Shown here: positions 1-64,000 of the stretch, one piece after another
Numbering within the stretch: position 1 is the first letter of the stretch
Layout: each line of letters opens with the position of its first letter
Source: Porphyridium purpureum
Lineage: Eukaryota; Rhodophyta; Bangiophyceae; Porphyridiales; Porphyridiaceae
Direction: 5' to 3'
NCBI GenBank assembly: GCA_008690995.1
Contig: VRMN01000001.1
Span: 3,286,001 to 3,350,000, forward strand
DNA length: 64,000 nucleotides
Notes under the pieces: generated by a model
Told to the model about the DNA's origin: nothing
The model's input: only the letters and a program-made list of their open reading frames with translations
The model's database searches: none
Made by a program: the position numbers and the translations under genes

Positions 1-1690
1 GCCGCTAGCGACTGGTGGAATCGACGCAAACGCAAGCCAGCAAATATTTTTCCATGCGAAAAGCAGGGCTTGGCATGAAATGCAAGGCCATGAGGTATTG
101 TGACCAGGTGGCACGGCAGCTCTACTGTTTGTTGAACGAGATTCGCGCGTGCCCTTTGGACGTGAATGAAGATCGTAGATCAAGCTTCAGAACGCGCCTC
201 TGGGCGTTTCACTCACACAGCAGGACGGTGTAGGTGCTTAGAAGCGGAGCTTGTGTGGCCGGGTATCAAGATGTGCAAGAGAGGGAGACCGTGCTAAGCA
301 AAAAGGCATGGGGTGGAGGGGGCTTGAGCGCATGCATCACATGCGGCCACGTGCTTAGTTTGCTTTCTGAGAGGGCTCTGCAAGCAGAACCGAACCGTTC
401 AATGGATCAAGTGAGAAAGAGTCACATTATTCGCTCCTTGACAGAAGAGTCATTTGATTGGAAAAGAGTCACATCAAGGTTGATCGTTTCGCCTCTGGTT
501 TTGTACCACTGGCTGTTGTCCCAACCAGGAAACCCGTCAATACAGAGAAAAGAAGACTTGTCTTTAAATGTGCGACCGTTTACAGAAGGGTATTTCGCTT
601 CCAGGCAGGCAGCAGACATTGAGCATCTGACAATGAGAAGCTCTGCATGAGGAACCTAGATTTGAGTGTCAGGACCTAAACAACAGCACGCCGAGTCCGT
701 CCCAGCTGCAGAACTTCCATTCGGTTCTCGAAACCATCCTTAAAGTCGAAATGGTGAGAGAGCTTGGAGACGAAATGGATACCAAAGATTCTGAGCACGC
801 CACGCCGCATCACGCCATGACACAAACCGGCCGGAGTGATGCAGTGTCTCGAAGATCCCGCCGTCCGATTGATTTCCTCGGCTAGTGTTCCCAATGTTTT
901 GTAGAGAAAGAAGCAGGTGCGCTACATCAGCTTGTTCATCAGCATGTCGGGCATCATCTCCTGTCTCTTGAAAAATGTGCAGGGCAGTCTGTGGTCTCGG
1001 CTACCTTGTGCGGCTTTGGGGCATCATTAGAGATGGCTCAAAGCACGTCCCTGACGCTGGAGTCTCGCGGACAACAAAGCAAAGCTTGCATGACGATCAG
1101 AGACAGTTTGCACTCGGTGCACGAAATCGGAATTTTGGTTGACAGTAAAGATGAGAGACACATGCGTTTAAGTGTTCCCAACGGCTATTGGTAGGATGCT
1201 GGAGGACGCAAATGCGGAACAGTGCCGCTGGCAGCTGCAAGCTCACCCGATGACCATGACAAGTGTCATCCGGCGAGACCGAATCGAATCCATCGGAGGC
1301 GGCTTGAGCAGCTATCGATCGCCGGCTGCTCACGAATGATGCAGCAGTCCTCGCGCGCTTCTTACACTGTCATCCAGGCCAACATGTGTAAGGATGAACC
1401 CCTTTTTCGCAAGAGTTTATGCAAAGCACCTCATTTAAGTAGAGCGCGCATAGGGTTTTGTTTGCCTGTGGCTTTTCTGATAACGCAACAGAACGCTCCG
1501 GGCAGGACTCGGTCTGACACAAACGCGCCATGTCGCGCGATTCACAACGCTTTCGCGACCACGTATTCGCCGCGATCATGATGCCTCCAGCGCAGTGCTC
1601 GGTTCGCTGCGTTGTGCGTGCTCGTCGGCTTGATGCATTGTCGTATAAGGTGCGTGAAGTCGCGTGCGTTGAAGAGTGGTTACCGAACAA
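1..1690 (+). other. Fragmentary coding-like region, no intact gene recognised
   Basis: No intact gene can be assigned here. Reading the + strand, stretches with protein-like composition follow one another in all three frames (about 15-650, 637-1194 and 1196-1340), interrupted several times by stops or frame changes. No family is recognisable in any stretch. It could be a decayed gene, or exons of a spliced gene, although introns look rare in this genome. I see no tRNA, rRNA or terminal repeats. The base composition is similar to the neighbouring genes. Confidence 0.3.
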
Positions 1691-2209
1691 ATGCCAGACG
1701 ATTGCCAGACGTGCGGAAGGCAAGCGGGCAAGACGCAGAGAATGATGTCCTTTCGGCCACGAGAAGTGACCGCGACATTTGAAATAATGGACTTTGGTTC
1801 TGACGATCTAGGCGCACTGTTGCTGTCGGCTGCGTCAAACAGCAAAGTACTTTCATGCGCAGAAGACACCTCAAGACGACCAGACAGAGCCAGTTCGGAT
1901 TCGAGTTTGCCTCCTTCATATGAAAGCACCGTTGAAATGTCTTTCGGACAGCAGCGCGAACTTGCGCGCACAAGGGTATGCTTTACTTCTCTTGAAGCCA
2001 AGTTTGGATGTTGGGACAGCACAGACGGGCTACGGACTCCGCGGAGACTGCCGAAATTCCAGCCCGTTTTAACCACCATCCTGGAAGTCGACAACGAAGA
2101 CGATGAGGAAGAGCCAGGCGCGGTGACCGAGAACCATGCAGTCTCCGTGTCACAATCCCAACCGCGCTGCGAAGAACCGAGTGGTGCGATCCATCGAACG
2201 ATGTCATGA
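1691..2209 (+). CDS. Hypothetical protein, acidic C-terminal part
   Basis: An open frame of 172 codons starts at the first ATG (1691); a second candidate start is the ATG at 1742. The product is Ser- and acid-rich, with an EVDNEDDEEEPG acidic run about 30 residues before its end and no membrane segment. No family is recognised. An open frame also exists on the opposite strand over the same bases, so coding status is uncertain. The + frame is preferred because its composition (acidic run, no poly-Ser artefact) is more natural and because it continues the direction of the coding-like fragments to its left. It may be the 3' end of the same decayed or spliced gene. Confidence 0.35.
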   Translation: MPDDCQTCGRQAGKTQRMMSFRPREVTATFEIMDFGSDDLGALLLSAASNSKVLSCAEDTSRRPDRASSDSSLPPSYESTVEMSFGQQRELARTRVCFTSLEAKFGCWDSTDGLRTPRRLPKFQPVLTTILEVDNEDDEEEPGAVTENHAVSVSQSQPRCEEPSGAIHRTMS

Positions 2210-2953
2210 GTCAAGCTGTCGCGTCCGACAGCCCGTCTGTGAACTAGTGGACCAGTCCTATTTACATTAAAAAAACTTTGAACTTGCTGGTACCCGCGAG
2301 TCTGCGCGCGCGGGACCTGTTCTCACGAAGCCCACTCACGGCTACACACACCCGTCCATCTCCCAATCCGAGCCACCGCTCTGCCGCTACCCAACTCTCC
2401 TCACCCGCCGTCCCTTATCCATGACCCAAACCGATATCTCCAGTTTGTCGCTAAATCAACGGAACCGAATGAACCGAATGAACCGAATGAACCGAATGAA
2501 CCGTTTGCGTCGCGCACAGTGCGTCCGGTTCAGCGAGCGCGCGACGCAATCGGTTAGCGCGGGCCGCTTGCGCTTCTGATGACGCTGGTGATTCAGCGAG
2601 TCGGGTTCTAGTAAATTGGGTCTGTTTTAGTATGTACAGCGAGAGAGTGTGTGTGTGTGTGTGCGCAAAACGAGAACGGGTGGGCGTTGATGGCGGGGCG
2701 AGTGCCGGTGACGGAGGTGGCGTGCTGGGTGTGTTGCGGGTAAGTTGGTGCGGTGGAGGAGAAATAAGAAGGGGGGGAAAGGAGAGAAAGGAGGAACGGT
2801 GTGGAAGGGGGGAGGGGAGGTGAGAACGGAGGTGGGAGAGGAGGAGTCCGGTGTGCGGGGAACGACAGGAATAAACGGCGGCGGTTGTGGTGGGTGGTGG
2901 AAGTGGTGGGGGGTGAGAGACGCGTGTGGGGAGAGAGGGAGAGACACAATACC
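2210..2953 (+). promoter_or_regulatory. PP6 upstream region: GAACCGAAT repeats, TGTACAG, purine-rich leader
   Basis: This is a gene-free spacer. At 2462-2503 the 9-mer GAACCGAAT is repeated in tandem about four times. TGTACAG lies at 2633-2639 and is followed directly by GAGAGAG and a GT microsatellite (about 2640-2663). From about 2750 to 2950 the + strand is almost purely G and A, ending just before the PP6 ATG. The purine-rich sense leader recurs before other genes in this window. The role of TGTACAG as an initiator is inference. Confidence 0.45.
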
Positions 2954-3868
2954 ATGGGGCTGCAGTTGGACTTGTGGATTGAAAAGGTGAAGCGCGGCGA
3001 GCATTTGGGCGAGTGGGAGTTGAAGCAGCTGTGTGACTTTGTCAAGGAGCTGCTGATCGAGGAGTCGAACGTGCAGCCCGTGAGGACGCCCGTCACGGTT
3101 TGTGGCGATATCCATGGTCAGTTTCATGACTTGCTCAACTTGCTGAAAACGGGCGGCGACGTGCCGGACACGAGTTATATCTTTATGGGCGACTTTGTGG
3201 ACCGCGGGTACCACTCGTTAGAGACATTCACCTTGCTGCTTTGCCTCAAGGCACGGTATCCCGCGCACGTCACCCTGCTGCGAGGCAACCACGAAAGCAG
3301 ACAGATCACGCAAGTGTACGGCTTTTACGACGAGTGCCAGCGAAAATACGGCACGGCGAACGCGTGGAAGTATTGTTGCGAGGTGTTTGACTACTTGACC
3401 ATTGCCGCGCTCGTAGATGGATCGATCTTATGTGTGCACGGCGGGCTCTCGCCGGACATTCGCACGCTCGATCAAGTGCGAACCATTGATCGACGTCAGG
3501 AAATCCCGCCCGAGGGCGCGTTTTGCGACCTGATGTGGTCCGACCCGGAAGATGTAGACACGTGGGCCGTGAGCCCTCGAGGTGCGGGCTGGCTCTTCGG
3601 CGCCAAGGTCACGCAGGAATTCAACACAATCAACAAGCTCGAGCTAATTTGTCGCGCTCACCAGCTCGTACAGGAGGGGTACAAGTTCCTCTTTGATGAC
3701 TCAGTCGTCACGGTTTGGAGCGCGCCAAATTACTGCTATCGCTGTGGCAACGTCGCCGCGATTCTGTCATTTGACGAGAACCGAAAGAGAGAAGCAAAAA
3801 TCTTTAGGGAAGACGAGGAAGAACATCGTGCGCCGCCCCCGCGGTCGACGGTACCGTACTTTTTGTAA
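2954..3868 (+). CDS. PPP6C: Serine/threonine protein phosphatase 6 catalytic subunit
   Basis: A PPP-family metallophosphatase of 304 residues, almost exactly the length of PP6 catalytic subunits (about 305). Signature motifs are intact: GDIHG at 51-55, GDFVDRG at 79-85, GNHE at 111-114, then HGGLSPDI and [11 protein letters not shown]. The C-terminus ends in PYFL, the tail that PP2A, PP4 and PP6 carry for carboxyl-methylation. The N-terminal stretch [20 protein letters not shown] and the sequence [11 protein letters not shown] resemble PP6 more than PP4 or PP2A. The ATG at 2954 is chosen because it gives the family length; the frame is open further upstream but that part is low-complexity purine-rich leader. 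PP6 acts in cell-cycle and stress signalling with SAPS-type regulatory subunits. Confidence 0.95.
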
Positions 3869-4077
3869 TCTGAACAGGATTCGCCACGCTTTCGTGCATG
3901 GCCTTTTAACAATCTGTCAACGTGATCTTTTTCCGCGTTTCTCTTTCTCGTCATCTGACTCTTCGGCGCCCACCCCTGCTCGCCACTCCTTTGTAAGCCT
4001 TTTCACGCACATCCGAAGCGACGATCCATCCGCGAAAGATCACGAAACCTTCTGATACGGGGTACGTAGCGCACACG

Positions 4078-4917
4078 ATGCTTGGCTTTGCTGAGCCTCC
4101 AGCCTGGCCCAGCTCCGCGACGCCCGCATTTCGTGTGCCGAGAATTACGTGTTCGTGCTTGCCACACGATGCGTCACAGAGCACACGCTGGCGGCGAGTT
4201 GCCCATGCGCTTGGCACACTGGCGATCTGTGGCGTGATGTGTGTTTCTCTGGTGGATGCAGCAACAAATTCTGCGCAACCGCCATCGCATTCGCCGAGTA
4301 CATCGACGGCCAGTTGCCCCGAGTGCCTCGGCGTTGATACTCAAGGCATGCTTGCTCCCTGTCCGAGCATGTGGACGTGTGTATCGTCGCAAGACGACAA
4401 CCCGGCCCATTTTGCGCCTCCGTGGGAGTATGATCAGAACCGGACCGCGGCATTTGAGAGGCTGAAGAGCGCTTTGCAGATAGAAAAGGGCGCCTCGATA
4501 GAGTACGTGTCGAACGATGGCTCATACCTTTACGTGACATTTACGTCGCCAATCGGTATTGACGACTGCGAGTTCTTTTTCACGCCCAATGATAACACGA
4601 TCCAGTTCCGTAGTGCACGGCGAGGTACCGCGGCACCATGGGACGCAAATGTAAACTTCTCGCGACTTGAAGCGTTGCGCAAGAAGTGCAAATTCACCAA
4701 TGTGGACATTCTGAGGAACAGGCAGCGAGTCTTCCTGTTTTTCGAGTCGCCGTTCGATCGGTTTGGGCCTCTGACCGAGGACACCAAATATAATCTAGAT
4801 ATATATGACTCGATCAGGACAGGCGGCTCGGACGAAAAGGGCAGGACGCAGAAGTTCGACCTCGATCCATTTGCCCCTGCTGTTTCGCCGCTCGTTGCCC
4901 CGAAACCAAGCCGATAG
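4078..4917 (+). CDS. DUF1499 family protein, probably thylakoid lumen
   Basis: 279 residues. The mature part carries the DUF1499 hallmarks: a PCPSMWTCVSS motif at about 94-104, FAPPWEYD at 112-119, then YLYVTFTSP, a CEFFFTPNDNTIQFRSARRG strand pair and a final RLEALRKK helix. DUF1499 proteins of plants and algae are plastid or thylakoid-lumen proteins of unknown function. The first 60 residues fit a bipartite targeting signal: a Ser/Pro/Arg-rich start, then paired arginines at 39-40 before a hydrophobic segment (42-60) ending in a DAAT cleavage-like site, reminiscent of a twin-arginine lumen signal. The gene converges on the next one with only 15 bp between the stops. Confidence 0.8.
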   Translation: MLGFAEPPAWPSSATPAFRVPRITCSCLPHDASQSTRWRRVAHALGTLAICGVMCVSLVDAATNSAQPPSHSPSTSTASCPECLGVDTQGMLAPCPSMWTCVSSQDDNPAHFAPPWEYDQNRTAAFERLKSALQIEKGASIEYVSNDGSYLYVTFTSPIGIDDCEFFFTPNDNTIQFRSARRGTAAPWDANVNFSRLEALRKKCKFTNVDILRNRQRVFLFFESPFDRFGPLTEDTKYNLDIYDSIRTGGSDEKGRTQKFDLDPFAPAVSPLVAPKPSR

Positions 4918-4932
4918 CGCATTGTGCTTCTG

Positions 4933-5694
4933 CTATCGCTTTGCTGTCACATCTGTTGCTGACTCGGCTTTGCTGGTGGTAGTCTTAGTTGCCCCGGTTT
5001 GCCCATTTTGCGCCAGGCGAATCGCATGCGCCACAAACTCCTCCGGCTCGTCGCGGAAATTGCGGCTGAGGGCGAGAACGGCTGGATCATGGCGTGCCGC
5101 TCTTTGCACGAGCTCCTCGAATAATGCGTCCTGCAGAAAGCGCTGCGCTCGCGTCCTCTTCAGTAAACTGAGAGTTTCATCCACTTGCCGTTCGATGCGT
5201 GTCTGTGCATGTTCTAGCGCCGACAGGCCCTGTGCACTGCTTTCGTCATTGCTCTTGGCAACCTTGGGTGGCTTGACGTAATCGAGCTTGTATCCTCGGC
5301 GTGGAATGGGCTCTTCCTCTCGCGTGAGGCTGGACCAGACGATCCACGCCCCGTCCGGAAGTCGTCGAAAGCTTGCGTCGTCGCAAACTTCTGTCAGGAA
5401 GAACGGCGCGGTGAAAGCGTAGACCTGCTTGATGTCGGATGCCTTTAGAAACACGGTCGGATATACTTCCGGTTGCGCGTCCGCGAGCAAGTGCTTGAAG
5501 CGCAGCATGCTGTAACCGTACATTTGCACGGTGAGCAGGTTACCATCCGGGTACTCTAGAGTGTTGAATCGGCGACCAGAGATCAGGCTGCGCAGAAAGC
5601 TAGCAACCAGACTCGAGCCGCCAACAGCGCGGAACGCCGCGTCGCCTTTACCCAGCAGCGCACCGATGGTCAAAGACGTTGCCACCGGCGCCAT
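4933..5694 (-). CDS. Conserved-looking hypothetical protein
   Basis: 253 residues from an ATG at 5694, family not recognised. The N-terminal 30 residues are hydrophobic and poor in acidic residues (MAPVATSLTIGALLGKGDAA), which could be an organellar targeting segment. The middle (about 45-135) is compact and globular-looking, with aromatic motifs such as QMYGYSMLRFKHLL and YAFTAPFFL. The C-terminal 100 residues are charged and helical, ending in a Thr/Lys-rich tail. There is no clear transmembrane helix. It is tail-to-tail with the DUF1499 gene, 15 bp apart. The open frame, composition and start are convincing for a real gene, but the function cannot be stated. Confidence 0.7.
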   Translation of the reverse strand: MAPVATSLTIGALLGKGDAAFRAVGGSSLVASFLRSLISGRRFNTLEYPDGNLLTVQMYGYSMLRFKHLLADAQPEVYPTVFLKASDIKQVYAFTAPFFLTEVCDDASFRRLPDGAWIVWSSLTREEEPIPRRGYKLDYVKPPKVAKSNDESSAQGLSALEHAQTRIERQVDETLSLLKRTRAQRFLQDALFEELVQRAARHDPAVLALSRNFRDEPEEFVAHAIRLAQNGQTGATKTTTSKAESATDVTAKR

Positions 5695-5884
5695 CGGATA
5701 GAAGTTTTCCCTCAGTTCTCTCTTTCAGCGATCCTCAAGAAACATCGCGAGCAGGCGACATGCATGGTGGGAGGCGCAAAATACGCAAGTTACAAGGTGG
5801 GCTTTATTGAAGGGTTCTTGGGGATGAGAAACAAAACTCTGCAGAAACTGACCGCGATCCTGCCGACTGACGCCGCCGCCAACG

Positions 5885-6526
5885 CTAGACCATATGCCCA
5901 CGCGCCGCCTGGAGCGGGACGGCGCGTTTAATAAAATAGACCTGCAAGGCCGCGACGAGAACGACAGACAAGCACTCGATCAAGGACCATATACGCACGC
6001 GCTGGTTGGTGCTCACAACTGTGGAGAGATGGCGGTCGTGGAGCTGGCGATAATTTGCCTGGTGGAATTCGACCATGCGAACCAAGTGGGACACACTGAC
6101 CACTGCCTTCTCAACCGCGTCGAGGTTATCGCGCTTTGCCAAAGCTTGCAGGTCTTCGCCCACCGCATCATCTGTATCAATGACCACCTTGACCGTCTTG
6201 TGCGACACGACGCTCATTTGATTCGAGAAGCAGAACGCGTACCGCCCCATTTTCTCCGCGACAAACTGTTTCTTTCCCTGTCCCTGCTTGACATCCTCGA
6301 CCAGCACGCCGCCGTCTGCGTCCGTCACCAGCACGTCTATGTCCATTTGCGAGCCGGACGTCACTGCATACGCCATGGTCACGGTCGTCCCCGGCTGTCT
6401 GACCACCTCATAGATGCACTCCTTCTTGCCTGGCCCCAGATCAAAACTCACAGCGTCTGCCCGCCACCCCACACAGCTGCTCACCACCACCACCACCGTC
6501 AAGAGCACCACCACCAATCCCCTCAT
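5885..6526 (-). CDS. p24/emp24/GP25L (TMED2-like) cargo receptor
   Basis: 213 residues from the ATG at 6526; the frame extends upstream but without another ATG. Order: a signal peptide (hydrophobic 1-25, LVVVLLTVVVVVSS), a GOLD domain with the conserved early Cys (KKECIYEV) and late Cys (GRYAFCFSN), a coiled-coil region, and a single C-terminal membrane helix (IWSLIECLSVVLVAALQVYF) with a short cytosolic tail starting IKRAV. p24 proteins cycle between ER and Golgi in COPI and COPII vesicles and help sort cargo. The length of about 200 residues is typical. The tail lacks a terminal di-lysine signal, as in TMED2-type members. The gene is divergent from the carrier gene. Confidence 0.9.
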   Translation of the reverse strand: MRGLVVVLLTVVVVVSSCVGWRADAVSFDLGPGKKECIYEVVRQPGTTVTMAYAVTSGSQMDIDVLVTDADGGVLVEDVKQGQGKKQFVAEKMGRYAFCFSNQMSVVSHKTVKVVIDTDDAVGEDLQALAKRDNLDAVEKAVVSVSHLVRMVEFHQANYRQLHDRHLSTVVSTNQRVRIWSLIECLSVVLVAALQVYFIKRAVPLQAARGHMV

Positions 6527-6568
6527 CCTCAAACATCCATCACTACACAGCCCATCACAACACAATTG

Positions 6569-6600
<32 letters not shown>

Positions 6601-6914
6601 CGCCCTCTCCCCCCTTCTCCCTGCCCCGTCTCCTTGTCCCGCAAAACTCTTTTCACTCTTTCGCCCCACAGAACCCTACAGAACCCTAGAATCGCGTCAT
6701 TACCCTAATCGGTTCCAATTTCACTGTACACGCTTGCAGGTGTTCAGTTCCATTGAGAATTGGAACTGTACTTTGATTTCTCTGGCCTTTAATCTGGCGG
6801 CTGCGTGACTGGCTGAGTGGGAGCTGCTGCTGCGACACATAGAGGTGGCAGTGCGGGGTGTATTCATGTGTATGTGAGAGGGGATTGCGAGGGTTGAATG
6901 CGATCGGCAACGGT
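6527..6914. promoter_or_regulatory. Divergent promoter region with CT microsatellite and telo-box-like motifs
   Basis: A gene-free spacer between the TMED (minus) and carrier (plus) starts. It holds a (CT)14 run at 6569-6596, which reads as GA on the TMED sense strand and is followed by pyrimidine-rich DNA. Three telomere-like motifs lie at 6672-6678 and 6682-6688 (AACCCTA) and 6702-6708 (ACCCTAA). CTGTACA at 6724-6730 is TGTACAG on the TMED sense strand. Promoter function is inferred from position and recurrence elsewhere in the window. Confidence 0.45.
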
Positions 6915-7928
6915 ATGGGAACCGTGGAGAAGACGCGCCATGAGAAGGCGGACGGACCGCAGGTGGACGCCGCCGATGTCGCGCGGCGGTCCGCGCTGGC
7001 GGGCGCACTCGCAGGCATGAACACAAGCATCCTCTTGCACCCGCTCGACACCATCAAGACAATGCGCCAGACTGATCCCAGGGCGAACCGCGGGATCTTC
7101 CTCACGGGAAAACGAATCGTCGAGTCGCGCGGCTGGCGCGCGCTGTACGCAGGCATGTGGCCTTCCATGCTGGGCTCCGCGCCGTCCTCCGCCGTTTACT
7201 TCGGCACGTACGAGTATGTCAGAAATAGGCTCGCCGCTTCAGGAAGCGTCGATTTGCACATCTCCACCTTGAGGCTGCCGATCAATCTCGTCGCAGCAGC
7301 CAGCGGTAACATAGCATCGTCCTTCATTTTCGTGCCCAAGGAAGTGATCAAGCAGAGGTTGCAGAGCAACTACGCGCCAAACGTGTTTGCGGTCGTGCGC
7401 AAACTGTATGCCGAACTGGGCTTCGTCGGCTTTTACGCGGGCTATTTGGCAACGCTCTTCCGTAATGTTCCCAGTAATGCCCTTAAATTTGTACTCTACG
7501 AGGAGGCAAAACGACTCCTTTTCATAAGACACGGAAAGCGACAGGACGCTACCACGCAGCTGTCTCCCGTGGAGCATGTGGTCGCGGGCGCATTCGCCGG
7601 TATGATATCATCTTCTATTACGACACCTATGGACGTGTGCAAAACGAAATTCGCGACAGGCACGAACGGCTTGTCCCGAAGCGTGCCGGCATTGCTGGTG
7701 CGAATTTTCCGGGAGGAGGGTATCGCGGGCTTGTACGTCGGGTCGACGTCGCGAATTCTTTGGGCGGCATTTTTCTCTGCCATTGGCTTCAGCTCATACG
7801 AATTTTTCAAACGCATTCTAATACCATCAAACAAGCGCGTGCGTTGGACCAGCTTTGCGCAAAGGCCCAACCGCCGCCGGGTCTGCTCGACCGCACGGTA
7901 TTCGCAGTCTTCGGCAATCACATGCTGA
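6915..7928 (+). CDS. Mitochondrial carrier family protein, mitoferrin-like/SAM-carrier-like
   Basis: 337 residues from the ATG at 6915. Three carrier repeats are visible with their signature loops: PLDTIKTMRQ, VPKEVIKQRLQ and TPMDVCKTKFA, each followed by a second helix and a G-rich stretch (LYAGMWPSMLGSAPSSAVYF, FYAGYLATLFRNVPSNALKF, LYVGSTSRILWAAFFSAIGF). The phrase GSAPSSAVYFGTYEY and the segment SGNIASSFIFVPKE resemble the plant plastid mitoferrin-like protein and the S-adenosylmethionine carriers. Iron or SAM transport across an organelle envelope is therefore the best guess, not proven. The charged N-terminal 35 residues lack a strong transit signal. The C-terminal 35 residues extend beyond the usual carrier end and are Arg/Ser-rich. 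Confidence 0.85.
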   Translation: MGTVEKTRHEKADGPQVDAADVARRSALAGALAGMNTSILLHPLDTIKTMRQTDPRANRGIFLTGKRIVESRGWRALYAGMWPSMLGSAPSSAVYFGTYEYVRNRLAASGSVDLHISTLRLPINLVAAASGNIASSFIFVPKEVIKQRLQSNYAPNVFAVVRKLYAELGFVGFYAGYLATLFRNVPSNALKFVLYEEAKRLLFIRHGKRQDATTQLSPVEHVVAGAFAGMISSSITTPMDVCKTKFATGTNGLSRSVPALLVRIFREEGIAGLYVGSTSRILWAAFFSAIGFSSYEFFKRILIPSNKRVRWTSFAQRPNRRRVCSTARYSQSSAITC

Positions 7929-8053
7929 CTGCCTTCTTGGCGTAATCTTCCTCGCTCTCTAAAGCAGGGTATGCCTCTGCTTGCTTCTTACTACTTTCTG
8001 ATAAAAGCTCCAGCGCTTTGCATAGAGACGAGCCGGGCACGAGCTCTTGACAT

Positions 8054-8773
8054 TCAGCAAGCACTACGCGAGAAGAACGGCTCTCTGCAGAACACCTCAG
8101 CGAAATCCTGTTCAAGAAACTCCCGCGCAACGTCCACGTCGTTTGAAATGTTCGCGACAAGGTCTTGGAACTCGGGGAACTTCATCTCATCACGCAGCCA
8201 GCCGATAATACACAGTCTTAGCTCGCCGCCATAGAAATCATCCTCAAAAGCGTGCATCAGATGTGCCTCCACGAGCCTTTCCCTCACATCGCCGAATGTA
8301 GGACTCACACCTACGTTCACCACCGCTTTGTACACAGGCGGAGGTTGCGAGTGGCCGTCTTCATATGCGCCGGCGCCCGCTTGCGGGTACACCTGAGCCC
8401 AGCCGCAGTAGACTCCGTTGGATAAAACGTCCAAGTCTGGCGAGTCTGTGCGGGCCAAGTTCGCTGTCGGGAAGCCGAGCTTTTTGGCACCACGGCCAAA
8501 TCCTTTCTCGACAACTGCTTGCAGCACAACGGCTTTCGGAAGCTGTTGCGTTCTCTGGAGCGAGCTAACCAAATGCGTAGCGTGCGAAGATGCATCACTC
8601 GCCGAGCAGGAAATGAATCTGTGGATTCGTCTCGTGGGGGAGTATTTCCGTGGGGCTCCCGCGCGAGCCGGTGCCTTGCAGACGGCGTTCGACCGAGACA
8701 CCGGCCAGCGCTTGCAGAATCCAACATTACTCACAAAGCACGGCAATCGACCGCAGTCCGTCGGATTCCTCAT
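8054..8773 (-). CDS. Riboflavin kinase (monofunctional, eukaryotic type)
   Basis: 239 residues from the ATG at 8773. The C-terminal 150 residues form the riboflavin kinase fold: GFGRGAKKLGFPTANLA (ATP/Mg-binding PTAN motif), GVYCGWAQV, KAVVNVGVSPTFGD and the catalytic Glu in VEAHLMHAFEDDFYGGELRL. It phosphorylates riboflavin to FMN with ATP. The roughly 90 residues before the domain are Arg/Ser/Cys-rich and could target an organelle. No FAD-synthetase, HAD phosphatase or other partner domain is fused. The ATG at 8773 overlaps the stop of the upstream CHCH gene as ATGA. The frame stays open further upstream but without another ATG. A start at an internal ATG with its own promoter is the alternative. 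Confidence 0.88.
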   Translation of the reverse strand: MRNPTDCGRLPCFVSNVGFCKRWPVSRSNAVCKAPARAGAPRKYSPTRRIHRFISCSASDASSHATHLVSSLQRTQQLPKAVVLQAVVEKGFGRGAKKLGFPTANLARTDSPDLDVLSNGVYCGWAQVYPQAGAGAYEDGHSQPPPVYKAVVNVGVSPTFGDVRERLVEAHLMHAFEDDFYGGELRLCIIGWLRDEMKFPEFQDLVANISNDVDVAREFLEQDFAEVFCREPFFSRSAC

Positions 8774-9042
8774 GATTTCCCTGTGTCTGCGCTGCCCGAA
8801 CTCTGCTGCGTATTCTGCACGTGTGGATTTGCAAGACCAAGCAGCTCTCGCTGTGTCTTCACACACAAATTCCACGCGTCCACCGCGTGCTTGCACTTTG
8901 ACTCGTCAAAGTTGTTCTTCTCCAAGCAAGCCTGAATCGCACACGCGCGTTTGTGGCAGCGAATCTCCGCTTCGTCCTGCGCGTCCGGATCTCCACCTAG
9001 GCCCGCGTTCCTCTCCGTCTTCTTGCTTCCAAACCAGCCCAT
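8770..9042 (-). CDS. Twin CX9C (CHCH) mitochondrial protein, CMC-like
   Basis: 90 residues starting MGWFGSKK at the ATG 9042. The core has two CX9C motifs: C-x9-C in CHKRACAIQAC and C-x9-C in CKHAVDAWNLC, the helix-hairpin arrangement of CHCH proteins oxidised by Mia40 in the intermembrane space. It resembles CMC4/CMC-type cytochrome oxidase assembly factors, but the exact orthologue cannot be fixed by eye. The frame stays open upstream of 9042, but that part is Arg-rich and lacks conserved features. It sits head-to-head with TBCC (119 bp) and its stop overlaps the riboflavin kinase start. Confidence 0.82.
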   Translation of the reverse strand: MGWFGSKKTERNAGLGGDPDAQDEAEIRCHKRACAIQACLEKNNFDESKCKHAVDAWNLCVKTQRELLGLANPHVQNTQQSSGSADTGKS

Positions 9043-9161
9043 CAGAGACGCACGCGTTCTGCTTGCTTGTCCAACGTTGGTCGCTCTTGTACACGCCGCA
9101 ACTACTGCGACGCGGCGGTCTGTGAGAACGATCGCGCCTCTGCGCACGCACGGTTGGATGG

Positions 9162-10259
9162 ATGGCGGAGGACGCGCGAGGACTGCGACGAGATGAACAA
9201 GATGGGTACAAAGCCGAGCGTATCGACGAGCGGCTCGCACAAGCGGGACGAACTGGGGACGCTGTCGAGCACGTGATGCAAAAATGTTCACACGTGGAAC
9301 AACGACTTGATGCAATCGAGCGCAAGCGAGTTGAGAAAAGCTGTGGAGCAGCAGAGCTAGGCGAAGAGCTGGATGAGTGCGTGATAGAAATTGATACGCT
9401 CAGGGAGCACGTAAATGCTTCCACCGCCAGACTAGTACCATACGACCAGAGGCGATGTGAAAAGGCCATGCAGCAGCTCGAGGCACGCTACGAGGCCGTC
9501 CGGGCTGGCTTGTTTCCGCGCGCCAAGTTTCATTTCAAGCGCAAGAATCAGTTTCTGGAACGACTAAGAAGGCAACAAGATGATCCAGAACAGCGCCCTG
9601 AAAATGTCGAAGAAGACGCGAAGACGCTTGGGGCCGGAGATGTCGACCAGAGCGGCGCGCTTGAGGATCGCCATGTACAGGAGAATGGCGGCTCAGTATC
9701 TACAACGTCAGCTGACTTTTGCGTGTACGAGGGAGAAACGGGCGCGACCTTGTACCACACCAAGCCAAACTGTACAATCACGCTCCAACATCTTGAGCGC
9801 TGCACCGTATACATCTGCACGTCGGTGAGCGCGCTGAAAGTGTCCAACTTGACTGAATGTAAGGTCTTTTGTGGCCCTGTGTCTGGGTCCGCGCACATTT
9901 CGTACATAGCAGGGGGCGAATTTCACTTCATGGCCCATCAGATACGCATCCACACATCACGCGCTTGTCATTTCTTCGCGAGCTCGCCGAATGCACCGAT
10001 TCTGGAAGAATGCACAAAGTTAGTGATGAGCCGAGCCGTGCTCCATTACTCGGGTAGTGCTCAGGACTGCATTGCAGCAAAGTTAGGCGCTGACCTGCCT
10101 TGGAAGGATCCGATTGATTTCAGTTGGCTGGCCGACAGCGAGAAGTCGCCTCACTGGGATTTTCGCGAGACGGGTTCGGCGCAGTGCTGGGTTTATTTGT
10201 CTGAAGAACAGGATACCCCGTCAGTAAGTATACATGCGCGAGTAGAATGGAAAGAGTAA
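9162..10259 (+). CDS. Tubulin-specific chaperone C (TBCC domain)
   Basis: 365 residues from the ATG at 9162. The first 140 residues are charged and helical, like the spectrin-like N-terminal domain of cofactor C. A linker (about 145-185) leads to a C-CAP/TBCC beta-helix at about 190-325. The key pattern GPVSGSAHISYIAGGEFHF then AHQIRIHTSRACHFF and PILEECTKLV matches TBCC, where the Gln-x-Arg motif acts as an arginine finger that stimulates GTP hydrolysis by beta-tubulin in the folding complex with cofactors D and E. QIRIH supplies this motif. The 3' end converges on the phosphatase gene with 42 bp between stops. Confidence 0.88.
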   Translation: MAEDARGLRRDEQDGYKAERIDERLAQAGRTGDAVEHVMQKCSHVEQRLDAIERKRVEKSCGAAELGEELDECVIEIDTLREHVNASTARLVPYDQRRCEKAMQQLEARYEAVRAGLFPRAKFHFKRKNQFLERLRRQQDDPEQRPENVEEDAKTLGAGDVDQSGALEDRHVQENGGSVSTTSADFCVYEGETGATLYHTKPNCTITLQHLERCTVYICTSVSALKVSNLTECKVFCGPVSGSAHISYIAGGEFHFMAHQIRIHTSRACHFFASSPNAPILEECTKLVMSRAVLHYSGSAQDCIAAKLGADLPWKDPIDFSWLADSEKSPHWDFRETGSAQCWVYLSEEQDTPSVSIHARVEWKE

Positions 10260-10301
10260 CTCGACGAAAAGAATGACATCTTCTCCAATGTCCATGGCTT
10301 G

Positions 10302-11483
10302 TTATATGTCTCCCAAATATGTGAAATCAAGTTCGCCTGAGACACTTCGCGGGTATTTCATGCGCTCGGGTAGCGGCGTGTCGCGGCTTGGACCGACCAG
10401 GATGCCTCGCGTGACGAGCTTGTACCGCGAGTTGCAGTCTGGCATTTTGCGCAGGACCCACGTCTCGCAGTTTTCGGGATTGTAAACCTGCAAAAATTCG
10501 TCCAGCGTCCATCGAAAGTACCGATGACAAAAGAGACGCATCGACAGACCGTGGCAAATGATCACAACATTGTCATACGTGAAAGAATCTGGCCTGGGAA
10601 CGACGTGTCTGACGGAGTCAATTTCGCGGAAAAGCGAGTCGAGAAACAGGCTCATGCGGTCGAACAAATCGCAACATGCCTCGCCGCCAGACGGCCTGTA
10701 CCAAAACCGCCCGACCTTTAACCGCTGCTCGATGTGAAAATCCATGCTGGTCGGGTCCTGGAGCTGTCCAAAGTCAAGCTCGCGCAGCCGGATATCTTCT
10801 CGGATTTGAAAGTCGCCTGGGGCAAACTCTCCACCAAGAATCACTTCCTTGAGCGTCTGCTGCGTGCGTAGGTATGGAGAAGTGAAGAATAATACGCGGG
10901 CGTTGGGACCGAGCTCCTGGCGCAATTTTCTACCCGCTTCGCGCGCCTGCGCGAATCCAAGCTCAGTGAGCGACAGCGCGTTGTCTGGCGTTCGCTCCAA
11001 AATGCCCCGATCGGCTTGGAACTGTGACTGGCCGTGTCGAATGAGCACGATTCGCTCCGGTCTCCGCGCGCGTAGCTCTGCTACGCCATCCACGTACGTT
11101 TTGGCCACCATTCTCAGCACCTGCTCGTTCAGAGCAGGAAACACGCGTCGCAGTGTCGCCAACGACATGAGCAGCCACCCAAACGATAGCAGTACCCGAA
11201 AGCACAAAGCGAGCGAGTAGGCATATAGACGAGCAAAAATTTCGATACCATGTTGAAGGCTTCTCAATTCGAACAGCTTCGTTGCCCACGCCATGACACG
11301 CGCCGGTCGCACACAGATTGCGAGCAGAGCCGGAGCAAGGAGCAAATAAGCCGCCCCACCCAGTGTCAACCATCGCCGTGACGATGACGAGAAGGCATGA
11401 CTCCTGCTCGTGACACTTTCTCCTTGACCATGTTCTCGTACCGTATCGGACGATTCCGCGGCGCCAGAGCCTACCCCACCCAT
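10302..11483 (-). CDS. Membrane-anchored histidine phosphatase (phosphoglycerate-mutase-like)
   Basis: 393 residues from the ATG at 11483; another in-frame ATG at 11657 would add 58 residues. Two hydrophobic segments (about 39-59 and 89-110) precede the catalytic domain. The domain opens with VLIRHGQSQFQ (nucleophile His in RHG, about residues 149-151), has a second Arg in SPYLRTQQT, RLRELDFGQLQ, and the second catalytic His in VIICHGLSMRLF. This is the histidine phosphatase superfamily, acting through a phosphohistidine. The substrate is unknown. It resembles the broad-specificity phosphatases of algae and fungi with a YRPSGGEACCDLFDR motif. It is probably anchored in an inner membrane with the catalytic part on one side. 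Confidence 0.85.
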   Translation of the reverse strand: MGGVGSGAAESSDTVREHGQGESVTSRSHAFSSSSRRWLTLGGAAYLLLAPALLAICVRPARVMAWATKLFELRSLQHGIEIFARLYAYSLALCFRVLLSFGWLLMSLATLRRVFPALNEQVLRMVAKTYVDGVAELRARRPERIVLIRHGQSQFQADRGILERTPDNALSLTELGFAQAREAGRKLRQELGPNARVLFFTSPYLRTQQTLKEVILGGEFAPGDFQIREDIRLRELDFGQLQDPTSMDFHIEQRLKVGRFWYRPSGGEACCDLFDRMSLFLDSLFREIDSVRHVVPRPDSFTYDNVVIICHGLSMRLFCHRYFRWTLDEFLQVYNPENCETWVLRKMPDCNSRYKLVTRGILVGPSRDTPLPERMKYPRSVSGELDFTYLGDI

Positions 11484-11971
11484 GCGCAGATGCCGCAAGA
11501 ACCGACTTTTGTTTGTCGCCGCTGTCGTTCGTCTCCATGGATAACGATTGGAAATGGCGTAAAGCCCACAACGTGGAGGCGGTGGACGGAGGTCTGCGCA
11601 GGCATGTTGCGCGTGCGCGCCGATGGAGCAAACGCAGAAGCACAGCATTGCACTCATCGGCGCATCTTGCTCGATCACGACCTGCCCACTTCTTCGGTCG
11701 AGCAGGTACAGTGTCAAACGCGATGAGATGCAAGAACACAAGGCGCGGGAGCTGGCGGAATCGCCGAGGTCGGTGACAACGACAATGCTTCCCTGGACAT
11801 CGCATATTCAGCCGATAATCGTAGGTTGCGACAGTCCTGCGACGAAACGGGTTGTGAGTTGGTGAGGCCCGAAGGGGGTATTTGTGGGCTGCATAGCGTT
11901 TTGACAGAGACTGCTGGAAATGCTGCGACAGAGATTTCCTTATTGTTCTGATCTTATCCTGAAGACTTCCA
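11484..11971 (-). promoter_or_regulatory. Spacer between sulfotransferase stop and phosphatase start
   Basis: About 490 bases with no gene I can support. It should hold the 3' UTR of the sulfotransferase and the promoter and leader of the histidine phosphatase, both transcribed leftwards. The phosphatase frame runs open into part of it (to 11741) and includes an in-frame ATG at 11657. No GA microsatellite or telo-box is seen. Confidence 0.3.
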
Positions 11972-13570
11972 TCATGATTTACTGCACGTCCTAGGACGAT
12001 CCAAGCGCCAAGGAAGAGGACCGAGCTGCAAAAGCTGCTCAAGTTCCGCATCAAATGCAGAATAGAACGCACAAAGCTCATCCTCAACTTCGCGTCGCTC
12101 ACGCGCAAAGGCTGTAAAACGATTGTCTTTGGGATCACGTGCCGTCTTGTTCCTCACATCATACGTTTCGCTGTCCAGCTGCCATCCACTAATGGGTCCA
12201 AACTCAGGCAAGACCGCATGGAGGCGACGCTGTAAACTCTGTTGCGACAGAGCCGCGGGGTCCACGTAAGCGTGCCCCGGGTGCATCCCTGCATGAGCGT
12301 AAATTCGCGACATGCTCTCATTTGGATTACTCCGAAGCTCCGAATCAAACAAGACAAGTACTTGCTCTCGCGCGAACAACTCGAACAGGTTCTGTACCTG
12401 TGGTAAATACATTCCACGCAAAACATAGCCCCCGCGCGTAAGTTGAGCCGGATTGCGCCGCTGGAAAAGAAAGCATCGACGTAAAAGAGTATCTCCCGCA
12501 CGGATGCAACCCGTGATCATTTGCATCTCTTCGCGCATGCTCGCAAGGCCGGATCCAAGATCCAGTACAACACCAGACGAAGAGTCGCTGCCGGCGTACA
12601 GCCATTCGGTCTGAAGTTCCTGTTGATCAGAGAGAATCTCTGAGAGGGACCCATTCATAATCCACGGAAGCACCTTTTTCCTCAAAAAGTTTTGCCATCG
12701 CGGGTTCGAGCGCACCTCACTGGGCACGCATGCCCCAATTTGCACTGGGTCGGAAGTGTCAAGGCACATCGCGAGGGCAGCGGCGTGCTGACTGAGAAGC
12801 CCGCGCCATTCAAGCTGAGACTCCAGCTGGCGTAAACGCATGTTCAACTCAGACCATGCTCGTTGAACCGGGTCTCTCAACAAAAGCACTACGCGGGCGT
12901 GCGGCAGCACGTCGCGGAGTCGTTTCAGCGCATCGTAAGAAGATGAGTATGACGGCGAACAGTCAGCTGACACAAATGGGACTGGGCGGCGACCATCCCG
13001 ACTTTGTGGAGCCCCTCCAATGTCCGGAAAATACTCAAGATACGCCGACTTGTTCGGCTGGTGCCCTGCTGTGAGGTCGAAAAAGTGCACTTCCTTGAGC
13101 ACCTTGACGCTCTTTCCTCCGACACTCGGCGGGCGAAACTCCGGATGCGCAAGCAAATGACCAAACACCGCTGTGGTGCCGGCCTTTTGCACTCCGACCA
13201 ACAGCAGTGTCGGGAAGCAGCGAAATTGGGATCCTCTCTGGCGCGTACCCCGAATCAGGTCCACGCAACATAGCACGCGCACGCGCGGCGCTTCATTCGG
13301 TGCGTCAAAGTAGTTGCATACTGGTGAAGCAGTCAACGCCGCACGCGGCTCTCGGGCGACACATACACTATCGTCTCGGTTTGACTTTGCCTGCACTTCA
13401 CGCAGCGCTGGCGAAACTGGGCAGGTCCTGATCACCTCCCCGTCCGCAGCTGCGTGTCGTGCGAGAAGCACGAGGGTCAGGCAAGATACAACAAGCACGA
13501 GAGCGCGCAAAATTGGTTGGAAATTGCTTGCCCAGTCGAGGAGCGCCGTCTTCCATTGCCGCGCCTGCAT
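11972..13570 (-). CDS. Type II membrane sulfotransferase
   Basis: 532 residues from the ATG at 13570. A signal anchor lies at about 23-37 (LRALVLVVSCLTLVLL) behind a short basic cytosolic tail, the layout of Golgi enzymes. The PAPS-binding 5' phosphosulfate loop is clear: LLLVGVQKAGTTAV at about 123-135, and the 3' phosphate-binding strand follows as VVLLLRDPVQRAWSE. A KEVHFFD strand lies between. This matches the heparan-sulfate/NDST and carbohydrate sulfotransferase family, which move sulfate from PAPS to glycans in the Golgi. In an alga this points to sulfated cell-wall or secreted polysaccharide (inference). It starts 2 bp from the ATG of the opposite-strand gene. Confidence 0.85.
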   Translation of the reverse strand: MQARQWKTALLDWASNFQPILRALVLVVSCLTLVLLARHAAADGEVIRTCPVSPALREVQAKSNRDDSVCVAREPRAALTASPVCNYFDAPNEAPRVRVLCCVDLIRGTRQRGSQFRCFPTLLLVGVQKAGTTAVFGHLLAHPEFRPPSVGGKSVKVLKEVHFFDLTAGHQPNKSAYLEYFPDIGGAPQSRDGRRPVPFVSADCSPSYSSSYDALKRLRDVLPHARVVLLLRDPVQRAWSELNMRLRQLESQLEWRGLLSQHAAALAMCLDTSDPVQIGACVPSEVRSNPRWQNFLRKKVLPWIMNGSLSEILSDQQELQTEWLYAGSDSSSGVVLDLGSGLASMREEMQMITGCIRAGDTLLRRCFLFQRRNPAQLTRGGYVLRGMYLPQVQNLFELFAREQVLVLFDSELRSNPNESMSRIYAHAGMHPGHAYVDPAALSQQSLQRRLHAVLPEFGPISGWQLDSETYDVRNKTARDPKDNRFTAFARERREVEDELCAFYSAFDAELEQLLQLGPLPWRLDRPRTCSKS

Positions 13571-13575
13571 CGATG
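13568..13575. promoter_or_regulatory. Palindrome CATCGATG carrying start codons on both strands
   Basis: The 8-base palindrome CATCGATG contains the minus-strand ATG (13570-13568) of the sulfotransferase and the plus-strand ATG (13573-13575) of the membrane protein. Neither gene has another usable ATG before its targeting or anchor segment. The 5' UTR and promoter of each gene must therefore lie inside the other's coding sequence, unless an upstream exon exists. Confidence 0.6.
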
Positions 13576-14730
13576 AGTCGCTCACTGTTCGTGCTCACGC
13601 CGAGTCCGCCGCTCGCGTTTCGAGGCGTCGGGGCGCACAGTGTGAGACGGGTTGCAGCGCAGACGCTGAATGTTGCGTATCGAAGAGCAAGAGCGCTTAT
13701 CGTCGCGCACGGCAAGGAGAATGACGAGGACAAAGACCAATCTACCGTTCCAAAGGCGCCAGAAGCCCCGGCGGTGGACGGTTCTTCGCCGCCGCCCGGC
13801 TTCGTGGCAGTACCGGCAGGCGAACTAGGGATCGAACGCGCGCGAGATTTGTGCGCAGGTCTCTACTCTGCGAGCATGATCTGGCAAGGCCTGGCATCCT
13901 TGGGTGAGATCCTACTGCTTTTCAGGCAAGAGATTGACACAATAACGCTGCTTCTGGCTGGGTTTCGACTAACGCTGAAGGCGCTGGTTGGTGTGCTGCT
14001 CTACGTATCGCGAGAGGCCGTCTTGCACAATCGAACGACCTCGGAAACGTACCGGCGCATCAACATGGCGCTGATTGCGTACAGCGTGGTCAACATCTAT
14101 GGCATGCAGAGCGACGAGGGAGTCTTGCAGCTGTGGAGCACCGTGCCATGGGTCAAGGGCAATCCTTCGCTCGGCGGCTCGTACATAATGTACTTTGCAT
14201 CGATCCTGACATGGTGGACAGCCGTCGGCGGTGGTCTCAAAGCGGTCGAGGTGCTTTTACAGCGCGTACCTATTCGGATTTTAAAATCGGTGGCAGATAT
14301 CTCTGTCACAAGGTGGAAGAATGTATCCGCTTTGCCTATCTGGTACGCTGTGGCAATCGGCGCGTGTGCGCTGGCTGGTGCTGCGGGCTCCTTTGCGACC
14401 ATCCCGGTGAGTCTGGGTGCCTCTTCCGATCTGGCTCAGTTTGCCTACAGAATGATAAGTCGAGAGGCGCTCGTTCTCCTTATCCCCGTGTACTTTACGC
14501 TCTGGGACGCAGCGCAGCGAGACCGACTAGCAGCGTCAACGTTCCGCTACCTACGAGCAGCTTTGGCTGTTGTCGATCTTGCACGCAGCGCGCTGTTGTT
14601 TGTCTTCCTGCGTTCAAAGTTGGCGCTGCAGCTGCCAACCCCAGCCTCTTTGGTGGTTGGGGCATTGTTGCTGCTCTTCCACGTGGTCTCAGGCGCTGTG
14701 TCCGTATCCGGTCTGGTCCGAAAGAAATAA
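13573..14730 (+). CDS. Multi-pass membrane protein, probably plastid-targeted
   Basis: 385 residues from the ATG at 13573 (MSRSLFVLTPSPPLAFRGVG). The first 60 residues are Ser/Arg-rich without acids until about residue 48, as in plastid or mitochondrial transit peptides. An acidic/Pro linker follows, then about seven hydrophobic segments, including LLLAGFRLTLKALVGVLLYV, YIMYFASILTWWTAVGGGL, WYAVAIGACALAGAAGSFA, ALVLLIPVYFTL, SALLFVFLRS and ASLVVGALLLLFHVVSGAV. No transporter signature or catalytic motif is recognised. The tail ends VRKK. It is head-to-head with the sulfotransferase and converges on TIM8. The protein looks real but its function is unknown. Confidence 0.75.
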   Translation: MSRSLFVLTPSPPLAFRGVGAHSVRRVAAQTLNVAYRRARALIVAHGKENDEDKDQSTVPKAPEAPAVDGSSPPPGFVAVPAGELGIERARDLCAGLYSASMIWQGLASLGEILLLFRQEIDTITLLLAGFRLTLKALVGVLLYVSREAVLHNRTTSETYRRINMALIAYSVVNIYGMQSDEGVLQLWSTVPWVKGNPSLGGSYIMYFASILTWWTAVGGGLKAVEVLLQRVPIRILKSVADISVTRWKNVSALPIWYAVAIGACALAGAAGSFATIPVSLGASSDLAQFAYRMISREALVLLIPVYFTLWDAAQRDRLAASTFRYLRAALAVVDLARSALLFVFLRSKLALQLPTPASLVVGALLLLFHVVSGAVSVSGLVRKK

Positions 14731-14846
14731 GAAGGCGATGGATTTCCAGCATTTACTCTGAGAGATGAGTGAAGCTCATCCCCGCTGCTCACTTTTTTCT
14801 AAGTCACACGGGACGAAAGTGCCGAGCTCCTTTCCGCACGACGGCA

Positions 14847-15158
14847 CTAGTTTGCGTCCTTCAGCAACCGTCTTTGGATGAAAACGGATGTCTCCAAGAA
14901 GCGCTCGGCACAGTTCGAAAAGCATGACTCCTCTGAGCTGGACAGCTTTGTGCCGGGCTTTCCCATGCACTTGTCCCAGCACTTGTCTGTGATCTCCGCG
15001 AGCGCCTCCTGCACACGCACCTGCGACTCGGCCTGTGCTTGGAGCTGCTGCAACTCCTGCAGCATCCTCGCCTGGTCCGCCTCAGTCATGCTCCCCACTC
15101 CACCACTACCTGGCGAGCCCGATCCGGACCCATAGGACGAGCTTCCCCAAGACGACAT
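14847..15158 (-). CDS. TIM8: Mitochondrial import chaperone Tim8
   Basis: 103 residues from the ATG at 15158, starting with a Ser/Gly-rich stretch. The small-Tim core has two CX3C motifs, CWDKC (60-64) and CFSNC (79-83), and the diagnostic KPGTKLSSSEESC and AERFLETSVFIQRRL segments, which match Tim8/DDP1 more closely than Tim13, Tim9 or Tim10. Tim8 pairs with Tim13 as a hexamer that escorts hydrophobic precursors across the intermembrane space. The disulfides are formed by Mia40. The gene shares a 172-bp divergent spacer with the uL30m gene. Confidence 0.88.
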   Translation of the reverse strand: MSSWGSSSYGSGSGSPGSGGVGSMTEADQARMLQELQQLQAQAESQVRVQEALAEITDKCWDKCMGKPGTKLSSSEESCFSNCAERFLETSVFIQRRLLKDAN

Positions 15159-15330
15159 CCCTCCGCGATCCTCCACACACAAACAGCTCACAACACGAAC
15201 GATCCACGCCGTCGTCCTTCCGCTCCGTCCTCACGGCCCACGCGTGTGACTTTGTCGACGCGACCAGTCTTGTGGAAAAAGGGCATGCTGATGGGCGGAG
15301 GGCGAGGACAGGAGGGAGAGAAAGAGACAG

Positions 15331-15795
15331 ATGGCCATGAATAGGTCCGGGGGTCCGATATTTCGGAACCCGGAACTGCGGGATACGTACTTGTTGATCA
15401 CGATGACGCGCGGGACCGCCAGGAAGACGCCGATCGTGCGAGACTTGTGCGCGCGCTTGCTGCTGAGACGACCCAACACGTCGCGCATCCACCCAGACGG
15501 GCCTGTGGTGTGGGGAATGGTTCGAAAGATGATGCATATGGTGGAGCTGCACCGCATTCCGAAAGAGGATCTGCATTTGTATTCAGATAAGGAGAGGCTA
15601 CCGCTCACATTGCGCAAGAAGAAGCGGTTCAGGATTGCGGAGAAACAGGAAAAGAAAGAAAGCAAGGAAGCCGCAGAGGCAAAGGCACTGGCTCTCTACA
15701 ACGAGCGCATGCGCTCGCTTGGACTTGTCGACGCGGTAAGGGACTCGGCGCGCCTGCCCTTCTGGAGTCCTTATCCCAAGCCGTCAGCGTGTTAA
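15331..15795 (+). CDS. Mitochondrial ribosomal protein uL30m
   Basis: 154 residues from the ATG at 15331 (an ATG two codons later is also possible). The L30 fold is seen in YLLITMTRGTARKTPIVRDL, CARLLLRRPNTSRIHPDG and VVWGMVRKMMHMVELHRI: ITxxRGxxRKxxxxR, a LxLRRxNxxxxxPD turn and a GMVRKxxHMVEL helix. Bacterial uL30 is about 60 residues. The extra 70-residue C-terminal part, rich in Lys/Glu/Ala and ending FWSPYPKPSAC, is typical of mitoribosomal versions. It lacks a clear N-terminal presequence, as do many yeast and algal homologues. Plastid location is a less likely alternative. Confidence 0.75.
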   Translation: MAMNRSGGPIFRNPELRDTYLLITMTRGTARKTPIVRDLCARLLLRRPNTSRIHPDGPVVWGMVRKMMHMVELHRIPKEDLHLYSDKERLPLTLRKKKRFRIAEKQEKKESKEAAEAKALALYNERMRSLGLVDAVRDSARLPFWSPYPKPSAC

Positions 15796-15896
15796 GCGCT
15801 CGGGGCTCTTGATTCTTTTCCTAAAAATTTTACACTGCAAACTAGCGGCTTCCCTCGCCCATCTCTTCAACCTTTAATGTCACAGCAAGCGGAGCG

Positions 15897-18800
15897 CTAC
15901 TTGATGTTGAACATTTGCTTCAGCTTAATGACAGTCTGCCAGTCCTCGCGCGACAGCTCGTCGCGGAAATGCTCTTTCAGTACATCGATTGACTTTCTCG
16001 TAAGCCGGCTGTAGATCTCGTTCTCCATATCCAGGTGGCGGCCGAACAAAATGTGATCATAGTTACCGCCACCAATCTTGACGGCCACGTTTTGTCCAGC
16101 CTTGGCTTCTGAGACCGCTTTCTTGTCCACCTCGATACCGAGCACGCGCCCAATCTCGAGTACACCATCCACAGCGCCTCCGTAGTCGGTCTTGACTGCC
16201 ATCGGTGCGTTCAGCTTGAGCATTCCCTCCAAGATTTCGCACCCCAGAACAAGCGGGCTCTTCTTGTTGAATACACATTCCGGCAAGATGCGCATGACCA
16301 CAGGAAACACAGCGTCGGACATGGCCTCTTGTTGTTGCCGCTTCTTGACACCTAGCATGTACTCTGTAAACTGGTCGAATAAATGGTAGATGATGTCCGC
16401 CGTGAAGATGGGAATGCCAAGCTCCTCTGCATGGGCTCGAGCGTCGCGCTCAACCTTGACGTCAAACGCTAGAATAAGTGCGTATTCCTTCTTCTTCTCC
16501 AGCATGGTCGAACACTTCATCACATCACGCTTGTTGACGGGACCAATGTTGATGCCAGACACCGGGATTTTGCTTGAGCGAAGGAAATCAAGCAAGGCTT
16601 CAAGCGAGCCAAGCGTGGATGCTTGAACGTACACACCTTCACCTGTCTTGTTCACACTTTGGAGAATGGTTTCCATGTCCTTCACGACTTCTTCCTTGAG
16701 ATAATCAATCTCGTCATGGTCATCCGCGCGCATAGGTACAAGCAGCTGAGTACCCGCCACGGCCTTCTCCAGACCCTCCGCCATGATCTTGATACCTACA
16801 GCGGCCTCTAGCTTCTTGTGGTGTAGGTACTGTCCCTTTACGCGCATCTCCTTCATCGGGTGCGGCGTTAGCAGACCGCGCACACGGGTCACAATGGGCC
16901 CGTCTAGCCCGCAAACCACAATTGTCGCGCCTTCCTCCAGGTGTCCTGCCGTCAGCACAACATCAATTGTGGTACCAAGCCCTTCGATCATCTTCACCTC
17001 GATAACCGTACACTGCAGCGAGTCAATAAACATGAGCCGCTGCTCCAGCATTCTCTGTGACAAGGTCACCAGCATCATGAGCAGGTCGGGAATGCCCTCC
17101 CCTGTGTGCGCCGATGTCGGAATCAACGAGATCGTGCGCCTCGGATCCTTATTCTCCCAATACAACTCCACATTCAGCCCAATCTCGGCAAACGCAAGCT
17201 TTGTCTGCGCCACGCGATCCTTAAACTCGCCAAGCACATGCTTTTTCTGCTGCTTCAGGCTATCCTGCACCCCACAATCCTTGCCTGCCTTCCAGTCAAA
17301 CAACCGGTCAACCTTGTTGAGTGCCACCACAAACGGATTTTTGCGATTCCGCAGCAAGTTGATACTCTCAATAGTTTGTGGCTCTAGCCCATGCATGATG
17401 TCGACCACCAAAATCGCAATATCGCACAGAGACGAGCCGCGCGTGCGCAAGTTTGTGAAGCTTTCGTGTCCGGGCGTATCGATCACCAGCAGTGAAGGGA
17501 GGCGGTACACCATGTCGCGCAGTCCTAGCTTGTCCACTTCTTTACGTACCGCGTCCATTGGCATGTACGTCGCACCAATCTGCTGCGTAATTCCACCCGC
17601 TTCACCATTCTGTACGTTCGTACGGCGGATTCGGTCCAAAATCTTTGTCTTACCGGTATCGACATGCCCAAGAATGCAAACCACGGGGGAACGCAACCGC
17701 TCCTTACTCGCGCACAACAGAGCCTCCTTGCGTAGTTCCTGTCGCTTCAGTCGAATCGCGAGGACACGCTTGCGACGCTCTATTTCTTGTTTCGTGAGGA
17801 CGACATCGTCTTCAGAGCTAGAATACTCAGAGTCGCTTTCCTCTTCCTCCTCATCATCATCGCTAGCCTCGGACGCATCCTCAGAATCTGCTTCTTCCTC
17901 GCCCGAGCTCGAGGCACCATCAGCGCTACTTTCTTCCTCCCCGGATGACTTTGCCGCTCTCTTTTCATCTTGGCCAGAGATGCGAACTACATCATTCTCC
18001 CCAGCGCTCTCCATGGGGGCGTCATCTCCGCTGAGCAGCTTGCTGAGCTGCTCTTCTCGCTGCCGCGCCAAAATTGCGTCCAAATCTTCGTCGTCGTTTT
18101 CGCTTTTTGCTTGGGCGACAAGCGCTGTAGCCCGTGAGTCCCAGTCTTCGTCATCCCACGAAGCTGCTGCCGCTGCGTCGTGAGATTCAACACGCTCCTT
18201 GTTGGCAGTGGACACGCCAGCCGCAGATGGCAGCGGCGCTGCACTGCCAGCGATAGCACGGCTCGTTTCAGCACGGGTTTCGCCTTGCTCTTGCTGCGGC
18301 GTCGGCGACTGCTTGGAGGGGCCGGGCTTCTTCTTTCTTGTTTCATACACGACCCGCTTGGGTTTTGCTGCATCTGCGGACGAGCCTCCAGTTGCAGCCA
18401 TAGCAGGGATGAGCCCTTGATCGATCAGTTGCTGCTTGTATTGCTCAGCCTTACGCTGCTTCTCCTGCTGTGCCTTGGTGAGAAGCTTGCCCTCCTTGCG
18501 CAACTGTTCTTTTCGCAACCGCTCAGACTCTCTCTTCCTCTCACGGGCGGCCGCCGCCTCTTGTTGAGCAAGCTCCTCTGCGCGCGCCGCGGCTTCTGCT
18601 GCACGCGCTGCTTCGAGTCGCGCATGCTCAGCTTTTTCTTGCTCTAAGCGTCTCTTCTCAACCTCTTCACGCATCTTGCGCACTGCCGCACTTTCCTTAC
18701 CCTTCTTCGAAGGTTCAGCGGCCTGCGCTGGCGCCGCACCTTGTGCGTCTGTCCGTGCATCATCTTGACTACCCAAGACAGCCCCTTCCTTCTCCGCTTT

Positions 18801-18965
18801 CTCCTTTTGTTTTTTTCTCAATCTCTTTTTTTGTGCCGCCGTCAGTTTCGATTCATCGAGTTCTTCTGGAGCGGCATCAATATCCCCAATAGCCGCAGAC
18901 GCAGCGGCTGCAGCCTGTTCATGCGCGGCAGACTCGGGGCTTGGTGTCTGCGTATCGTCAATTGG

Positions 18966-18999
<34 letters not shown>

Positions 19000-20339
19000 G
19001 AACTTGCTTCTTTAGGTCCCGCTGCTACACCAAAGTCCGCCAAAAGAGCGTCCAGATCCTCATCCTCGGCCCCAGGACTCTTTTTCTGCTTTTTCTTCAT
19101 TTTTTTCTTCTGTGCTGCGGTCAAGGGTGCAGCCACTTCACCATTTGCCCTTTCTTTCTCCTCTTCGCCAAAAAGAGCCGCACCTGAATCTACTTTGTTG
19201 GCGGCTGTGCCGCCATCGATTGCTGCCAAAAGAGAGTCCAAATCTTCCTCGTGTTTTTCAACAGATTTTCCTTTGCCCTTTTTCTTTTTCTTTCCTCCGG
19301 ATGTCGCCGCGGCCTTGTCTTCTGTGGCGCCTTCTCCTTCAAGCTCCAGAAGCAAAGCATCCAGCTCCTCCTTTTCCTTCCCAGATTTTTCTTTCGCCCG
19401 CGCCGTCTCCATAGCCGCAGATCCCCTCGATCTTTCTGCCTCGTAAGCGGACATATCCTTTCCCTTCTTACCTGCTCCGTGGTCGGGGGCGGCCTTCCCC
19501 TTGTTCTTTGATTTTAATGACGATGACTTTGCTGCAACATCATCGCCCGGTTCCTCATCGGAGCCGAATCCAAACTCAATCATATCGCCGCCTTGACTTT
19601 CGGACAGGGAAGCTTTGTCCTTACCGCCCCGCGGCTGTAGCGCACTTTTCGCCTTTCCTTTGGCCTTCTTGCCCGCTCCGAGCACGTCCAGATCTAAGGC
19701 ATCGCCATTTTCATCGCTACTGTCATCACCTACAATAATGGTGTCCAAGCCCGCAGCCCTCCCAGCATTGCTCTTGGTCTTTTGCCCTTTCCGCTTGGGC
19801 TTTAAGTTCAAATCAATCTTGAGGCTGGCTTCGTCATCCTCCTGCGAGTCATCGTCACTGCCAACGAGCACGGTCTCGACTCCCTTGAGATCTTTCGTTC
19901 CTGACTTTGATTTGCCCTTTCCAGCGGAAGGAGCGACGACAGTCTGCTGCTCCTCGTCGTCGTCATCGTCCCCTTCATCGCCTTCCAGAGCCAACGCAGC
20001 GAATGCCGAGGTCGGTGCTTTCCGGCTGCTCGATTCTCTCAAACTCACATCCGCGTCTTCCTCGTCATCGTCTTCCTCACCTCCAGAACCCAGAGCTGCA
20101 AAGCCCGAGGACGCGCCACCTTTTGCCTTCCTGCGCTCACTGACGATCGGTTCCTGCTGCGCGTCGTCGACATCCTCGTCGTCATCGCCCAGCAACGCAA
20201 ACGCAGCCGCGCCCTTCACGCCCGCTTTCGCGCCGCCCTCCTCACGCCCGCTGCTGCCGCCTCCCTCCTCCTCACTGCCATCGCCCAGCGCCGCCGCCAT
20301 TCTGGCAGCCGCCGCGCGCTTCTTCTCCTTCTTCCCCAT
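15897..20339 (-). CDS. EIF5B: Translation initiation factor eIF5B
   Basis: 1480 residues in one exon. The N-terminal 870 residues are low-complexity: Ala/Lys/Glu/Asp repeats, AAQKKxxKKKQK blocks, a poly-Ala run and acidic serine stretches, as in other eIF5B proteins. The GTPase domain starts at about 885: G1 GHVDTGKT, G2 GITQQIGAT, G3 DTPGHESF, G4 NKVD and G5 TSAHTGEG. Domains II, III (LDFLRSSKIPVSGINIGPVN) and the C-terminal helix and domain IV follow to the end (DWQTVIKLKQMFNIK). The factor joins 60S to 40S subunits with eIF1A and hydrolyses GTP. There is no intron or frame break. The conserved part is complete. Confidence 0.97.
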
Positions 20340-20468
20340 GACCTCCCGTCACGAAATCCCGCCCCCTCCTCGTGCTCTGTCCTCGCGCCGCAGATACCCC
20401 TCACTATATCATGCACTCCCTCGCACACATGCACTGCGAGCTGCCGATTCCAAACACACCTCACTGCC

Positions 20469-20538
20469 CGTCACAGACCGTCACAGACCGTCGCTGCCCG
20501 TCGCTGCACGTCGCTGCACGTCGCTGCACGTCGCGTCC
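20469..20538. repeat. Tandem 10-bp repeat, unit CGTCGCTGCA
   Basis: About seven units of ten bases run in tandem, starting as CGTCACAGAC (two copies) and drifting to CGTCGCTGCC, CGTCGCTGCA (three copies) and CGTCGCGTCC. It lies about 130-200 bp upstream of the eIF5B ATG, in the likely leader or promoter. Its role is unknown. Confidence 0.7.
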
Positions 20539-20637
20539 GTCGCAATCGCTCTCGTCCGCCACCCCTTCCCAAAGCCTCGCAGCATCAGCGACGCCCACAC
20601 GTGCCGCGGCGTCGCCCCGCAGCCACCTCCACCACAA

Positions 20638-20646
20638 TTAGGGTTT
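20638..20646 (-). promoter_or_regulatory. Telo-box AAACCCTAA upstream of eIF5B
   Basis: The minus strand, which is the eIF5B sense strand, reads AAACCCTAA here, about 300 bp upstream of the ATG. This exact motif is the plant telo-box found in promoters of translation genes such as eEF1A and ribosomal proteins, so its position before a translation factor fits. Function in this organism is inferred. Confidence 0.5.
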
Positions 20647-21642
20647 CTCCCCCCAACCCTTCTTCGCACCCAAAAAAGTACACTTCGTACAGTCGAATCC
20701 CTACTCCGCTTGCGTCTACGAGCAGGTGTGTGCGTTTTCCTAGCAAAAACACCCGACTTTTATAGAGCGCCGGACTTCCGGCAGATGTTTAACGGAGGTG
20801 TTTAAATAAAGATTAAGATTAATGTGGTGCGTGAGCGGGCATTTCTTCGATAAAATGTGATGGCCAAGCAGCGGAGTCAGTGATGGGAGTGTGTTTGTGT
20901 GCACGCCATGTGTGCCTCATCCTGGTGGAGCTTCGCGTCACACTCGCGTTGGCCACACGGTTCGCCGCGTGGCAGATGCGAGCTGATGTCGCTCACATTC
21001 TACACGCAAGATCGACGCCCGGCATGAGGTCGCGTTTCCTTTTTTTCTTTTTTGACGCCATGGACAGAACCGCCCAGTGGTAGCTTCGCAGCGGTCATCT
21101 TCGCGACCCTCGCCGGGCTCCCGTGGTTTCGTCGCTTGTCCATGTACAGCGTGCCAATCGATCTGCGCCTTTTTGCGATGCTGCCGGAGCAGCTGAATCC
21201 ACAGCTGATGACTGGAACGCTGCGTGGTAGTCTCGCTGCCTGCAGCTGGATTTTACACATCTGTCTGGCTGTGTGTGCGTGATTTGCGGTATCGCACAGC
21301 ACAAAGAAGGCTGCACTATTTGCTGCGGCGTAGCGCACTCCAATGTGCAGAATTGGGCTACAACCAACACGGCGCACTGCGCGCGATGCGCAAAATGTCT
21401 CATCACGACAGTTCGAACAAACCAGCAGCAAACACCTTTGCATCGCATTGCGATGGGTTCGACGGCGTGTTTTCCATATTGCCAGAGCATGCGGCAAATC
21501 CATGGGTGCCCTGGAGTACTAATGTTCACATCCGCCTGGCAGTCCCGATAAGGAAAAAACTATGATTGTGCATCTCATACCCTCCGTGAAATTTAATCGC
21601 GACGGAACGCATGTATTTACTGGGAGCCCCATCCGGCTCTCT

Positions 21643-24600
21643 TCACTTTCGTGCTCGGCTGGCTCGGCGCTTCTCCTTCTTTCGATCTGAAGCGGAGATG
21701 CGCGTGTCTGCGGTAGTGGCACCGTCATGGCCGCCATGGATAAGGGCGTTGCCATCTGCGGGCCAGCCGCCTGGTCCACCAGTCGCGAGCGCGGGCAAAG
21801 TAGTGCTGCCGACGGGCACCGGCACGCTGCTTTGAACCAGAGCTGGGCCATTGGGATACTGTCGCAAGTAGATATGTGGGTTGAGAGGGTGGTCCGAGTC
21901 CACAAAGAATAGGTCTGAGTGCTTCAGAAGGAATCGCTTCAGACCGCCGAAACGCTCCTTGAGAACGGCCCCCCAATCCTGACGCCCAAATGTGGATCGC
22001 AAGTATTGCCCAATCTCACCGATCAGTAGGCAACCGTTCTCGGCCAGAATTTGGGTGAGAAACGCAAGTAGACCCAGCTCGCTCACTTGACTGTGCACAT
22101 ACAGTCGCACGTACTCGAGATTATTCCGCAGCGCCGTCGAATCGGCGAGGAACGGATTCTGGTTTGGGAAATACGCCAGCGCGCCTGTGCATACAAGATA
22201 TTCTCGCGGGTACAACGCGGCTTCGCTCGGCGAAGCGCGCTGATAATGGCGACCCGCCAGCGCATTGGGCAGATTCAATGCCAGCGTGTCTGGCACCGGA
22301 CTATTGAACGATTTCTCGAGCAAAAGGCCCAGATTGGACACCTCAGTTTGCCACACCGACAAATGGCGCTCTACAGCCGAGCCAAATAGCTCTCGCAAGC
22401 TGGCTTGGGAAGGGCTTGCGCAAAATTTTTCACCTGCCTTGACTCCTTTCTGGAAGCCGCGTGCAATGACAGGAATGCTCTTCTTGTTCATCCAGCGGTT
22501 CACGTTGCTCGCACCATCGAGAGGGTCGAAAACGTTCATCGATCCAGAAACGATCGCGCGGCTGGCTGGAAACGACGCACTGACAAATGCAAGTTGCGGC
22601 GATGATCCCGAGGGTGCTTGTGCTTGCGTTTCGAACGCCGCGTGATGCGCGTCACTACTGCCGCCCGCATCCGACGTGCGCGTCACGTAGAACGCGTTCA
22701 GAAAAGAAGGAGTGATCAGCAAATCGTCAGCCAAGCTTGCCACGGATGTATTTGAGCCCAACCCAGACACCGATGCGATCGACCCGTCTTTCAATTTGAG
22801 AGGGCCATGAATGCTGATGCCCCACACTAACCAGTCGATGCGGGAGTAAAACGCAAGAAAACGAAGCAGCGCATCGCACGGTGTATGCATCACTGCATGG
22901 TATGCGTTGAACAGGTAAATGACCATGATTTCAACGGCCTTCACAGAGAGTCCATCATGCAGCTGAGCAGGAGACTGCGGTGCGCACTCTTCGCTCGCAG
23001 CTGCCCATCCTGAGCTCGAACCCAATACTTCTTGGGACGAGATATAAGACTGAATGCTGGCCGGGGCGTCATCAAAAAAGTTCTCTTCGAGAATGCGAGC
23101 ACCGTACATGCACCAAGCGAGGATCACTGTCAGCGAGCGCTTGACCAGATTCCGCTTTCCGACCAGCTGGTCAAATTCATCCATAAAAAACGCAAAGTTC
23201 ATGCTGTTCACTTGGTTTAAGCTCACACGTACTCGCAGCTTTTCTGGCCCACGAAACGTCACACACGGAGAACTCCCGGCCTCACGATGTCGAAAGGTTA
23301 CACCAGATACACTCAAAGCGTCCCTTTCCTTTATCCGCAACTGGTGCTGCTGCTGCTGCTTTCCGTCTCGTAATTTTCCATCCTCGGTCATAGGCCCCCC
23401 TCCATGCGCACAAGTCGATGAAGATCCGGCACAACTACACGCAGACGACGAGTCGTGCGGTGACCGCACCTTACCAAGCACCACACTCTCACAAAGACAT
23501 GACATGAGGCGCACGCACCAACTCAGATTTTGCGCGTCCATGGCTTCGCTTGCTTCGCTATGGTGATTCGGTCCCTCGGACCCCGGCCCGGCCCCGGCCC
23601 CGGCCCCGGCCCCGGGCCCCGGCCCCGGCCCCGGCCCCGGACCCGGACCCGGACCCCGCAACAAGAAACACGCCTACATCTAACGTGCTATCCGCAAGGT
23701 AGCACTTGTATGCAAAGCCGCCAAAACAAAATGTCTGTCCGTTCAGCGCTGCTTTGACAACTGCGGCCGTATACTCAAACACAGCAACACGTAGAACCTC
23801 TAGAAATTGATTCGGCATGATCAAATCAACCAGTCGGTCAACCAAGTGGACCGCTGCTGGACTAGAACGCAACCTCTCCTTTTGGCTACTCCTGTTGGCT
23901 TGACTGAAGTTGTTGCTCATTCCAGAGCTGTTATCGCGCATGCGCCGTGACGCGATCGATTCATCAATGTCTTCCGCGTCGCTAAGTTGCATTCTTTCAA
24001 TGCCTGCCGCGTCAGCCGAAAACGATCGTGGTGAAAATGGGGGCTGATGAAGTCCCAAGCGACTGAGGTAACCCATCCTAATAGAGGAGGAAGACAACTT
24101 GTCGGGAAAACCCGCGGCACCCTGTATCACACCATTTGCACTTGCACCCACGCTGCTCATCGCGCCCATCTCAGAGCCTGCACGTCCCACTCCAACACCC
24201 AAACCTGGCTGCAAATGGGAAGATGAAAAGAGAGACGCCGAGTTGGGGTTTGCAGCCTTTTCCATTCCCGCATCGCTCACAAAAGCACCCTCCAAATGTT
24301 GCTGCGGCTGTCGCGACAGCGGCGCCGCAAGTTCATTGCTAGCTGAACGCCCTCGGCACGTACGAAGGGACAGAGGTGGTTCTGACACGCCTCGGAACAG
24401 GAAGCCTTCAAACAATTCAAGAACATTTTTCCAGCCCACACGTTCAGCGAAACTGGCAAACAACGCACCGAGCTCGAAAGCATCCTGTCCAGAGCCTGTG
24501 TACACAGCATTGGCTTCGGCACGAGCAGTCCCTGCACACGCCGAACCACTGTGCTCAACACGCCCTGTCTCGCCCTGTACGTCTGATGGCACCTGTGGCT

Positions 24601-27001
24601 GAGGGAACTCCTGGAAATTAAAGGAGACAGAGTGCTGCGGGCGACTCAGATACCTGGAGCGGAAGTAATCGCTTCCATGTTGACTCCCTCGCCGTTCTGC
24701 CAGATCCAGCATTGAGGTACCCTTGGAAATCGTGACCGAGAGCACCTTGCCCAATTCATTCTCCGGATTGATCATGTCGCTCGGCCATTCCATCCCGTCA
24801 TCGTCGTCGCTATTTTCTGTAGAGGTATTCGGGTAAGCATCCATAGAAATAACTTGTCCAGCAAGTAGGCCCTTTCCGGATGCAGGATTTGCCTCTTCTT
24901 CTCTGTGCTCAATCTCAGCGAGCAAGCGCGTAAGCTGATCTTGCGCCGATGAAGAAATGCGCACACGTCCCGTGAAGGCTGGACGGGTGCTCTTCTCCAC
25001 AACTGCCTTGAGCTGCATTTTCAGTGCATCCATGCTTGGGCTCGGCTTGAAGCCGGAAGTCGGCCGCACGATCGAAGCACCCGGACCAAACGCAGAAACG
25101 TGCGGCGGTTGCGGAAAGCTTTCTTCTACGGTTGAGTAGAGGCCTTGGCCCGGCAAAAAGTACGTGCCCTGATGTACCGAAGTCATGGGTGAATCAAACG
25201 AGTCTTGTAAGATTTCCTCTACTCGGTTCTCAAAAACCTTGATCATATCTTCCTCGCTCATACTTTCTATCGCGTGAACTGCTGCTGTTCCTGCATTGCC
25301 GGCGCCGGTCGAGGGCATCACGGACGGAGGCAAGCCTCCTTCATTCTTGGAAACCGTGTCCAAAGGTGGCGACGATGGTGAGACAGACGGATACACACGT
25401 GCTGAAGACGGCGGTGGCTCGGATTCGGGGCCTCGTGAGTTCTGGCGTTGTTGCGCAGCATGCGGGCCCATACCTTTCTCCTTCCGTATCGGGGGCGGTG
25501 CATGGAGATCTGTTACGCTCATTCCCGAGTACTTACTGAAAAGTGCGTCGAGCGTACTGCTCTGCTCCTCCCTAAAATGCGACTCAGCCACGTATCGTGC
25601 ATCAATGACGCGAGGGAATGTTCGTGCAATGGCTTGTGTGATGCAAGCTTCGACGTACTGCGTAGTATGATGATTTTGTGGATACAGCACTAGCTGTGAG
25701 ATCCATTCATCAGGCTGTGGAGCATAAAAGGCATGTCTCAACAACGCAAGCTCCTCCAAACCATCAAACACGACGACAGGCACGCGACTTTTCCTGATCA
25801 TCTTAATCACACGAGCACCAACGCCTTGAACCTCGGGAAATGGATCCAGAACATCGGAATTCCAATTCCACACCCCGCTTGCGCTCTTCGCCATGCTCTG
25901 CTCTACTGTTGACGACATGCGCTCTCTCACTTCGGAGTATACTGACGATGATGCATGCTGGTACCTGGCGCTATCCCTGCTGTGCGAGGCCCTGCCATTA
26001 GACGTGGACGAAACGATCATGTCTGTGCTTGGCGAGGGCCACAAGAACGAGTTGTCCGTGTCTGGCGTCATTCGTGAGCTGTCTTTCACCGTTCCTGCGG
26101 GTGTAGAAGCCGATGGCATGCTCGGAACTAGGTACGGAATGCCACGCGTTAACGCGTGCTCAACCGAAACCCCGCGTCGCAGCAAGTGCTTGAGCGAGTT
26201 CATGTAAGCATACTGGTTGAGAGGACAAAACAGAATTGTAAAGGTCTTCATCGCATAGCGCACAGTTGTCGACGCCCGTGATGACGCAGATCCATGCCTG
26301 AGTGGGGCGGCACTGCTGCCGTTGGTGCCTTCGCCTGAGAATTCCCGAGTATGTTCGCGCTGTTGCTTCGGATGCATTCGCCGAAAGACTGAAATTGAGA
26401 GCTCGAGAATGCCAGCCTCGGCGCGGAGGTCACGAGCAAACTGCTGAAGGCGCTTGTGCGTTGTTGAACTCTCCACCAAAGACATGGAAGACGAATGTGT
26501 CACCTCGCTGTCGAATACAGACGAGGAAAAACTGGTCGACGGTGTTAAACCAGAATGATGGGCGCCTGTGTTGACAGTGTCGTCGTCAACATCATCACTG
26601 CCACTGCCGCCATCACCATCATCAATTACGTCAGCATCGAGATCATTGCACGTGACTTTGGGCGACGCATCTGCAGAGGCGCGTTGTGCGTCTGCAGTTC
26701 CATGCCGAGCACGAGCAGCTGGCTTTCCACTGGCCGGGTAGGCGGTACTGTTCTCTACAGAGGCTTGTCCATGGACGCTGCTACTTGGCGCCGGCTCCGC
26801 TGCTGGTACCCCGGGTGCGCGACTTTTCGACTTTCGCAGGGCTGAGCGGGCCGCAATCGCCGCGGAGATGGACACGAACGTAGCCTGCTGTATTTGCTTG
26901 TCCAGAAGCGGGAGCACTTGGTCGGCATTGTATCTATCAATGCGCACTACCGCCTTATCCTTGAGTAATTCCGCATGCTCTTGCTCATGCTGCCGCGGCA
27001 T
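21643..27001 (-). CDS. Fusion of PARN-like deadenylase fold and poly(A)-polymerase-like nucleotidyltransferase
   Basis: The ATG is at 27001. The first part (1147 codons open to 23558) has a PARN/CAF1-like fold: residues 18-50 (RIDRYNADQVLPLLDKQIQQ then FVSISAAIA), a second block at about 185-290 (LELSISVFRRMHP, TVRYAMKTFTILFCPLN, RGIPYL), a third around 409-470 (PVVVFDGLEELALLRHAFY, FPRVIDARYVAE), and SGQDAFELGALF near 838-849. Long Ser-rich inserts separate these. From about residue 1050 a plant-type PAP/OAS1 nucleotidyltransferase begins (FGGFAYKCYLADSTLDVGVF). It continues in another frame from 23664 down to 21643, with LNQVNSMNFAFFMDEFDQLV, KRSLTVILAWCMYGARILEE and MNVFDPLDGASNVNRWMNKK. 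The frame switch falls in a GGCC-rich repeat, so an intron or a repeat-length error is likely. Catalytic Asp/Glu residues of both domains are mostly replaced. It ends in a basic tail. Confidence 0.7.
23578..23658. repeat. GGCCCC-rich simple repeat inside the fusion gene
   Basis: About 80 bases of near-perfect CCGGCC/CCCCGG repeat, grading into CCCGGA units. It is translatable as Gly-Ser/Gly-Ala/Gly-Arg in one minus frame and as Gly-Pro/Gly-Ala in another. It lies exactly where the reading frame of the nucleotidyltransferase changes. Such repeats are prone to slippage and to assembly errors. Confidence 0.85.
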
Positions 27002-28197
27002 GTCCGTGCGGAACTCTATTTCCCGGCCGTGTTTGTCTGTGCGACGCGCGCAACACCTGTGTGTTTCTATCCCGCTGTGGCGCGACGTCCGCCTTCACAT
27101 GCTCTGTAAGTTCCACGCAGCAGCTCACGTCTATGCATGCAACCCCTTTCCCTCCCCGCCCCCCTTCTTCCCCGCCGCACGTAATCTCACGGGTTCCCCC
27201 TCCCTGCCCCCTCTTATCCCTCGCTCGTCCTTTCTTGCGCCGGATTTCTGCCCTGTCCTTAGTGCCCGCGCGAGGCACGAATCGGTTCAGCTCACACAAA
27301 CCACGATTTAAAACGGTTAAACGATCCGGCTGCAACCGTTTCAGCAGTCTGCAGCAAAGAACAGGAAAAACGAGAGGAACGGTCCACGGTTTAACGGTCT
27401 GCGGTTTACGGGCCTAACCGATAGCGCCGGGGTGCGTGTGTAGCGCGATACCACGACGGTGGGCGTGGCGAGAAGGCGCCTGGAGAGCATGGCGCGTTGA
27501 AGTCCAATAGTGCCGCGCAGGCGGCTCGACGCAGAGCGTGTGGCCACTGCCGAGCCCGTTGGCTGCAAAACCCGGAATGTGCATCGCGCGTGTGAGTTGT
27601 TGCGTGCGGACGGCAGCTGGTTCACGATCGCGCGGCGCGAGATTTCCAGGCACTGTCGCCCCGAGCGATGCCGACTCGACATGGACGGCACGCGGTTCGA
27701 GTGTACTTTGTGTACAGTGCGTCCAGCGTGCGAAATGACACGCGAAAAACGGAGTACTGCGGTTGGCGATCTCGTCCCGCTTGTCTTTGTCTATGTAAAT
27801 GGGTGTTTTGGGAAGGTAAGAGCGGCACAGGCTGTGCGCTACAGCTTAGGGATTGTGTAGGAGAGAGAGAGCGGTGTTGCTCTTAGTGACTGATTCTAAA
27901 ACGCGGTGGTTTTCATACAAGCGCGTGCGCCCGCCGCGTCGAACCGTCTGGATGACGGTCGCGTAGTTTGGAGCAAGAGATAGTAGCAGAGATGACTATG
28001 GAAGGTATGACAAGGTTTTTGGCTTTCTAGGTAGGAATGCGGGGAAGGTAGGGTGGGTGCGGGTTGGGGGTGCGGAGTGGGGATGCGGAGTGGGGGTGCG
28101 GGGAGTGGGGTGTGAGTGCCAGAGACAGAGAGAGAGAGAGAGAGACAGACAGACACACACACACACACACAGAGAAGGCGAGGTGGTCGTGGTCAGG
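27002..28197. promoter_or_regulatory. Divergent spacer: AACCG cluster, G-rich leaders, microsatellites
   Basis: No gene is supported in this 1.2 kb. Next to 27001 the minus strand is G-rich (27130-27230). From 27313 to 27420 there are at least six CGGTT/AACCG or ACGGT elements in both orientations. TGTACAG lies at 27711-27717 in ClpS sense direction. Before ClpS the + strand carries a (GA) run (about 28127-28145) and a (CA) run (28153-28170). These look like promoter and leader elements of the two divergent genes. Confidence 0.4.
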
Positions 28198-28803
28198 ATG
28201 GCGTACGTGGTGGTGGTGCCGGGTAGTGGTAGGAACAGTAGGAGCAGCGGCGGCAGCGGCAGCAGTAGGCGCGCACGTGCGGCGCCGGCCACGACCACAT
28301 GTGACGCCGCTAGGGTCGCGGCGGTCAGCCCGGGGAGAGATGCGCGGTGCAGGAGCGTGGCCGCTGTCAGCGAGGGCTCCGGGCAGTTTGTGCGGGCGCC
28401 GCGGGTGGGCGCGGCTCGCATGATGGCGGATATTGGAAAGGGGAGCCCGAATATTGGCGGCGGCAAGTTCGAGCAGGACACCAGCCGAGGCAATGTGATC
28501 ACGATTCAGAAGCCCGAGGTCAAGAAGAAGTCGGAGCGCAAGTCCGAAACCGAGAAGGAGAAGAATTGGCGCGTGCTGTTGCACAACGACGACGTGCACA
28601 CCTTTGACTATGTAACGGGCATTATAGTGCAGGTCGTTCGCACCGTTTCCAGGAGGAAGGCGCACCGCATAACCATGACCGCGCACTCGCACGGCATTGC
28701 CACCGTCACGACCACGTGGAAGGCAATGGCCGAGGAATACTGTAAAGGCTTGCAACGGCAGGGGCTAACGTCTTCGATCGCCCCAGACTCCTCGTTCTCG
28801 TGA
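28198..28803 (+). CDS. clpS: ClpS adaptor, plastid N-degron selector
   Basis: 201 residues from the ATG at 28198. The first 80 residues are Ser/Arg/Ala/Gly-rich with almost no acids, as in a plastid transit peptide. The ClpS domain (about 115-195) starts WRVLLHNDDVHTFDYV, giving the N-D-D binding-pocket motif, followed by VVRTVSRRKAHRITMTAHSHGIATV, where the His in HSHG and its neighbours bind the substrate alpha-amino group, and by the final Glu-rich helix KAMAEEYCKGL. ClpS delivers N-degron substrates to the ClpC/ClpP protease, in algae and plants in the stroma. A GA/CA leader precedes the start and the frame stays open upstream of the ATG without conservation. Confidence 0.88.
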   Translation: MAYVVVVPGSGRNSRSSGGSGSSRRARAAPATTTCDAARVAAVSPGRDARCRSVAAVSEGSGQFVRAPRVGAARMMADIGKGSPNIGGGKFEQDTSRGNVITIQKPEVKKKSERKSETEKEKNWRVLLHNDDVHTFDYVTGIIVQVVRTVSRRKAHRITMTAHSHGIATVTTTWKAMAEEYCKGLQRQGLTSSIAPDSSFS

Positions 28804-28971
28804 GCAGCGCATGCAGCTACATGTTTTTGCGCTGGCCAAGTCTTTGGGGCACCGGTCGCACATTTCTATAAAGCCGCCTTCACGTTCTTGGAAATGCGCT
28901 AATCCTCCACCGTCAAATCCAACTCGCTCACTTTTCACTTCCACCCAAACCAGAAACCAAGTTAAGCGAAG

Positions 28972-29844
28972 ATGGCGGCGCGGTGTACATTCTGTCCGGT
29001 ACCTTTGCCGCGACTGCCATGCAAATATGCCGGAGCTAGGCCCATGCTATCATCGCGCCAACCCAGTCCGGTCTGCGCTTCTCAAACGGTACGCCTGTGC
29101 TCCAAGGCGGTGTCCGCAGAATGGTATGCTTCGCAGCTTGGCGCGATTGCCGCTGGCGAGCAGGCGAGGGCGGTCTCGGAGAACTGTGCGAGAGGGCTAG
29201 AAGAGGTGATTACACAGTGTTTCCCACTATACGATGGCCATCGCGGGCTCGTCTCCTCCAATGCCTTCATGGGTTGCTTGTTTTTGTGTGGCCCCGGGTG
29301 GACGGGCAAAGTTGGGCTGGCCGCCGCTCGACGATTAGCGGCGCGCGGAGTCGCGGTCGCGGTCGTCGCGATGGGAGCAGAGACCAGTGAAGAATGTGGC
29401 GTTGATGTGCTTGACTTTTTCCCTCGTACATTTGCTCAGTACTACGACGTTGTCGTGGATTGCGTTTTAGGCGCAGAGGCGGGTTGCTCGTCGCAAGCAA
29501 CTTCCGGTGTAGAAATGCAAATAGAGCGATGTCTGGCTGAAACGCGACGCTCCTTTTCACTGGTCACAGTCGACTACGCGCACTGGTGGCAGTCGAATCA
29601 AGGAAGAGAGCGCCAGGGGACTGTCGAAGACGAACAAGGATCCTTGCAGCCCGATGTGCTCATTTCACAGGGGCTCCCTGTTCGAGAGGCTAGCGAAAAG
29701 TTTCGCGGATCATTTCATTTTATCACCGCTCCACACCTTCAAGAGCTGTTGCGTAAAAGCGGTGCCGGTATCGATCACACAGAGCTTCCCAGTTTTCCGC
29801 GCGATCAAAATGCAGTCGTGCTTTCCAGTCGACTGGCGTTGTAA
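28972..29844 (+). CDS. YjeF N-terminal (NAXE/Edc3-like) domain protein with altered active site
   Basis: 290 residues from the ATG at 28972, with an Arg/Ser/Pro-rich basic N-terminus (1-45) that could be an organelle signal. The rest is a YjeF_N Rossmann-like fold: helix YASQLGAIAAGEQ, the strand-loop LFLCGPGWTGKVGLAAARRL (104-122), strand VAVAVVAMG, YYDVVVDCVLGAE, and the late LQPDVLISQGLPV and FHFITAPHLQELL segments. NAD(P)HX epimerases carry GxGNNGGDG in the loop, whereas here it reads GPGWTGKVG, so the catalytic and phosphate-binding residues are changed. It may be a non-epimerase member, as in Edc3-type YjeF_N domains. Confidence 0.65.
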   Translation: MAARCTFCPVPLPRLPCKYAGARPMLSSRQPSPVCASQTVRLCSKAVSAEWYASQLGAIAAGEQARAVSENCARGLEEVITQCFPLYDGHRGLVSSNAFMGCLFLCGPGWTGKVGLAAARRLAARGVAVAVVAMGAETSEECGVDVLDFFPRTFAQYYDVVVDCVLGAEAGCSSQATSGVEMQIERCLAETRRSFSLVTVDYAHWWQSNQGRERQGTVEDEQGSLQPDVLISQGLPVREASEKFRGSFHFITAPHLQELLRKSGAGIDHTELPSFPRDQNAVVLSSRLAL

Positions 29845-30066
29845 CGGAGGGCCAGGCCTTCTGCAGGAATGCGGCAGGACGGGTTCAGCAAATTGTGGCT
29901 GCGGTCATACTGTGACCTTGATGGACGCTGCACCTCTTCCAAAGCAGCAAACTCGGAACCTTTTGCCGCACGCCGCTGCTCGGCACACGATATGCGCAGA
30001 ACAGAGCAATGTATAGAAGTGAAAAAAAAAACAAAAACAAAATTGAACCCACAGCGCTCGGCCAAA

Positions 30067-31116
30067 TCATATTCTTTGCGAAGCGCCGACCTTCTCTTGG
30101 AGCAAGTAGTCGACGAGAGAGCACTCTGGCGCGCTACTCCAAGACTGAGGGGTTGAGGACAAGAATGTGACACGTCCGCTGCCCTTCTTTCCTTGCGGGC
30201 GTGTGAATGAGTGCACAAAGTAGTACTGCGCGAGACCATGCAACAGCATCCGCTCATAAGAGCTTTCCATTTCCACTGGTGTGCGTAAGTTTGGAATGAG
30301 AGCGACTTCGCTCACGAGACCTTCCAGTTTGCGCAGGCTCGATTCACACGACTCGACTTTGGACAGCATCACGCCTTGCGCCTTGCGACTGACCTTGGCG
30401 AAACGATACGGAGCCGTTTCCGCGCAGCCCGTTGAGTGCTCCGAGTTCGTGTTCTGCTTCCCTCGTGCGTTCTGGGTGCACCTGGTCGTTCTCGGCTGGA
30501 GCTCGGAAAGGAATTGCTCTTGTTCCTCCTCAGTGACGTTTAGAAATGGCGCAAAGGAAGTGCTCGCTGTTTGCGAATCGTGCAAGTCGTTGAACACAGA
30601 CGTGTACGAAACGGCGAAAATCTGCCGCAGTTCGGCCGGGTCGTAGAGGTCAAGCGAGTCGCCACGTTCATGGCGCACTCGAAGGGCGCATTTCTGAAGG
30701 TACATATCGTTCAGGGCACGTCGCATGCGGCGGCTAACTGCCGGGCGGCGTTTCTCGGTCTTTTTCGACGCCGAGCTTGGCGGGGTCGAGCTGCCGACCG
30801 CCGCCGAGTTTCCGCCCGAAACTGCCACTGCTGAGCCTGACACGGCTGGTGGACCGAAGAAGCCGGCCTTCAAGCCATGACTCTGGTTTCCAACGCCCAA
30901 GCTCTGCGTGGACGACGGGAGCCCTCGGTACTGTTCCTCGCTTTTCCGGCGCCTTGGTGCGGCGCCATCGACGGAGCATCTGCGTCTGCGCTCCCGCTCG
31001 GCCGCCACTTTCATCAACGCCGGCGAGAGCGCATGGTCCTGGTCGACGTGCTCGCCCGAGCCCAGATGCGCGCGGCTGTAGCCCATGGCCACATGGTACT
31101 CGTGAGCAAACGACAT
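30067..31116 (-). CDS. R3H-domain protein with R3H-associated region (R3HDM4-like)
   Basis: 349 residues from the ATG at 31116. Residues 1-120 are disordered, Ser/Arg-rich. A conserved block SRRMRRALNDMYLQKCALRV (about 128-147), followed by LNVTEEEQEQFLSEL, resembles the R3H-associated N-terminal domain. The C-terminal part has ALIPNLRTPVEMESSYERML, LHGLAQYYFVHSFTR and GRVTFLSS, matching the helix-strand order of an R3H-type single-strand nucleic-acid-binding domain. The typical RxxxH spacing appears as R-MLLH. Such proteins are poorly characterised RNA- or DNA-binding factors. No catalytic motif is seen. Confidence 0.55.
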   Translation of the reverse strand: MSFAHEYHVAMGYSRAHLGSGEHVDQDHALSPALMKVAAERERRRRCSVDGAAPRRRKSEEQYRGLPSSTQSLGVGNQSHGLKAGFFGPPAVSGSAVAVSGGNSAAVGSSTPPSSASKKTEKRRPAVSRRMRRALNDMYLQKCALRVRHERGDSLDLYDPAELRQIFAVSYTSVFNDLHDSQTASTSFAPFLNVTEEEQEQFLSELQPRTTRCTQNARGKQNTNSEHSTGCAETAPYRFAKVSRKAQGVMLSKVESCESSLRKLEGLVSEVALIPNLRTPVEMESSYERMLLHGLAQYYFVHSFTRPQGKKGSGRVTFLSSTPQSWSSAPECSLVDYLLQEKVGASQRI

Positions 31117-32996
31117 GAGCGCGGAGCACACCCAGCCCGCCTTTGGCCGGGCGCAATCTTCGTGGAAGTGGCTTAGAACGACGTCTCTACACTGAGATGG
31201 CGAAGAGCGCTTTCAAGCTTGACCGGTCCTTCACCCTTTGCCCGTGAGGAGTCGTGGGAGTATCCGAGGCTGCAGCGCACACATGGCTACTTCAACATCT
31301 TGAGCTCCTTGCGCACGGCTCAGGAAGGCGGTACAGTTCCACCCACGCGGGCATGAGCGTTACTTGGGCTCTATGCAAACGCGTTGATTTTGTGGAGCGC
31401 GTTTTGTGTGTTACGGTTCCGTGTCCTGCTCATGTACAGCTAGGCAGCAGCCAGAGCGGGGCGCGCGCGCATCGAATCTCAGATCTTTTGTTCTGAAACG
31501 AACGAGAAAAATGAGCATCGCAGCGTCACTCCTATGAAAACACAGCTGCGGTGTGATAAACGCGACGCATGCGGCAAGTTGATACTAAAACGAACGCGTT
31601 TGCATATGGGATTGAAAGGGAGTAGTGTACAGTGAACCGGTAACATGTAACCGGTTTAAACGGTTGAATCCACACGCAGTCGCAACAGTTGCCGGCTGCT
31701 GTGGCGAAGGAAAGGTTTGCAGGGGTGAAGAATGGCAGGGGTTGCTGAAGCCACCGTTCGTCAAAAACATCCGGTTCGACAAGTGGTGACAGAGTTGAAG
31801 CTGTCTCATCACCGCCGGGAAAAATGTAGGTAGGTTGTGAAGTATGATGTCATACCACTGCACCAGACCGTGCTCCTGTGTCGAAAGCGTCTACTCTCTC
31901 GCTCCTTCCTCTCCATGCCCAACGGCATCACCTGCTTGACGGCGATCTGTGCGGGATCAAATGCGTCCACGAGTGGCAAGACCGACGCAAGGCACGCCCA
32001 ACTGACTCCATCTGACGCAGACCTCACGCATCCCGAACTACACGAGACGCACAGTCCAAGCCATCTCCATCGACCACCACGATAAGCAGCACTATCCAAA
32101 CCGCTCCGCGAAAGGACTGAGAATGAAATTACTGCTTCGCACACCACCATCCCGAGACGGAGCACGTGAGCCGCAATTCGTGGATCCCGTAACTCAACGC
32201 CTTGCCGATGACAGTTCGCTCGTTCGAGCCGCAGAGACGCCTCTCATGAAGACAGACATTGCAGAAGGTGCTGATCTGAATTGCGTGATGCTCGCATTCA
32301 GGTTCCAGACTGATGTCGGCTCCGAAGCCTGTTCTGTGCCATATTGCGGTTCGACATGATTCCCATGACCGGAATATCTACTTGACGTGACGGAAAACAG
32401 GCAAGCCCGGAATGGTCGGCGTCCGGGACGGCGTCCCATCCTGGAGGTCTTTTTATGACAAGGGCCATGCCGCGTTCTCTGGTCCCCTCAGCACCTGCTC
32501 TTGGATGATAAAGAAGAAGAATCTGCCGCACGAATTTCTATACAAGACCTTGAAAGAGAACCTGCAAAGATTCGTCACACAGATTTTCGCCCCTCGCATC
32601 TGAAGCAATGAGAAGCGTCCGACGCGTTACTCGCAGCTCTCTGTATCAGGCACGAATGTCCTTTTCCCGGTCCACAACCTAGTCAACGGAATAGACCGTA
32701 CATGGTTCCAGGCTTGCAACCGCTGGTCTCTCACCCGGCAGGACAAAGTTAAAAGAGCCTGTACTAGACCACGATGTGATACATGTGCCCAGACGTTAGC
32801 TCGTAGCCAGAAGGAACGTTCACGGTATCGCAGTCGCGGAAGAGCCGGGTTTTTCGAGGGCACGTGTAGCTGGTTTCATCGTCCTTTTCGACGTCTTCAA
32901 CGTGTGCCACGCGTCGATGCTGTCACGACGGCGCGAGATCTTTTTTGAGTGTGAATGCTGAGCTTTGTCGCAAGGATACGTAGACAGTTGCGGAGA
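31117..32996. other. Gene-poor region with TGTACAG/AACCG sites and short coding-like fragments
   Basis: 1.9 kb without a gene I can support. TGTACAG occurs at 31433-31439 and 31626-31632, the latter followed at once by AACCGG (31635), AACCGGTTT (31649) and CGGTT (31661). From about 32230 to 32940 short + strand stretches look protein-like in changing frames, including a Cys/Arg-rich stretch near 32690-32940, but none forms a complete gene. This may be a decayed locus or a non-coding transcript. Confidence 0.3.
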
Positions 32997-33725
32997 ATGG
33001 AATCTACGGGAAAGCGCACCGCGCGCTCCGCACGGGAAAGTGTAAAGAGCCCGCTGAAACGAGGCTCGGCGTCCAGAGTGAATGAGACATCCCGTGCGAA
33101 ACGGCCAAGACAAGCATTCGCAAACCCAAGTACGGAAGGAGTGCCTGGACATACACTACGTGATGCCAATGGCGGCATTGTCTTTGATGATGTTCCTGAA
33201 TTTCGGCCGCGACTGACACCTGAGCAAATGATCCGAAGGGGTGTGTTCGGTGGCTGTTATTTCCACCCTCGAGGTGGCAAGCCAGGTATTCTGTACCGTG
33301 GAGCACAAGGAATTCCAGGAGTCACTCATGAAGAGTTCCCGGCGGAATGGTTTCAAGGACTCAATCCCAACATGTACCGCAATCGCAGGTATGACAGCGC
33401 GCTAAATAAGTACGGCGTGAGCTCCGGACAGGACCAGGCTGAATGGGAGCGTAAAGGCTGGATTAGACCGCAAGATCCTCGCGGATGGTTTCAGTGGTAC
33501 TGCCGCTTTTTCCTTGGTCGGCGCTCGGAGGACGACGACCGACAAATAAGCCGCTGGAAGGGCGTGGCAGGGCCCAAGGGTAGGTGGAAGCGCGCACTTT
33601 TGAACAAGATCACGAGAGCCGGAGTACAGCACGATAATGAATCCGTGAGTCCGGTGATCAGACAGACTCTGCTGCACTGGGCGTTCGAGGTTTCAGAAAA
33701 GGACCTTCAGAGACATAAACTCTGA
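32997..33725 (+). CDS. Conserved protein of unknown function (GVFGG / DPRGWFQWYCRFF family)
   Basis: 242 residues from the ATG at 32997; an ATG at 32955 would add 14 residues. The basic N-terminus (1-50, Lys/Arg/Ser) could be nuclear or organellar targeting. The core is strikingly motif-rich: RPRLTPEQMIRRGVFGGCYF, EEFPAEWF, LNKYGVSSGQ, WERKGWIRPQDPRGWFQWYC and FFLGRRSEDDDRQISRW. I recall proteins with this pattern from fungi, algae and some bacteria, annotated as hypothetical; I know of no assigned reaction. The many invariant Trp, Arg and Asp residues suggest a ligand-binding or enzymatic role. Confidence 0.75.
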   Translation: MESTGKRTARSARESVKSPLKRGSASRVNETSRAKRPRQAFANPSTEGVPGHTLRDANGGIVFDDVPEFRPRLTPEQMIRRGVFGGCYFHPRGGKPGILYRGAQGIPGVTHEEFPAEWFQGLNPNMYRNRRYDSALNKYGVSSGQDQAEWERKGWIRPQDPRGWFQWYCRFFLGRRSEDDDRQISRWKGVAGPKGRWKRALLNKITRAGVQHDNESVSPVIRQTLLHWAFEVSEKDLQRHKL

Positions 33726-34245
33726 CGGCTGTCGCCACTATACACCGTTTTGCGACATCCGCACGAAGGCCACTCAACGCACCCTACCAGCGCTACACGA
33801 AACCGGGTTTAATCCGTACCGTCTGCAGATACGCATTAAACCTGTCGAAGGGAAAGCTGCGCGCGTGGCTTCAACTTTCGCGCTGGGTCACGTTTTAGAC
33901 TGCTCGTAAACAATGACAATGGCGCAGTCCATCGTGCAAACAAGATTGCCACTTTTCGGGTTGGCGAACTCTCACAGTGTCGTACGCACGAGAGGGTGAT
34001 TCTTCCGAGAGCCGCCAAGCACGTTCCTGCTCGAGATACAAGCTGCATGACTGACAGTCGAATGTTTTGTTTCGCAGTACCATGGTAAAAGAACGGGAGA
34101 CGCTCTCGGGCGCCAATACATTTCCATTTGTTTGCGGAGCGTGAGGGGAAGAGTATTGGCACGTGTGTTTGAAGTAGGCGGCGGCGCGGGAGAACTCAAA
34201 CACACTTTCGCGAAAGGGGCTATCGTTGCCCTGGCGGTGGATGCA
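33726..34245 (+). promoter_or_regulatory. Spacer upstream of the glutamine-synthetase-like gene
   Basis: 520 bases with no gene. The right part is open in the frame of the glutamine-synthetase-like gene (from about 34132) but without an ATG. An AAACCGGGTTTAA element lies near 33800. No microsatellite leader is visible. Confidence 0.3.
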
Positions 34246-35830
34246 ATGCAGCGATTTACCATCTACGAGGATGTTTTCATTCGGGTGTGCTGGACCGATT
34301 ACAGTGGGCTGCAGCGTGCGCGCGTCGTGTCGGCGCGCCAACTGCTTCAGTCGATGCCCGCACGAGCGACGATCATGAATAATGGCATTCGCTTGTACGA
34401 GCAGAAAGACTATGACGCTGTCGATGGACTTTCCTCGGTCGGAAAATACGGAATCGGTATCACAGAAGCCTGCCTGGTGCTCATGCCGACCGCCGATTGC
34501 TTCCCCAAGAATTGTGCGCTGGGATCGACGCGAGAGGTGCGCATTTTCCCGGACTGGAAAAAGCTCAAGGCTTTCGAACTCAACGTGCCGCTTCCCTTCC
34601 TGGGCCAGTCGAAGGAGCAGAGCTTCTGCTATGTCCCCTCGTTTCTCAGGCAGAATGATGGCTCGGACTGGCCTTTTTGCCCCCGCACGATCCTGCACAA
34701 AACATTGAACAAGTTCCGCGAACAGACCGGTGGCCTCGAGGTCATGATAGGCATGGAGTATGAGTTCGTGCTGGTCGACGCGCAAACCAAGGCGCCCATT
34801 GCGGGCGATCAGACATACAGCAGCCTACTCAAGTATGATCGCATAGCGCCTTTTCTGGAACGCCTCGAGCGCGTGCTGCACAGTGTGGGCGTGCACACCG
34901 AGCAAATCCATGGCGAGTCGGCGCCCGGCCAGTTTGAACTTCCCGTAAGATTTAAGGCAGCTTCAGACACGGCCGATGATGTTGGGCTCGTGCGGCAGAT
35001 CATTCATGTCCTTGCACAGTTGTACGGCATGGAAGCAAGTTTCTGTCCAAAGCTGAAATCGTCCGCGCCTGGCTCGGGCTTTCATTGCCACTTTAGTCTT
35101 TGGAGAGAGGAAGGCGCGCCGGTGCAGGCAGAATCGGCAGATTCGGGCACCGCCTGCGACAGACACTACCCTGGCGAGTTCCAAAGCAAACGTGTTTATG
35201 ACGGCTGCTGAAGGCGAGCACCTGGCTCGATCCGAGCTGACTGAAATTGGGGCCGCATTTTTAGCTGGCATTTTCCACCGACTGCCTGAAATTATGCTGA
35301 TCACATCCGCATCTCCGCTCAGTTTCCAGCGTGTGCAGCCAGGCACCTGGACTGGTGCGTACATGGTTTGGGGGTATGAGAACCGCGAGTGCCCACTGAG
35401 AGTTCTGCGGCTCGGTCAGAATTTTGAACTGAAGGTCATGGATTCAAGTGCAAATACACACCTTGCCTTCGCGGCGATCGTTGCGGCCGGCCTCCAGGGC
35501 ATTCTGAATCGTGAAGTTCTGCCTGAAGCCACGGACGGAGACCCGCATCAGATTTACATCAGTCAAGTCAAGGCCCAGAAGGCATCGAAAGGAGCCAGTG
35601 GCGAGCCTTCAGAACCTCCACCAGTCCTGGTCAAGCGACTGCCCCAAACGCTCGACGAGCTGCTCGCCGGGGCCGGTGGCTTTCCGTGTTTGTCCCAGGC
35701 ATTTGGACAAGAAGTTGTGGATACAATTGTGGCCACGCGCACAATGGAGAACCAAATGGCCAGAGAGTCTGTCATGAAGCACAGCTCGGACTGGGAATCG
35801 CTTTTCGACGCCTATCGTTTCCGCTACTGA
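34246..35830 (+). CDS. Glutamine-synthetase-family protein of NodGS/FluG type, frameshifted
   Basis: Starts at the ATG 34246 (MQRFTIYEDVFIRVCWTDYS). The N-terminal beta-grasp (IRVCWTDYSGLQRARVVSA) and the catalytic GS domain are clear: GMEYEFVLVD, the HGESAPGQFELP metal-binding motif, GSGFHCHFSL, then IGAAFLAGIFHRLPEIMLIT, QPGTWTGAYMVWGYENRECP and ANTHLAFAAIVAAGLQGI. Where canonical enzymes have RxExR near the end, this has NFELKVMD, like the GS domain of plant NodGS and fungal FluG. True glutamine synthesis is therefore doubtful and gamma-glutamyl ligation of another amine is possible. The frame shifts by one base at about 35.14-35.19 kb, where the first frame ends at 35211 and the second continues to 35830. 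This is either a sequence error or an inactivating change. No intron fits. Confidence 0.75.
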
Positions 35831-36030
35831 AAAGAATCTACCGTCCGAGAATCGGAGCGAAACACAATCGTGGAAAAAAAAAACACCTGTATAGCTACGC
35901 TGTCGGCGAATCTTTGAAACATAAATGCAATGTTCGTTGAACCTGGAGCCGAAGAAACAGGCGAGCGACGACCTCCAGCACTTCTGAAAGCCATGGCGTC
36001 CGCACACCATATTCCGGCTCGGTCATCTCC

Positions 36031-36480
36031 ATGCATACCGCCACTTCGGAGCTCATCAGAGGACGCATGTCCATGTCAATCGCGTCGAACGAACCGGGAG
36101 ATGATTCGGCTGGCGCGCCTCAGAAACCGTTCCTGGCTCGCTTTTTCGCTGGCCCAACGATTTGGACGTTTCCGAGACAAGCCGCTTCACCCTTTTGGAA
36201 ACAGCGGAAGGTCAGTTCCTGATCTCTCAGTACCGATCGTCAGGAACATTGTCTCCACTAGCAGATCGCACTGGTTCCCAAGATGCTCGCTCCGTTCTTC
36301 ACGTCGTAATGGATCCTCGACTTCAAGGAAAAGGGAGATTCCACCATTGACGTATGGGACGAAGATAACTTGGTCTCTCATTTCCCAGCTGGCTTGCACG
36401 CTCCCGTCACAAAAATCCGGGGCTCACACTTCGTGTGCCTCGTCGAGTTCGAATTTGGTGCGCGTCAGTCTGGCACTTGA
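36031..36480 (+). pseudogene. Small unidentified gene, reading frame broken twice
   Basis: An ATG at 36031 opens a frame (MHTATSELIRGRMSMSIASN) that looks coding. Protein-like sequence continues to a stop at 36478-36480 but changes frame near 36.16 kb and again near 36.33 kb, with too little room for introns. Pieces include DLDVSETSRFTLLETAEGQF and HAPVTKIRGSHFVCLVEFEF. No family is recognised. Either a young pseudogene or a stretch with base-call errors. The neighbouring glutamine-synthetase-like gene also has one frameshift 0.9 kb to the left. Confidence 0.45.
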
Positions 36481-36765
36481 TCAGCCAAACTGATCGTGTG
36501 ACTCGACCGCCGGCGGTCGCGACCTCACCTGACCCGTTTCGGCCGGCTTCGCTTTGTACAGTTTCGCGCTGGGAGCCGCAGCATTTCAGTTTGACCTTGT
36601 CTCTCGCCGTCGAGACTGCGCCAACGCTTGGGCGGCCGATCAGACGCTCCTTTTCGTTGAAGATTGAGGCCAGGACAGAGAGCCTCATGTGTGCGTCGGG
36701 GACGTTGAGGCGGTGTCGAGTAGACTCAGGTAGCCAACCGGCTCCTGGTGGTGGAGGCCAAGGCA
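36481..36765 (+). promoter_or_regulatory. DIS3L2 promoter/leader
   Basis: 285 bases before the DIS3L2 ATG. TGTACAG occurs at 36555-36561 in the sense direction, about 205 bp upstream of the ATG. The DIS3L2 frame is open for a few codons above the ATG but without conservation. Confidence 0.35.
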
Positions 36766-39700
36766 ATGAATAAGCGGAGGCGTAGTCCGGGTCCCACAGT
36801 TTGGACAGTGGAAACTGGCGGTGTTCGAGTGTACCGGACGTGGCGGTATCGCGTCAGACGCAGCGCGTCTACCCAGAGGAGTTGCGTTGATCTCAGTTCG
36901 CAAGCATGCGCGGGAGTCAACGCTGCCCCAAAGCTGCGAGACGCTGTGTGCCAAACAGAGCCACATCGTGAAACAGAATTCAAGTCGCGCCCGGTGTGTG
37001 CGACCTGTGAGACACTCTGTGTGATGTGTCTTGCGAATGAGCGCTCGGTCGCGGCAGCATCGAGCGTAGCGGCATCTCGTGGACCTGTGAACGGTTCGGC
37101 CACGGGAGTTGCACGTGCTGGAGCCGGGGCTGCAGGAAAGAAAGTGAAGCAACCGACCTTGAGGAAGCCCGCCTCAGACGAGAATCATGACGAAGTCGTT
37201 TCTGCAACCCAGACGTCGACCGAAATAGAGGCCAAAGCACAGAGCGAGAGCTTCATGTTCAACTTTCCAGACACGCAACCTCCGTCTTCCTTGTCTTTGC
37301 GAGAGGGGACTCAGACAAAGAAGCCCAAAAACTCTGTTACACCAGGTGAAGCAGGCGAGCCATTGACACGCATCGAGTTCTCAGGCAAAGGGAAGACGAG
37401 TAAGAGGAAGACAGCGAAGATGCAAGAAAAGAAGAACACGCCTTCATCACCCGTGAGGTCGGATGCAGAAGTTCTGGAACGCACGGCCTCTGATGGTGAC
37501 ATTATGGGTTCAGAAATAGCAAGCATCACAGCAAATGTGGAATCGCTTGCGCTGGAGGAAGTAGAACTAGTGCAGGCAGAGCCTGCTTTATCGAAACGAT
37601 CCGGGAAGGGTCGCAAGAAGCGCGAGCCTGTGCAACTTGAGAGCAGGAAGGTCCAGGCGCCGGTGAAGCAGTCCGACGAACAACGAAAGGTCCAAAATGA
37701 AATCACAAATACCGCAGCCTCGAAAATCGAAACAACGCTTGCGAAAGTCATGAAAAGCAGGTATCGTGCTTACTGGAGCATTACCGAGGTGGACGACCAC
37801 GTAGCACAGAAGAAACTTGTCACCGGCCCCATTCGAATTTTTGGGAGGGTCGGATTTGTCACCGATGCAGAGTCTGGTCGTGATATACGCTTGAACGGAT
37901 GGCAAGCGATGAATCGAGCATTTGATGGCGATGTTGTGGCGGTATTAATTTGCTCCTCAGCAGACGCACCACAGTCGGGTCCTGAGGTCGACGAAGACGA
38001 TTTGGATGAGGATTTAGCGGAATCTTTAGAACAGGTGCACACAGAATCCAACGGGTCTTTTGATGCAGGTGATACTTTGCAGGTGCGCTCGTTGGACAAA
38101 GTTCCTCGCGCACGGCTTTCCGGTAAAGTGGTACGTATCTTACGCGCTGTTGGCCGGCGGCTAGCTATCGGCTCGCTTCGTTCGCGTCAAAACGATGACA
38201 AGAAGCTGCAGGAGGATGACTCCATACTATTCTATCCTATTGAAGCAAGTATGCCGATTGGAGTTGTGCCGATACGATCACTTCCTAAGCAACTTCGACA
38301 GGCACTGCAGAAAAGTGGGCTCGCTGTGCTTTCAAGTCGTTTATTTGCTTGCGTGTACACGAATTGGCGCGAGACGTCGCTACACCCTATCGCAAGATTC
38401 ATGGATGATATGGGACAGGCGGGTGATATACGGACGGAGACACGTGCCATTCTGTTGCGCAATCAGATCGTTGCCCAGCCGTATGATGAGTCCAAGTACG
38501 CGGCAGACCTACCTACTAGTGAAGCTGAGTGGCACATTCCGGAAGATGAAATAAGCCGGCGGCGCGATCTTCGGGGAATCCGAATTTTCTCAATCGACCC
38601 AAAAACTGCGCGTGATTTGGACGACGCCCTCTCAATTGCTCGCTTGCCCAGCGGCCTTTTTGAAGTTGGTATTCATATTGCGGACGTGTCGTACTTTGTG
38701 AAGCCAAATTCACAATTGGACAAGGACGCGGCATTGCGCTCCACCTCGGTCTACCTCGTGCACACAGTTATTCCAATGTTGCCGCGCGTGCTTTGCCAGG
38801 AGCTTTGTAGCCTGAACCCTGCCAAGGACCGCCTGTGTTTCTCTGTCCTTTTGCAAATGGATGCAGAGGGGCGCATTCAGAGTTCATGGTTTGGCCGCAC
38901 TGTGATCCGGTCTTGCGTAAAGCTTGCGTATGAGGAAGCGCAGGACCTGATCGATGGAAAGGTTGACCTGGAATGGGCAGCCGGCGTTTCGATTGACGCT
39001 CCGCACACTCTCAGCGCCATTTCTGAAGACGTGCGTGCACTGAATGAGATTGCAAGGCACATGCGACGCCGCCGCTTTGAGGATGGAAGCGTGTCGTTGC
39101 ATAGTACGGAGCTCAACTTTGCTGTCGATCGGCAAACAGGTCTGCCAACAGGCTTTAAAACATACGTTCGTCGTGAGAGCAACGAGCTCGTCGAAGAGTT
39201 CATGTTGTGCGCGAATCGTGCTGTCGCTACGTTCATCAGCAAGGCGCTGTCAAAGTACGCAATACTTCGACGTCATGAACCACCAAAGCTCGATCTTTTG
39301 GACGAGTTTCACGAGTGGTGTAGGGAGTATCTACAGATTGGCGTTGATCTAGATTCCAGCCTGCACGTACAGCAGTCGCTTGCTATGCTCGAGTGTACTC
39401 TTGCTGAGCGAGACATGGCGCACGTCTTCCAGATCGCTCAGCTTCTGCTCACGAAGCCGATGCAGAATGCACGTTACTTCTGCACGGGTGATCTGAACAA
39501 TCCGGCCTTGTGGGGTCACTATGCTCTTGCCTTTGATCGTTATACACATTTCACGTCGCCGATTCGCAGGTACCCTGACTTAATCGTTCATCGCTTGCTA
39601 CAAATCGCGATCGAGATGCACGGGCCGACTGGTCATGTGGATCCGGCCAAAGCTGCTGGATTCAATCTCGACCTGAAAAAGGTCAAAGGTATCGTTGCGA

Positions 39701-40347
39701 ATGGAAATGTTTCCGCAACAGCAGCAGAATGTACGATGAAAAGCCTATCAGCCAAGAAAGCGGAGGAAGAGTGCAAGGAAGTCTTTCTTGGGATCTTGTT
39801 GGACATCACACCACGAATCATGGTTGGGATCGTCATGGGAATTCAGAAACAGGCGTTCACGCTGTTCGTTCCCGCGCTTGGTCGCCAGAAGACATTGCGC
39901 GAGGAAGACCTGAAAAAGTTCGGGGTCTCATGCACAACCTCACTGAACAAAAGCAGCTCTCAAAAGTCCGTGGAACTGGCATTGCGGGAACGGAATGCTG
40001 CCGTCTGCACATGGGACATTCGCTCAACAGATGCGAAACGGATGCGGGAAGAGTTGCAACAGAGAGTAGAAACGGTTGAGATCGGACGAGGCCGTGAAAG
40101 CGATGACGGCATATCGGCGTCGATTCCATCCGGCACATCGAATGCGGCTCGGCTTTATGTGGTCTGCTGCAAGGAGGAGGAAATTCAAGATGTCAGTGCC
40201 TGTGACCCGCCGGTCGTCGATGCACGGTCGACTTTTGTCCTCCAGATGTTCCAAAAGGTGCTGGTTCTTGGAAGCGGTCAAAGAACTCCGCATGTGGCCG
40301 TGAATATCGCGCTGCTACTCAACACGGGGGTACTTGGATTTCCTTGA
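36766..40347 (+). CDS. DIS3L2-type 3'-5' exoribonuclease (RNB family)
   Basis: 1193 residues from the ATG at 36766. The first 320 residues are disordered, Lys/Ser/Glu-rich, with no PIN domain, which separates it from exosome DIS3 and fits cytoplasmic DIS3L2/SOV. Two cold-shock domains follow (about 325-580: RYRAYWSITEVDDH, GRVGFVTDAESGRDIRLNGW, PRARLSGKVVRILRAVGRRL). The RNB domain starts near 600 with the catalytic aspartates in FSIDPKTARDLDDALSI and runs through GIHIADVSYFVKPNS, TVIPMLPRVLCQELCSLNP and HYALAFDRYTHFTSPIRRYP. A C-terminal S1 domain begins near 1000. DIS3L2 degrades uridylated RNAs. Intact catalytic residues predict an active enzyme. Confidence 0.93.
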   Translation: MNKRRRSPGPTVWTVETGGVRVYRTWRYRVRRSASTQRSCVDLSSQACAGVNAAPKLRDAVCQTEPHRETEFKSRPVCATCETLCVMCLANERSVAAASSVAASRGPVNGSATGVARAGAGAAGKKVKQPTLRKPASDENHDEVVSATQTSTEIEAKAQSESFMFNFPDTQPPSSLSLREGTQTKKPKNSVTPGEAGEPLTRIEFSGKGKTSKRKTAKMQEKKNTPSSPVRSDAEVLERTASDGDIMGSEIASITANVESLALEEVELVQAEPALSKRSGKGRKKREPVQLESRKVQAPVKQSDEQRKVQNEITNTAASKIETTLAKVMKSRYRAYWSITEVDDHVAQKKLVTGPIRIFGRVGFVTDAESGRDIRLNGWQAMNRAFDGDVVAVLICSSADAPQSGPEVDEDDLDEDLAESLEQVHTESNGSFDAGDTLQVRSLDKVPRARLSGKVVRILRAVGRRLAIGSLRSRQNDDKKLQEDDSILFYPIEASMPIGVVPIRSLPKQLRQALQKSGLAVLSSRLFACVYTNWRETSLHPIARFMDDMGQAGDIRTETRAILLRNQIVAQPYDESKYAADLPTSEAEWHIPEDEISRRRDLRGIRIFSIDPKTARDLDDALSIARLPSGLFEVGIHIADVSYFVKPNSQLDKDAALRSTSVYLVHTVIPMLPRVLCQELCSLNPAKDRLCFSVLLQMDAEGRIQSSWFGRTVIRSCVKLAYEEAQDLIDGKVDLEWAAGVSIDAPHTLSAISEDVRALNEIARHMRRRRFEDGSVSLHSTELNFAVDRQTGLPTGFKTYVRRESNELVEEFMLCANRAVATFISKALSKYAILRRHEPPKLDLLDEFHEWCREYLQIGVDLDSSLHVQQSLAMLECTLAERDMAHVFQIAQLLLTKPMQNARYFCTGDLNNPALWGHYALAFDRYTHFTSPIRRYPDLIVHRLLQIAIEMHGPTGHVDPAKAAGFNLDLKKVKGIVANGNVSATAAECTMKSLSAKKAEEECKEVFLGILLDITPRIMVGIVMGIQKQAFTLFVPALGRQKTLREEDLKKFGVSCTTSLNKSSSQKSVELALRERNAAVCTWDIRSTDAKRMREELQQRVETVEIGRGRESDDGISASIPSGTSNAARLYVVCCKEEEIQDVSACDPPVVDARSTFVLQMFQKVLVLGSGQRTPHVAVNIALLLNTGVLGFP

Positions 40348-40509
40348 TGCAAGAGCACGGGTGACCAGCAATTCCTCGCGAGTCGTGCATGTGGCGTGAA
40401 CTTGTATTTGGGAATTTGTACGCGTATCAGCGGTCACAAAACTATCCGGTTTTTCTCAGCAAACGTCTTCCCAAGACACTTTACCCGATCAAACTGATGC
40501 TCCGTAAAG

Positions 40510-42033
40510 CTAGGTAAAATCGTCGCGAGCAACCTTGAGCTCCTGCATACGTCGCCATGTGCACTCGTACATACTCTGCGACTCCTGTATGGATATATCC
40601 TGAACAATTTCCGGGCAGAACACTTGCGGCTGGTCGTTGTTGCAGGCAGACAGCGCGATGAACTCGTGTGGAAATTCGCGCTGCAGCATGCTTATCTGAA
40701 TGTCCATGGGCGCACGATAATCATCAAAATGGTCCACGAGCCACTTGATACCCTGGCTGCTCAGCGCATAAATGCCAGCTCCGTAGCTTGGCTTTGCGCG
40801 AACGACGGGGTGAAGATGGTTAGGACTCCAAGCCTCCTCAGAGCCCTCCCAAAAGGTTTCATTTTTTGCGGCCCAGTCTTCTTGCAAAATCTTCCTCCGG
40901 AAAAAAATAAAGTGCCAGGGCTGTGAACCGGCTATACTTTCTTGGTCCACCCAATTGAAGAGATTCGCCATGCCGTTCAAAAAGCGCTCCTTGGGGAACA
41001 AGGTATCGTCCAGCACCAAAATGCGCTGCCGATTCCTGAGTTTCGCCCGTTTCCAGATTTCCTTGTGGCTCAGCGTGTAGCCAATTTGGCGCTTCAAAAG
41101 CGATACTTGCACTTTGGATAGCCCCGCAATGCCACCGACATTCTCAGGCAAGTTGAGCTTGATCGGCGGATTATTGAGGTCAATGTCCCGTGCCGGAGTG
41201 GCGAGCACCTTTGTATACCTAAGCTTGTATGCCTTTGCCCTTGTCTCGAATTCCTGTAGCTGTCTCTGACACCGATCGTTGGTGATGACAAAGATCTCAT
41301 CGAACGTGTCTGCCGCGGTTTCCGTCGGGTACCTGTCGCGAAATGTTGCAGACTTTACATATGCATAGCCAGGAGGGTAGAACTTGGCGGTACCTGCGGG
41401 ACCTGAGCTTGTGCTCCACTGCAAGTCGCCGCGAGCAACTTGCAGCACAATATCAAGCGGATACTGCACCGAATGCACTTGGTCCAACCAGCGCAGCTGC
41501 GCGTCATCACTGCCGCGAGCCCCACTCGACGATGGCAAAGACAGTTCATGCCGTGTCCAGACATAGTCGCGCAGGGTCCACACCAGGAGCAGTGTCATCA
41601 AGAGCGCATAATTAAGCTGCCGCCACCGATTTTCAGAGTGCAGTGCCGCAACTCGCGAGCGGCGCGTGGACGCCTTTCCTGGTTGGTTATTTGCGCCTCT
41701 CGGCGAAAGACCTCGTGATGCCCTGCTTGGTAGGGTGTGTGCGTCTCGGGAGTGACCCAAACCGCTATTAGTACCACCAGTGCCATGACTCACAGAAGGC
41801 AATGGTAGCATGCCACTGCTTGCCCACTCTCGCCCGCCTCGCTTCGACGAAGCGCCGCCCATTCTTGCTACCGATCCGACAGAAATAAATACCTCGTCGC
41901 CGGACGTTCCAGCTGCGCTGCTGAGGGGCAGCGCAGATGCATCCTCATCAGCCGAACCGAGCGGCGTGTCGCCTACCTTCCCGTTCCCCGGAGCTTTACT
42001 CCTCCGCAGCAGTTTGACCATCGCTCGTCGCAT
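40510..42033 (-). CDS. GT25-family glycosyltransferase, type II membrane
   Basis: 507 residues from the ATG at 42033. A long basic, Ser/Gly-rich cytosolic tail (1-130) is followed by one anchor helix (about 137-155, LNYALLMTLLLVWTL). The catalytic domain starts near 235 with FDEIFVITNDRCQRQLQEFE, then TLSHKEIWKRAKLRNRQRIL and VLDDTLFPKERF, and YGAGIYALSSQGIKWLVDHF with PMDIQISML. This is the GT25 fold (bacterial LPS and collagen galactosyltransferases), and the metal-binding acidic pair reads LDDT rather than EDD. It probably adds galactose or another hexose to glycoproteins or polysaccharide in the Golgi. Confidence 0.8.
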   Translation of the reverse strand: MRRAMVKLLRRSKAPGNGKVGDTPLGSADEDASALPLSSAAGTSGDEVFISVGSVARMGGASSKRGGREWASSGMLPLPSVSHGTGGTNSGLGHSRDAHTLPSRASRGLSPRGANNQPGKASTRRSRVAALHSENRWRQLNYALLMTLLLVWTLRDYVWTRHELSLPSSSGARGSDDAQLRWLDQVHSVQYPLDIVLQVARGDLQWSTSSGPAGTAKFYPPGYAYVKSATFRDRYPTETAADTFDEIFVITNDRCQRQLQEFETRAKAYKLRYTKVLATPARDIDLNNPPIKLNLPENVGGIAGLSKVQVSLLKRQIGYTLSHKEIWKRAKLRNRQRILVLDDTLFPKERFLNGMANLFNWVDQESIAGSQPWHFIFFRRKILQEDWAAKNETFWEGSEEAWSPNHLHPVVRAKPSYGAGIYALSSQGIKWLVDHFDDYRAPMDIQISMLQREFPHEFIALSACNNDQPQVFCPEIVQDISIQESQSMYECTWRRMQELKVARDDFT

Positions 42034-42210
42034 CGCTTGTGACCGTCAAGCACTTCCAAAACGCTCGCCAATGAACAAGTGCCGCGAGTCTGGAGGATGC
42101 GGCTTGGTCTTGTGTGTGTCTTGCTGCGTTCGAGGAAGTGTAGGCCAGCGAGACCGACATCACCGCGGATTTCCCGAAAGACGCGTTTTCTCTGGACGCG
42201 GTCGGCTCAG

Positions 42211-43449
42211 ATGGAGGGCAGAATGAGTGGCGTCCCGACAGGACATGAAAGAGACGGGCATGTGAATCAAGTGAACGTCATATTCCGTGACGATGATTTG
42301 CAGCGCAGCATTCTTGGGCAGGAGTCGGTAAACCAAGAGAATGAATCTACGGCTCCCATCGCCGAAAGAGTGAGCGACCTATTCATGGCTTTGACAGAGG
42401 CGCTAGATCCCGCGCACGTGCGTGTGTGGCAGAACCAGGAGCTCGTGCCAACCGCAGAAGCTGTGGCAACCTTTGCTTCTCCAGTCATGACTTTCGATCG
42501 TGAGATATACTTCGATGCGTACCAACTCGAGGCAGATCGGCACAGCGCTGCGATGAACGCGGGCCCTAGAGTAATCGGGGGGTCGGTAGTCCACATGAAA
42601 GTATGCGGATCGACACAGGATTTGCTCAAGACGCTGGCTGCCAAGCAGTGCGTGCCTTACGGATGTGCTTTTTTGTGCGACTCACAGACAAGCGGTCGCG
42701 GTCGAGGCGCCAACTTGTGGCAGTCGCCGCATGGATGTTTGACCGTGAGTGTTTTGGCGCATGTTCCGCGTGTCCGGGCACAAAGCTTACCCATGGTGCA
42801 GTACGTGGCGGGGATCGCTGTCGTCAACGCGTTGCGCCAAGTGTGCCGCGACAGATTTCCCAGCACTAGCGCGCTGCCCCGCTTTTCGTTGAAATGGCCA
42901 AATGATGTGCTGTGCGGGAATATCAAGATTGGTGGAATTCTAACCGAGGCGACAAGCAGCCCTGCTGGTGGCTTTGACGTGTTTCTGGGACTCGGCTTGA
43001 ATTTGTCAAATCATGAACCTACGACTTGCGTCTACGACGAACTACGGAGAATCACACAGGAGGAAAAGTTAGCAGAGGCGAGTCTCGCATTGCCGCCGCG
43101 CGAAGAGGTTCTTGGCGTCATTTTGGCGCAGCTTGACACGCTGCATGCCCGGATGGTGCGCGACGGCTTTGGCAGCCTGGTCGACGATTACATGTCCCTC
43201 GCGCGCCTGAGAGACCTCCGAGTCACCGTGATGGGCGAGGCTAACGTCAGTGCGCTCACCACCTCATCAGATTCGGTCGTGTGCGGCACTATTACTGGCG
43301 TTGACTTGGATTCTGGATGTCTCCTCGTGAGCATCGAACGGCAGAACGGCGACGGCTGCGAGTCTGATTATGTAATCAAGCTGCCACCGGACATTAACTC
43401 TTTCAACCAAGAGACGGCGACGGTGCACATAAAAGGGACCGGATGTTAA
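42211..43449 (+). CDS. Biotin-protein ligase (holocarboxylase synthetase)
   Basis: 412 residues from the ATG at 42211. The catalytic BPL/LplA domain spans about 120-320: VVHMKVCGSTQDLLKTL, the biotinyl-AMP loop TSGRGRGANLWQSPHGCLTV, RFSLKWPNDVLCGNIKIGGI (KWPNDV and the active Lys in KIGGI) and FLGLGLNLSNHEP. The C-terminal domain with SLARLRDLRVTVMG and GTITGVDLDSGCLLV corresponds to the BPL C-cap. The first 110 residues show no catalytic motif. It attaches biotin to carboxylases. Its main plant and algal substrate, acetyl-CoA carboxylase, is encoded 17 kb to the right. Confidence 0.92.
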   Translation: MEGRMSGVPTGHERDGHVNQVNVIFRDDDLQRSILGQESVNQENESTAPIAERVSDLFMALTEALDPAHVRVWQNQELVPTAEAVATFASPVMTFDREIYFDAYQLEADRHSAAMNAGPRVIGGSVVHMKVCGSTQDLLKTLAAKQCVPYGCAFLCDSQTSGRGRGANLWQSPHGCLTVSVLAHVPRVRAQSLPMVQYVAGIAVVNALRQVCRDRFPSTSALPRFSLKWPNDVLCGNIKIGGILTEATSSPAGGFDVFLGLGLNLSNHEPTTCVYDELRRITQEEKLAEASLALPPREEVLGVILAQLDTLHARMVRDGFGSLVDDYMSLARLRDLRVTVMGEANVSALTTSSDSVVCGTITGVDLDSGCLLVSIERQNGDGCESDYVIKLPPDINSFNQETATVHIKGTGC

Positions 43450-43726
43450 GGTGATATCTACGGACTCGGGGACAACAACAGAAACCACTACCACGTATAT
43501 TATTTATGCTCACATGATCGAAAACAATTTTACTTTATATCTGCCCAAGAGAGAAAAATGCTCTGCACCAAACTAGCGCGCCGTCTGTCGGCTGGATTAC
43601 TTTCTGTCCTTCTTTCCTTTTCCCTCCTTCCCTCCCTTGCCTTTAAAAAGTGACCGTGTGAATCGCAAACTGATACAGAGGAGGCCCGGGCAGCACGATT
43701 TCATGTTCAACCTGTTTAGGAACCTC

Positions 43727-46690
43727 TCAATCGGTGCCAAAGTCAACACCGGCGAGCCGGGCGTTCTTGTGCCCGAGTCGCAATGCCATTTCAGTAAAAC
43801 TGGACCAGTTGGAACCGAGAAGTGCACGCGTGCGTGCCAAGCACAAAACGTCAGCCAGCGCATACTTGACGCATTCGGCATCGCGGAATTCACAGGAGCG
43901 ATTGGGTCTTGGCAGCGTTATGACGCGATCTGGCAACGCGTTTTTCAGGTAAGTCACCGTGTCTGCCCCGTCGGCGGCTAAGAAGAAGCAAGTTGACGGA
44001 CTCTCTGCCAAAATTGCTTTCATCTCCTTTTCGAAGATTTGTGGACGTGCTTTTGACCTCCAATAGTCCATCGTTTCCTGCGCGCTTTGCGAATACTCAT
44101 CCTTCTGTACACCCTTAATGTCAGAGTCAAGCGACAAGTGCCTGATGTGCACGCCGACACAATTCTTCAACCCGCCCATGATCTGCCGGTTCACTTCTTC
44201 CACAATTGTCTGAACCTCTGGCACCGGGCGTAGTAAACGCAGCATTTGGTTTTCCGAGTCCCATGACGAGTACTGGCCCTTTGTTTGCATGATATACGCT
44301 GATTTGAAATAAATATGTCGCGTGAGGGAGTTGTCGATGAAAGCGTCCTTCACTGCACCATAACCCTCGGTGTCCATGTAGTTGTAAATCTGAAATGCGC
44401 CCCACGCCTTGTCAGCACCCGGTCCGCCTTTCATCGTCTCCGACAGCTCTGACCATTTCGAGCCTGCAAAGTCTGGAATCACGATCATCTTCTGCATAGC
44501 GGGTTCATATTGGAAAAGGCTTTGGAACGGCGCTTGCAGATGTGAGTCAGTCGGCCAGATGACAAGGAGGAAGCGATTGGTTCTGCGCGCAAACGACATG
44601 GCCGAGCCCAGTGCGCGCGCACGATTTCCCATTCCATGCATGACGTGTGCCACCAACACGCGCGCATGCGTCTCTGTCCGCTCCTCGGCAATTTCCTCCA
44701 AGTGATCGCGCAGTACAATCATCTCGAGTGGGTCAATGGCGTTCAGCAGCACAAGGGGAATACTGAAGCCATCGTGAAGTCGATTGATTAGCTCTGCCTT
44801 ACTCGTGAGGTTCGCGGGCCCAACCACACTCTTTCCGGCCGCCGTGACAGTCTTGGTGCCGCCACCCAACACAAGTGACTTTGAAAGCTCGCCGCCACTC
44901 TGTTCCCCGCGCGGGCGATGAAACTGCGCCTCGTACACAAATTTGCCGCGCTTGGCGATCGTGTACGTGGCCCTTAAATCAGCTGCAACCGTTTGCCACC
45001 GCCGCCGGGACTCGTGCTCGATGCGGTCTGTGCATTTTCGCTCAATGTCCATAAAAAAGGCTGCCGACTGCTCATCTGACGGAAGACTTTCGTCCGGCAA
45101 GGCGATGCGGAAAGCACTTTCTGGCGAAATGTCGTGAATTACCATAGGAGCGGCAGGGCTGGACATCAGTGGATGGGCTTGCGACATGCGACTGCTCTCC
45201 TGGGCCGTAAAGGCTTCAAGACGCAGCTCAAAATCGCGCTGACTCTCAGCGCGGAGAAATATGCGCTCATCGTAGCCACCAACAGACCAGAACAAATCTT
45301 GCGAAATATACATAATGGCACTCGTATCAAGTCGCACGCCGAATTCCACCGCATTGACAGTATTGGGCAGCGCATGGAGCCACCATCCGGCATGAATGGG
45401 AGACGAAGCGGTAAAACTTGATTGCGACTTATCCGACACCAAAGATGCTGCCGCTCTCGTGAGCTCCTGCTGATGCATCACGAAATCAGGGGACACCGCA
45501 ATATCACAGTCCATTAACAGCACATGACTGCCGGCAGCCAAACTCACACCGAGATTGAAGGCGCGCGAGATCGTGTATCGGTCGCTTGTAACGCCCTGGA
45601 CGCCCACATACTTGATACGCTTGTTCACGCCATGCACCATTTGCAGCATTTCCTCGCTACTTGAGCTGTCCACCACAATGACTTCTCCTAAACCATTCAG
45701 CTCCAGTACAGGTCCGAGAACTACGCCGAGCTTCTCAGAGTGCTCGTTGCAAGCAAGCACAACGCTGACGCCTGAAGACGACATTGACCCGAGGAAATTA
45801 CCGCCCAAGAATACAAACAGTAGTCGTAGTACAAGTAACATAACGGCTACCAACATCACGCTGCGCATTGTGGGTGACCGGATCACAGAAGCATACGATT
45901 TCCCCGCACCGGCTGCCATTGACGGAAACGTGTTCGGTATTGAAATGGGAATTCCATTCGCCAGCACAGCAGTTGCGGCGGTCGGCACGCCGCCGCCGCC
46001 GCCGCCCATCATCGCGGGGCTTGTTTCCCCGCGCACGCCGCCACTGGCGACGTGATTCTTGCTGCGATCATAAACACGGTTGGGAAAGTAAGCACTGCCA
46101 ACGCTGCGCATCGAACTACCCGTAGCCGAGACGCGCGCCGATTGATGTTCCCGATAAAGCGAATCCGACGTCGCCGCATGCTGCATCGGCATGGCGCCAC
46201 CGCCGACGCCCGCGACGCCGGCAGGGAATGCCGCATTCGCAGAAGGGATACCTGCGGCGGTGAGCGTGTTCATGGAGCCGCGCGAGGAAAGCAACGGGTC
46301 ATATGCTCCAGCGCCTTGAGGTGCAGTTGTCTTGCGGGATAAGTTACCGCCACCTCCACGCGTTTGGCCAGGTCGATACGGAGACGGTGATGTTGTTACA
46401 AGCTCTTCGCCACGTAGATACGCGGGCGAGCCTTCACCAGGGCCCTGAAGGCCAGCGGAGTATCCCTGTCCATGTGCACGGTTGTACATGTCGGGCAGCT
46501 GGGGACCATAGGCGTTCCAATCGGACGCCAGCTGCAGCCACACACCAGATTCCCTCGGCTGCGGATCTGATGCAGGTGGTGCCCCGACCAGGTACGGCTG
46601 TTGCGGATATGCGCTCTCCCACGAACTGAGCGAAAGGCTCCTGTCAAACTTTCCCTCTGGAAACCCGAGCTCTGCGGGTGCCTTCTGCAT
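43727..46690 (-). CDS. Bifunctional-looking glycosyltransferase: GT2 domain plus GT23/NodZ-like domain
   Basis: 987 residues from the ATG at 46690. The N-terminal 275 residues are disordered (Gly/Ser/Pro) and cytosolic. One anchor helix (about 281-300, SVMLVAVMLLVLRLLFVFLG) gives type II topology. A GT2 domain follows at about 305-450: VSVVLACNEHSEKLGVVL, EVIVVDSSSSEEM and HVLLMDCDIAVSPDF (DCD where DxD is usual). A linker leads to a second transferase at about 660-987: VAHVMHGMGNRARALGSAMS, VIWPTDSHLQAPF, CVGVHIRHLSLDSDIKG, FFLAADGADTVTYL and LLGSNWSSFTEMALRL, the alpha-1,6-fucosyltransferase/NodZ-like pattern. The G-N-R-x-R-A-L loop and HIRH nucleotide-binding motif are present. It probably extends and caps a glycan in the Golgi. 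Confidence 0.82.
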   Translation of the reverse strand: MQKAPAELGFPEGKFDRSLSLSSWESAYPQQPYLVGAPPASDPQPRESGVWLQLASDWNAYGPQLPDMYNRAHGQGYSAGLQGPGEGSPAYLRGEELVTTSPSPYRPGQTRGGGGNLSRKTTAPQGAGAYDPLLSSRGSMNTLTAAGIPSANAAFPAGVAGVGGGAMPMQHAATSDSLYREHQSARVSATGSSMRSVGSAYFPNRVYDRSKNHVASGGVRGETSPAMMGGGGGGVPTAATAVLANGIPISIPNTFPSMAAGAGKSYASVIRSPTMRSVMLVAVMLLVLRLLFVFLGGNFLGSMSSSGVSVVLACNEHSEKLGVVLGPVLELNGLGEVIVVDSSSSEEMLQMVHGVNKRIKYVGVQGVTSDRYTISRAFNLGVSLAAGSHVLLMDCDIAVSPDFVMHQQELTRAAASLVSDKSQSSFTASSPIHAGWWLHALPNTVNAVEFGVRLDTSAIMYISQDLFWSVGGYDERIFLRAESQRDFELRLEAFTAQESSRMSQAHPLMSSPAAPMVIHDISPESAFRIALPDESLPSDEQSAAFFMDIERKCTDRIEHESRRRWQTVAADLRATYTIAKRGKFVYEAQFHRPRGEQSGGELSKSLVLGGGTKTVTAAGKSVVGPANLTSKAELINRLHDGFSIPLVLLNAIDPLEMIVLRDHLEEIAEERTETHARVLVAHVMHGMGNRARALGSAMSFARRTNRFLLVIWPTDSHLQAPFQSLFQYEPAMQKMIVIPDFAGSKWSELSETMKGGPGADKAWGAFQIYNYMDTEGYGAVKDAFIDNSLTRHIYFKSAYIMQTKGQYSSWDSENQMLRLLRPVPEVQTIVEEVNRQIMGGLKNCVGVHIRHLSLDSDIKGVQKDEYSQSAQETMDYWRSKARPQIFEKEMKAILAESPSTCFFLAADGADTVTYLKNALPDRVITLPRPNRSCEFRDAECVKYALADVLCLARTRALLGSNWSSFTEMALRLGHKNARLAGVDFGTD

Positions 46691-48362
46691 GATATCAGAG
46701 CGTTTCCGCCCCCCGGTGCAATGCTACGACGCTGAAAAATGCTACGCTCACAGCGAGCCTGTGCCTTGCTCGAGCATCACTTTCCCGAGTCCACCCCTTG
46801 CAGCTCTCCCCTTCACCCCCTACCCTTCAACACCCACCCTCACACACACACACACACACACACTCTTATACCGAGAAGCTCTGTCTCTCACCTCGCCACG
46901 TGTTCGCCTCGCAGAGGGTCCTTTCCGCTTCCACTGGGCGTGCAGCGGTTGCAGCGCGACGTCACTCGCGCGAGCGTGGGTCTGCTTTCGCGCAGTCGTC
47001 TGTCACTGCAGGGGGGCCAGGTCATCTGCCGCCCCGCCAACCTGCGCAACAGAAGTGTGGTTGTCCCCGCGCGTCGCTTGTCACTCCTCGCCTCCCGCGC
47101 AGCGTGCGATTCCGATTCCAAGTCGGCCCTCACGCTCACACGCGCGCACTGTACCTCCCCCCAACCGCGATCGATCAACCGCCGCGTGCTTCCTCCCGTC
47201 CGTTTGCGTGGCCGCCTGCGTATGCGCGCACCACCAGACCCACCACGCCACACCCTGCGCGCGCGCAGACGATCTTCTCTGTGCTCCAGCCAAACTCCCA
47301 GCCACGCGCCACCGTGGATCTCCTCTCGCTCTTCCTCTCCGACCGTCCTCCTCCTCTTCCTTTTATCAACCTCCAATGCGCGCATCCCCAGCGAGCCAAC
47401 AATTTACCATCATCGTATGCATCAATCCTTTCCATCTCTTTCTCACTCACTCACCAACCATCACCCGTTGGTCGGTCACGTGTCTCACTTACCATCATCA
47501 TAGTAAATCACCATCACTTTCATATAAAGTAGTACACTTCCTCATAAACCTTGTACTGGATCCTCATACGAAAACATACACAAGGGTTAGCAGCTCGCTA
47601 AAAGCTGGTTCGTCGCGTTTTCTCTGCGTTTGTTGGGGGTAATCATCCGGGAACGCGGGCGACTAAAAAAAGAAGTCGACGCGGAAGAATCGTGACGAGA
47701 ACATGCTGGATTGATGTGAGGCCGCGCAAGAAGCGACGCCAAAAGAAGAAACAACGACGACACGCACATGCGCTGCTGAATTTTTATCAGCCGGAATCAT
47801 TGGATGGGGTCTTTTTGATATGAATAACAGAACACCTAAGCTCAGGGGTACAGTAGTCACGCGGGGTGCCATTTTGGTTTGATATGTAGACTGGGCGTGT
47901 TTACCAGAAAGCTGCGGCGCGAGCTCAAATGGCACAAACACAAGCTTGAATCCAAGTGTACGTTTTACTGTACTTTCTCCATGACATTATTTTTTAATCC
48001 TTTTTTTAAAAAAAGGGACCGGAACGAAAATCTGACTGTAGGGGAGGATGGAAGACGCAAGGCGGCTGGGATGGAGATGGGAACGGCGCAGGGACGTGGA
48101 ATGGTGGTGGGTTGAGGGCGGAGAGCGTGCGGAATTGGACGGTCCGGGGGCCGTGCTTCGGGTCGTGTGGGTGTGGGAGCGCAACTGGGTCATGTGGTGG
48201 ACTCCACGCTGCGTCGCGTGGTAGAAGAGAGACCGGTTCGTTCGACTGGTCGAGTGGCCTTTAGACAAGGTCTGGACAGAAGTGCGGTCCTGACCTGGGC
48301 TCGACAGTCGCACAAGCGCGTGCTGCGCGGGGTCGGTATCGGCCCTGAAGAACCGTAGGAAA
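46691..48362. other. Long divergent spacer with CA microsatellite and pyrimidine-rich leader
   Basis: 1.7 kb without a supported gene. Next to the glycosyltransferase start the + strand is C/T-rich with a (CA) run at 46841-46862, which reads as a GT-rich purine leader on the gene's sense strand. Overlapping open frames here are Pro/Ser/His artefacts of this bias. An A/T-rich spot lies at 47990-48017. CTGTACT/GTACAC elements occur near 47530 and 47965. The last 350 bases, G/A-rich on +, should be the leader of the 48363 gene. Confidence 0.4.
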
Positions 48363-48854
48363 ATGGTACCTTTGCAGAACAAGGTTTTGCAAAACGGTAT
48401 GCTGCGCGTGCTCCAAGGGTGCGCGCGTGTAGGGCTGGCGGAGACATCCGCCGGAAAACTTCCGACCGCGTCCATGTTCGACAGCTCGAATGGCTTCGAG
48501 GCCTGTGGCCGGCTGGCATGGTCGACGCGCGCTTTGAGCGGCGGCAAGGAACCCGGCAGTGGGTGTAAGAGCGACTTGACCAGCAAGCAGCGCCAGGCTG
48601 CGCAAGCGCTGCGTAGGACTGCTGAAGAGCGCGCAGCGCACGAGCAGATGAGGCGCATGGCCGAGCTGGCGAGCCAGAGCATGATGCCCTGGGAGCGAAG
48701 GCAAATGGACGGTGCCGGTGGGCCGCTCAGTGGGTATGAGAAAATGTACTGGGTGCTCTTTTCGTTTGTGGGCGTGCCCGCGCTGGTGTGGGAGCTGTTC
48801 CTCTCACCACACGGACGAACCCGTCTACGCCGGCTGTTTGCGGCCAGTGAATAA
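48363..48854 (+). CDS. Small single-span membrane protein, probably mitochondrial
   Basis: 163 residues from the ATG at 48363. The N-terminus is basic and amphipathic with few acids (MVPLQNKVLQNGMLRVLQG), then a Ser/Gly-rich stretch ending near RLAWSTRALS, as in a mitochondrial presequence. A charged helix (RQAAQALRRTAEERAAHEQM) precedes one membrane segment close to the end, YEKMYWVLFSFVGVPALVWE, with a basic tail. The layout resembles small respiratory-chain subunits or assembly factors, but no family is recognised. The stop is only 24 bp before the ATG at 48879. Confidence 0.6.
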   Translation: MVPLQNKVLQNGMLRVLQGCARVGLAETSAGKLPTASMFDSSNGFEACGRLAWSTRALSGGKEPGSGCKSDLTSKQRQAAQALRRTAEERAAHEQMRRMAELASQSMMPWERRQMDGAGGPLSGYEKMYWVLFSFVGVPALVWELFLSPHGRTRLRRLFAASE

Positions 48855-48944
48855 TTCGCATGGACGCTAAGGACCTTAATGTACAGATTGTGTGTAAACG
48901 CCAGTTGGCGCCTGTATTTGTTTCGGACTGCCTTATTCGCCGCC

Positions 48945-49772
48945 ATGAAGCGCGCGCTAGAGACGATTCCGCGACTTCGACGGCTGCCAAGGCAGCCGCA
49001 AGCGTCGGCAAATCTATCCCTGAAGGCGCGATCGCTCACGACGCAGCCACCCAGGCAGCCAGAACCAGAACCGCGGGGAAGGCAGTGGACGGGCAAGTGG
49101 GACCAGCGCTTAAACGCGGCAAATGCGATCACCACTGCCCGCATGTGCAGCGCTCCTGTGTTGGGCAACTGGATCATGACAGGAAACCTGGACGCTGCGC
49201 TTCTGGGCTTGGTCGTTGCCGGTGCATCGGACGTATTGGACGGCTACCTGGCGCGGCACCACGGCATGAGCACCGTCCTTGGCAGCTACCTGGACCCGCT
49301 CAGTGATAAGATCATGCTGCTGTGTGTGTATGGCGCCCTGGGAGCGACTGGGCTAGCACCGCTTCATGTTGCTGGCATTGTCATCGGCAGAGATGTGATT
49401 CAAATCGGTGCGTCCTTTGCTCTGCGCGGTTCGGACATCGGTGCAATTGTTTCAGCGCAGCCAGAACGAGATGCGCTCGCCAAGCCGCTCACAGTGACAG
49501 CCATCTCCAAGCTGAACACCGCGCTTCAGATCGCGTTCGCGCTGCTTGTGCTGGTCGACGGCTCTACTCGGACGCGCGCTTGGCTCTCAACTACGTGGGG
49601 CGGCGCGCAGGACGACCCAGCGAACAAAGTAAGTGCAGGCAGGGAAGAGACAAAAAAGGATAACAAAGAACTTTTAGATTGGCTGGGAAACGCAGTGGCA
49701 GTGTCGACCATCGCGGCGGGCGCCTCGTACGTGGTACCAGCGCTCCTCCGGCGGAGACGCGTGCGAGTGTGA
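48945..49772 (+). CDS. Cardiolipin synthase (CDP-alcohol phosphatidyltransferase type)
   Basis: 275 residues from the ATG at 48945 (MKRALETIPRLRRLPRQPQA), a typical mitochondrial presequence; an ATG at 48879 would add 22 residues. The catalytic CAP motif D-x2-D-G-x2-A-R-x8-G-x3-D-x3-D is intact: SDVLDGYLARHHG then STVLGSYLDPLSDK. Preceding AITTARMCSAPVLGNWI and later membrane helices match the eukaryotic cardiolipin synthase, which joins CDP-diacylglycerol to phosphatidylglycerol in the mitochondrial inner membrane. TGTACAG sits at 48880-48886, overlapping the upstream ATG, so a start of transcription near there would favour the 48945 start. Phosphatidylglycerophosphate synthase is a less likely alternative. 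Confidence 0.82.
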   Translation: MKRALETIPRLRRLPRQPQASANLSLKARSLTTQPPRQPEPEPRGRQWTGKWDQRLNAANAITTARMCSAPVLGNWIMTGNLDAALLGLVVAGASDVLDGYLARHHGMSTVLGSYLDPLSDKIMLLCVYGALGATGLAPLHVAGIVIGRDVIQIGASFALRGSDIGAIVSAQPERDALAKPLTVTAISKLNTALQIAFALLVLVDGSTRTRAWLSTTWGGAQDDPANKVSAGREETKKDNKELLDWLGNAVAVSTIAAGASYVVPALLRRRRVRV

Positions 49773-49821
49773 AACGCTGAGCCAGTAGTTCAGGTTGGCT
49801 GCGACAAGTCAACGCTGTGCG

Positions 49822-50109
49822 ATGAACTTTGAAAGCCGCTCGGACATGGAGCACACAAATAGCCCTGCAGGACAGCGTGCCGCATCCGCCGAGGACAAGG
49901 ACGCAAAGGCCCGGCAGGTCGCGCTGGAACTTTGTGAGGTTTTGAATCTGGAAGTGAGTGACGAAATCCTGCAGTCTATTCAGGGACTCTGTCACGCCGG
50001 CGTCGATCCCAGCGCGATTGCGTCCGCAGTGCGTGAGGCGCAGAGCGCTGCTGCAGAAGCTACGCGCGCTGCCGCTGATGCTGAATCTGTCGCGGTCAAG
50101 AAGCAGTAG
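49822..50109 (+). CDS. MZT1: MOZART1 (mitotic-spindle organizing protein 1)
   Basis: 95 residues from the ATG at 49822. After a 25-residue polar start comes the short three-helix MOZART1 core: RQVALELCEVLNLEVSDEIL, QSIQGLCHAGVDPSAIASAV and REAQSAAAEATRAAADAESV. The G-[VI]-[DN]-P-x-A-[IL] turn and the length of about 80-95 residues are family hallmarks. MZT1 binds gamma-tubulin complex proteins and recruits the gamma-tubulin ring complex to microtubule-organising sites. The gene is easily missed because of its size. It lies 49 bp downstream of the cardiolipin synthase stop and converges on the hydrolase gene. Confidence 0.82.
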   Translation: MNFESRSDMEHTNSPAGQRAASAEDKDAKARQVALELCEVLNLEVSDEILQSIQGLCHAGVDPSAIASAVREAQSAAAEATRAAADAESVAVKKQ

Positions 50110-50170
50110 CGTGTGTGTATGTGTAGACCGTTTTCTTTTCATCTTCTTTTATTTGCATGTGGAAAATGGG

Positions 50171-50941
50171 TCAACTGCGCCCGGTAGTATCGCGACAATC
50201 ATTCACAAACTGCACAACATGGTCGGCTGCCAAGTCAGCGCATTGGACCCAAAAGTGATCGGCGTCAGGCTCCCATATGTGCCGAACGCGCCCATTCGTC
50301 GTACAACTCGAATTCGTCTCGAGCCAATTGACCAAGGCCTGCGTGTCTTCCTCAGAAGCAAAGGAGTCTTGGTGACCCGCTACCACACACAATGACGTGT
50401 CCTGCAAGTCCACGTGCAGGAGCTCCGGGACCCGCAGCCACCCCAGCAACAGCCTGGCGGCCCACCCCGCTGGGTATGAAACAGCGACCAGCCCACGGAT
50501 CCGTGAGCGCGCTGTGGCGTCATTCGCAAGAACGCGACCCCCGCCAGCAAGTGCCAGCGCGGCTCCGAAACTGTACCCGACAACAAAGAGTTGCGCGGGC
50601 TGCGCCATCGCCGCGAGCTGATCGCGGATGAGCGCCTCGACAACCGCCAACTCGTTGGTTCCTCGCCACGACCAGCCCATCCCGCCGAGTTCCGGCAGCA
50701 CGCACAGCACGCCGCCCCGAGCCAGCGCGCTCCCTAGTGCCATCGTGACGTGATCAAATCGCGACCCGCCCAGCTTTGGGTGTGGATGCAGCACAATAGC
50801 GCGATCACATGTCGCTAGCGCCGCACCCGTTCCCGTGTTGCCACGTGCCGTACACGGATACAGCTCAGTTGTTGTCACGCGCACTTCCTGAGTGCCCACA
50901 TAGACGGTGCGCAACACATCGTGACTTGACACTGGAGGCAT
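50171..50941 (-). CDS. Alpha/beta hydrolase
   Basis: 256 residues from the ATG at 50941. The fold is recognisable: strand AIVLHPHPKLGGSRFDHVTM (oxyanion HPHP segment), GVLCVLPELGGMGWS, the nucleophile elbow VVGYSFGAALALAGG (G-x-S-x-G with Ser), LVAVSYPAG, the acid-bearing strand SLCVVAGHQDSF and the catalytic His in EPDADHFW. HPHP-type hydrolases with this pattern (CocE/dienelactone-like, yeast/plant small hydrolases) act on esters or thioesters. The substrate is unknown. No signal peptide is evident. Confidence 0.8.
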   Translation of the reverse strand: MPPVSSHDVLRTVYVGTQEVRVTTTELYPCTARGNTGTGAALATCDRAIVLHPHPKLGGSRFDHVTMALGSALARGGVLCVLPELGGMGWSWRGTNELAVVEALIRDQLAAMAQPAQLFVVGYSFGAALALAGGGRVLANDATARSRIRGLVAVSYPAGWAARLLLGWLRVPELLHVDLQDTSLCVVAGHQDSFASEEDTQALVNWLETNSSCTTNGRVRHIWEPDADHFWVQCADLAADHVVQFVNDCRDTTGRS

Positions 50942-51063
50942 GTCGCGCAACGAAGCAATCAAGACGAACAAGTACCCTTTTCCGGGCCAGCTTTACTTTC
51001 GAGAGCCGTTCGTGCAAGCGCGTGTAAATAGACGGGCAAGAATGGGTACGTGAGCCCAGCTTC

Positions 51064-51360
51064 TCAGGAAGCCTCCTGATTCGGCACCGGCATGTCAGAC
51101 GATACATGCGTATCCGCTGCTGCCTTCTCATTCTGCTGACGCCAATACTCCTCCTTCTTGCGCTTGGTAGCAACGCGCACTCGGCGCTCATACTCGGTGT
51201 CCTGGCACGTCATGTATGCCTTGCGTTCTGGCATGCACTTGTTCGGATTCCACCACGTATCCCAGCGACATTCGTTCAGCGGGATCAAGAGGTGTGCGCA
51301 GTTGTCGCGCCATGCTAGGGGAACATGTGCGCGGCGCATTTCCTCCTTGGTGGCGATCAT
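51064..51360 (-). CDS. NDUFB7: NADH dehydrogenase (complex I) subunit NDUFB7/B18
   Basis: 98 residues from the ATG at 51360. The core matches NDUFB7: MRRAHVPLAWRDNCAHLLIP then LNECRWDTWWNPNKC and MPERKAYMTCQDTEYERRV. The twin CX9C pairs (CAHLLIPLNEC and CMPERKAYMTC) form a CHCH hairpin on the intermembrane-space side of complex I. The length is close to the 100-137 of other eukaryotes. The charged C-terminus is typical. It needs no cleavable presequence, as it is trapped by Mia40. Confidence 0.9.
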   Translation of the reverse strand: MIATKEEMRRAHVPLAWRDNCAHLLIPLNECRWDTWWNPNKCMPERKAYMTCQDTEYERRVRVATKRKKEEYWRQQNEKAAADTHVSSDMPVPNQEAS

Positions 51361-51632
51361 TGGCGCTGCATTCGAAAAGAAGAGCAAAAGAGAACGAAAT
51401 ACCACGGCGTTGGGAGATAGTAAGCATTGAAGGGATTACGAATTGCGAGATCACGACCGACGGTTCAAGCAACGCATTTCATGCGGAAGAAAAATTGAAA
51501 GAAAAAAAAAAAAAAAGAGAACGACACCAACACGGCAATATCCAAACAAGAAACAAAGCCCATCGTCACGCGCCGTAAAGAAGAAAAATTTAAGAGACGG
51601 TCAGCAAGCGACTCCATAATCAAGGCAGCGCG

Positions 51633-51833
51633 TCACACACGGGAGCCGGTCTCTTGCGCGCCACTTCTCAAGCGGATGCACGACCACGTCCGTGTTGTGT
51701 GTTGGCTACAATCGCGCGCGTGCTGCGCTAGTGTGCATGAAACCGTGGGCGGCTGCGCGCCACCGCGAAACGTACGTTTCTCATCTGGATCTTTCTCATG
51801 TGCCGCACCGTGTCCATGATCATGCCCTCCCAT
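51633..51833 (-). CDS. Possible small His-rich protein (start MGGHDHGHG)
   Basis: A 66-residue frame begins MGGHDHGHGAAHEKDPDEKR at the ATG 51833. The sense strand upstream (51860-51930) is the purine-rich GA/GT leader seen before confirmed genes, which argues that a leftward gene starts here. A GTACGT donor-like site just after DEK (about 51777) means that a short intron is possible and the frame beyond DEK may not be the real one. The His/Gly start resembles some small complex I subunits of plants, but no firm identity can be given. 51361-51632 between this and NDUFB7 holds only an A-rich run near 51497-51516. Confidence 0.35.
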   Translation of the reverse strand: MGGHDHGHGAAHEKDPDEKRTFRGGAQPPTVSCTLAQHARDCSQHTTRTWSCIRLRSGAQETGSRV

Positions 51834-52067
51834 GATGACCGCACCACCCAGACCACAACCCTTCAAGCCGTCTCTTCCTCTCTCTCTCACACAAACACAA
51901 TCCCTTCTCTCCCTTCTTCCCCACACTCATCACGACTATTACTGGCAGCGTATATCAATGCGCCGCAACCTGGTATGCTCGTGGCGTTCACACACCATTT
52001 ACTAGTCAGTCTGGCTGTTTTCATAGAAAAACCGAAAGGGCTTCAGCGCCACAATGAGTGTACCCAA

Positions 52068-52085
52068 CTGTACATTTGTGTACAG
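52068..52085. promoter_or_regulatory. Perfect inverted repeat CTGTACA-TTTG-TGTACAG in a divergent promoter
   Basis: CTGTACA at 52068-52074 and TGTACAG at 52079-52085 flank a 4-base spacer. The right arm points at the DHHC gene (ATG 52182), the left arm at the leftward genes (51833, 51360). Both arms match the TGTACAG found upstream of several other genes in the window. The purine-rich leader of the DHHC gene follows directly. Surrounding 51834-52067 has no gene. Confidence 0.55.
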
Positions 52086-52181
52086 TGAGTGAGAACGCGC
52101 GGTTCGGTTCGAGTGGTGTGGGACTTGCGGCGGGGAATTGGATGGGGGAGCGAGGGGGGAAGAGGTTGGGATGAAGCGGGG

Positions 52182-53081
52182 ATGGTCGGAGCGCGATATG
52201 ACAAGGAATGGTACCGCGGCAACCACCTGTTTCCCTGCGGGGGACGGGTGATTGTGGGGCCCAAGTGGCCCGGGTTGTTCCTGACGCTGGGGCTGTTGCT
52301 GCTGGGCCTGGGCGTTGGCGTCGCGACATGCGCGTGGATGATGCTCGAGCAAGGACCGCCCAGCGCGCCCCGTCCGTACAGAGAGCTTGGCATCGGGCTC
52401 GTCGTGCCGTTTGTGCTCATGTGGATGCTCGCGCTCGCGTTTCTAGTGCGCGTGAGCTTGACAGACCCGGGCGTCGTCAGGAGTTCCGAGACTGAGCCGC
52501 CAGGCATGCGCGCAGACGGCGAGCAGCAGGGCAACCGCATGCGAAGGCTACCCGTCACAATTGATGGAGTTCTGTACAAACACCGATTTTGCGAAACCTG
52601 CCGAATCTGGCGCCCGCTGCGATGCAGTCATTGCGCTGTGTGCAACGCGTGCATTGACCGCTTCGACCATCACTGCCCGTGGCTCGCGGGCTGCGTGGGA
52701 CGCCGCAACTATCGCCATTATGTCTTCTTCTGCTTCTTTACCTGCATGAGCTGCATCATACAGATGGCGATTGGTATTGTGCAACTGACTCGTCCCAAAT
52801 GCGACGAGAGCGGCGACGAGTGTCTGTGGCTGAGCTGGGGAGTCGTCACCGCAATTTTGTGTGTCGTTGAGGGCGGCTTCTTCTCGATGATGACGCTGTC
52901 CCTTGTGAGCTACCACACCTTCCTTATGTGGCAGAACATGACGACCAAGGAGCACAAGCAGCAGGGACGCGAGCACCCCGAGCCCGAGCGCGGCTGGCCA
53001 AGTGTGAAATCGATTCTTTTTGGAAGGTTGCCTCCTAGCGCTTTTGAACCATTACAATCTCAAAAGCAGAATAATTTATAG
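52182..53081 (+). CDS. DHHC-type protein S-palmitoyltransferase
   Basis: 299 residues from the ATG at 52182. Two membrane helices (about 29-55 and 72-95) lead to a DPG motif (TDPGVV). The cysteine-rich domain follows: FCETCRIWRPLRCSHCAVCN, then ACIDRFDHHCPWLAGCVGRR with the catalytic DHHC, and NYRHYVFFCFF. Two further helices follow and NMTTKEHKQQ provides the TTxE motif. Such enzymes acylate cysteines of cytosolic proteins at Golgi, plasma or vacuole membranes. It is complete. The predicted acylated protein at 58.2 kb (Gly2/Cys4) is the kind of substrate such enzymes use. Confidence 0.93.
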   Translation: MVGARYDKEWYRGNHLFPCGGRVIVGPKWPGLFLTLGLLLLGLGVGVATCAWMMLEQGPPSAPRPYRELGIGLVVPFVLMWMLALAFLVRVSLTDPGVVRSSETEPPGMRADGEQQGNRMRRLPVTIDGVLYKHRFCETCRIWRPLRCSHCAVCNACIDRFDHHCPWLAGCVGRRNYRHYVFFCFFTCMSCIIQMAIGIVQLTRPKCDESGDECLWLSWGVVTAILCVVEGGFFSMMTLSLVSYHTFLMWQNMTTKEHKQQGREHPEPERGWPSVKSILFGRLPPSAFEPLQSQKQNNL

Positions 53082-53199
53082 ATCACATTATTGTCAAGTT
53101 GTTCTTGTTGTCCGCACAGTGAGGTTGAGCAAGGAAACTGCCTCTGCCTCTACCTTTGCCTGTACTTCTGCCTCTGCGCATGTACATGTGGAATCGACC

Positions 53200-53901
53200 T
53201 CACGGGGATTTTGTACCATCGGCCCCTGCCATAAAGTTAAACGTGACAGCTTTCTCATCATTTCCGCGACCGTGATTCTGCACTGAAGTTGCGAGTGAGT
53301 TCGGAGTGAAGGTCGATGGCATCTCATGTGCGTCGCGCGGCAAAATCATTTGTGATCCTTCTCGTACACCCTCGGCTTCGACAAGGTGGTTCTCCTGAGG
53401 CACTACGTCATTCCGTGAGCCTCTGGGACTGACGGAACTTTGATGTGCTTCCCGCAAATTTCCTGCACCAAGTGAGCTATCGCGATCACTTGCATTCGGC
53501 TGCTGTGCCTCCTTCTTAGCCCTAAAGTAACCCACAACCGCAAAGACTAGCACCTGCAACATTGCAAAACCAGCCAGCACTGACAGCGCCACCCACCCGC
53601 TGGAAGTGGGAACGCCTGCGCACCAGCAGTCAATCACAGTTGTATTTATGGCCGGATCATCCCGCGGTACGAGTGGCGCTGTGACACAACACTTCCACTC
53701 GAACATCCAGTTGTTCTCTGGGCAAAAGCAGAACGTGTTGCCCTGCAGGAAAGGATAAGAGATGCAGTCGTCATCCGACACGGTCAACTCGCACTGGGGA
53801 AACGTCGACGAAAAAGTCACGCCGTCTTGCCCAAGTGCGCAGCGGCGCAGCGCGAAGAGCACGAACAGCGCGAACAAAGCGCTCCGGCCTCGCGGCAGCA
53901 T
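53200..53901 (-). CDS. Type I membrane protein of unknown function, Cys-rich ectodomain
   Basis: 233 residues from the ATG at 53901. A signal peptide (1-24, ALFALFVLFALRRCALG) is followed by an extracytosolic segment of about 85 residues with nine Cys (CELTVSDDDCISYPFLQGNT, FCFCPENNWMFEWKCCV, DCWCAG). A membrane helix follows (about 104-126, VALSVLAGFAMLQVLVFAVV), then a 100-residue polar cytosolic tail. NTT is a possible N-glycosylation site. The family is not recognised. It may be a surface or endomembrane receptor-like protein. It is head-to-head with AGM1, 62 bp apart. Confidence 0.7.
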   Translation of the reverse strand: MLPRGRSALFALFVLFALRRCALGQDGVTFSSTFPQCELTVSDDDCISYPFLQGNTFCFCPENNWMFEWKCCVTAPLVPRDDPAINTTVIDCWCAGVPTSSGWVALSVLAGFAMLQVLVFAVVGYFRAKKEAQQPNASDRDSSLGAGNLREAHQSSVSPRGSRNDVVPQENHLVEAEGVREGSQMILPRDAHEMPSTFTPNSLATSVQNHGRGNDEKAVTFNFMAGADGTKSP

Positions 53902-53963
53902 CGTACCCCTTTTCTCGCTCTTCCGCTTCGCCTGTTGAGTCGCGCAGAAAAGCAGAAGGGACT

Positions 53964-55625
53964 ATGGAAGGTGGGGTGGACGAGTGGATGCACGTGTATG
54001 GTGAGTTGGAGAAACAAAGCGCTGGAATTGATGAGCACCATGTCGCGTTGCGATACGGAACGGGCGGCTTCCGAGCGCCCGCGCATTTGCTGCCGCGCGT
54101 GGTCATGCGGTGTGCGGTACTTATGGCGCTACGGTCCATGCAGGACGGAGCGCGAGTCACTGGTCTTATGATCACGGCGTCTCACAACCCAGAGTGCGAC
54201 AATGGAGTAAAGATGGTGGAGAGCAGTGGACATATGTTGGACGGACGCTGGGAAGTGTCTGCCGAGGCATTTGTGGCGTGTCGTGAGGAGCACGCGTGCG
54301 CCAAGTGGGTGCAGAGTCTCATTGAAGGCGAACGCATTCAAGTTTACCGCGCACGTGACGCAGCAGTGTTGTTGGGCTTTGACACGAGAAGAAGCTCGCC
54401 CGATTTAGCATTTCTCGCGGAACGCGCCATCGAGAGTGTCGGTGCAAAGGTTGTGCGGCTCGGTTTGGTGACGACACCTCAGCTGCACTTCTGTGTGCGC
54501 CGTACTAACACATCGACGAAGCCTTGGATGGCTGCCCCAGTAATTTGTCGCTCGGATGATTATGTTGGAGAGCTTGCTTCATCGTTCACACAATTAACGC
54601 GCCTTTCTGCACCGGCTCGAGGACCGCGCGTGCAAGTTCATGTGGATTGTGCTCATGGTGTTGGTGCTGTCGCCATGCGAGCACTTTGCGCCAAACTCCC
54701 AGATGAGCTAGCGGGTGCTTTTGTCGTATTCAACCACGAGTCTGATCCGCACGGAGTTCTGAATGAGAGATGTGGCGCGGATTATGTACAGAAGCAGCGG
54801 TGCTTTCCAGACGGCGCACCCCAGAATTGTTCGCATCTTGCCAGTCTGGACGGCGACGCGGATCGGCTCGTACTGGCTTTCAAGGACCCACAGAACATGG
54901 ATTTGTGCTTGCTGGACGGTGACTTTTTTGTCGTGCTGCTGGCGCATTATTTTTCCGGTCTCATGAAGGAGATTGACCTCTACTGGAGCGCAACCGGTCA
55001 ACGGCGCTCAATCGGAATTGGTGTGGTGCAAACTGCCTACTCGAATGGCGCAGCAAAGGAGATACTGATGAAACTGGATTTTGTGCAAGTGGCCATGGCG
55101 CATACTGGCGTGAAGTACCTTGAAAAGGAAGCACTGAAATTTGACATTGGCATGTACTGGGAACCAAACGGCCACGGAACGGTCTTGTTTTCCGAGTCGC
55201 TTCTGGCGTCGATGAGCGATGCTCATCCTGCAATGGAACGGCTGCGGCTGTATTCTCGATTGGTCAACCAGGCCGTGGGGGATGGCATTGCTGATCTACT
55301 TTTGATTCAGGTTGTGCTGCAGGACACACAGATTGGCCTGCATGATTGGTATGCCATGTATACGCCTCGTCCGAGCAAGAATCTTGTGGTCAAGGTCAAA
55401 GACAAGAATGCAATCGAGACATGCGACTTTGACCGGCGCGTGACGCGCCCAGAGCGATTGCAGCCCTGCGTGGACCAGGCGATCGCAAAGTATCCTAATG
55501 GGCGCGCCTTTGTAAGGCCGAGCGGGACAGAGGACGTGGTGCGCGTGTACGCCGAGGCGCATTCGTGGGAGTCAGCGAATTCACTAGCTGAAGAAATTGC
55601 TGCCCATGTGGGAGCGTGGTGCTAA
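53964..55625 (+). CDS. AGM1: Phosphoacetylglucosamine mutase (AGM1/PGM3)
   Basis: 553 residues from the ATG at 53964, close to the family length of about 540. Order: ALRYGTGGFRAPAHLL, the phosphoserine loop ITASHNPECDNGVKMV with Ser73, LGFDTRRSSPDLAFLAERAI, metal-binding LASLDGDADRLVLAF, QTAYSNGAAKEILMK, YWEPNGHGTVLFSE and the final phosphate-binding VRPSGTEDVVRVYAEA. It interconverts GlcNAc-6-P and GlcNAc-1-P, feeding UDP-GlcNAc for N-glycans, GPI anchors and polysaccharide. All catalytic motifs are intact. Confidence 0.95.
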   Translation: MEGGVDEWMHVYGELEKQSAGIDEHHVALRYGTGGFRAPAHLLPRVVMRCAVLMALRSMQDGARVTGLMITASHNPECDNGVKMVESSGHMLDGRWEVSAEAFVACREEHACAKWVQSLIEGERIQVYRARDAAVLLGFDTRRSSPDLAFLAERAIESVGAKVVRLGLVTTPQLHFCVRRTNTSTKPWMAAPVICRSDDYVGELASSFTQLTRLSAPARGPRVQVHVDCAHGVGAVAMRALCAKLPDELAGAFVVFNHESDPHGVLNERCGADYVQKQRCFPDGAPQNCSHLASLDGDADRLVLAFKDPQNMDLCLLDGDFFVVLLAHYFSGLMKEIDLYWSATGQRRSIGIGVVQTAYSNGAAKEILMKLDFVQVAMAHTGVKYLEKEALKFDIGMYWEPNGHGTVLFSESLLASMSDAHPAMERLRLYSRLVNQAVGDGIADLLLIQVVLQDTQIGLHDWYAMYTPRPSKNLVVKVKDKNAIETCDFDRRVTRPERLQPCVDQAIAKYPNGRAFVRPSGTEDVVRVYAEAHSWESANSLAEEIAAHVGAWC

Positions 55626-55706
55626 ACGCGACAATGCACGTTTTAATAACTATTATGGAGCTTTCAAACCGAGAGAGCTCAAGGATTTGACATAAAATCC
55701 GATCTA

Positions 55707-57305
55707 TCACACGCGGATGGCTCGCGCAAGTCCGAGCCTCAGTCGAACCCACAGAAACAGCGCTGCAAGCCTTCGACGGAACCAGCGTAGCCAGGTGAGG
55801 CTGCGTGGCCGGCCGAGCCCCCAGAACATGCGGAACCTAAAGTTGCTCATGGCGCGACGATAGTGGAGGTTGCGAGTCACAGCGGTCGCCGCCTGCCAAT
55901 TCCAGCGCTCGGCTTCCTTGCGCGCTTCGAGCGCCATGACGTCGCGCTTTTCCTTGTTTTCCAGCAGAGAACGCACACACGCGATCGCGTCTTGTGCATT
56001 GCCTGGCTCAAACAGAAGCCCATTCTGACCATGCGAAATTAAGTCTGGAACGCCGCCCGCGCGCGCCCCCACGACGGGAACACCGCTGGCCATGGACTCC
56101 ATCACCACGAAACCAAGCGTTTCCGATTCACTTGGCATCACAAACAGATCTGCCGACGCAAATGCCTGCGACAACTCAACGCCGGACATCTGACCCATGA
56201 AAACGACCGAGCCGCGGTGCTCGGCGAACGTCGCCTTTTCGAGCTCGTCGCGCACGGGACCGTTGCCGACCAGCGCCAGCCGAGTGTTGGGTATGGCGTT
56301 CAGCACATGCTTGATAAAAGGAAGGTTCTTTTCTGCGCCAAGCCGGCCCACATAAACGAGAAGCGGTGCGTCCGGGTGCCCACCGGACATGCGCATGCGC
56401 ATATCCGAGCTGCGGTACTGTGGGTTGAACACGTCTGTGTCGACGCCCTTGCGCCATAATCCCACACGTTCGACCCCATTGGCCAATAGTTCGTTGCACA
56501 GCTGCGGCGATGTGGCGAGCGTGGCGTCCGCGCGGTTATGCACAAAGCGAATGAACCACCATGCGAGCTTCTCGAAGAACGCGAGACCGTACGCTCGCGC
56601 GTACACGGGCAAATGCGTGTGGTACGAGAAAAGCATGGGTACACGCAGAAGGCGCGCGTAGAGCATGGTGGTGAAGACCATGAAGCCCGGAGTGCTGACG
56701 TGCAGCACGTCCGGTTGGAATGCCTTGAGCGCTGCGTAGACGCCGCGAAACCCAAAAGACAGCGTAATGTGCTTGTACAGAGGGAAGCGGAAGCCGCGCA
56801 CGTTGATGATCTTGGCGCCTTCGAACTCGCTGGGTGCGTCTGGCGAGTTGTCTGGGGTGATCACCAGCACTTCGTCGCCTGCCTGGTTCAACCACTTGAG
56901 CAGCGTCTTGAAGCGATTGCTGTACCCGCTCACGTGGGTAAACGGTGTTGGCTCCACCACGATCGCAATCTTCCTGCGAGGCTGGAAGTTGAGCTCGAGC
57001 TCTGGCTCACTGCCCATGTATTTTGTATAATTTCGCCCACTCGAAGACGATTGACCCGGAGTGCCATGCGCGCTCCTTTGCTCCTGCTCCTGCTGTTCTG
57101 GCGATGACAAGTCGGGCATTGGCGCACTCGCGACGACCACTTTCGTCGGCCTTCTGACCGCACGCAGACGCCGACACGGCGGAGAATAGCACACGGCGCG
57201 GTGCGCACGTTCTGTGCGCGCGTCCAAACGCCGCACGCCAGGCGCATGGTTCACAGCAAACATGGCCGGCGCCACGCCACACGCTCTTGCTCCGTGGGAA
57301 TCCAT
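55707..57305 (-). CDS. SQD2: UDP-sulfoquinovose:diacylglycerol sulfoquinovosyltransferase (SQD2-like)
   Basis: 532 residues from the ATG at 57305. The first 75 residues are Ala/Arg/Ser-rich, fitting a plastid transit peptide. The GT4 domain follows: IAIVVEPTPFTHVSGYSNRF at about 110-129, GDEVLVITPD, DVLHVSTPGFMVFTTMLYA, FSYHTHLPVYARAYGL, LWRKGVDTDVFNP, the sugar-nucleotide site LLVYVGRLGAEKNLPF and SESETLGFVVMESMASGVPV. The VSGYxNRF and YHTHxPVY phrases are diagnostic for SQD2. It makes the sulfolipid SQDG of thylakoid membranes, placing the organism among plastid-bearing algae. The leader region carries ACCC and CA microsatellites. Confidence 0.92.
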   Translation of the reverse strand: MDSHGARACGVAPAMFAVNHAPGVRRLDARTERAHRAVCYSPPCRRLRAVRRPTKVVVASAPMPDLSSPEQQEQEQRSAHGTPGQSSSSGRNYTKYMGSEPELELNFQPRRKIAIVVEPTPFTHVSGYSNRFKTLLKWLNQAGDEVLVITPDNSPDAPSEFEGAKIINVRGFRFPLYKHITLSFGFRGVYAALKAFQPDVLHVSTPGFMVFTTMLYARLLRVPMLFSYHTHLPVYARAYGLAFFEKLAWWFIRFVHNRADATLATSPQLCNELLANGVERVGLWRKGVDTDVFNPQYRSSDMRMRMSGGHPDAPLLVYVGRLGAEKNLPFIKHVLNAIPNTRLALVGNGPVRDELEKATFAEHRGSVVFMGQMSGVELSQAFASADLFVMPSESETLGFVVMESMASGVPVVGARAGGVPDLISHGQNGLLFEPGNAQDAIACVRSLLENKEKRDVMALEARKEAERWNWQAATAVTRNLHYRRAMSNFRFRMFWGLGRPRSLTWLRWFRRRLAALFLWVRLRLGLARAIRV

Positions 57306-58211
57306 ATCTCACATCCACTGCGCAAGCCAGACGATCTCCAGACCCCAAACCCAACCCAACCACGCGCACCACCTCACCCCACTCAGCCACCGCACGCTCT
57401 AACCACCCACCGCCGTCCACCCGCGCTCACCAGCGCCGAAGAGTGCCGAGCTATTAGGCCACCCACCCACCCACCCACCCACCCACCCACCTACCCGCCC
57501 ACACACACACTCTCTCTTTCTCCCCCTCTGTTCCTGTCGGTCCAGCATCTGCCACCAGACTCCGCATCGCCCCGCTCAACAGCCACACGCGCGCGCGCCA
57601 GATTCCCGCCCAGAATCGACCCCCCACGCGAATCGCATAATTTTATTCGAAATTCGCGTCCGGTACAGTGGAGTATGGTACAGCTGCGTGTTCAGCCATT
57701 GTTCAGCGGGTGTTCAGTAAAATTCATCGGGGACTCGCTCGGAGATGACATATCGTGGACAGTGTCATGCTAGATGACAGTGTGTCATTTACGAGGCGCG
57801 CGGCCGTCATCCGGTCATTGCGGAAGTCTCCATGATGTCAAAGCAATGCGTGCATGGCGGTCGCGAGGCGCGGCCGCACGAACGCACGCGCGCGTGTGTC
57901 TGGTGCTCCGCCACGTGAGATGTGCGACTCGGCGGCGCCGCCGTGTTGCGTGAGGAATCGCGCTCGCGATGCGTTGAGGTTGGTGAAGCCGCTCAACCGT
58001 CGCACAATCGCGGGCACTTGGCGCGCGTCTCGCCGATGCATATCTGACCCGCGCATCGTGCTTCACGCGTGGGTGTGTTCGGTTCGGCGGATCGGCGGTT
58101 CCTCCGGCACGCGCTCCGAGGCAGGCGGCTTGCCAACGCTTTACGGTCGGATGCTTGGGCGCTGACAAGGCGAATTCACTCAGGTAGTCGCAACGTATCG
58201 CGGACTTTGAA
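57306..58211. promoter_or_regulatory. Divergent spacer SQD2/ApbE with ACCC repeat
   Basis: 900 bases without a supported gene. Near SQD2 is a tandem ACCC repeat (57459-57491) followed by a CA and CT run, giving a GA/GT-rich sense leader for SQD2. Further right come three GTTCAG copies (about 57690-57718), two GGTACAG copies near 57661 and 57677, and a small cluster of GACAGTGT/GATGACA repeats at 57745-57790. These may be promoter elements. Confidence 0.4.
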
Positions 58212-60716
58212 ATGGGGAATTGCTTGTCGGCCTCGGAACCGAGTGCGGCGGCCTCGGGCAAGCAGGCAGACAAGCCATCGTCTCCGACGCCCGTCAAGAA
58301 AAATACGGATGCTGTTCCCAAGGCGTCAGGACCAGAGCGGCCCGCGGCAAAGAAGGTACAGGCCGCGCCCGTCGTGGACTCGACATCGTCGGCATCGTAC
58401 TCGGCAAACGGTGGGTCGGAGCTTTTCGGACTGTTTGCCAAGAAGGACGAGGAAGACAAAACCTTTTCTCTGCTTGGGGCCAAAAAGTCCAAGGTGCGCC
58501 TTGCCCAGCATGGCTTTGACGACTCAGCGGCAGCGGCGGATGCGCAGGCACCGCACATTTCCGTGCTCGAGGGTGAAGCCATGACCATGTGGTACCGCGT
58601 GATTGTGGCGTCCGCGTCAACGCCAATCGACGAAAAGAGCGTTCAACAATGCATAGACAGCGTCTTTGCCTTGGTGGACTCCAAGTTCAACAACTGGAAC
58701 CCGAATAGCGAGATCAATCAGCTGAACGCGCTCAAGGCCAAGAAAAAGATGGACGCATCGCCGGAAATGCACCAGCTCTTTGCGTTGATTGATAACGTGC
58801 ACACACTCTCTGACGGCCGTTTTGACCCCACGGTGGATCCACTGATCAAGATCTGGACAAAGAGTCTGGTCGAGTACGGGCATCCATGCTCCTCACAGGA
58901 CACTTCGCACCTCAAGTTTGCTCTAGGCTGGAAGACGAAAGTGACGCGCAAGAACTTGTCGGTTATGCTGGAGAATTCAAACACAAGTATCGACTTGTGC
59001 GGCATTGTGAAAGGTTATGCGGTGGACGAGATTCTAACACGAATCCAGAATGCGCGCTGGGTGGGGAACAACAAGATTAGCATTTACGTGGACTGGGCAG
59101 GGGATATTCGCAGCATCGGTATGCACCCGACTGGAAGGCCATGGCGCTCGGCTGTGATGCAGCCGCCAGAGCTCAAACGCCTCTTTGATCTCTGGGCCTC
59201 TGACCGCATGGATCTCGCAGTTTCCGAAAAGGACGTGCAGTTTTTCGTAGACTTCCCGGACTCACATGGGGGTGCCGCGCTAGCCACGAGCGGCGACTAT
59301 TTTCGCATTCAGAAATTCGGTTACCATCATATTTATGATATTACGAACCATACACCTTTGAAGGCCGGCGTGGGCTCGCTTGCCTCTGTGTCTGTACTTG
59401 CAAGCGATTGCACTATAGCGGATTCGCTCGCGACGGCTGGCATGACATGTGGCACCGTAAAAGCGGCCTCTGCATTTTTCGACGGTCTCATGAAATCGCA
59501 GCCTGATACATTGCTTGGTTACTGCCTAATTGGCCGGTCCAATGGCGATGTCAAGTATACGAGTGTCTTTAAGAGACACAATGATTACCTTGAATCACAC
59601 GGCGTCAAGACAAAAGCTTCTGACGTTTCGCCCGCACCGGGAAGCCTGATTGGTGTAGAACCTGCCGCCCTCAAGAAGCGAAACACGGACTCCAACAAGG
59701 CGCTCTTTCCAGCCGTTCTCAATCAGCTTCCGCGTACGTTGTGTGTGGTCGGTGTTAACCAGTCAGGTGGGAAGCCATTCGTGACTGGGGTCTGCGGCTC
59801 AGTCGCGTCGTGCTCTCTATCCCCGCCATCCTTTTCCCTGCTGGTGGACCCAAGTGTGCTACCAGTTGCGGTGGGCACCGAGCTGCACGTTGCCTACTTG
59901 AACGAGAACACACGAGAACTTGTCGAAGTCTCGACAAATAATAGCAGCTCGTTCGTGGACTGGGCTCTGAAGCCTGGTGTACAATGCAAGGACGCGAAGG
60001 ACTGGCAGAAAATGTTCGGCAAGGTATGCGCTGGGATGCTTGGGACAGTGGTGAAAGTGGAGAGTGTGGATGCCCATTGTGCGGTTGCTATTGTGAATCC
60101 GAGCTCCTTCACACTGATGCCCAAGAGCGGGGCGCGGCTACACGCAATTGGGTCGCGTTTGGTGTCTGGTCCGATTGTTGCGGAGAAGTACATTTGCGAC
60201 TCGGTCGCGATTGAGGAGGACGAGCGTCTCAAGCGATTAATGCGCTCGAATCGGTCACCGGTCTGTGTAGTATCCGTAAGCTCAGCAGACGGCCGCGCTC
60301 ATGCGCTTACGGCGAGCTCGGTGCGAACCGAGCCGCGCACGGGTGCTAGCTTTGCGTTCAATATCCAGAAGGGGTCCGTTTTTCGCTCATCTCTTGGCTT
60401 TGAGGGCTCACGCGTAGCGCTCCACTGGCTTCACCCCGTGCAAGAGTCTTTGGCGGAATACCACACCAAGTCAGTCACACTTGACACATCGCGCGCCGAC
60501 TCGCTGTCAAATGTGGTCTCTCGTGACGAGATGGGCAGCGGCTGGCCGCCAGTGATTGCGGGCTGCGCGGCGGTTCTAATTTGCACCGTGGTGTGTGTGA
60601 CTGACGCAGGTGATCATTTGGTATACGTGTGCCGCGCAACACACGTTCCAGAAGACTTGGGCACCGGCGTGTTCCTGACGTATGGCAACGGCAACTACTC
60701 CGTCCTGGAAGGTTAG
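58212..60716 (+). CDS. ApbE-like flavin transferase fused to two flavin-reductase-like domains, predicted N-myristoylated
   Basis: 834 residues from the ATG at 58212. The N-terminus MGNCLSASEP fits the N-myristoylation rule (Gly2, Ser6) with Cys4 for palmitoylation, suggesting membrane attachment on the cytosolic side. A disordered linker (to about 115) precedes an ApbE domain (about 120-430): TMWYRVIVAS, FALVDSKFNNWNPNSEINQL, GRFDPTVDPLIKIW, DLCGIVKGYAVDEIL, AATSGDYFRIQ-type segment, HHIYDITNHTP and ASDCTIADSLATAGM. This family moves FMN from FAD to Thr/Ser of target flavoproteins. Two split-barrel FMN-binding flavin-reductase-like domains follow (about 495-660: FPAVLNQLPRTLCVVGVN and SCSLSPPSFSLLVD; about 675-834: SPVCVVSVSSADG). 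ApbE with flavin reductase fusions are known from some protists; the lipid anchor is the unusual part. Confidence 0.82.
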   Translation: MGNCLSASEPSAAASGKQADKPSSPTPVKKNTDAVPKASGPERPAAKKVQAAPVVDSTSSASYSANGGSELFGLFAKKDEEDKTFSLLGAKKSKVRLAQHGFDDSAAAADAQAPHISVLEGEAMTMWYRVIVASASTPIDEKSVQQCIDSVFALVDSKFNNWNPNSEINQLNALKAKKKMDASPEMHQLFALIDNVHTLSDGRFDPTVDPLIKIWTKSLVEYGHPCSSQDTSHLKFALGWKTKVTRKNLSVMLENSNTSIDLCGIVKGYAVDEILTRIQNARWVGNNKISIYVDWAGDIRSIGMHPTGRPWRSAVMQPPELKRLFDLWASDRMDLAVSEKDVQFFVDFPDSHGGAALATSGDYFRIQKFGYHHIYDITNHTPLKAGVGSLASVSVLASDCTIADSLATAGMTCGTVKAASAFFDGLMKSQPDTLLGYCLIGRSNGDVKYTSVFKRHNDYLESHGVKTKASDVSPAPGSLIGVEPAALKKRNTDSNKALFPAVLNQLPRTLCVVGVNQSGGKPFVTGVCGSVASCSLSPPSFSLLVDPSVLPVAVGTELHVAYLNENTRELVEVSTNNSSSFVDWALKPGVQCKDAKDWQKMFGKVCAGMLGTVVKVESVDAHCAVAIVNPSSFTLMPKSGARLHAIGSRLVSGPIVAEKYICDSVAIEEDERLKRLMRSNRSPVCVVSVSSADGRAHALTASSVRTEPRTGASFAFNIQKGSVFRSSLGFEGSRVALHWLHPVQESLAEYHTKSVTLDTSRADSLSNVVSRDEMGSGWPPVIAGCAAVLICTVVCVTDAGDHLVYVCRATHVPEDLGTGVFLTYGNGNYSVLEG

Positions 60717-60868
60717 CATGCGCGCACGCTTGTGTGGGTTGAAATATGGAGATGAACAAGTCGATGTCACGTGTCTGCCTGCGTCGTCCGACATTATAAA
60801 TTTGATAGATTTCCCGGGGGCGGCTGGAACCATGTAAAGACGCATTGTAGGTAGTGGTCAGAATTCTG

Positions 60869-63800
60869 TTAACTTTCAAGCCGCTTGAGCACTTCGGCAC
60901 GGTCCGCGTCTGGTAAACCGCCTAGCAGCTCCGAGATTGATGCACGCACGGCGTCCAGTCGCACCGGCGCAAGCAGCGCATCCAGGTTGGCACTGTTTTC
61001 GTCAAACCACTTCAGGAACGCGCGGTCATCGAGCCACACGGCATCGCCGCCCACGAGTGCGCGCATGACTTCTGTGGCGGCGAGCCAGTCGAGTGCTGCG
61101 TTGACTTTCGCGACGTGCTTGCGCAGCTCTAGTTCACGCAGACGGCGCTTTGTGCGCCAGAAAAAGTACTCGCGGGAGCGCTTCCACTCGACAACGTCAC
61201 GAATGACGCCCTTGGCCAGCATGCGACCCGAACGGTCGTGCAGATCGGCAAACTCGTGAGCAATCTGGAGATAGATTGGCAGCAACAGATTTTCGCGCTT
61301 GCTGATAGCAGCCTTGATTTCTGCGCGATCCTTTTCTTCCGTAGCATTCTCAAGCCGCGCGTCAAGCGAAAGCAGCTCAGTGTCCAGGCGATGCATCGCC
61401 TTCAGCTGATCGGGCGCGCGAAACTTGACCTCGCAGATGCCCGGCGGCTCCAAAATACCGCCCCGGCTCTGCGTGTCCGCGTACATCTCCATCATCTTTT
61501 CATTAATGGTCGGGTCAACGACCACCCATGCACCGCCGCGAAGCTCCGCATTGGGTGGCAGATAGATCGAGACAGGCATATCATACTTGCGCAGCGCGTC
61601 CACAATCATGGCACCAAACTTGAGCACTTCACCAAACATGTCGCGCGTGCCGCCCGAGAAACCACGCCAGTTCGCAAAAATCATCAGCGGCAAATTCTCA
61701 CCGCTGAAGTCTTCGATCGCCTGTGCCGTCTTGAAAGCAGAGTCTGGGTACCATACTTGCCCGGCTTGAGGTTCAAGCGTCTCACGCGACGCCGCATTTG
61801 CTGGATCGGCCGGGATCACGCGATCAAAGGTGCGCGTTTCGACAGCAATCACTCCGTACGGAATCCCGCCAAGCCTGGCGCGGCCTACTACTACACTCCT
61901 ACCCCAGCCAGCTAGGTATTCTTTGAAGCTGCCGGCGTCAAAGAAGCCACGCAACACCTTGCCATCCGGCTGCACACTTCCACGCAACATATCACGCACA
62001 TCGTACGTGGCCCCACCGCCTTTGGGCGGTACAAACTCGACATCGCGGCCGATTGGATCTGCAGGCGGTCCCGCAAGTATAGGCGGACTGCCGCGTGCTG
62101 TCGCCGGCACGTACGCGAGCCAGTCCAAGATCGCAATGACACCTTCCTGGTCGTTCTCGACGAGTTCGTGCGTCACGCCATTAGGCACCATGATTTGGGG
62201 CCCTCCAAGCTGATCCAGTGAAGAGTATACGTCACGCCCTAGAAGCTTGTTCAGCGCCTGGAAGCCAGTGAGAATGATCGGTCCATTCGTTTGCTGGATG
62301 GTGCGCTGGCCCAGTCTCACCAAATAAGCGCCGATGCCAACCGAACGCCCCGTCACGTAGCTCAGCGTGAAACTTTCGTCGTACGCACGACTAGTCTCTC
62401 CAGCGATGAGACCGGAACCCCTCAGGTTCTCGACGCCGATGCCATGTGCAGTGCCAATGATATCTTTGAGAACGTAACGCACTTCCTCCCCCTTTTCCCC
62501 AGAACCCGCGCACATGCGCCTTTCCGCGATGACTGTACCTTCAGGCAACTCATTGTAGTCCTTCTCTGACAAATACAAGTACTCGAAGCCAAGTGTTGGG
62601 TTCGACTCGTCGCGAAACTGCACTTTGAACATCGGTTTCAGCGACTCGACGAGGCCAATACGTGCACCGCTGTTGCTCGACAGATAAATGCGCGGAATGC
62701 TACGCACACGGGCATACTCGGACGCTTTGAAAAAGAACTCGTCCTCAGCGACGCCAAACGATCCGGCCTGGAAGGTTACATCATTGGCAATAACCACGAT
62801 CTCGCGACCAGATGGATATTCTGGTGTCTTGAGCGTGATGAGCCATGCGACCATACCAATCTCATTCTGGCCCGGTGCGCGCTCCACAGGAGACAGCTCC
62901 TGCGTTTCTTTATCAAGCACAAGTTCGCGCGTCCTCATGAGCGATCCAAATTGTGGTGTGACGGGCGGGTTAGTCGAGCGCGTGCGAGCTCGCGACCACT
63001 GCTTCACGAGTGCAATTTCAAACAAGGCCATGAAATCGTAAGCGTACGTCGATCCGACGCGACGTGCCGCGCGGCGCTTGAGCTGCTCCGGTCCACTCTT
63101 CGTGTAGTACGGCCGCGACGCTGAAGCATTTAGCTGCTGTCCTTGCGCTATTTGCTGCTCCTCGTACGGCACATACTGCTCTGTTACGCCAGTGATCGGG
63201 TTCTGAATCTCTGCAAAAGCATCGGTCTTAAAGAACGTCCGCTGTGATTGCGCACCCGCGTAACCGCCTGTCGGCGACGCCCAAAGACGCACTGCCTGCT
63301 GAACTTCATTTCCAGTGCTGTCCGCTTCGAATGGCACGCGTATCTTGAGCTCGATGTTTTCCACACGCAGTCGGATCAGCCGTTCTGCGTACTTGACCAT
63401 TAACGCTTCCATATCTGCTCGAAGGTGTCGAACCGTGTGCGCCGGAGGCAACTTTTTCGTGGGTCCGCCGGTCTGTTCAATGTACGCCGCCCCTTGGACA
63501 GGCTGCAATACGTTCAAAAACATGTTACAGGTCGCGGTGGGGTCTACACGCGGGTTCACGATGCCAGCGTCGAGTTGGTCCATGAGGATGAGCAGCACTT
63601 TTTCCATCACGCCAGGTACAGACATATCTGAGTGCGAAATACCTCGCAGAAAGAGGGACTGCGTGCGAGGCCGTGTGAGTGCCACTTCTTGGTCGCGCTT
63701 CTCGGTGCCCAGCCAAAGTTGAGCGTTTCGCAAGTAAATGGGTAGTCGTTGCAGTTCAAAGTTCTCACTCAGCCGGCTGAGCTCAAGCAAATAGGGGAAG

Positions 63801-64000
63801 GACGTGCGCATGTCACGTCGCAAGGCGTCTTCTGCATAGTTTTCGCAGAAGTTGAATGAGAACATGCGCGGTGCTTTTGGCGCCTGGTTCACCAGCAAAT
63901 TGACCGTGCGAACGCCGGCCTCGTTGCGAAGCTGGAGGTTACGCGCCTGCAACAAACCCTCCCAACGCGAAATGAAGCCGCGCTCCTCTTCTGAGCCCTG
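60869..64000 (-). CDS. ACC1: Acetyl-CoA carboxylase, multidomain eukaryotic type (3' part, incomplete)
   Basis: The coding sequence runs off the right edge; the frame is open to base 64000. The visible 1043 codons hold the end of the central domain (FSFNFCENYAEDALRRDMR, LWLGTEKRDQEVA) and the whole carboxyltransferase domain: GSTYAYDFMALFEIALVKQW, GQNEIGMVAWLITLKTPEYP, VVIANDVTFQAGSFGVAEDE, SSNSGARIGLVESL, GLIAGETSRAYDESFTLSYV, GVTHELVENDQEGV, FANWRGFSGGTRDMFGEVLK and ending EVLKRLES. This is the homomeric enzyme making malonyl-CoA. The biotin carboxylase and carrier domains lie outside the window. It depends on the biotin ligase encoded at 42.2 kb. Cytosolic or plastid location cannot be told from this end. 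Confidence 0.95.
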   Translation of the reverse strand, partial: QGSEEERGFISRWEGLLQARNLQLRNEAGVRTVNLLVNQAPKAPRMFSFNFCENYAEDALRRDMRTSFPYLLELSRLSENFELQRLPIYLRNAQLWLGTEKRDQEVALTRPRTQSLFLRGISHSDMSVPGVMEKVLLILMDQLDAGIVNPRVDPTATCNMFLNVLQPVQGAAYIEQTGGPTKKLPPAHTVRHLRADMEALMVKYAERLIRLRVENIELKIRVPFEADSTGNEVQQAVRLWASPTGGYAGAQSQRTFFKTDAFAEIQNPITGVTEQYVPYEEQQIAQGQQLNASASRPYYTKSGPEQLKRRAARRVGSTYAYDFMALFEIALVKQWSRARTRSTNPPVTPQFGSLMRTRELVLDKETQELSPVERAPGQNEIGMVAWLITLKTPEYPSGREIVVIANDVTFQAGSFGVAEDEFFFKASEYARVRSIPRIYLSSNSGARIGLVESLKPMFKVQFRDESNPTLGFEYLYLSEKDYNELPEGTVIAERRMCAGSGEKGEEVRYVLKDIIGTAHGIGVENLRGSGLIAGETSRAYDESFTLSYVTGRSVGIGAYLVRLGQRTIQQTNGPIILTGFQALNKLLGRDVYSSLDQLGGPQIMVPNGVTHELVENDQEGVIAILDWLAYVPATARGSPPILAGPPADPIGRDVEFVPPKGGGATYDVRDMLRGSVQPDGKVLRGFFDAGSFKEYLAGWGRSVVVGRARLGGIPYGVIAVETRTFDRVIPADPANAASRETLEPQAGQVWYPDSAFKTAQAIEDFSGENLPLMIFANWRGFSGGTRDMFGEVLKFGAMIVDALRKYDMPVSIYLPPNAELRGGAWVVVDPTINEKMMEMYADTQSRGGILEPPGICEVKFRAPDQLKAMHRLDTELLSLDARLENATEEKDRAEIKAAISKRENLLLPIYLQIAHEFADLHDRSGRMLAKGVIRDVVEWKRSREYFFWRTKRRLRELELRKHVAKVNAALDWLAATEVMRALVGGDAVWLDDRAFLKWFDENSANLDALLAPVRLDAVRASISELLGGLPDADRAEVLKRLES

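Follow-up and report, generated by a model that had tools for sequence, protein, structure and literature searches.

A red-algal protein joining a degenerate TOE1/PARN-type nuclease to a degenerate PAP/OAS1-type nucleotidyltransferase, a candidate non-catalytic reader of RNA 3' ends

A minus-strand locus of the red alga Porphyridium purpureum is probably a single gene whose product, about 1,780 residues long, belongs to a family present in several red algae. The protein combines a TOE1/PARN-type nuclease domain, a PAP/OAS1-type nucleotidyltransferase and a C-terminal winged helix. Both active sites look lost from the sequence, and the protein most likely serves, without catalysis, as a reader of RNA 3' ends or as a scaffold. 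The window analysed is a stretch of 64,000 nucleotides (contig VRMN01000001.1), and positions below refer to it. The locus appears as two open reading frames, with ORF2 in the +1 frame relative to ORF1 and thus not as one open frame. The listed ORFs share 107 bases (23664-23558), of which a (GGGGCC)n/(GGGTCC)n array makes up the greater part. Together they hold one domain set, and other red algae have the same pair within a single protein. The features, all on the minus strand, are:

27001-23558, minus: ORF1, 1147 aa; nuclease domain of CAF1/TOE1-PARN type, degenerate and with long low-complexity inserts, followed by the N-terminal portion of a nucleotidyltransferase domain
26120..26950, minus: nuclease domain, first part (aa 18-294)
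25583..25828, minus: nuclease domain, second part (aa 392-473), aligned to the HNxLLD...FDTK blocks of PARN/TOE1
25151..25225, minus: family-specific motif RVEEILQDSFDSPMTSVHQGTYFLP (aa 593-617)
24404..24484, minus: last nuclease helix DAFELGALFASF... (aa 840-866), aligned to HSAGYDAFETGFVF of the TOE1-like paralogue
23657..23851, minus: nucleotidyltransferase domain, N part (...FGGFAYKCYLADSTLDVGVFLVA; ORF1 aa 1051-1115)
23581..23658, minus: (GGGGCC)n/(GGGTCC)n repeat, site of the frame change
23664-21643, minus: ORF2, 673 aa; remaining nucleotidyltransferase, PAP/OAS1-type substrate-binding region, winged helix, basic tail
23209..23529, minus: nucleotidyltransferase domain, C part (...LRVRVSLNQV; ORF2 aa 46-152)
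22297..23208, minus: PAP/OAS1-type substrate-binding region (ORF2 aa 153-456), edges drawn by eye, the PF26180 label covering the whole protein without coordinates
21865..22143, minus: C-terminal winged helix, Egalitarian/LOTUS-like (ORF2 aa 508-600)
21646..21687, minus: basic C-terminal tail DRKKEKRRASRARK (ORF2 translation)

The array separates a nucleotidyltransferase strand, FGGFAYKCYLADSTLDVGVFLVA in ORF1, from the next helix, NLSWCVRLMSCLCES in ORF2. In Compsopogon and Galdieria the counterparts of this strand and helix lie near each other and unbroken. Since the frame thus changes inside a repeat that, by comparison with the relatives, lies in a single nucleotidyltransferase loop, we read ORF1 and ORF2 as one gene. 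Loss of any single base between 23676 and 23558 gives a single ORF from the ATG at 27001 to the stop at 21643. Two units of the array are irregular, a 7-base GGGGCCC at 23620-23614 and a 5-base unit at 23589-23585. The former is the simplest candidate for the source of the frame change, since removing its surplus C lets the repeat run on as Gly-Ala in one frame. An exact 18-base search found a GGGGCC-type repeat at one other place in the genome.

The frame change could instead be genuine, caused by an intron that removes the repeat, a recent frameshift in the strain or ribosome slippage. This would alter the gene model and not the protein family, and is compatible with our preferred reading; we regard it as possible but doubtful. 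The array is a plausible slippage site, and at least 100 frame-keeping GT...AG pairs were listed; by eye, however, none of those listed has a GTAAGT-like donor, and no clear winner emerged from the splice-site listing. Against a genuine change, a single surplus C within a largely regular repeat is a one-step explanation, despite the 5-base unit also present in the array. Moreover, the assembly is a Nanopore/Illumina hybrid, and errors in repeats are common in Nanopore-based assemblies. GC3 at the locus did not distinguish coding from off-frame sequence. Two independent genes in P. purpureum, a nuclease-like protein and a second protein from the ATG at 23541, would agree with the two frames and with the database protein P0001, a 632-aa form of ORF2 alone starting at that ATG, but we rejected this as very improbable because the break divides one nucleotidyltransferase domain, in a repeat-filled loop, and seven relatives are single proteins.

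A preliminary description of the locus had joined PARN/CAF1-type and PAP/OAS1-type domains in one gene. This was borne out by the CAF1 match (E 9.9e-12), the PF26180 label and the position of the break inside one nucleotidyltransferase domain. The three peptides it quoted are all in the minus-strand translation, and its outer coordinates, 27001 and 21643, are exact. The search it proposed for the same domain pair in red algae was positive: seven of the ten proteins found carry both domains in a single chain, namely those of Compsopogon (a record whose sources include mmetsp), three Galdieria species and three further records. On the E-values and this recurrence we rejected chance similarity. 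When the Compsopogon protein was used as query against the P. purpureum genome, all five matches fell within this locus. The fused protein is probably as old as red algae. A first homologue search had returned only the window's own protein, probably as repeat words filled the 8000 scored candidates, and PDB searches with ORF1 and ORF2 alone matched repeat stretches only.

CAF1 (PF04857) was detected with Pfam profiles in ORF1 at 45.2 bits (cut-off 24.2), far beyond chance, and in the Compsopogon protein at E 7.3e-15. By profile it was present in 8 of 11 rows. P0001 is among the 11 but stops short of the domain, and Pfam did not detect CAF1 in the shorter P0003 and P0004. No other nuclease family matched ORF1 at E up to 1. 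The family profile matched human PARN (E 1.2e-7). The genome has separate nuclease loci with motifs intact by eye, PARN-like, TOE1-like and CAF1/POP2-like, as well as two tailing-type nucleotidyltransferase loci with motifs likewise intact by eye; these names, including TRF4-like and URT1-like below, are our own, assigned from motifs. Aligned to these paralogues with hhalign, the nuclease part matched the TOE1-like protein (L003) at E 7.8e-10 and the PARN-like one at E 1.3e-5. The nuclease tree put it on the TOE1 side (92/89, without a star; the alternatives, at AU p 0.082 and 0.087, are not rejected). These sequence comparisons weakly suggest that it is closer to TOE1 than to PARN. The CAF1/PARN-type identity proposed earlier holds, and PARN proper was set aside as weaker than TOE1-like in both hhalign and the tree, though the tree leaves the choice unsettled.

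The protein shares with TOE1 and PARN, the CAF1-family DEDD deadenylases, the nuclease domain by profile and the motif order, and its blocks align to the genome's own TOE1-like and PARN-like proteins. It differs in its lost catalytic acids and in its fusion to a nucleotidyltransferase and a winged helix. Pfam matched neither the PARN subfamily features RRM and R3H (ORFs at E up to 1, relatives up to 0.1) nor the C3H zinc finger of the TOE1 subfamily (ORFs and relatives). In the window, S-x-A stands in place of the catalytic D-x-E, within 26878-26849. The first D and E of the DEDD set are lost in all eight alignment rows that reach them, and no row has the full set. PARN cannot do without any of the four acids, nor TOE1 without the first two (PMC10493513).

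In the nucleotidyltransferase, the third catalytic Asp is Arg in the window and R, K or S in 10/10 rows. None of the ten rows has the three aspartates together; the second survives in the window and Compsopogon, and the first in P0010. The GS/GG motif keeps its G in all ten and has S or G as second residue in eight. PF26180 is a precomputed database label, not re-run, carried by P0001 among others, 10/10 proteins in all; an hmmscan of ORF2 against a library that lacks this family gave three matches only, all under cut-off. The nucleotidyltransferase profile matched the TRF4-like L007 weakly in hhalign (probability 32%, E 4.8e-4) and did not match the URT1-like L008 (probability 0.9%).

Conservation is highest in the winged helix: the window and G. 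sulphuraria share 72 of 85 residues there, compared with 23-49% identity in eight other segments. Its sole PDB profile match up to E 10 was Drosophila Egalitarian (E 8.3e-4, no single domain passing alone). The Pfam match of the winged helix lies near the cut-off of 27 bits: the window scored 23.3, Compsopogon 20.1, whole P0005 23.1, whole P0008 21.8 and the segment from P0010 14. The segment cut out of P0005, at 27.6 bits, was the only one above it. A PF23713 search was silent in the own genome and equally in every control, and is little informative. The domain is a possible RNA binder. Neither this winged helix nor the frame break had been mentioned in the preliminary description.

On balance we favour a double pseudo-enzyme, in which TOE1/PARN-type and PAP/OAS1-type folds have both lost their catalytic acids and which, with its Egalitarian/LOTUS-like winged helix, would read RNA ends, or act as an adaptor, within an mRNP. 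The two dead folds would grip RNA 3' ends or tails but neither cut nor extend them, and the winged helix would supply the conserved specificity, for a structured RNA or a partner protein. We infer the folds from sequence, together with RNA binding, 3'-end recognition and the adaptor role. Of the two functions proposed earlier, active coupled tail control does not fit the loss of both catalytic sets, and a tail-binding scaffold fits better. More tentatively, and short of an even chance, red algae may have kept since before Cyanidiophytina parted from the other lineages a dedicated 3'-end reader, a dead eraser and a dead writer with an Egalitarian-like winged helix choosing the targets, as an adaptor that sets mRNA fate or place from tail state.

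A different, unlikely role is that of a pseudo-enzyme regulator that reads no RNA itself: the dead TOE1/PARN-like domain would pair with an active deadenylase, and an active tailing enzyme would be the partner of the dead nucleotidyltransferase. Paralogues with intact motifs are available in the genome, PARN is a dimer, and dead enzyme copies often behave in this way, but the top conservation of the winged helix would be left unexplained. Given the lost acids, we rejected an active bifunctional enzyme as our main interpretation. That the fusion still works as a non-canonical nuclease or transferase with the remaining acids is quite improbable: the D292-equivalent is kept in 8 of 10 rows (five Galdieria-like, P0010, P0003 and P0004), and the window has the D382-equivalent and one nucleotidyltransferase Asp, but the first D and E, which both PARN and TOE1 require (PMC10493513), are lost in 8/8 rows and the third nucleotidyltransferase Asp in 10/10.

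The PF26180 label on the red-algal proteins suggests plant kinship of the nucleotidyltransferase, with the group of NTP6, NTP7 and NTP8, which we take to be PF26180 members; the UniRef name of the Compsopogon protein (P0002) is 'PAP/OAS1 substrate-binding-related'. No plant-named protein was among the four homologue matches at E 0.1 (two of them without a name). In the accessible text of the review PMC13030794, NTP6 and NTP7 are pre-miRNA cytidylators, NTP8 is in P-bodies and all have a PAP/OAS1-like domain; that text mentions no nuclease domain for the plant proteins, and the word 'winged' is absent from the review. In contrast to this group, the red-algal protein has lost its catalytic aspartates.

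Adding and removing RNA tails is usually the work of separate enzymes that oppose each other. In the CPEB complex, Gld2 and PARN, a tail adder and a tail remover, act on the same mRNA. Adder and remover are held together there as in the red-algal protein, but as separate active enzymes, and not as one probably inactive fused protein. We found no paper on this nuclease-nucleotidyltransferase fusion in the open-access library searched, and no prior description of a 3'-end reader made of a dead eraser and a dead writer in the literature searched. The accessible part of PMC5862402 has 0 occurrences of PARN.

Egalitarian, an mRNA-localisation protein, also combines winged helices with a nuclease-like domain, but its winged helices are N-terminal and the red-algal one is C-terminal, and the sequence similarity is weak. 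Its nuclease-like part is an exonuclease homology domain of RNase D type; no such domain was found in ORF1, where CAF1 was the sole nuclease match (E up to 1). The accessible part of PMC13186709 presents Egalitarian as having winged-helix (LOTUS-like) domains, finds the putative catalytic residues of its nuclease-like domain dispensable for RNA binding and describes no nucleotidyltransferase domain. The fusion hints that red algae pair a nuclease-like fold with a winged helix of the kind known from an animal mRNA-transport adaptor. That an apparently old protein joins both folds, lacks both active sites and has a strongly conserved additional domain suggests that tails can be read as well as edited, and the red-algal fusion is a directly testable case in culturable algae.

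The locus comprises two overlapping reading frames and a repeat within the coding region:

27001-23558, minus strand: ORF1 (1147 aa), CAF1-family nuclease domain (E 9.9e-12, Pfam profile search)
23664-21643, minus strand: ORF2 (673 aa), its protein assigned to PF26180, a PAP/OAS1-type family label, by the protein database
23581-23658: (GGGGCC)n hexanucleotide array inside the coding region

The three peptides quoted from this locus in the preliminary description were all located in minus-strand ORF1 or ORF2. Relatives were sought with residues 100-570 of P0001, a 632-aa form of ORF2 (E up to 0.1; at least four proteins found, with the best 8000 candidates scored), and with P0002, the Compsopogon protein, over residues 880-995 (E up to 1; eight proteins among 292 candidates). 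Pooling both queries gave ten distinct proteins (P0001-P0010) among the matches listed, P0001 being the window's own ORF2 half. PF26180 and PF04857 (CAF1) occur together in seven of the ten proteins among the matches listed: those of Compsopogon caeruleus, Galdieria partita, G. sulphuraria, a third Galdieria (G. phlegrea by label) and three further records. P0003 and P0004 are shorter, and their nuclease-like N-terminus was recognised from the alignment alone. A linker motif, S-x-H-[GQ]-G, was found in 7/10 aligned rows (window 25151-25225). The sources of the Compsopogon protein include mmetsp, which we take to be a transcriptome set, so this fusion is likely carried on one transcript. The fusion itself is almost certainly real.

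Galdieria is placed in Cyanidiophytina, and Porphyridium and Compsopogon in mesophilic lineages. Since carriers are found on both sides, the fusion probably dates back to the origin of the red algae; no member from Eurhodophytina was identified by name among P0001-P0010. When the P. purpureum genome (22.16 Mb, 46 contigs) was searched with the Compsopogon protein, all five matches fell in the fused locus (three candidates scored). Excerpts of PMC6811547 name the red-algal subphyla and describe a P. purpureum CCMP1328 assembly of 22.1 Mb in 52 contigs, the largest 5.7 Mb, from Nanopore and Illumina reads.

ORF2 lies one frame on from ORF1, and the two overlap by 107 bases, mostly the (GGGGCC)n array. 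Removal of any one base within 23676-23558 gave a single ORF, and a 7-base unit at 23620-23614 would be the simplest candidate for the extra base. By exact search, a run of three (GGGGCC) units is present at a single further site in the genome. Aligned relatives place the array in a loop of the nucleotidyltransferase domain, between the strand bearing the catalytic-site motif and the following helix; the same loop is likewise long in P0010. Judged from sequence, ORF1 and ORF2 are one gene, not two. The frame change may stem from misassembly, from a genuine indel or from an intron; by eye, none of the 100 frame-keeping GT...AG pairs listed had a GTAAGT-like donor.

Searched against the PDB, the family profile found human PARN (E 1.2e-7). 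In hhalign comparisons using eight of the ten family rows (P0003 and P0004 omitted), the paralogues from the same genome scored E 7.8e-10 (TOE1-like, L003), 1.3e-5 (PARN-like, L002) and 1.9e-4 (CAF1/POP2-like, L004). A tree of these eight rows and three paralogues grouped the family with L003 (support 92/89, not starred, long branches), with two alternative placements not rejected (AU p 0.082 and 0.087). Of the four DEDD catalytic acids, the first D and the E are replaced in 8/8 rows reaching them (P0003 and P0004 stop short). At the third position 8/10 rows have D, whereas the window has E and Compsopogon has A. Only the window has D at the fourth, a column read from the TOE1-like row because the PARN-like row is misaligned there. 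L003 (ORF 1396-3198, minus strand) carries the TOE1-like deadenylase motifs VAMDVEFSG, LHNGMLD and HSAGYD; a C3H-type zinc finger was also recognised in it by eye.

Across ten rows of the nucleotidyltransferase part, in which P0003 and P0004 align poorly, the first catalytic Asp is retained in P0010 only, the second in the window and Compsopogon only (E in five Galdieria-like rows), and the third in none (R, K or S instead). The TRF4-like L007 and URT1-like L008 of the same genome, found via PAP_assoc, have the expected motifs by eye. A profile of eight family rows aligned the L007 motif weakly (probability 32%, E 4.8e-4) and did not find L008 (probability 0.9%).

A predicted winged helix directly preceding the basic tail is the most conserved segment of the protein. 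Window identity there is 72/85 with G. sulphuraria, 63/85 with P0010, 56/85 with Compsopogon and 45/81 with P0003; the eight remaining segments show 23-49% with G. sulphuraria. At E up to 0.1, the Pfam Egalitarian-type winged helix (WH_Egal, cut-off 27 bits) matched 7/11 rows of the family alignment, the strongest at 8.6e-5; the 11 rows include ORF1, which ends before this segment. With E allowed up to 1, 4/6 isolated segments matched. The cut-off was exceeded solely by the cut-out P0005 segment (27.6 bits); the window segment (23.3), Compsopogon (20.1), the P0010 segment (14) and whole P0005 (23.1) and P0008 (21.8) fell below it. Against the PDB up to E 10, the segment profile matched Egalitarian solely (9rvy and others, E 8.3e-4); two Egalitarian domains contribute to this hit, and neither passes singly. 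As described in excerpts of PMC13186709, Egalitarian combines LOTUS-like winged helices with an exonuclease homology domain; the putative catalytic residues of this domain are distant from RNA and not needed for binding.

We suggest a non-catalytic job, because both catalytic sets are lost, the domains are still recognisable and paralogues with intact motifs exist elsewhere in the genome. The winged helix, being conserved, would be the seat of specificity. The lost catalytic sets and conserved winged helix together favour an RNA-end reader or adaptor, and we lean modestly towards this statement as a whole. Its main rival is that the fused protein may regulate active partner enzymes. Searches of an open-access library found no description of the fusion; the Compsopogon protein's descriptive database name is PAP/OAS1-related, and the Galdieria proteins are named 'hypothetical protein' at NCBI. 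The component folds are all already known.

Another 3'-end RNA enzyme, a Dis3/RNase II-like exoribonuclease (36748-40347, plus strand; RNB E 1.5e-103), lies ~10 kb from the fused locus on the opposite strand. Elsewhere in the window, ApbE (flavin transferase; E 6.1e-43) and flavin-reductase-like (E 4.7e-12) domains are combined in one 834-aa ORF (58212-60716, plus strand). A family-2 glycosyltransferase region (E 2.7e-8) is encoded by a 987-aa ORF (43727-46690, minus strand), whose NodZ fucosyltransferase-like match is weak and under the cut-off (E 1e-5).
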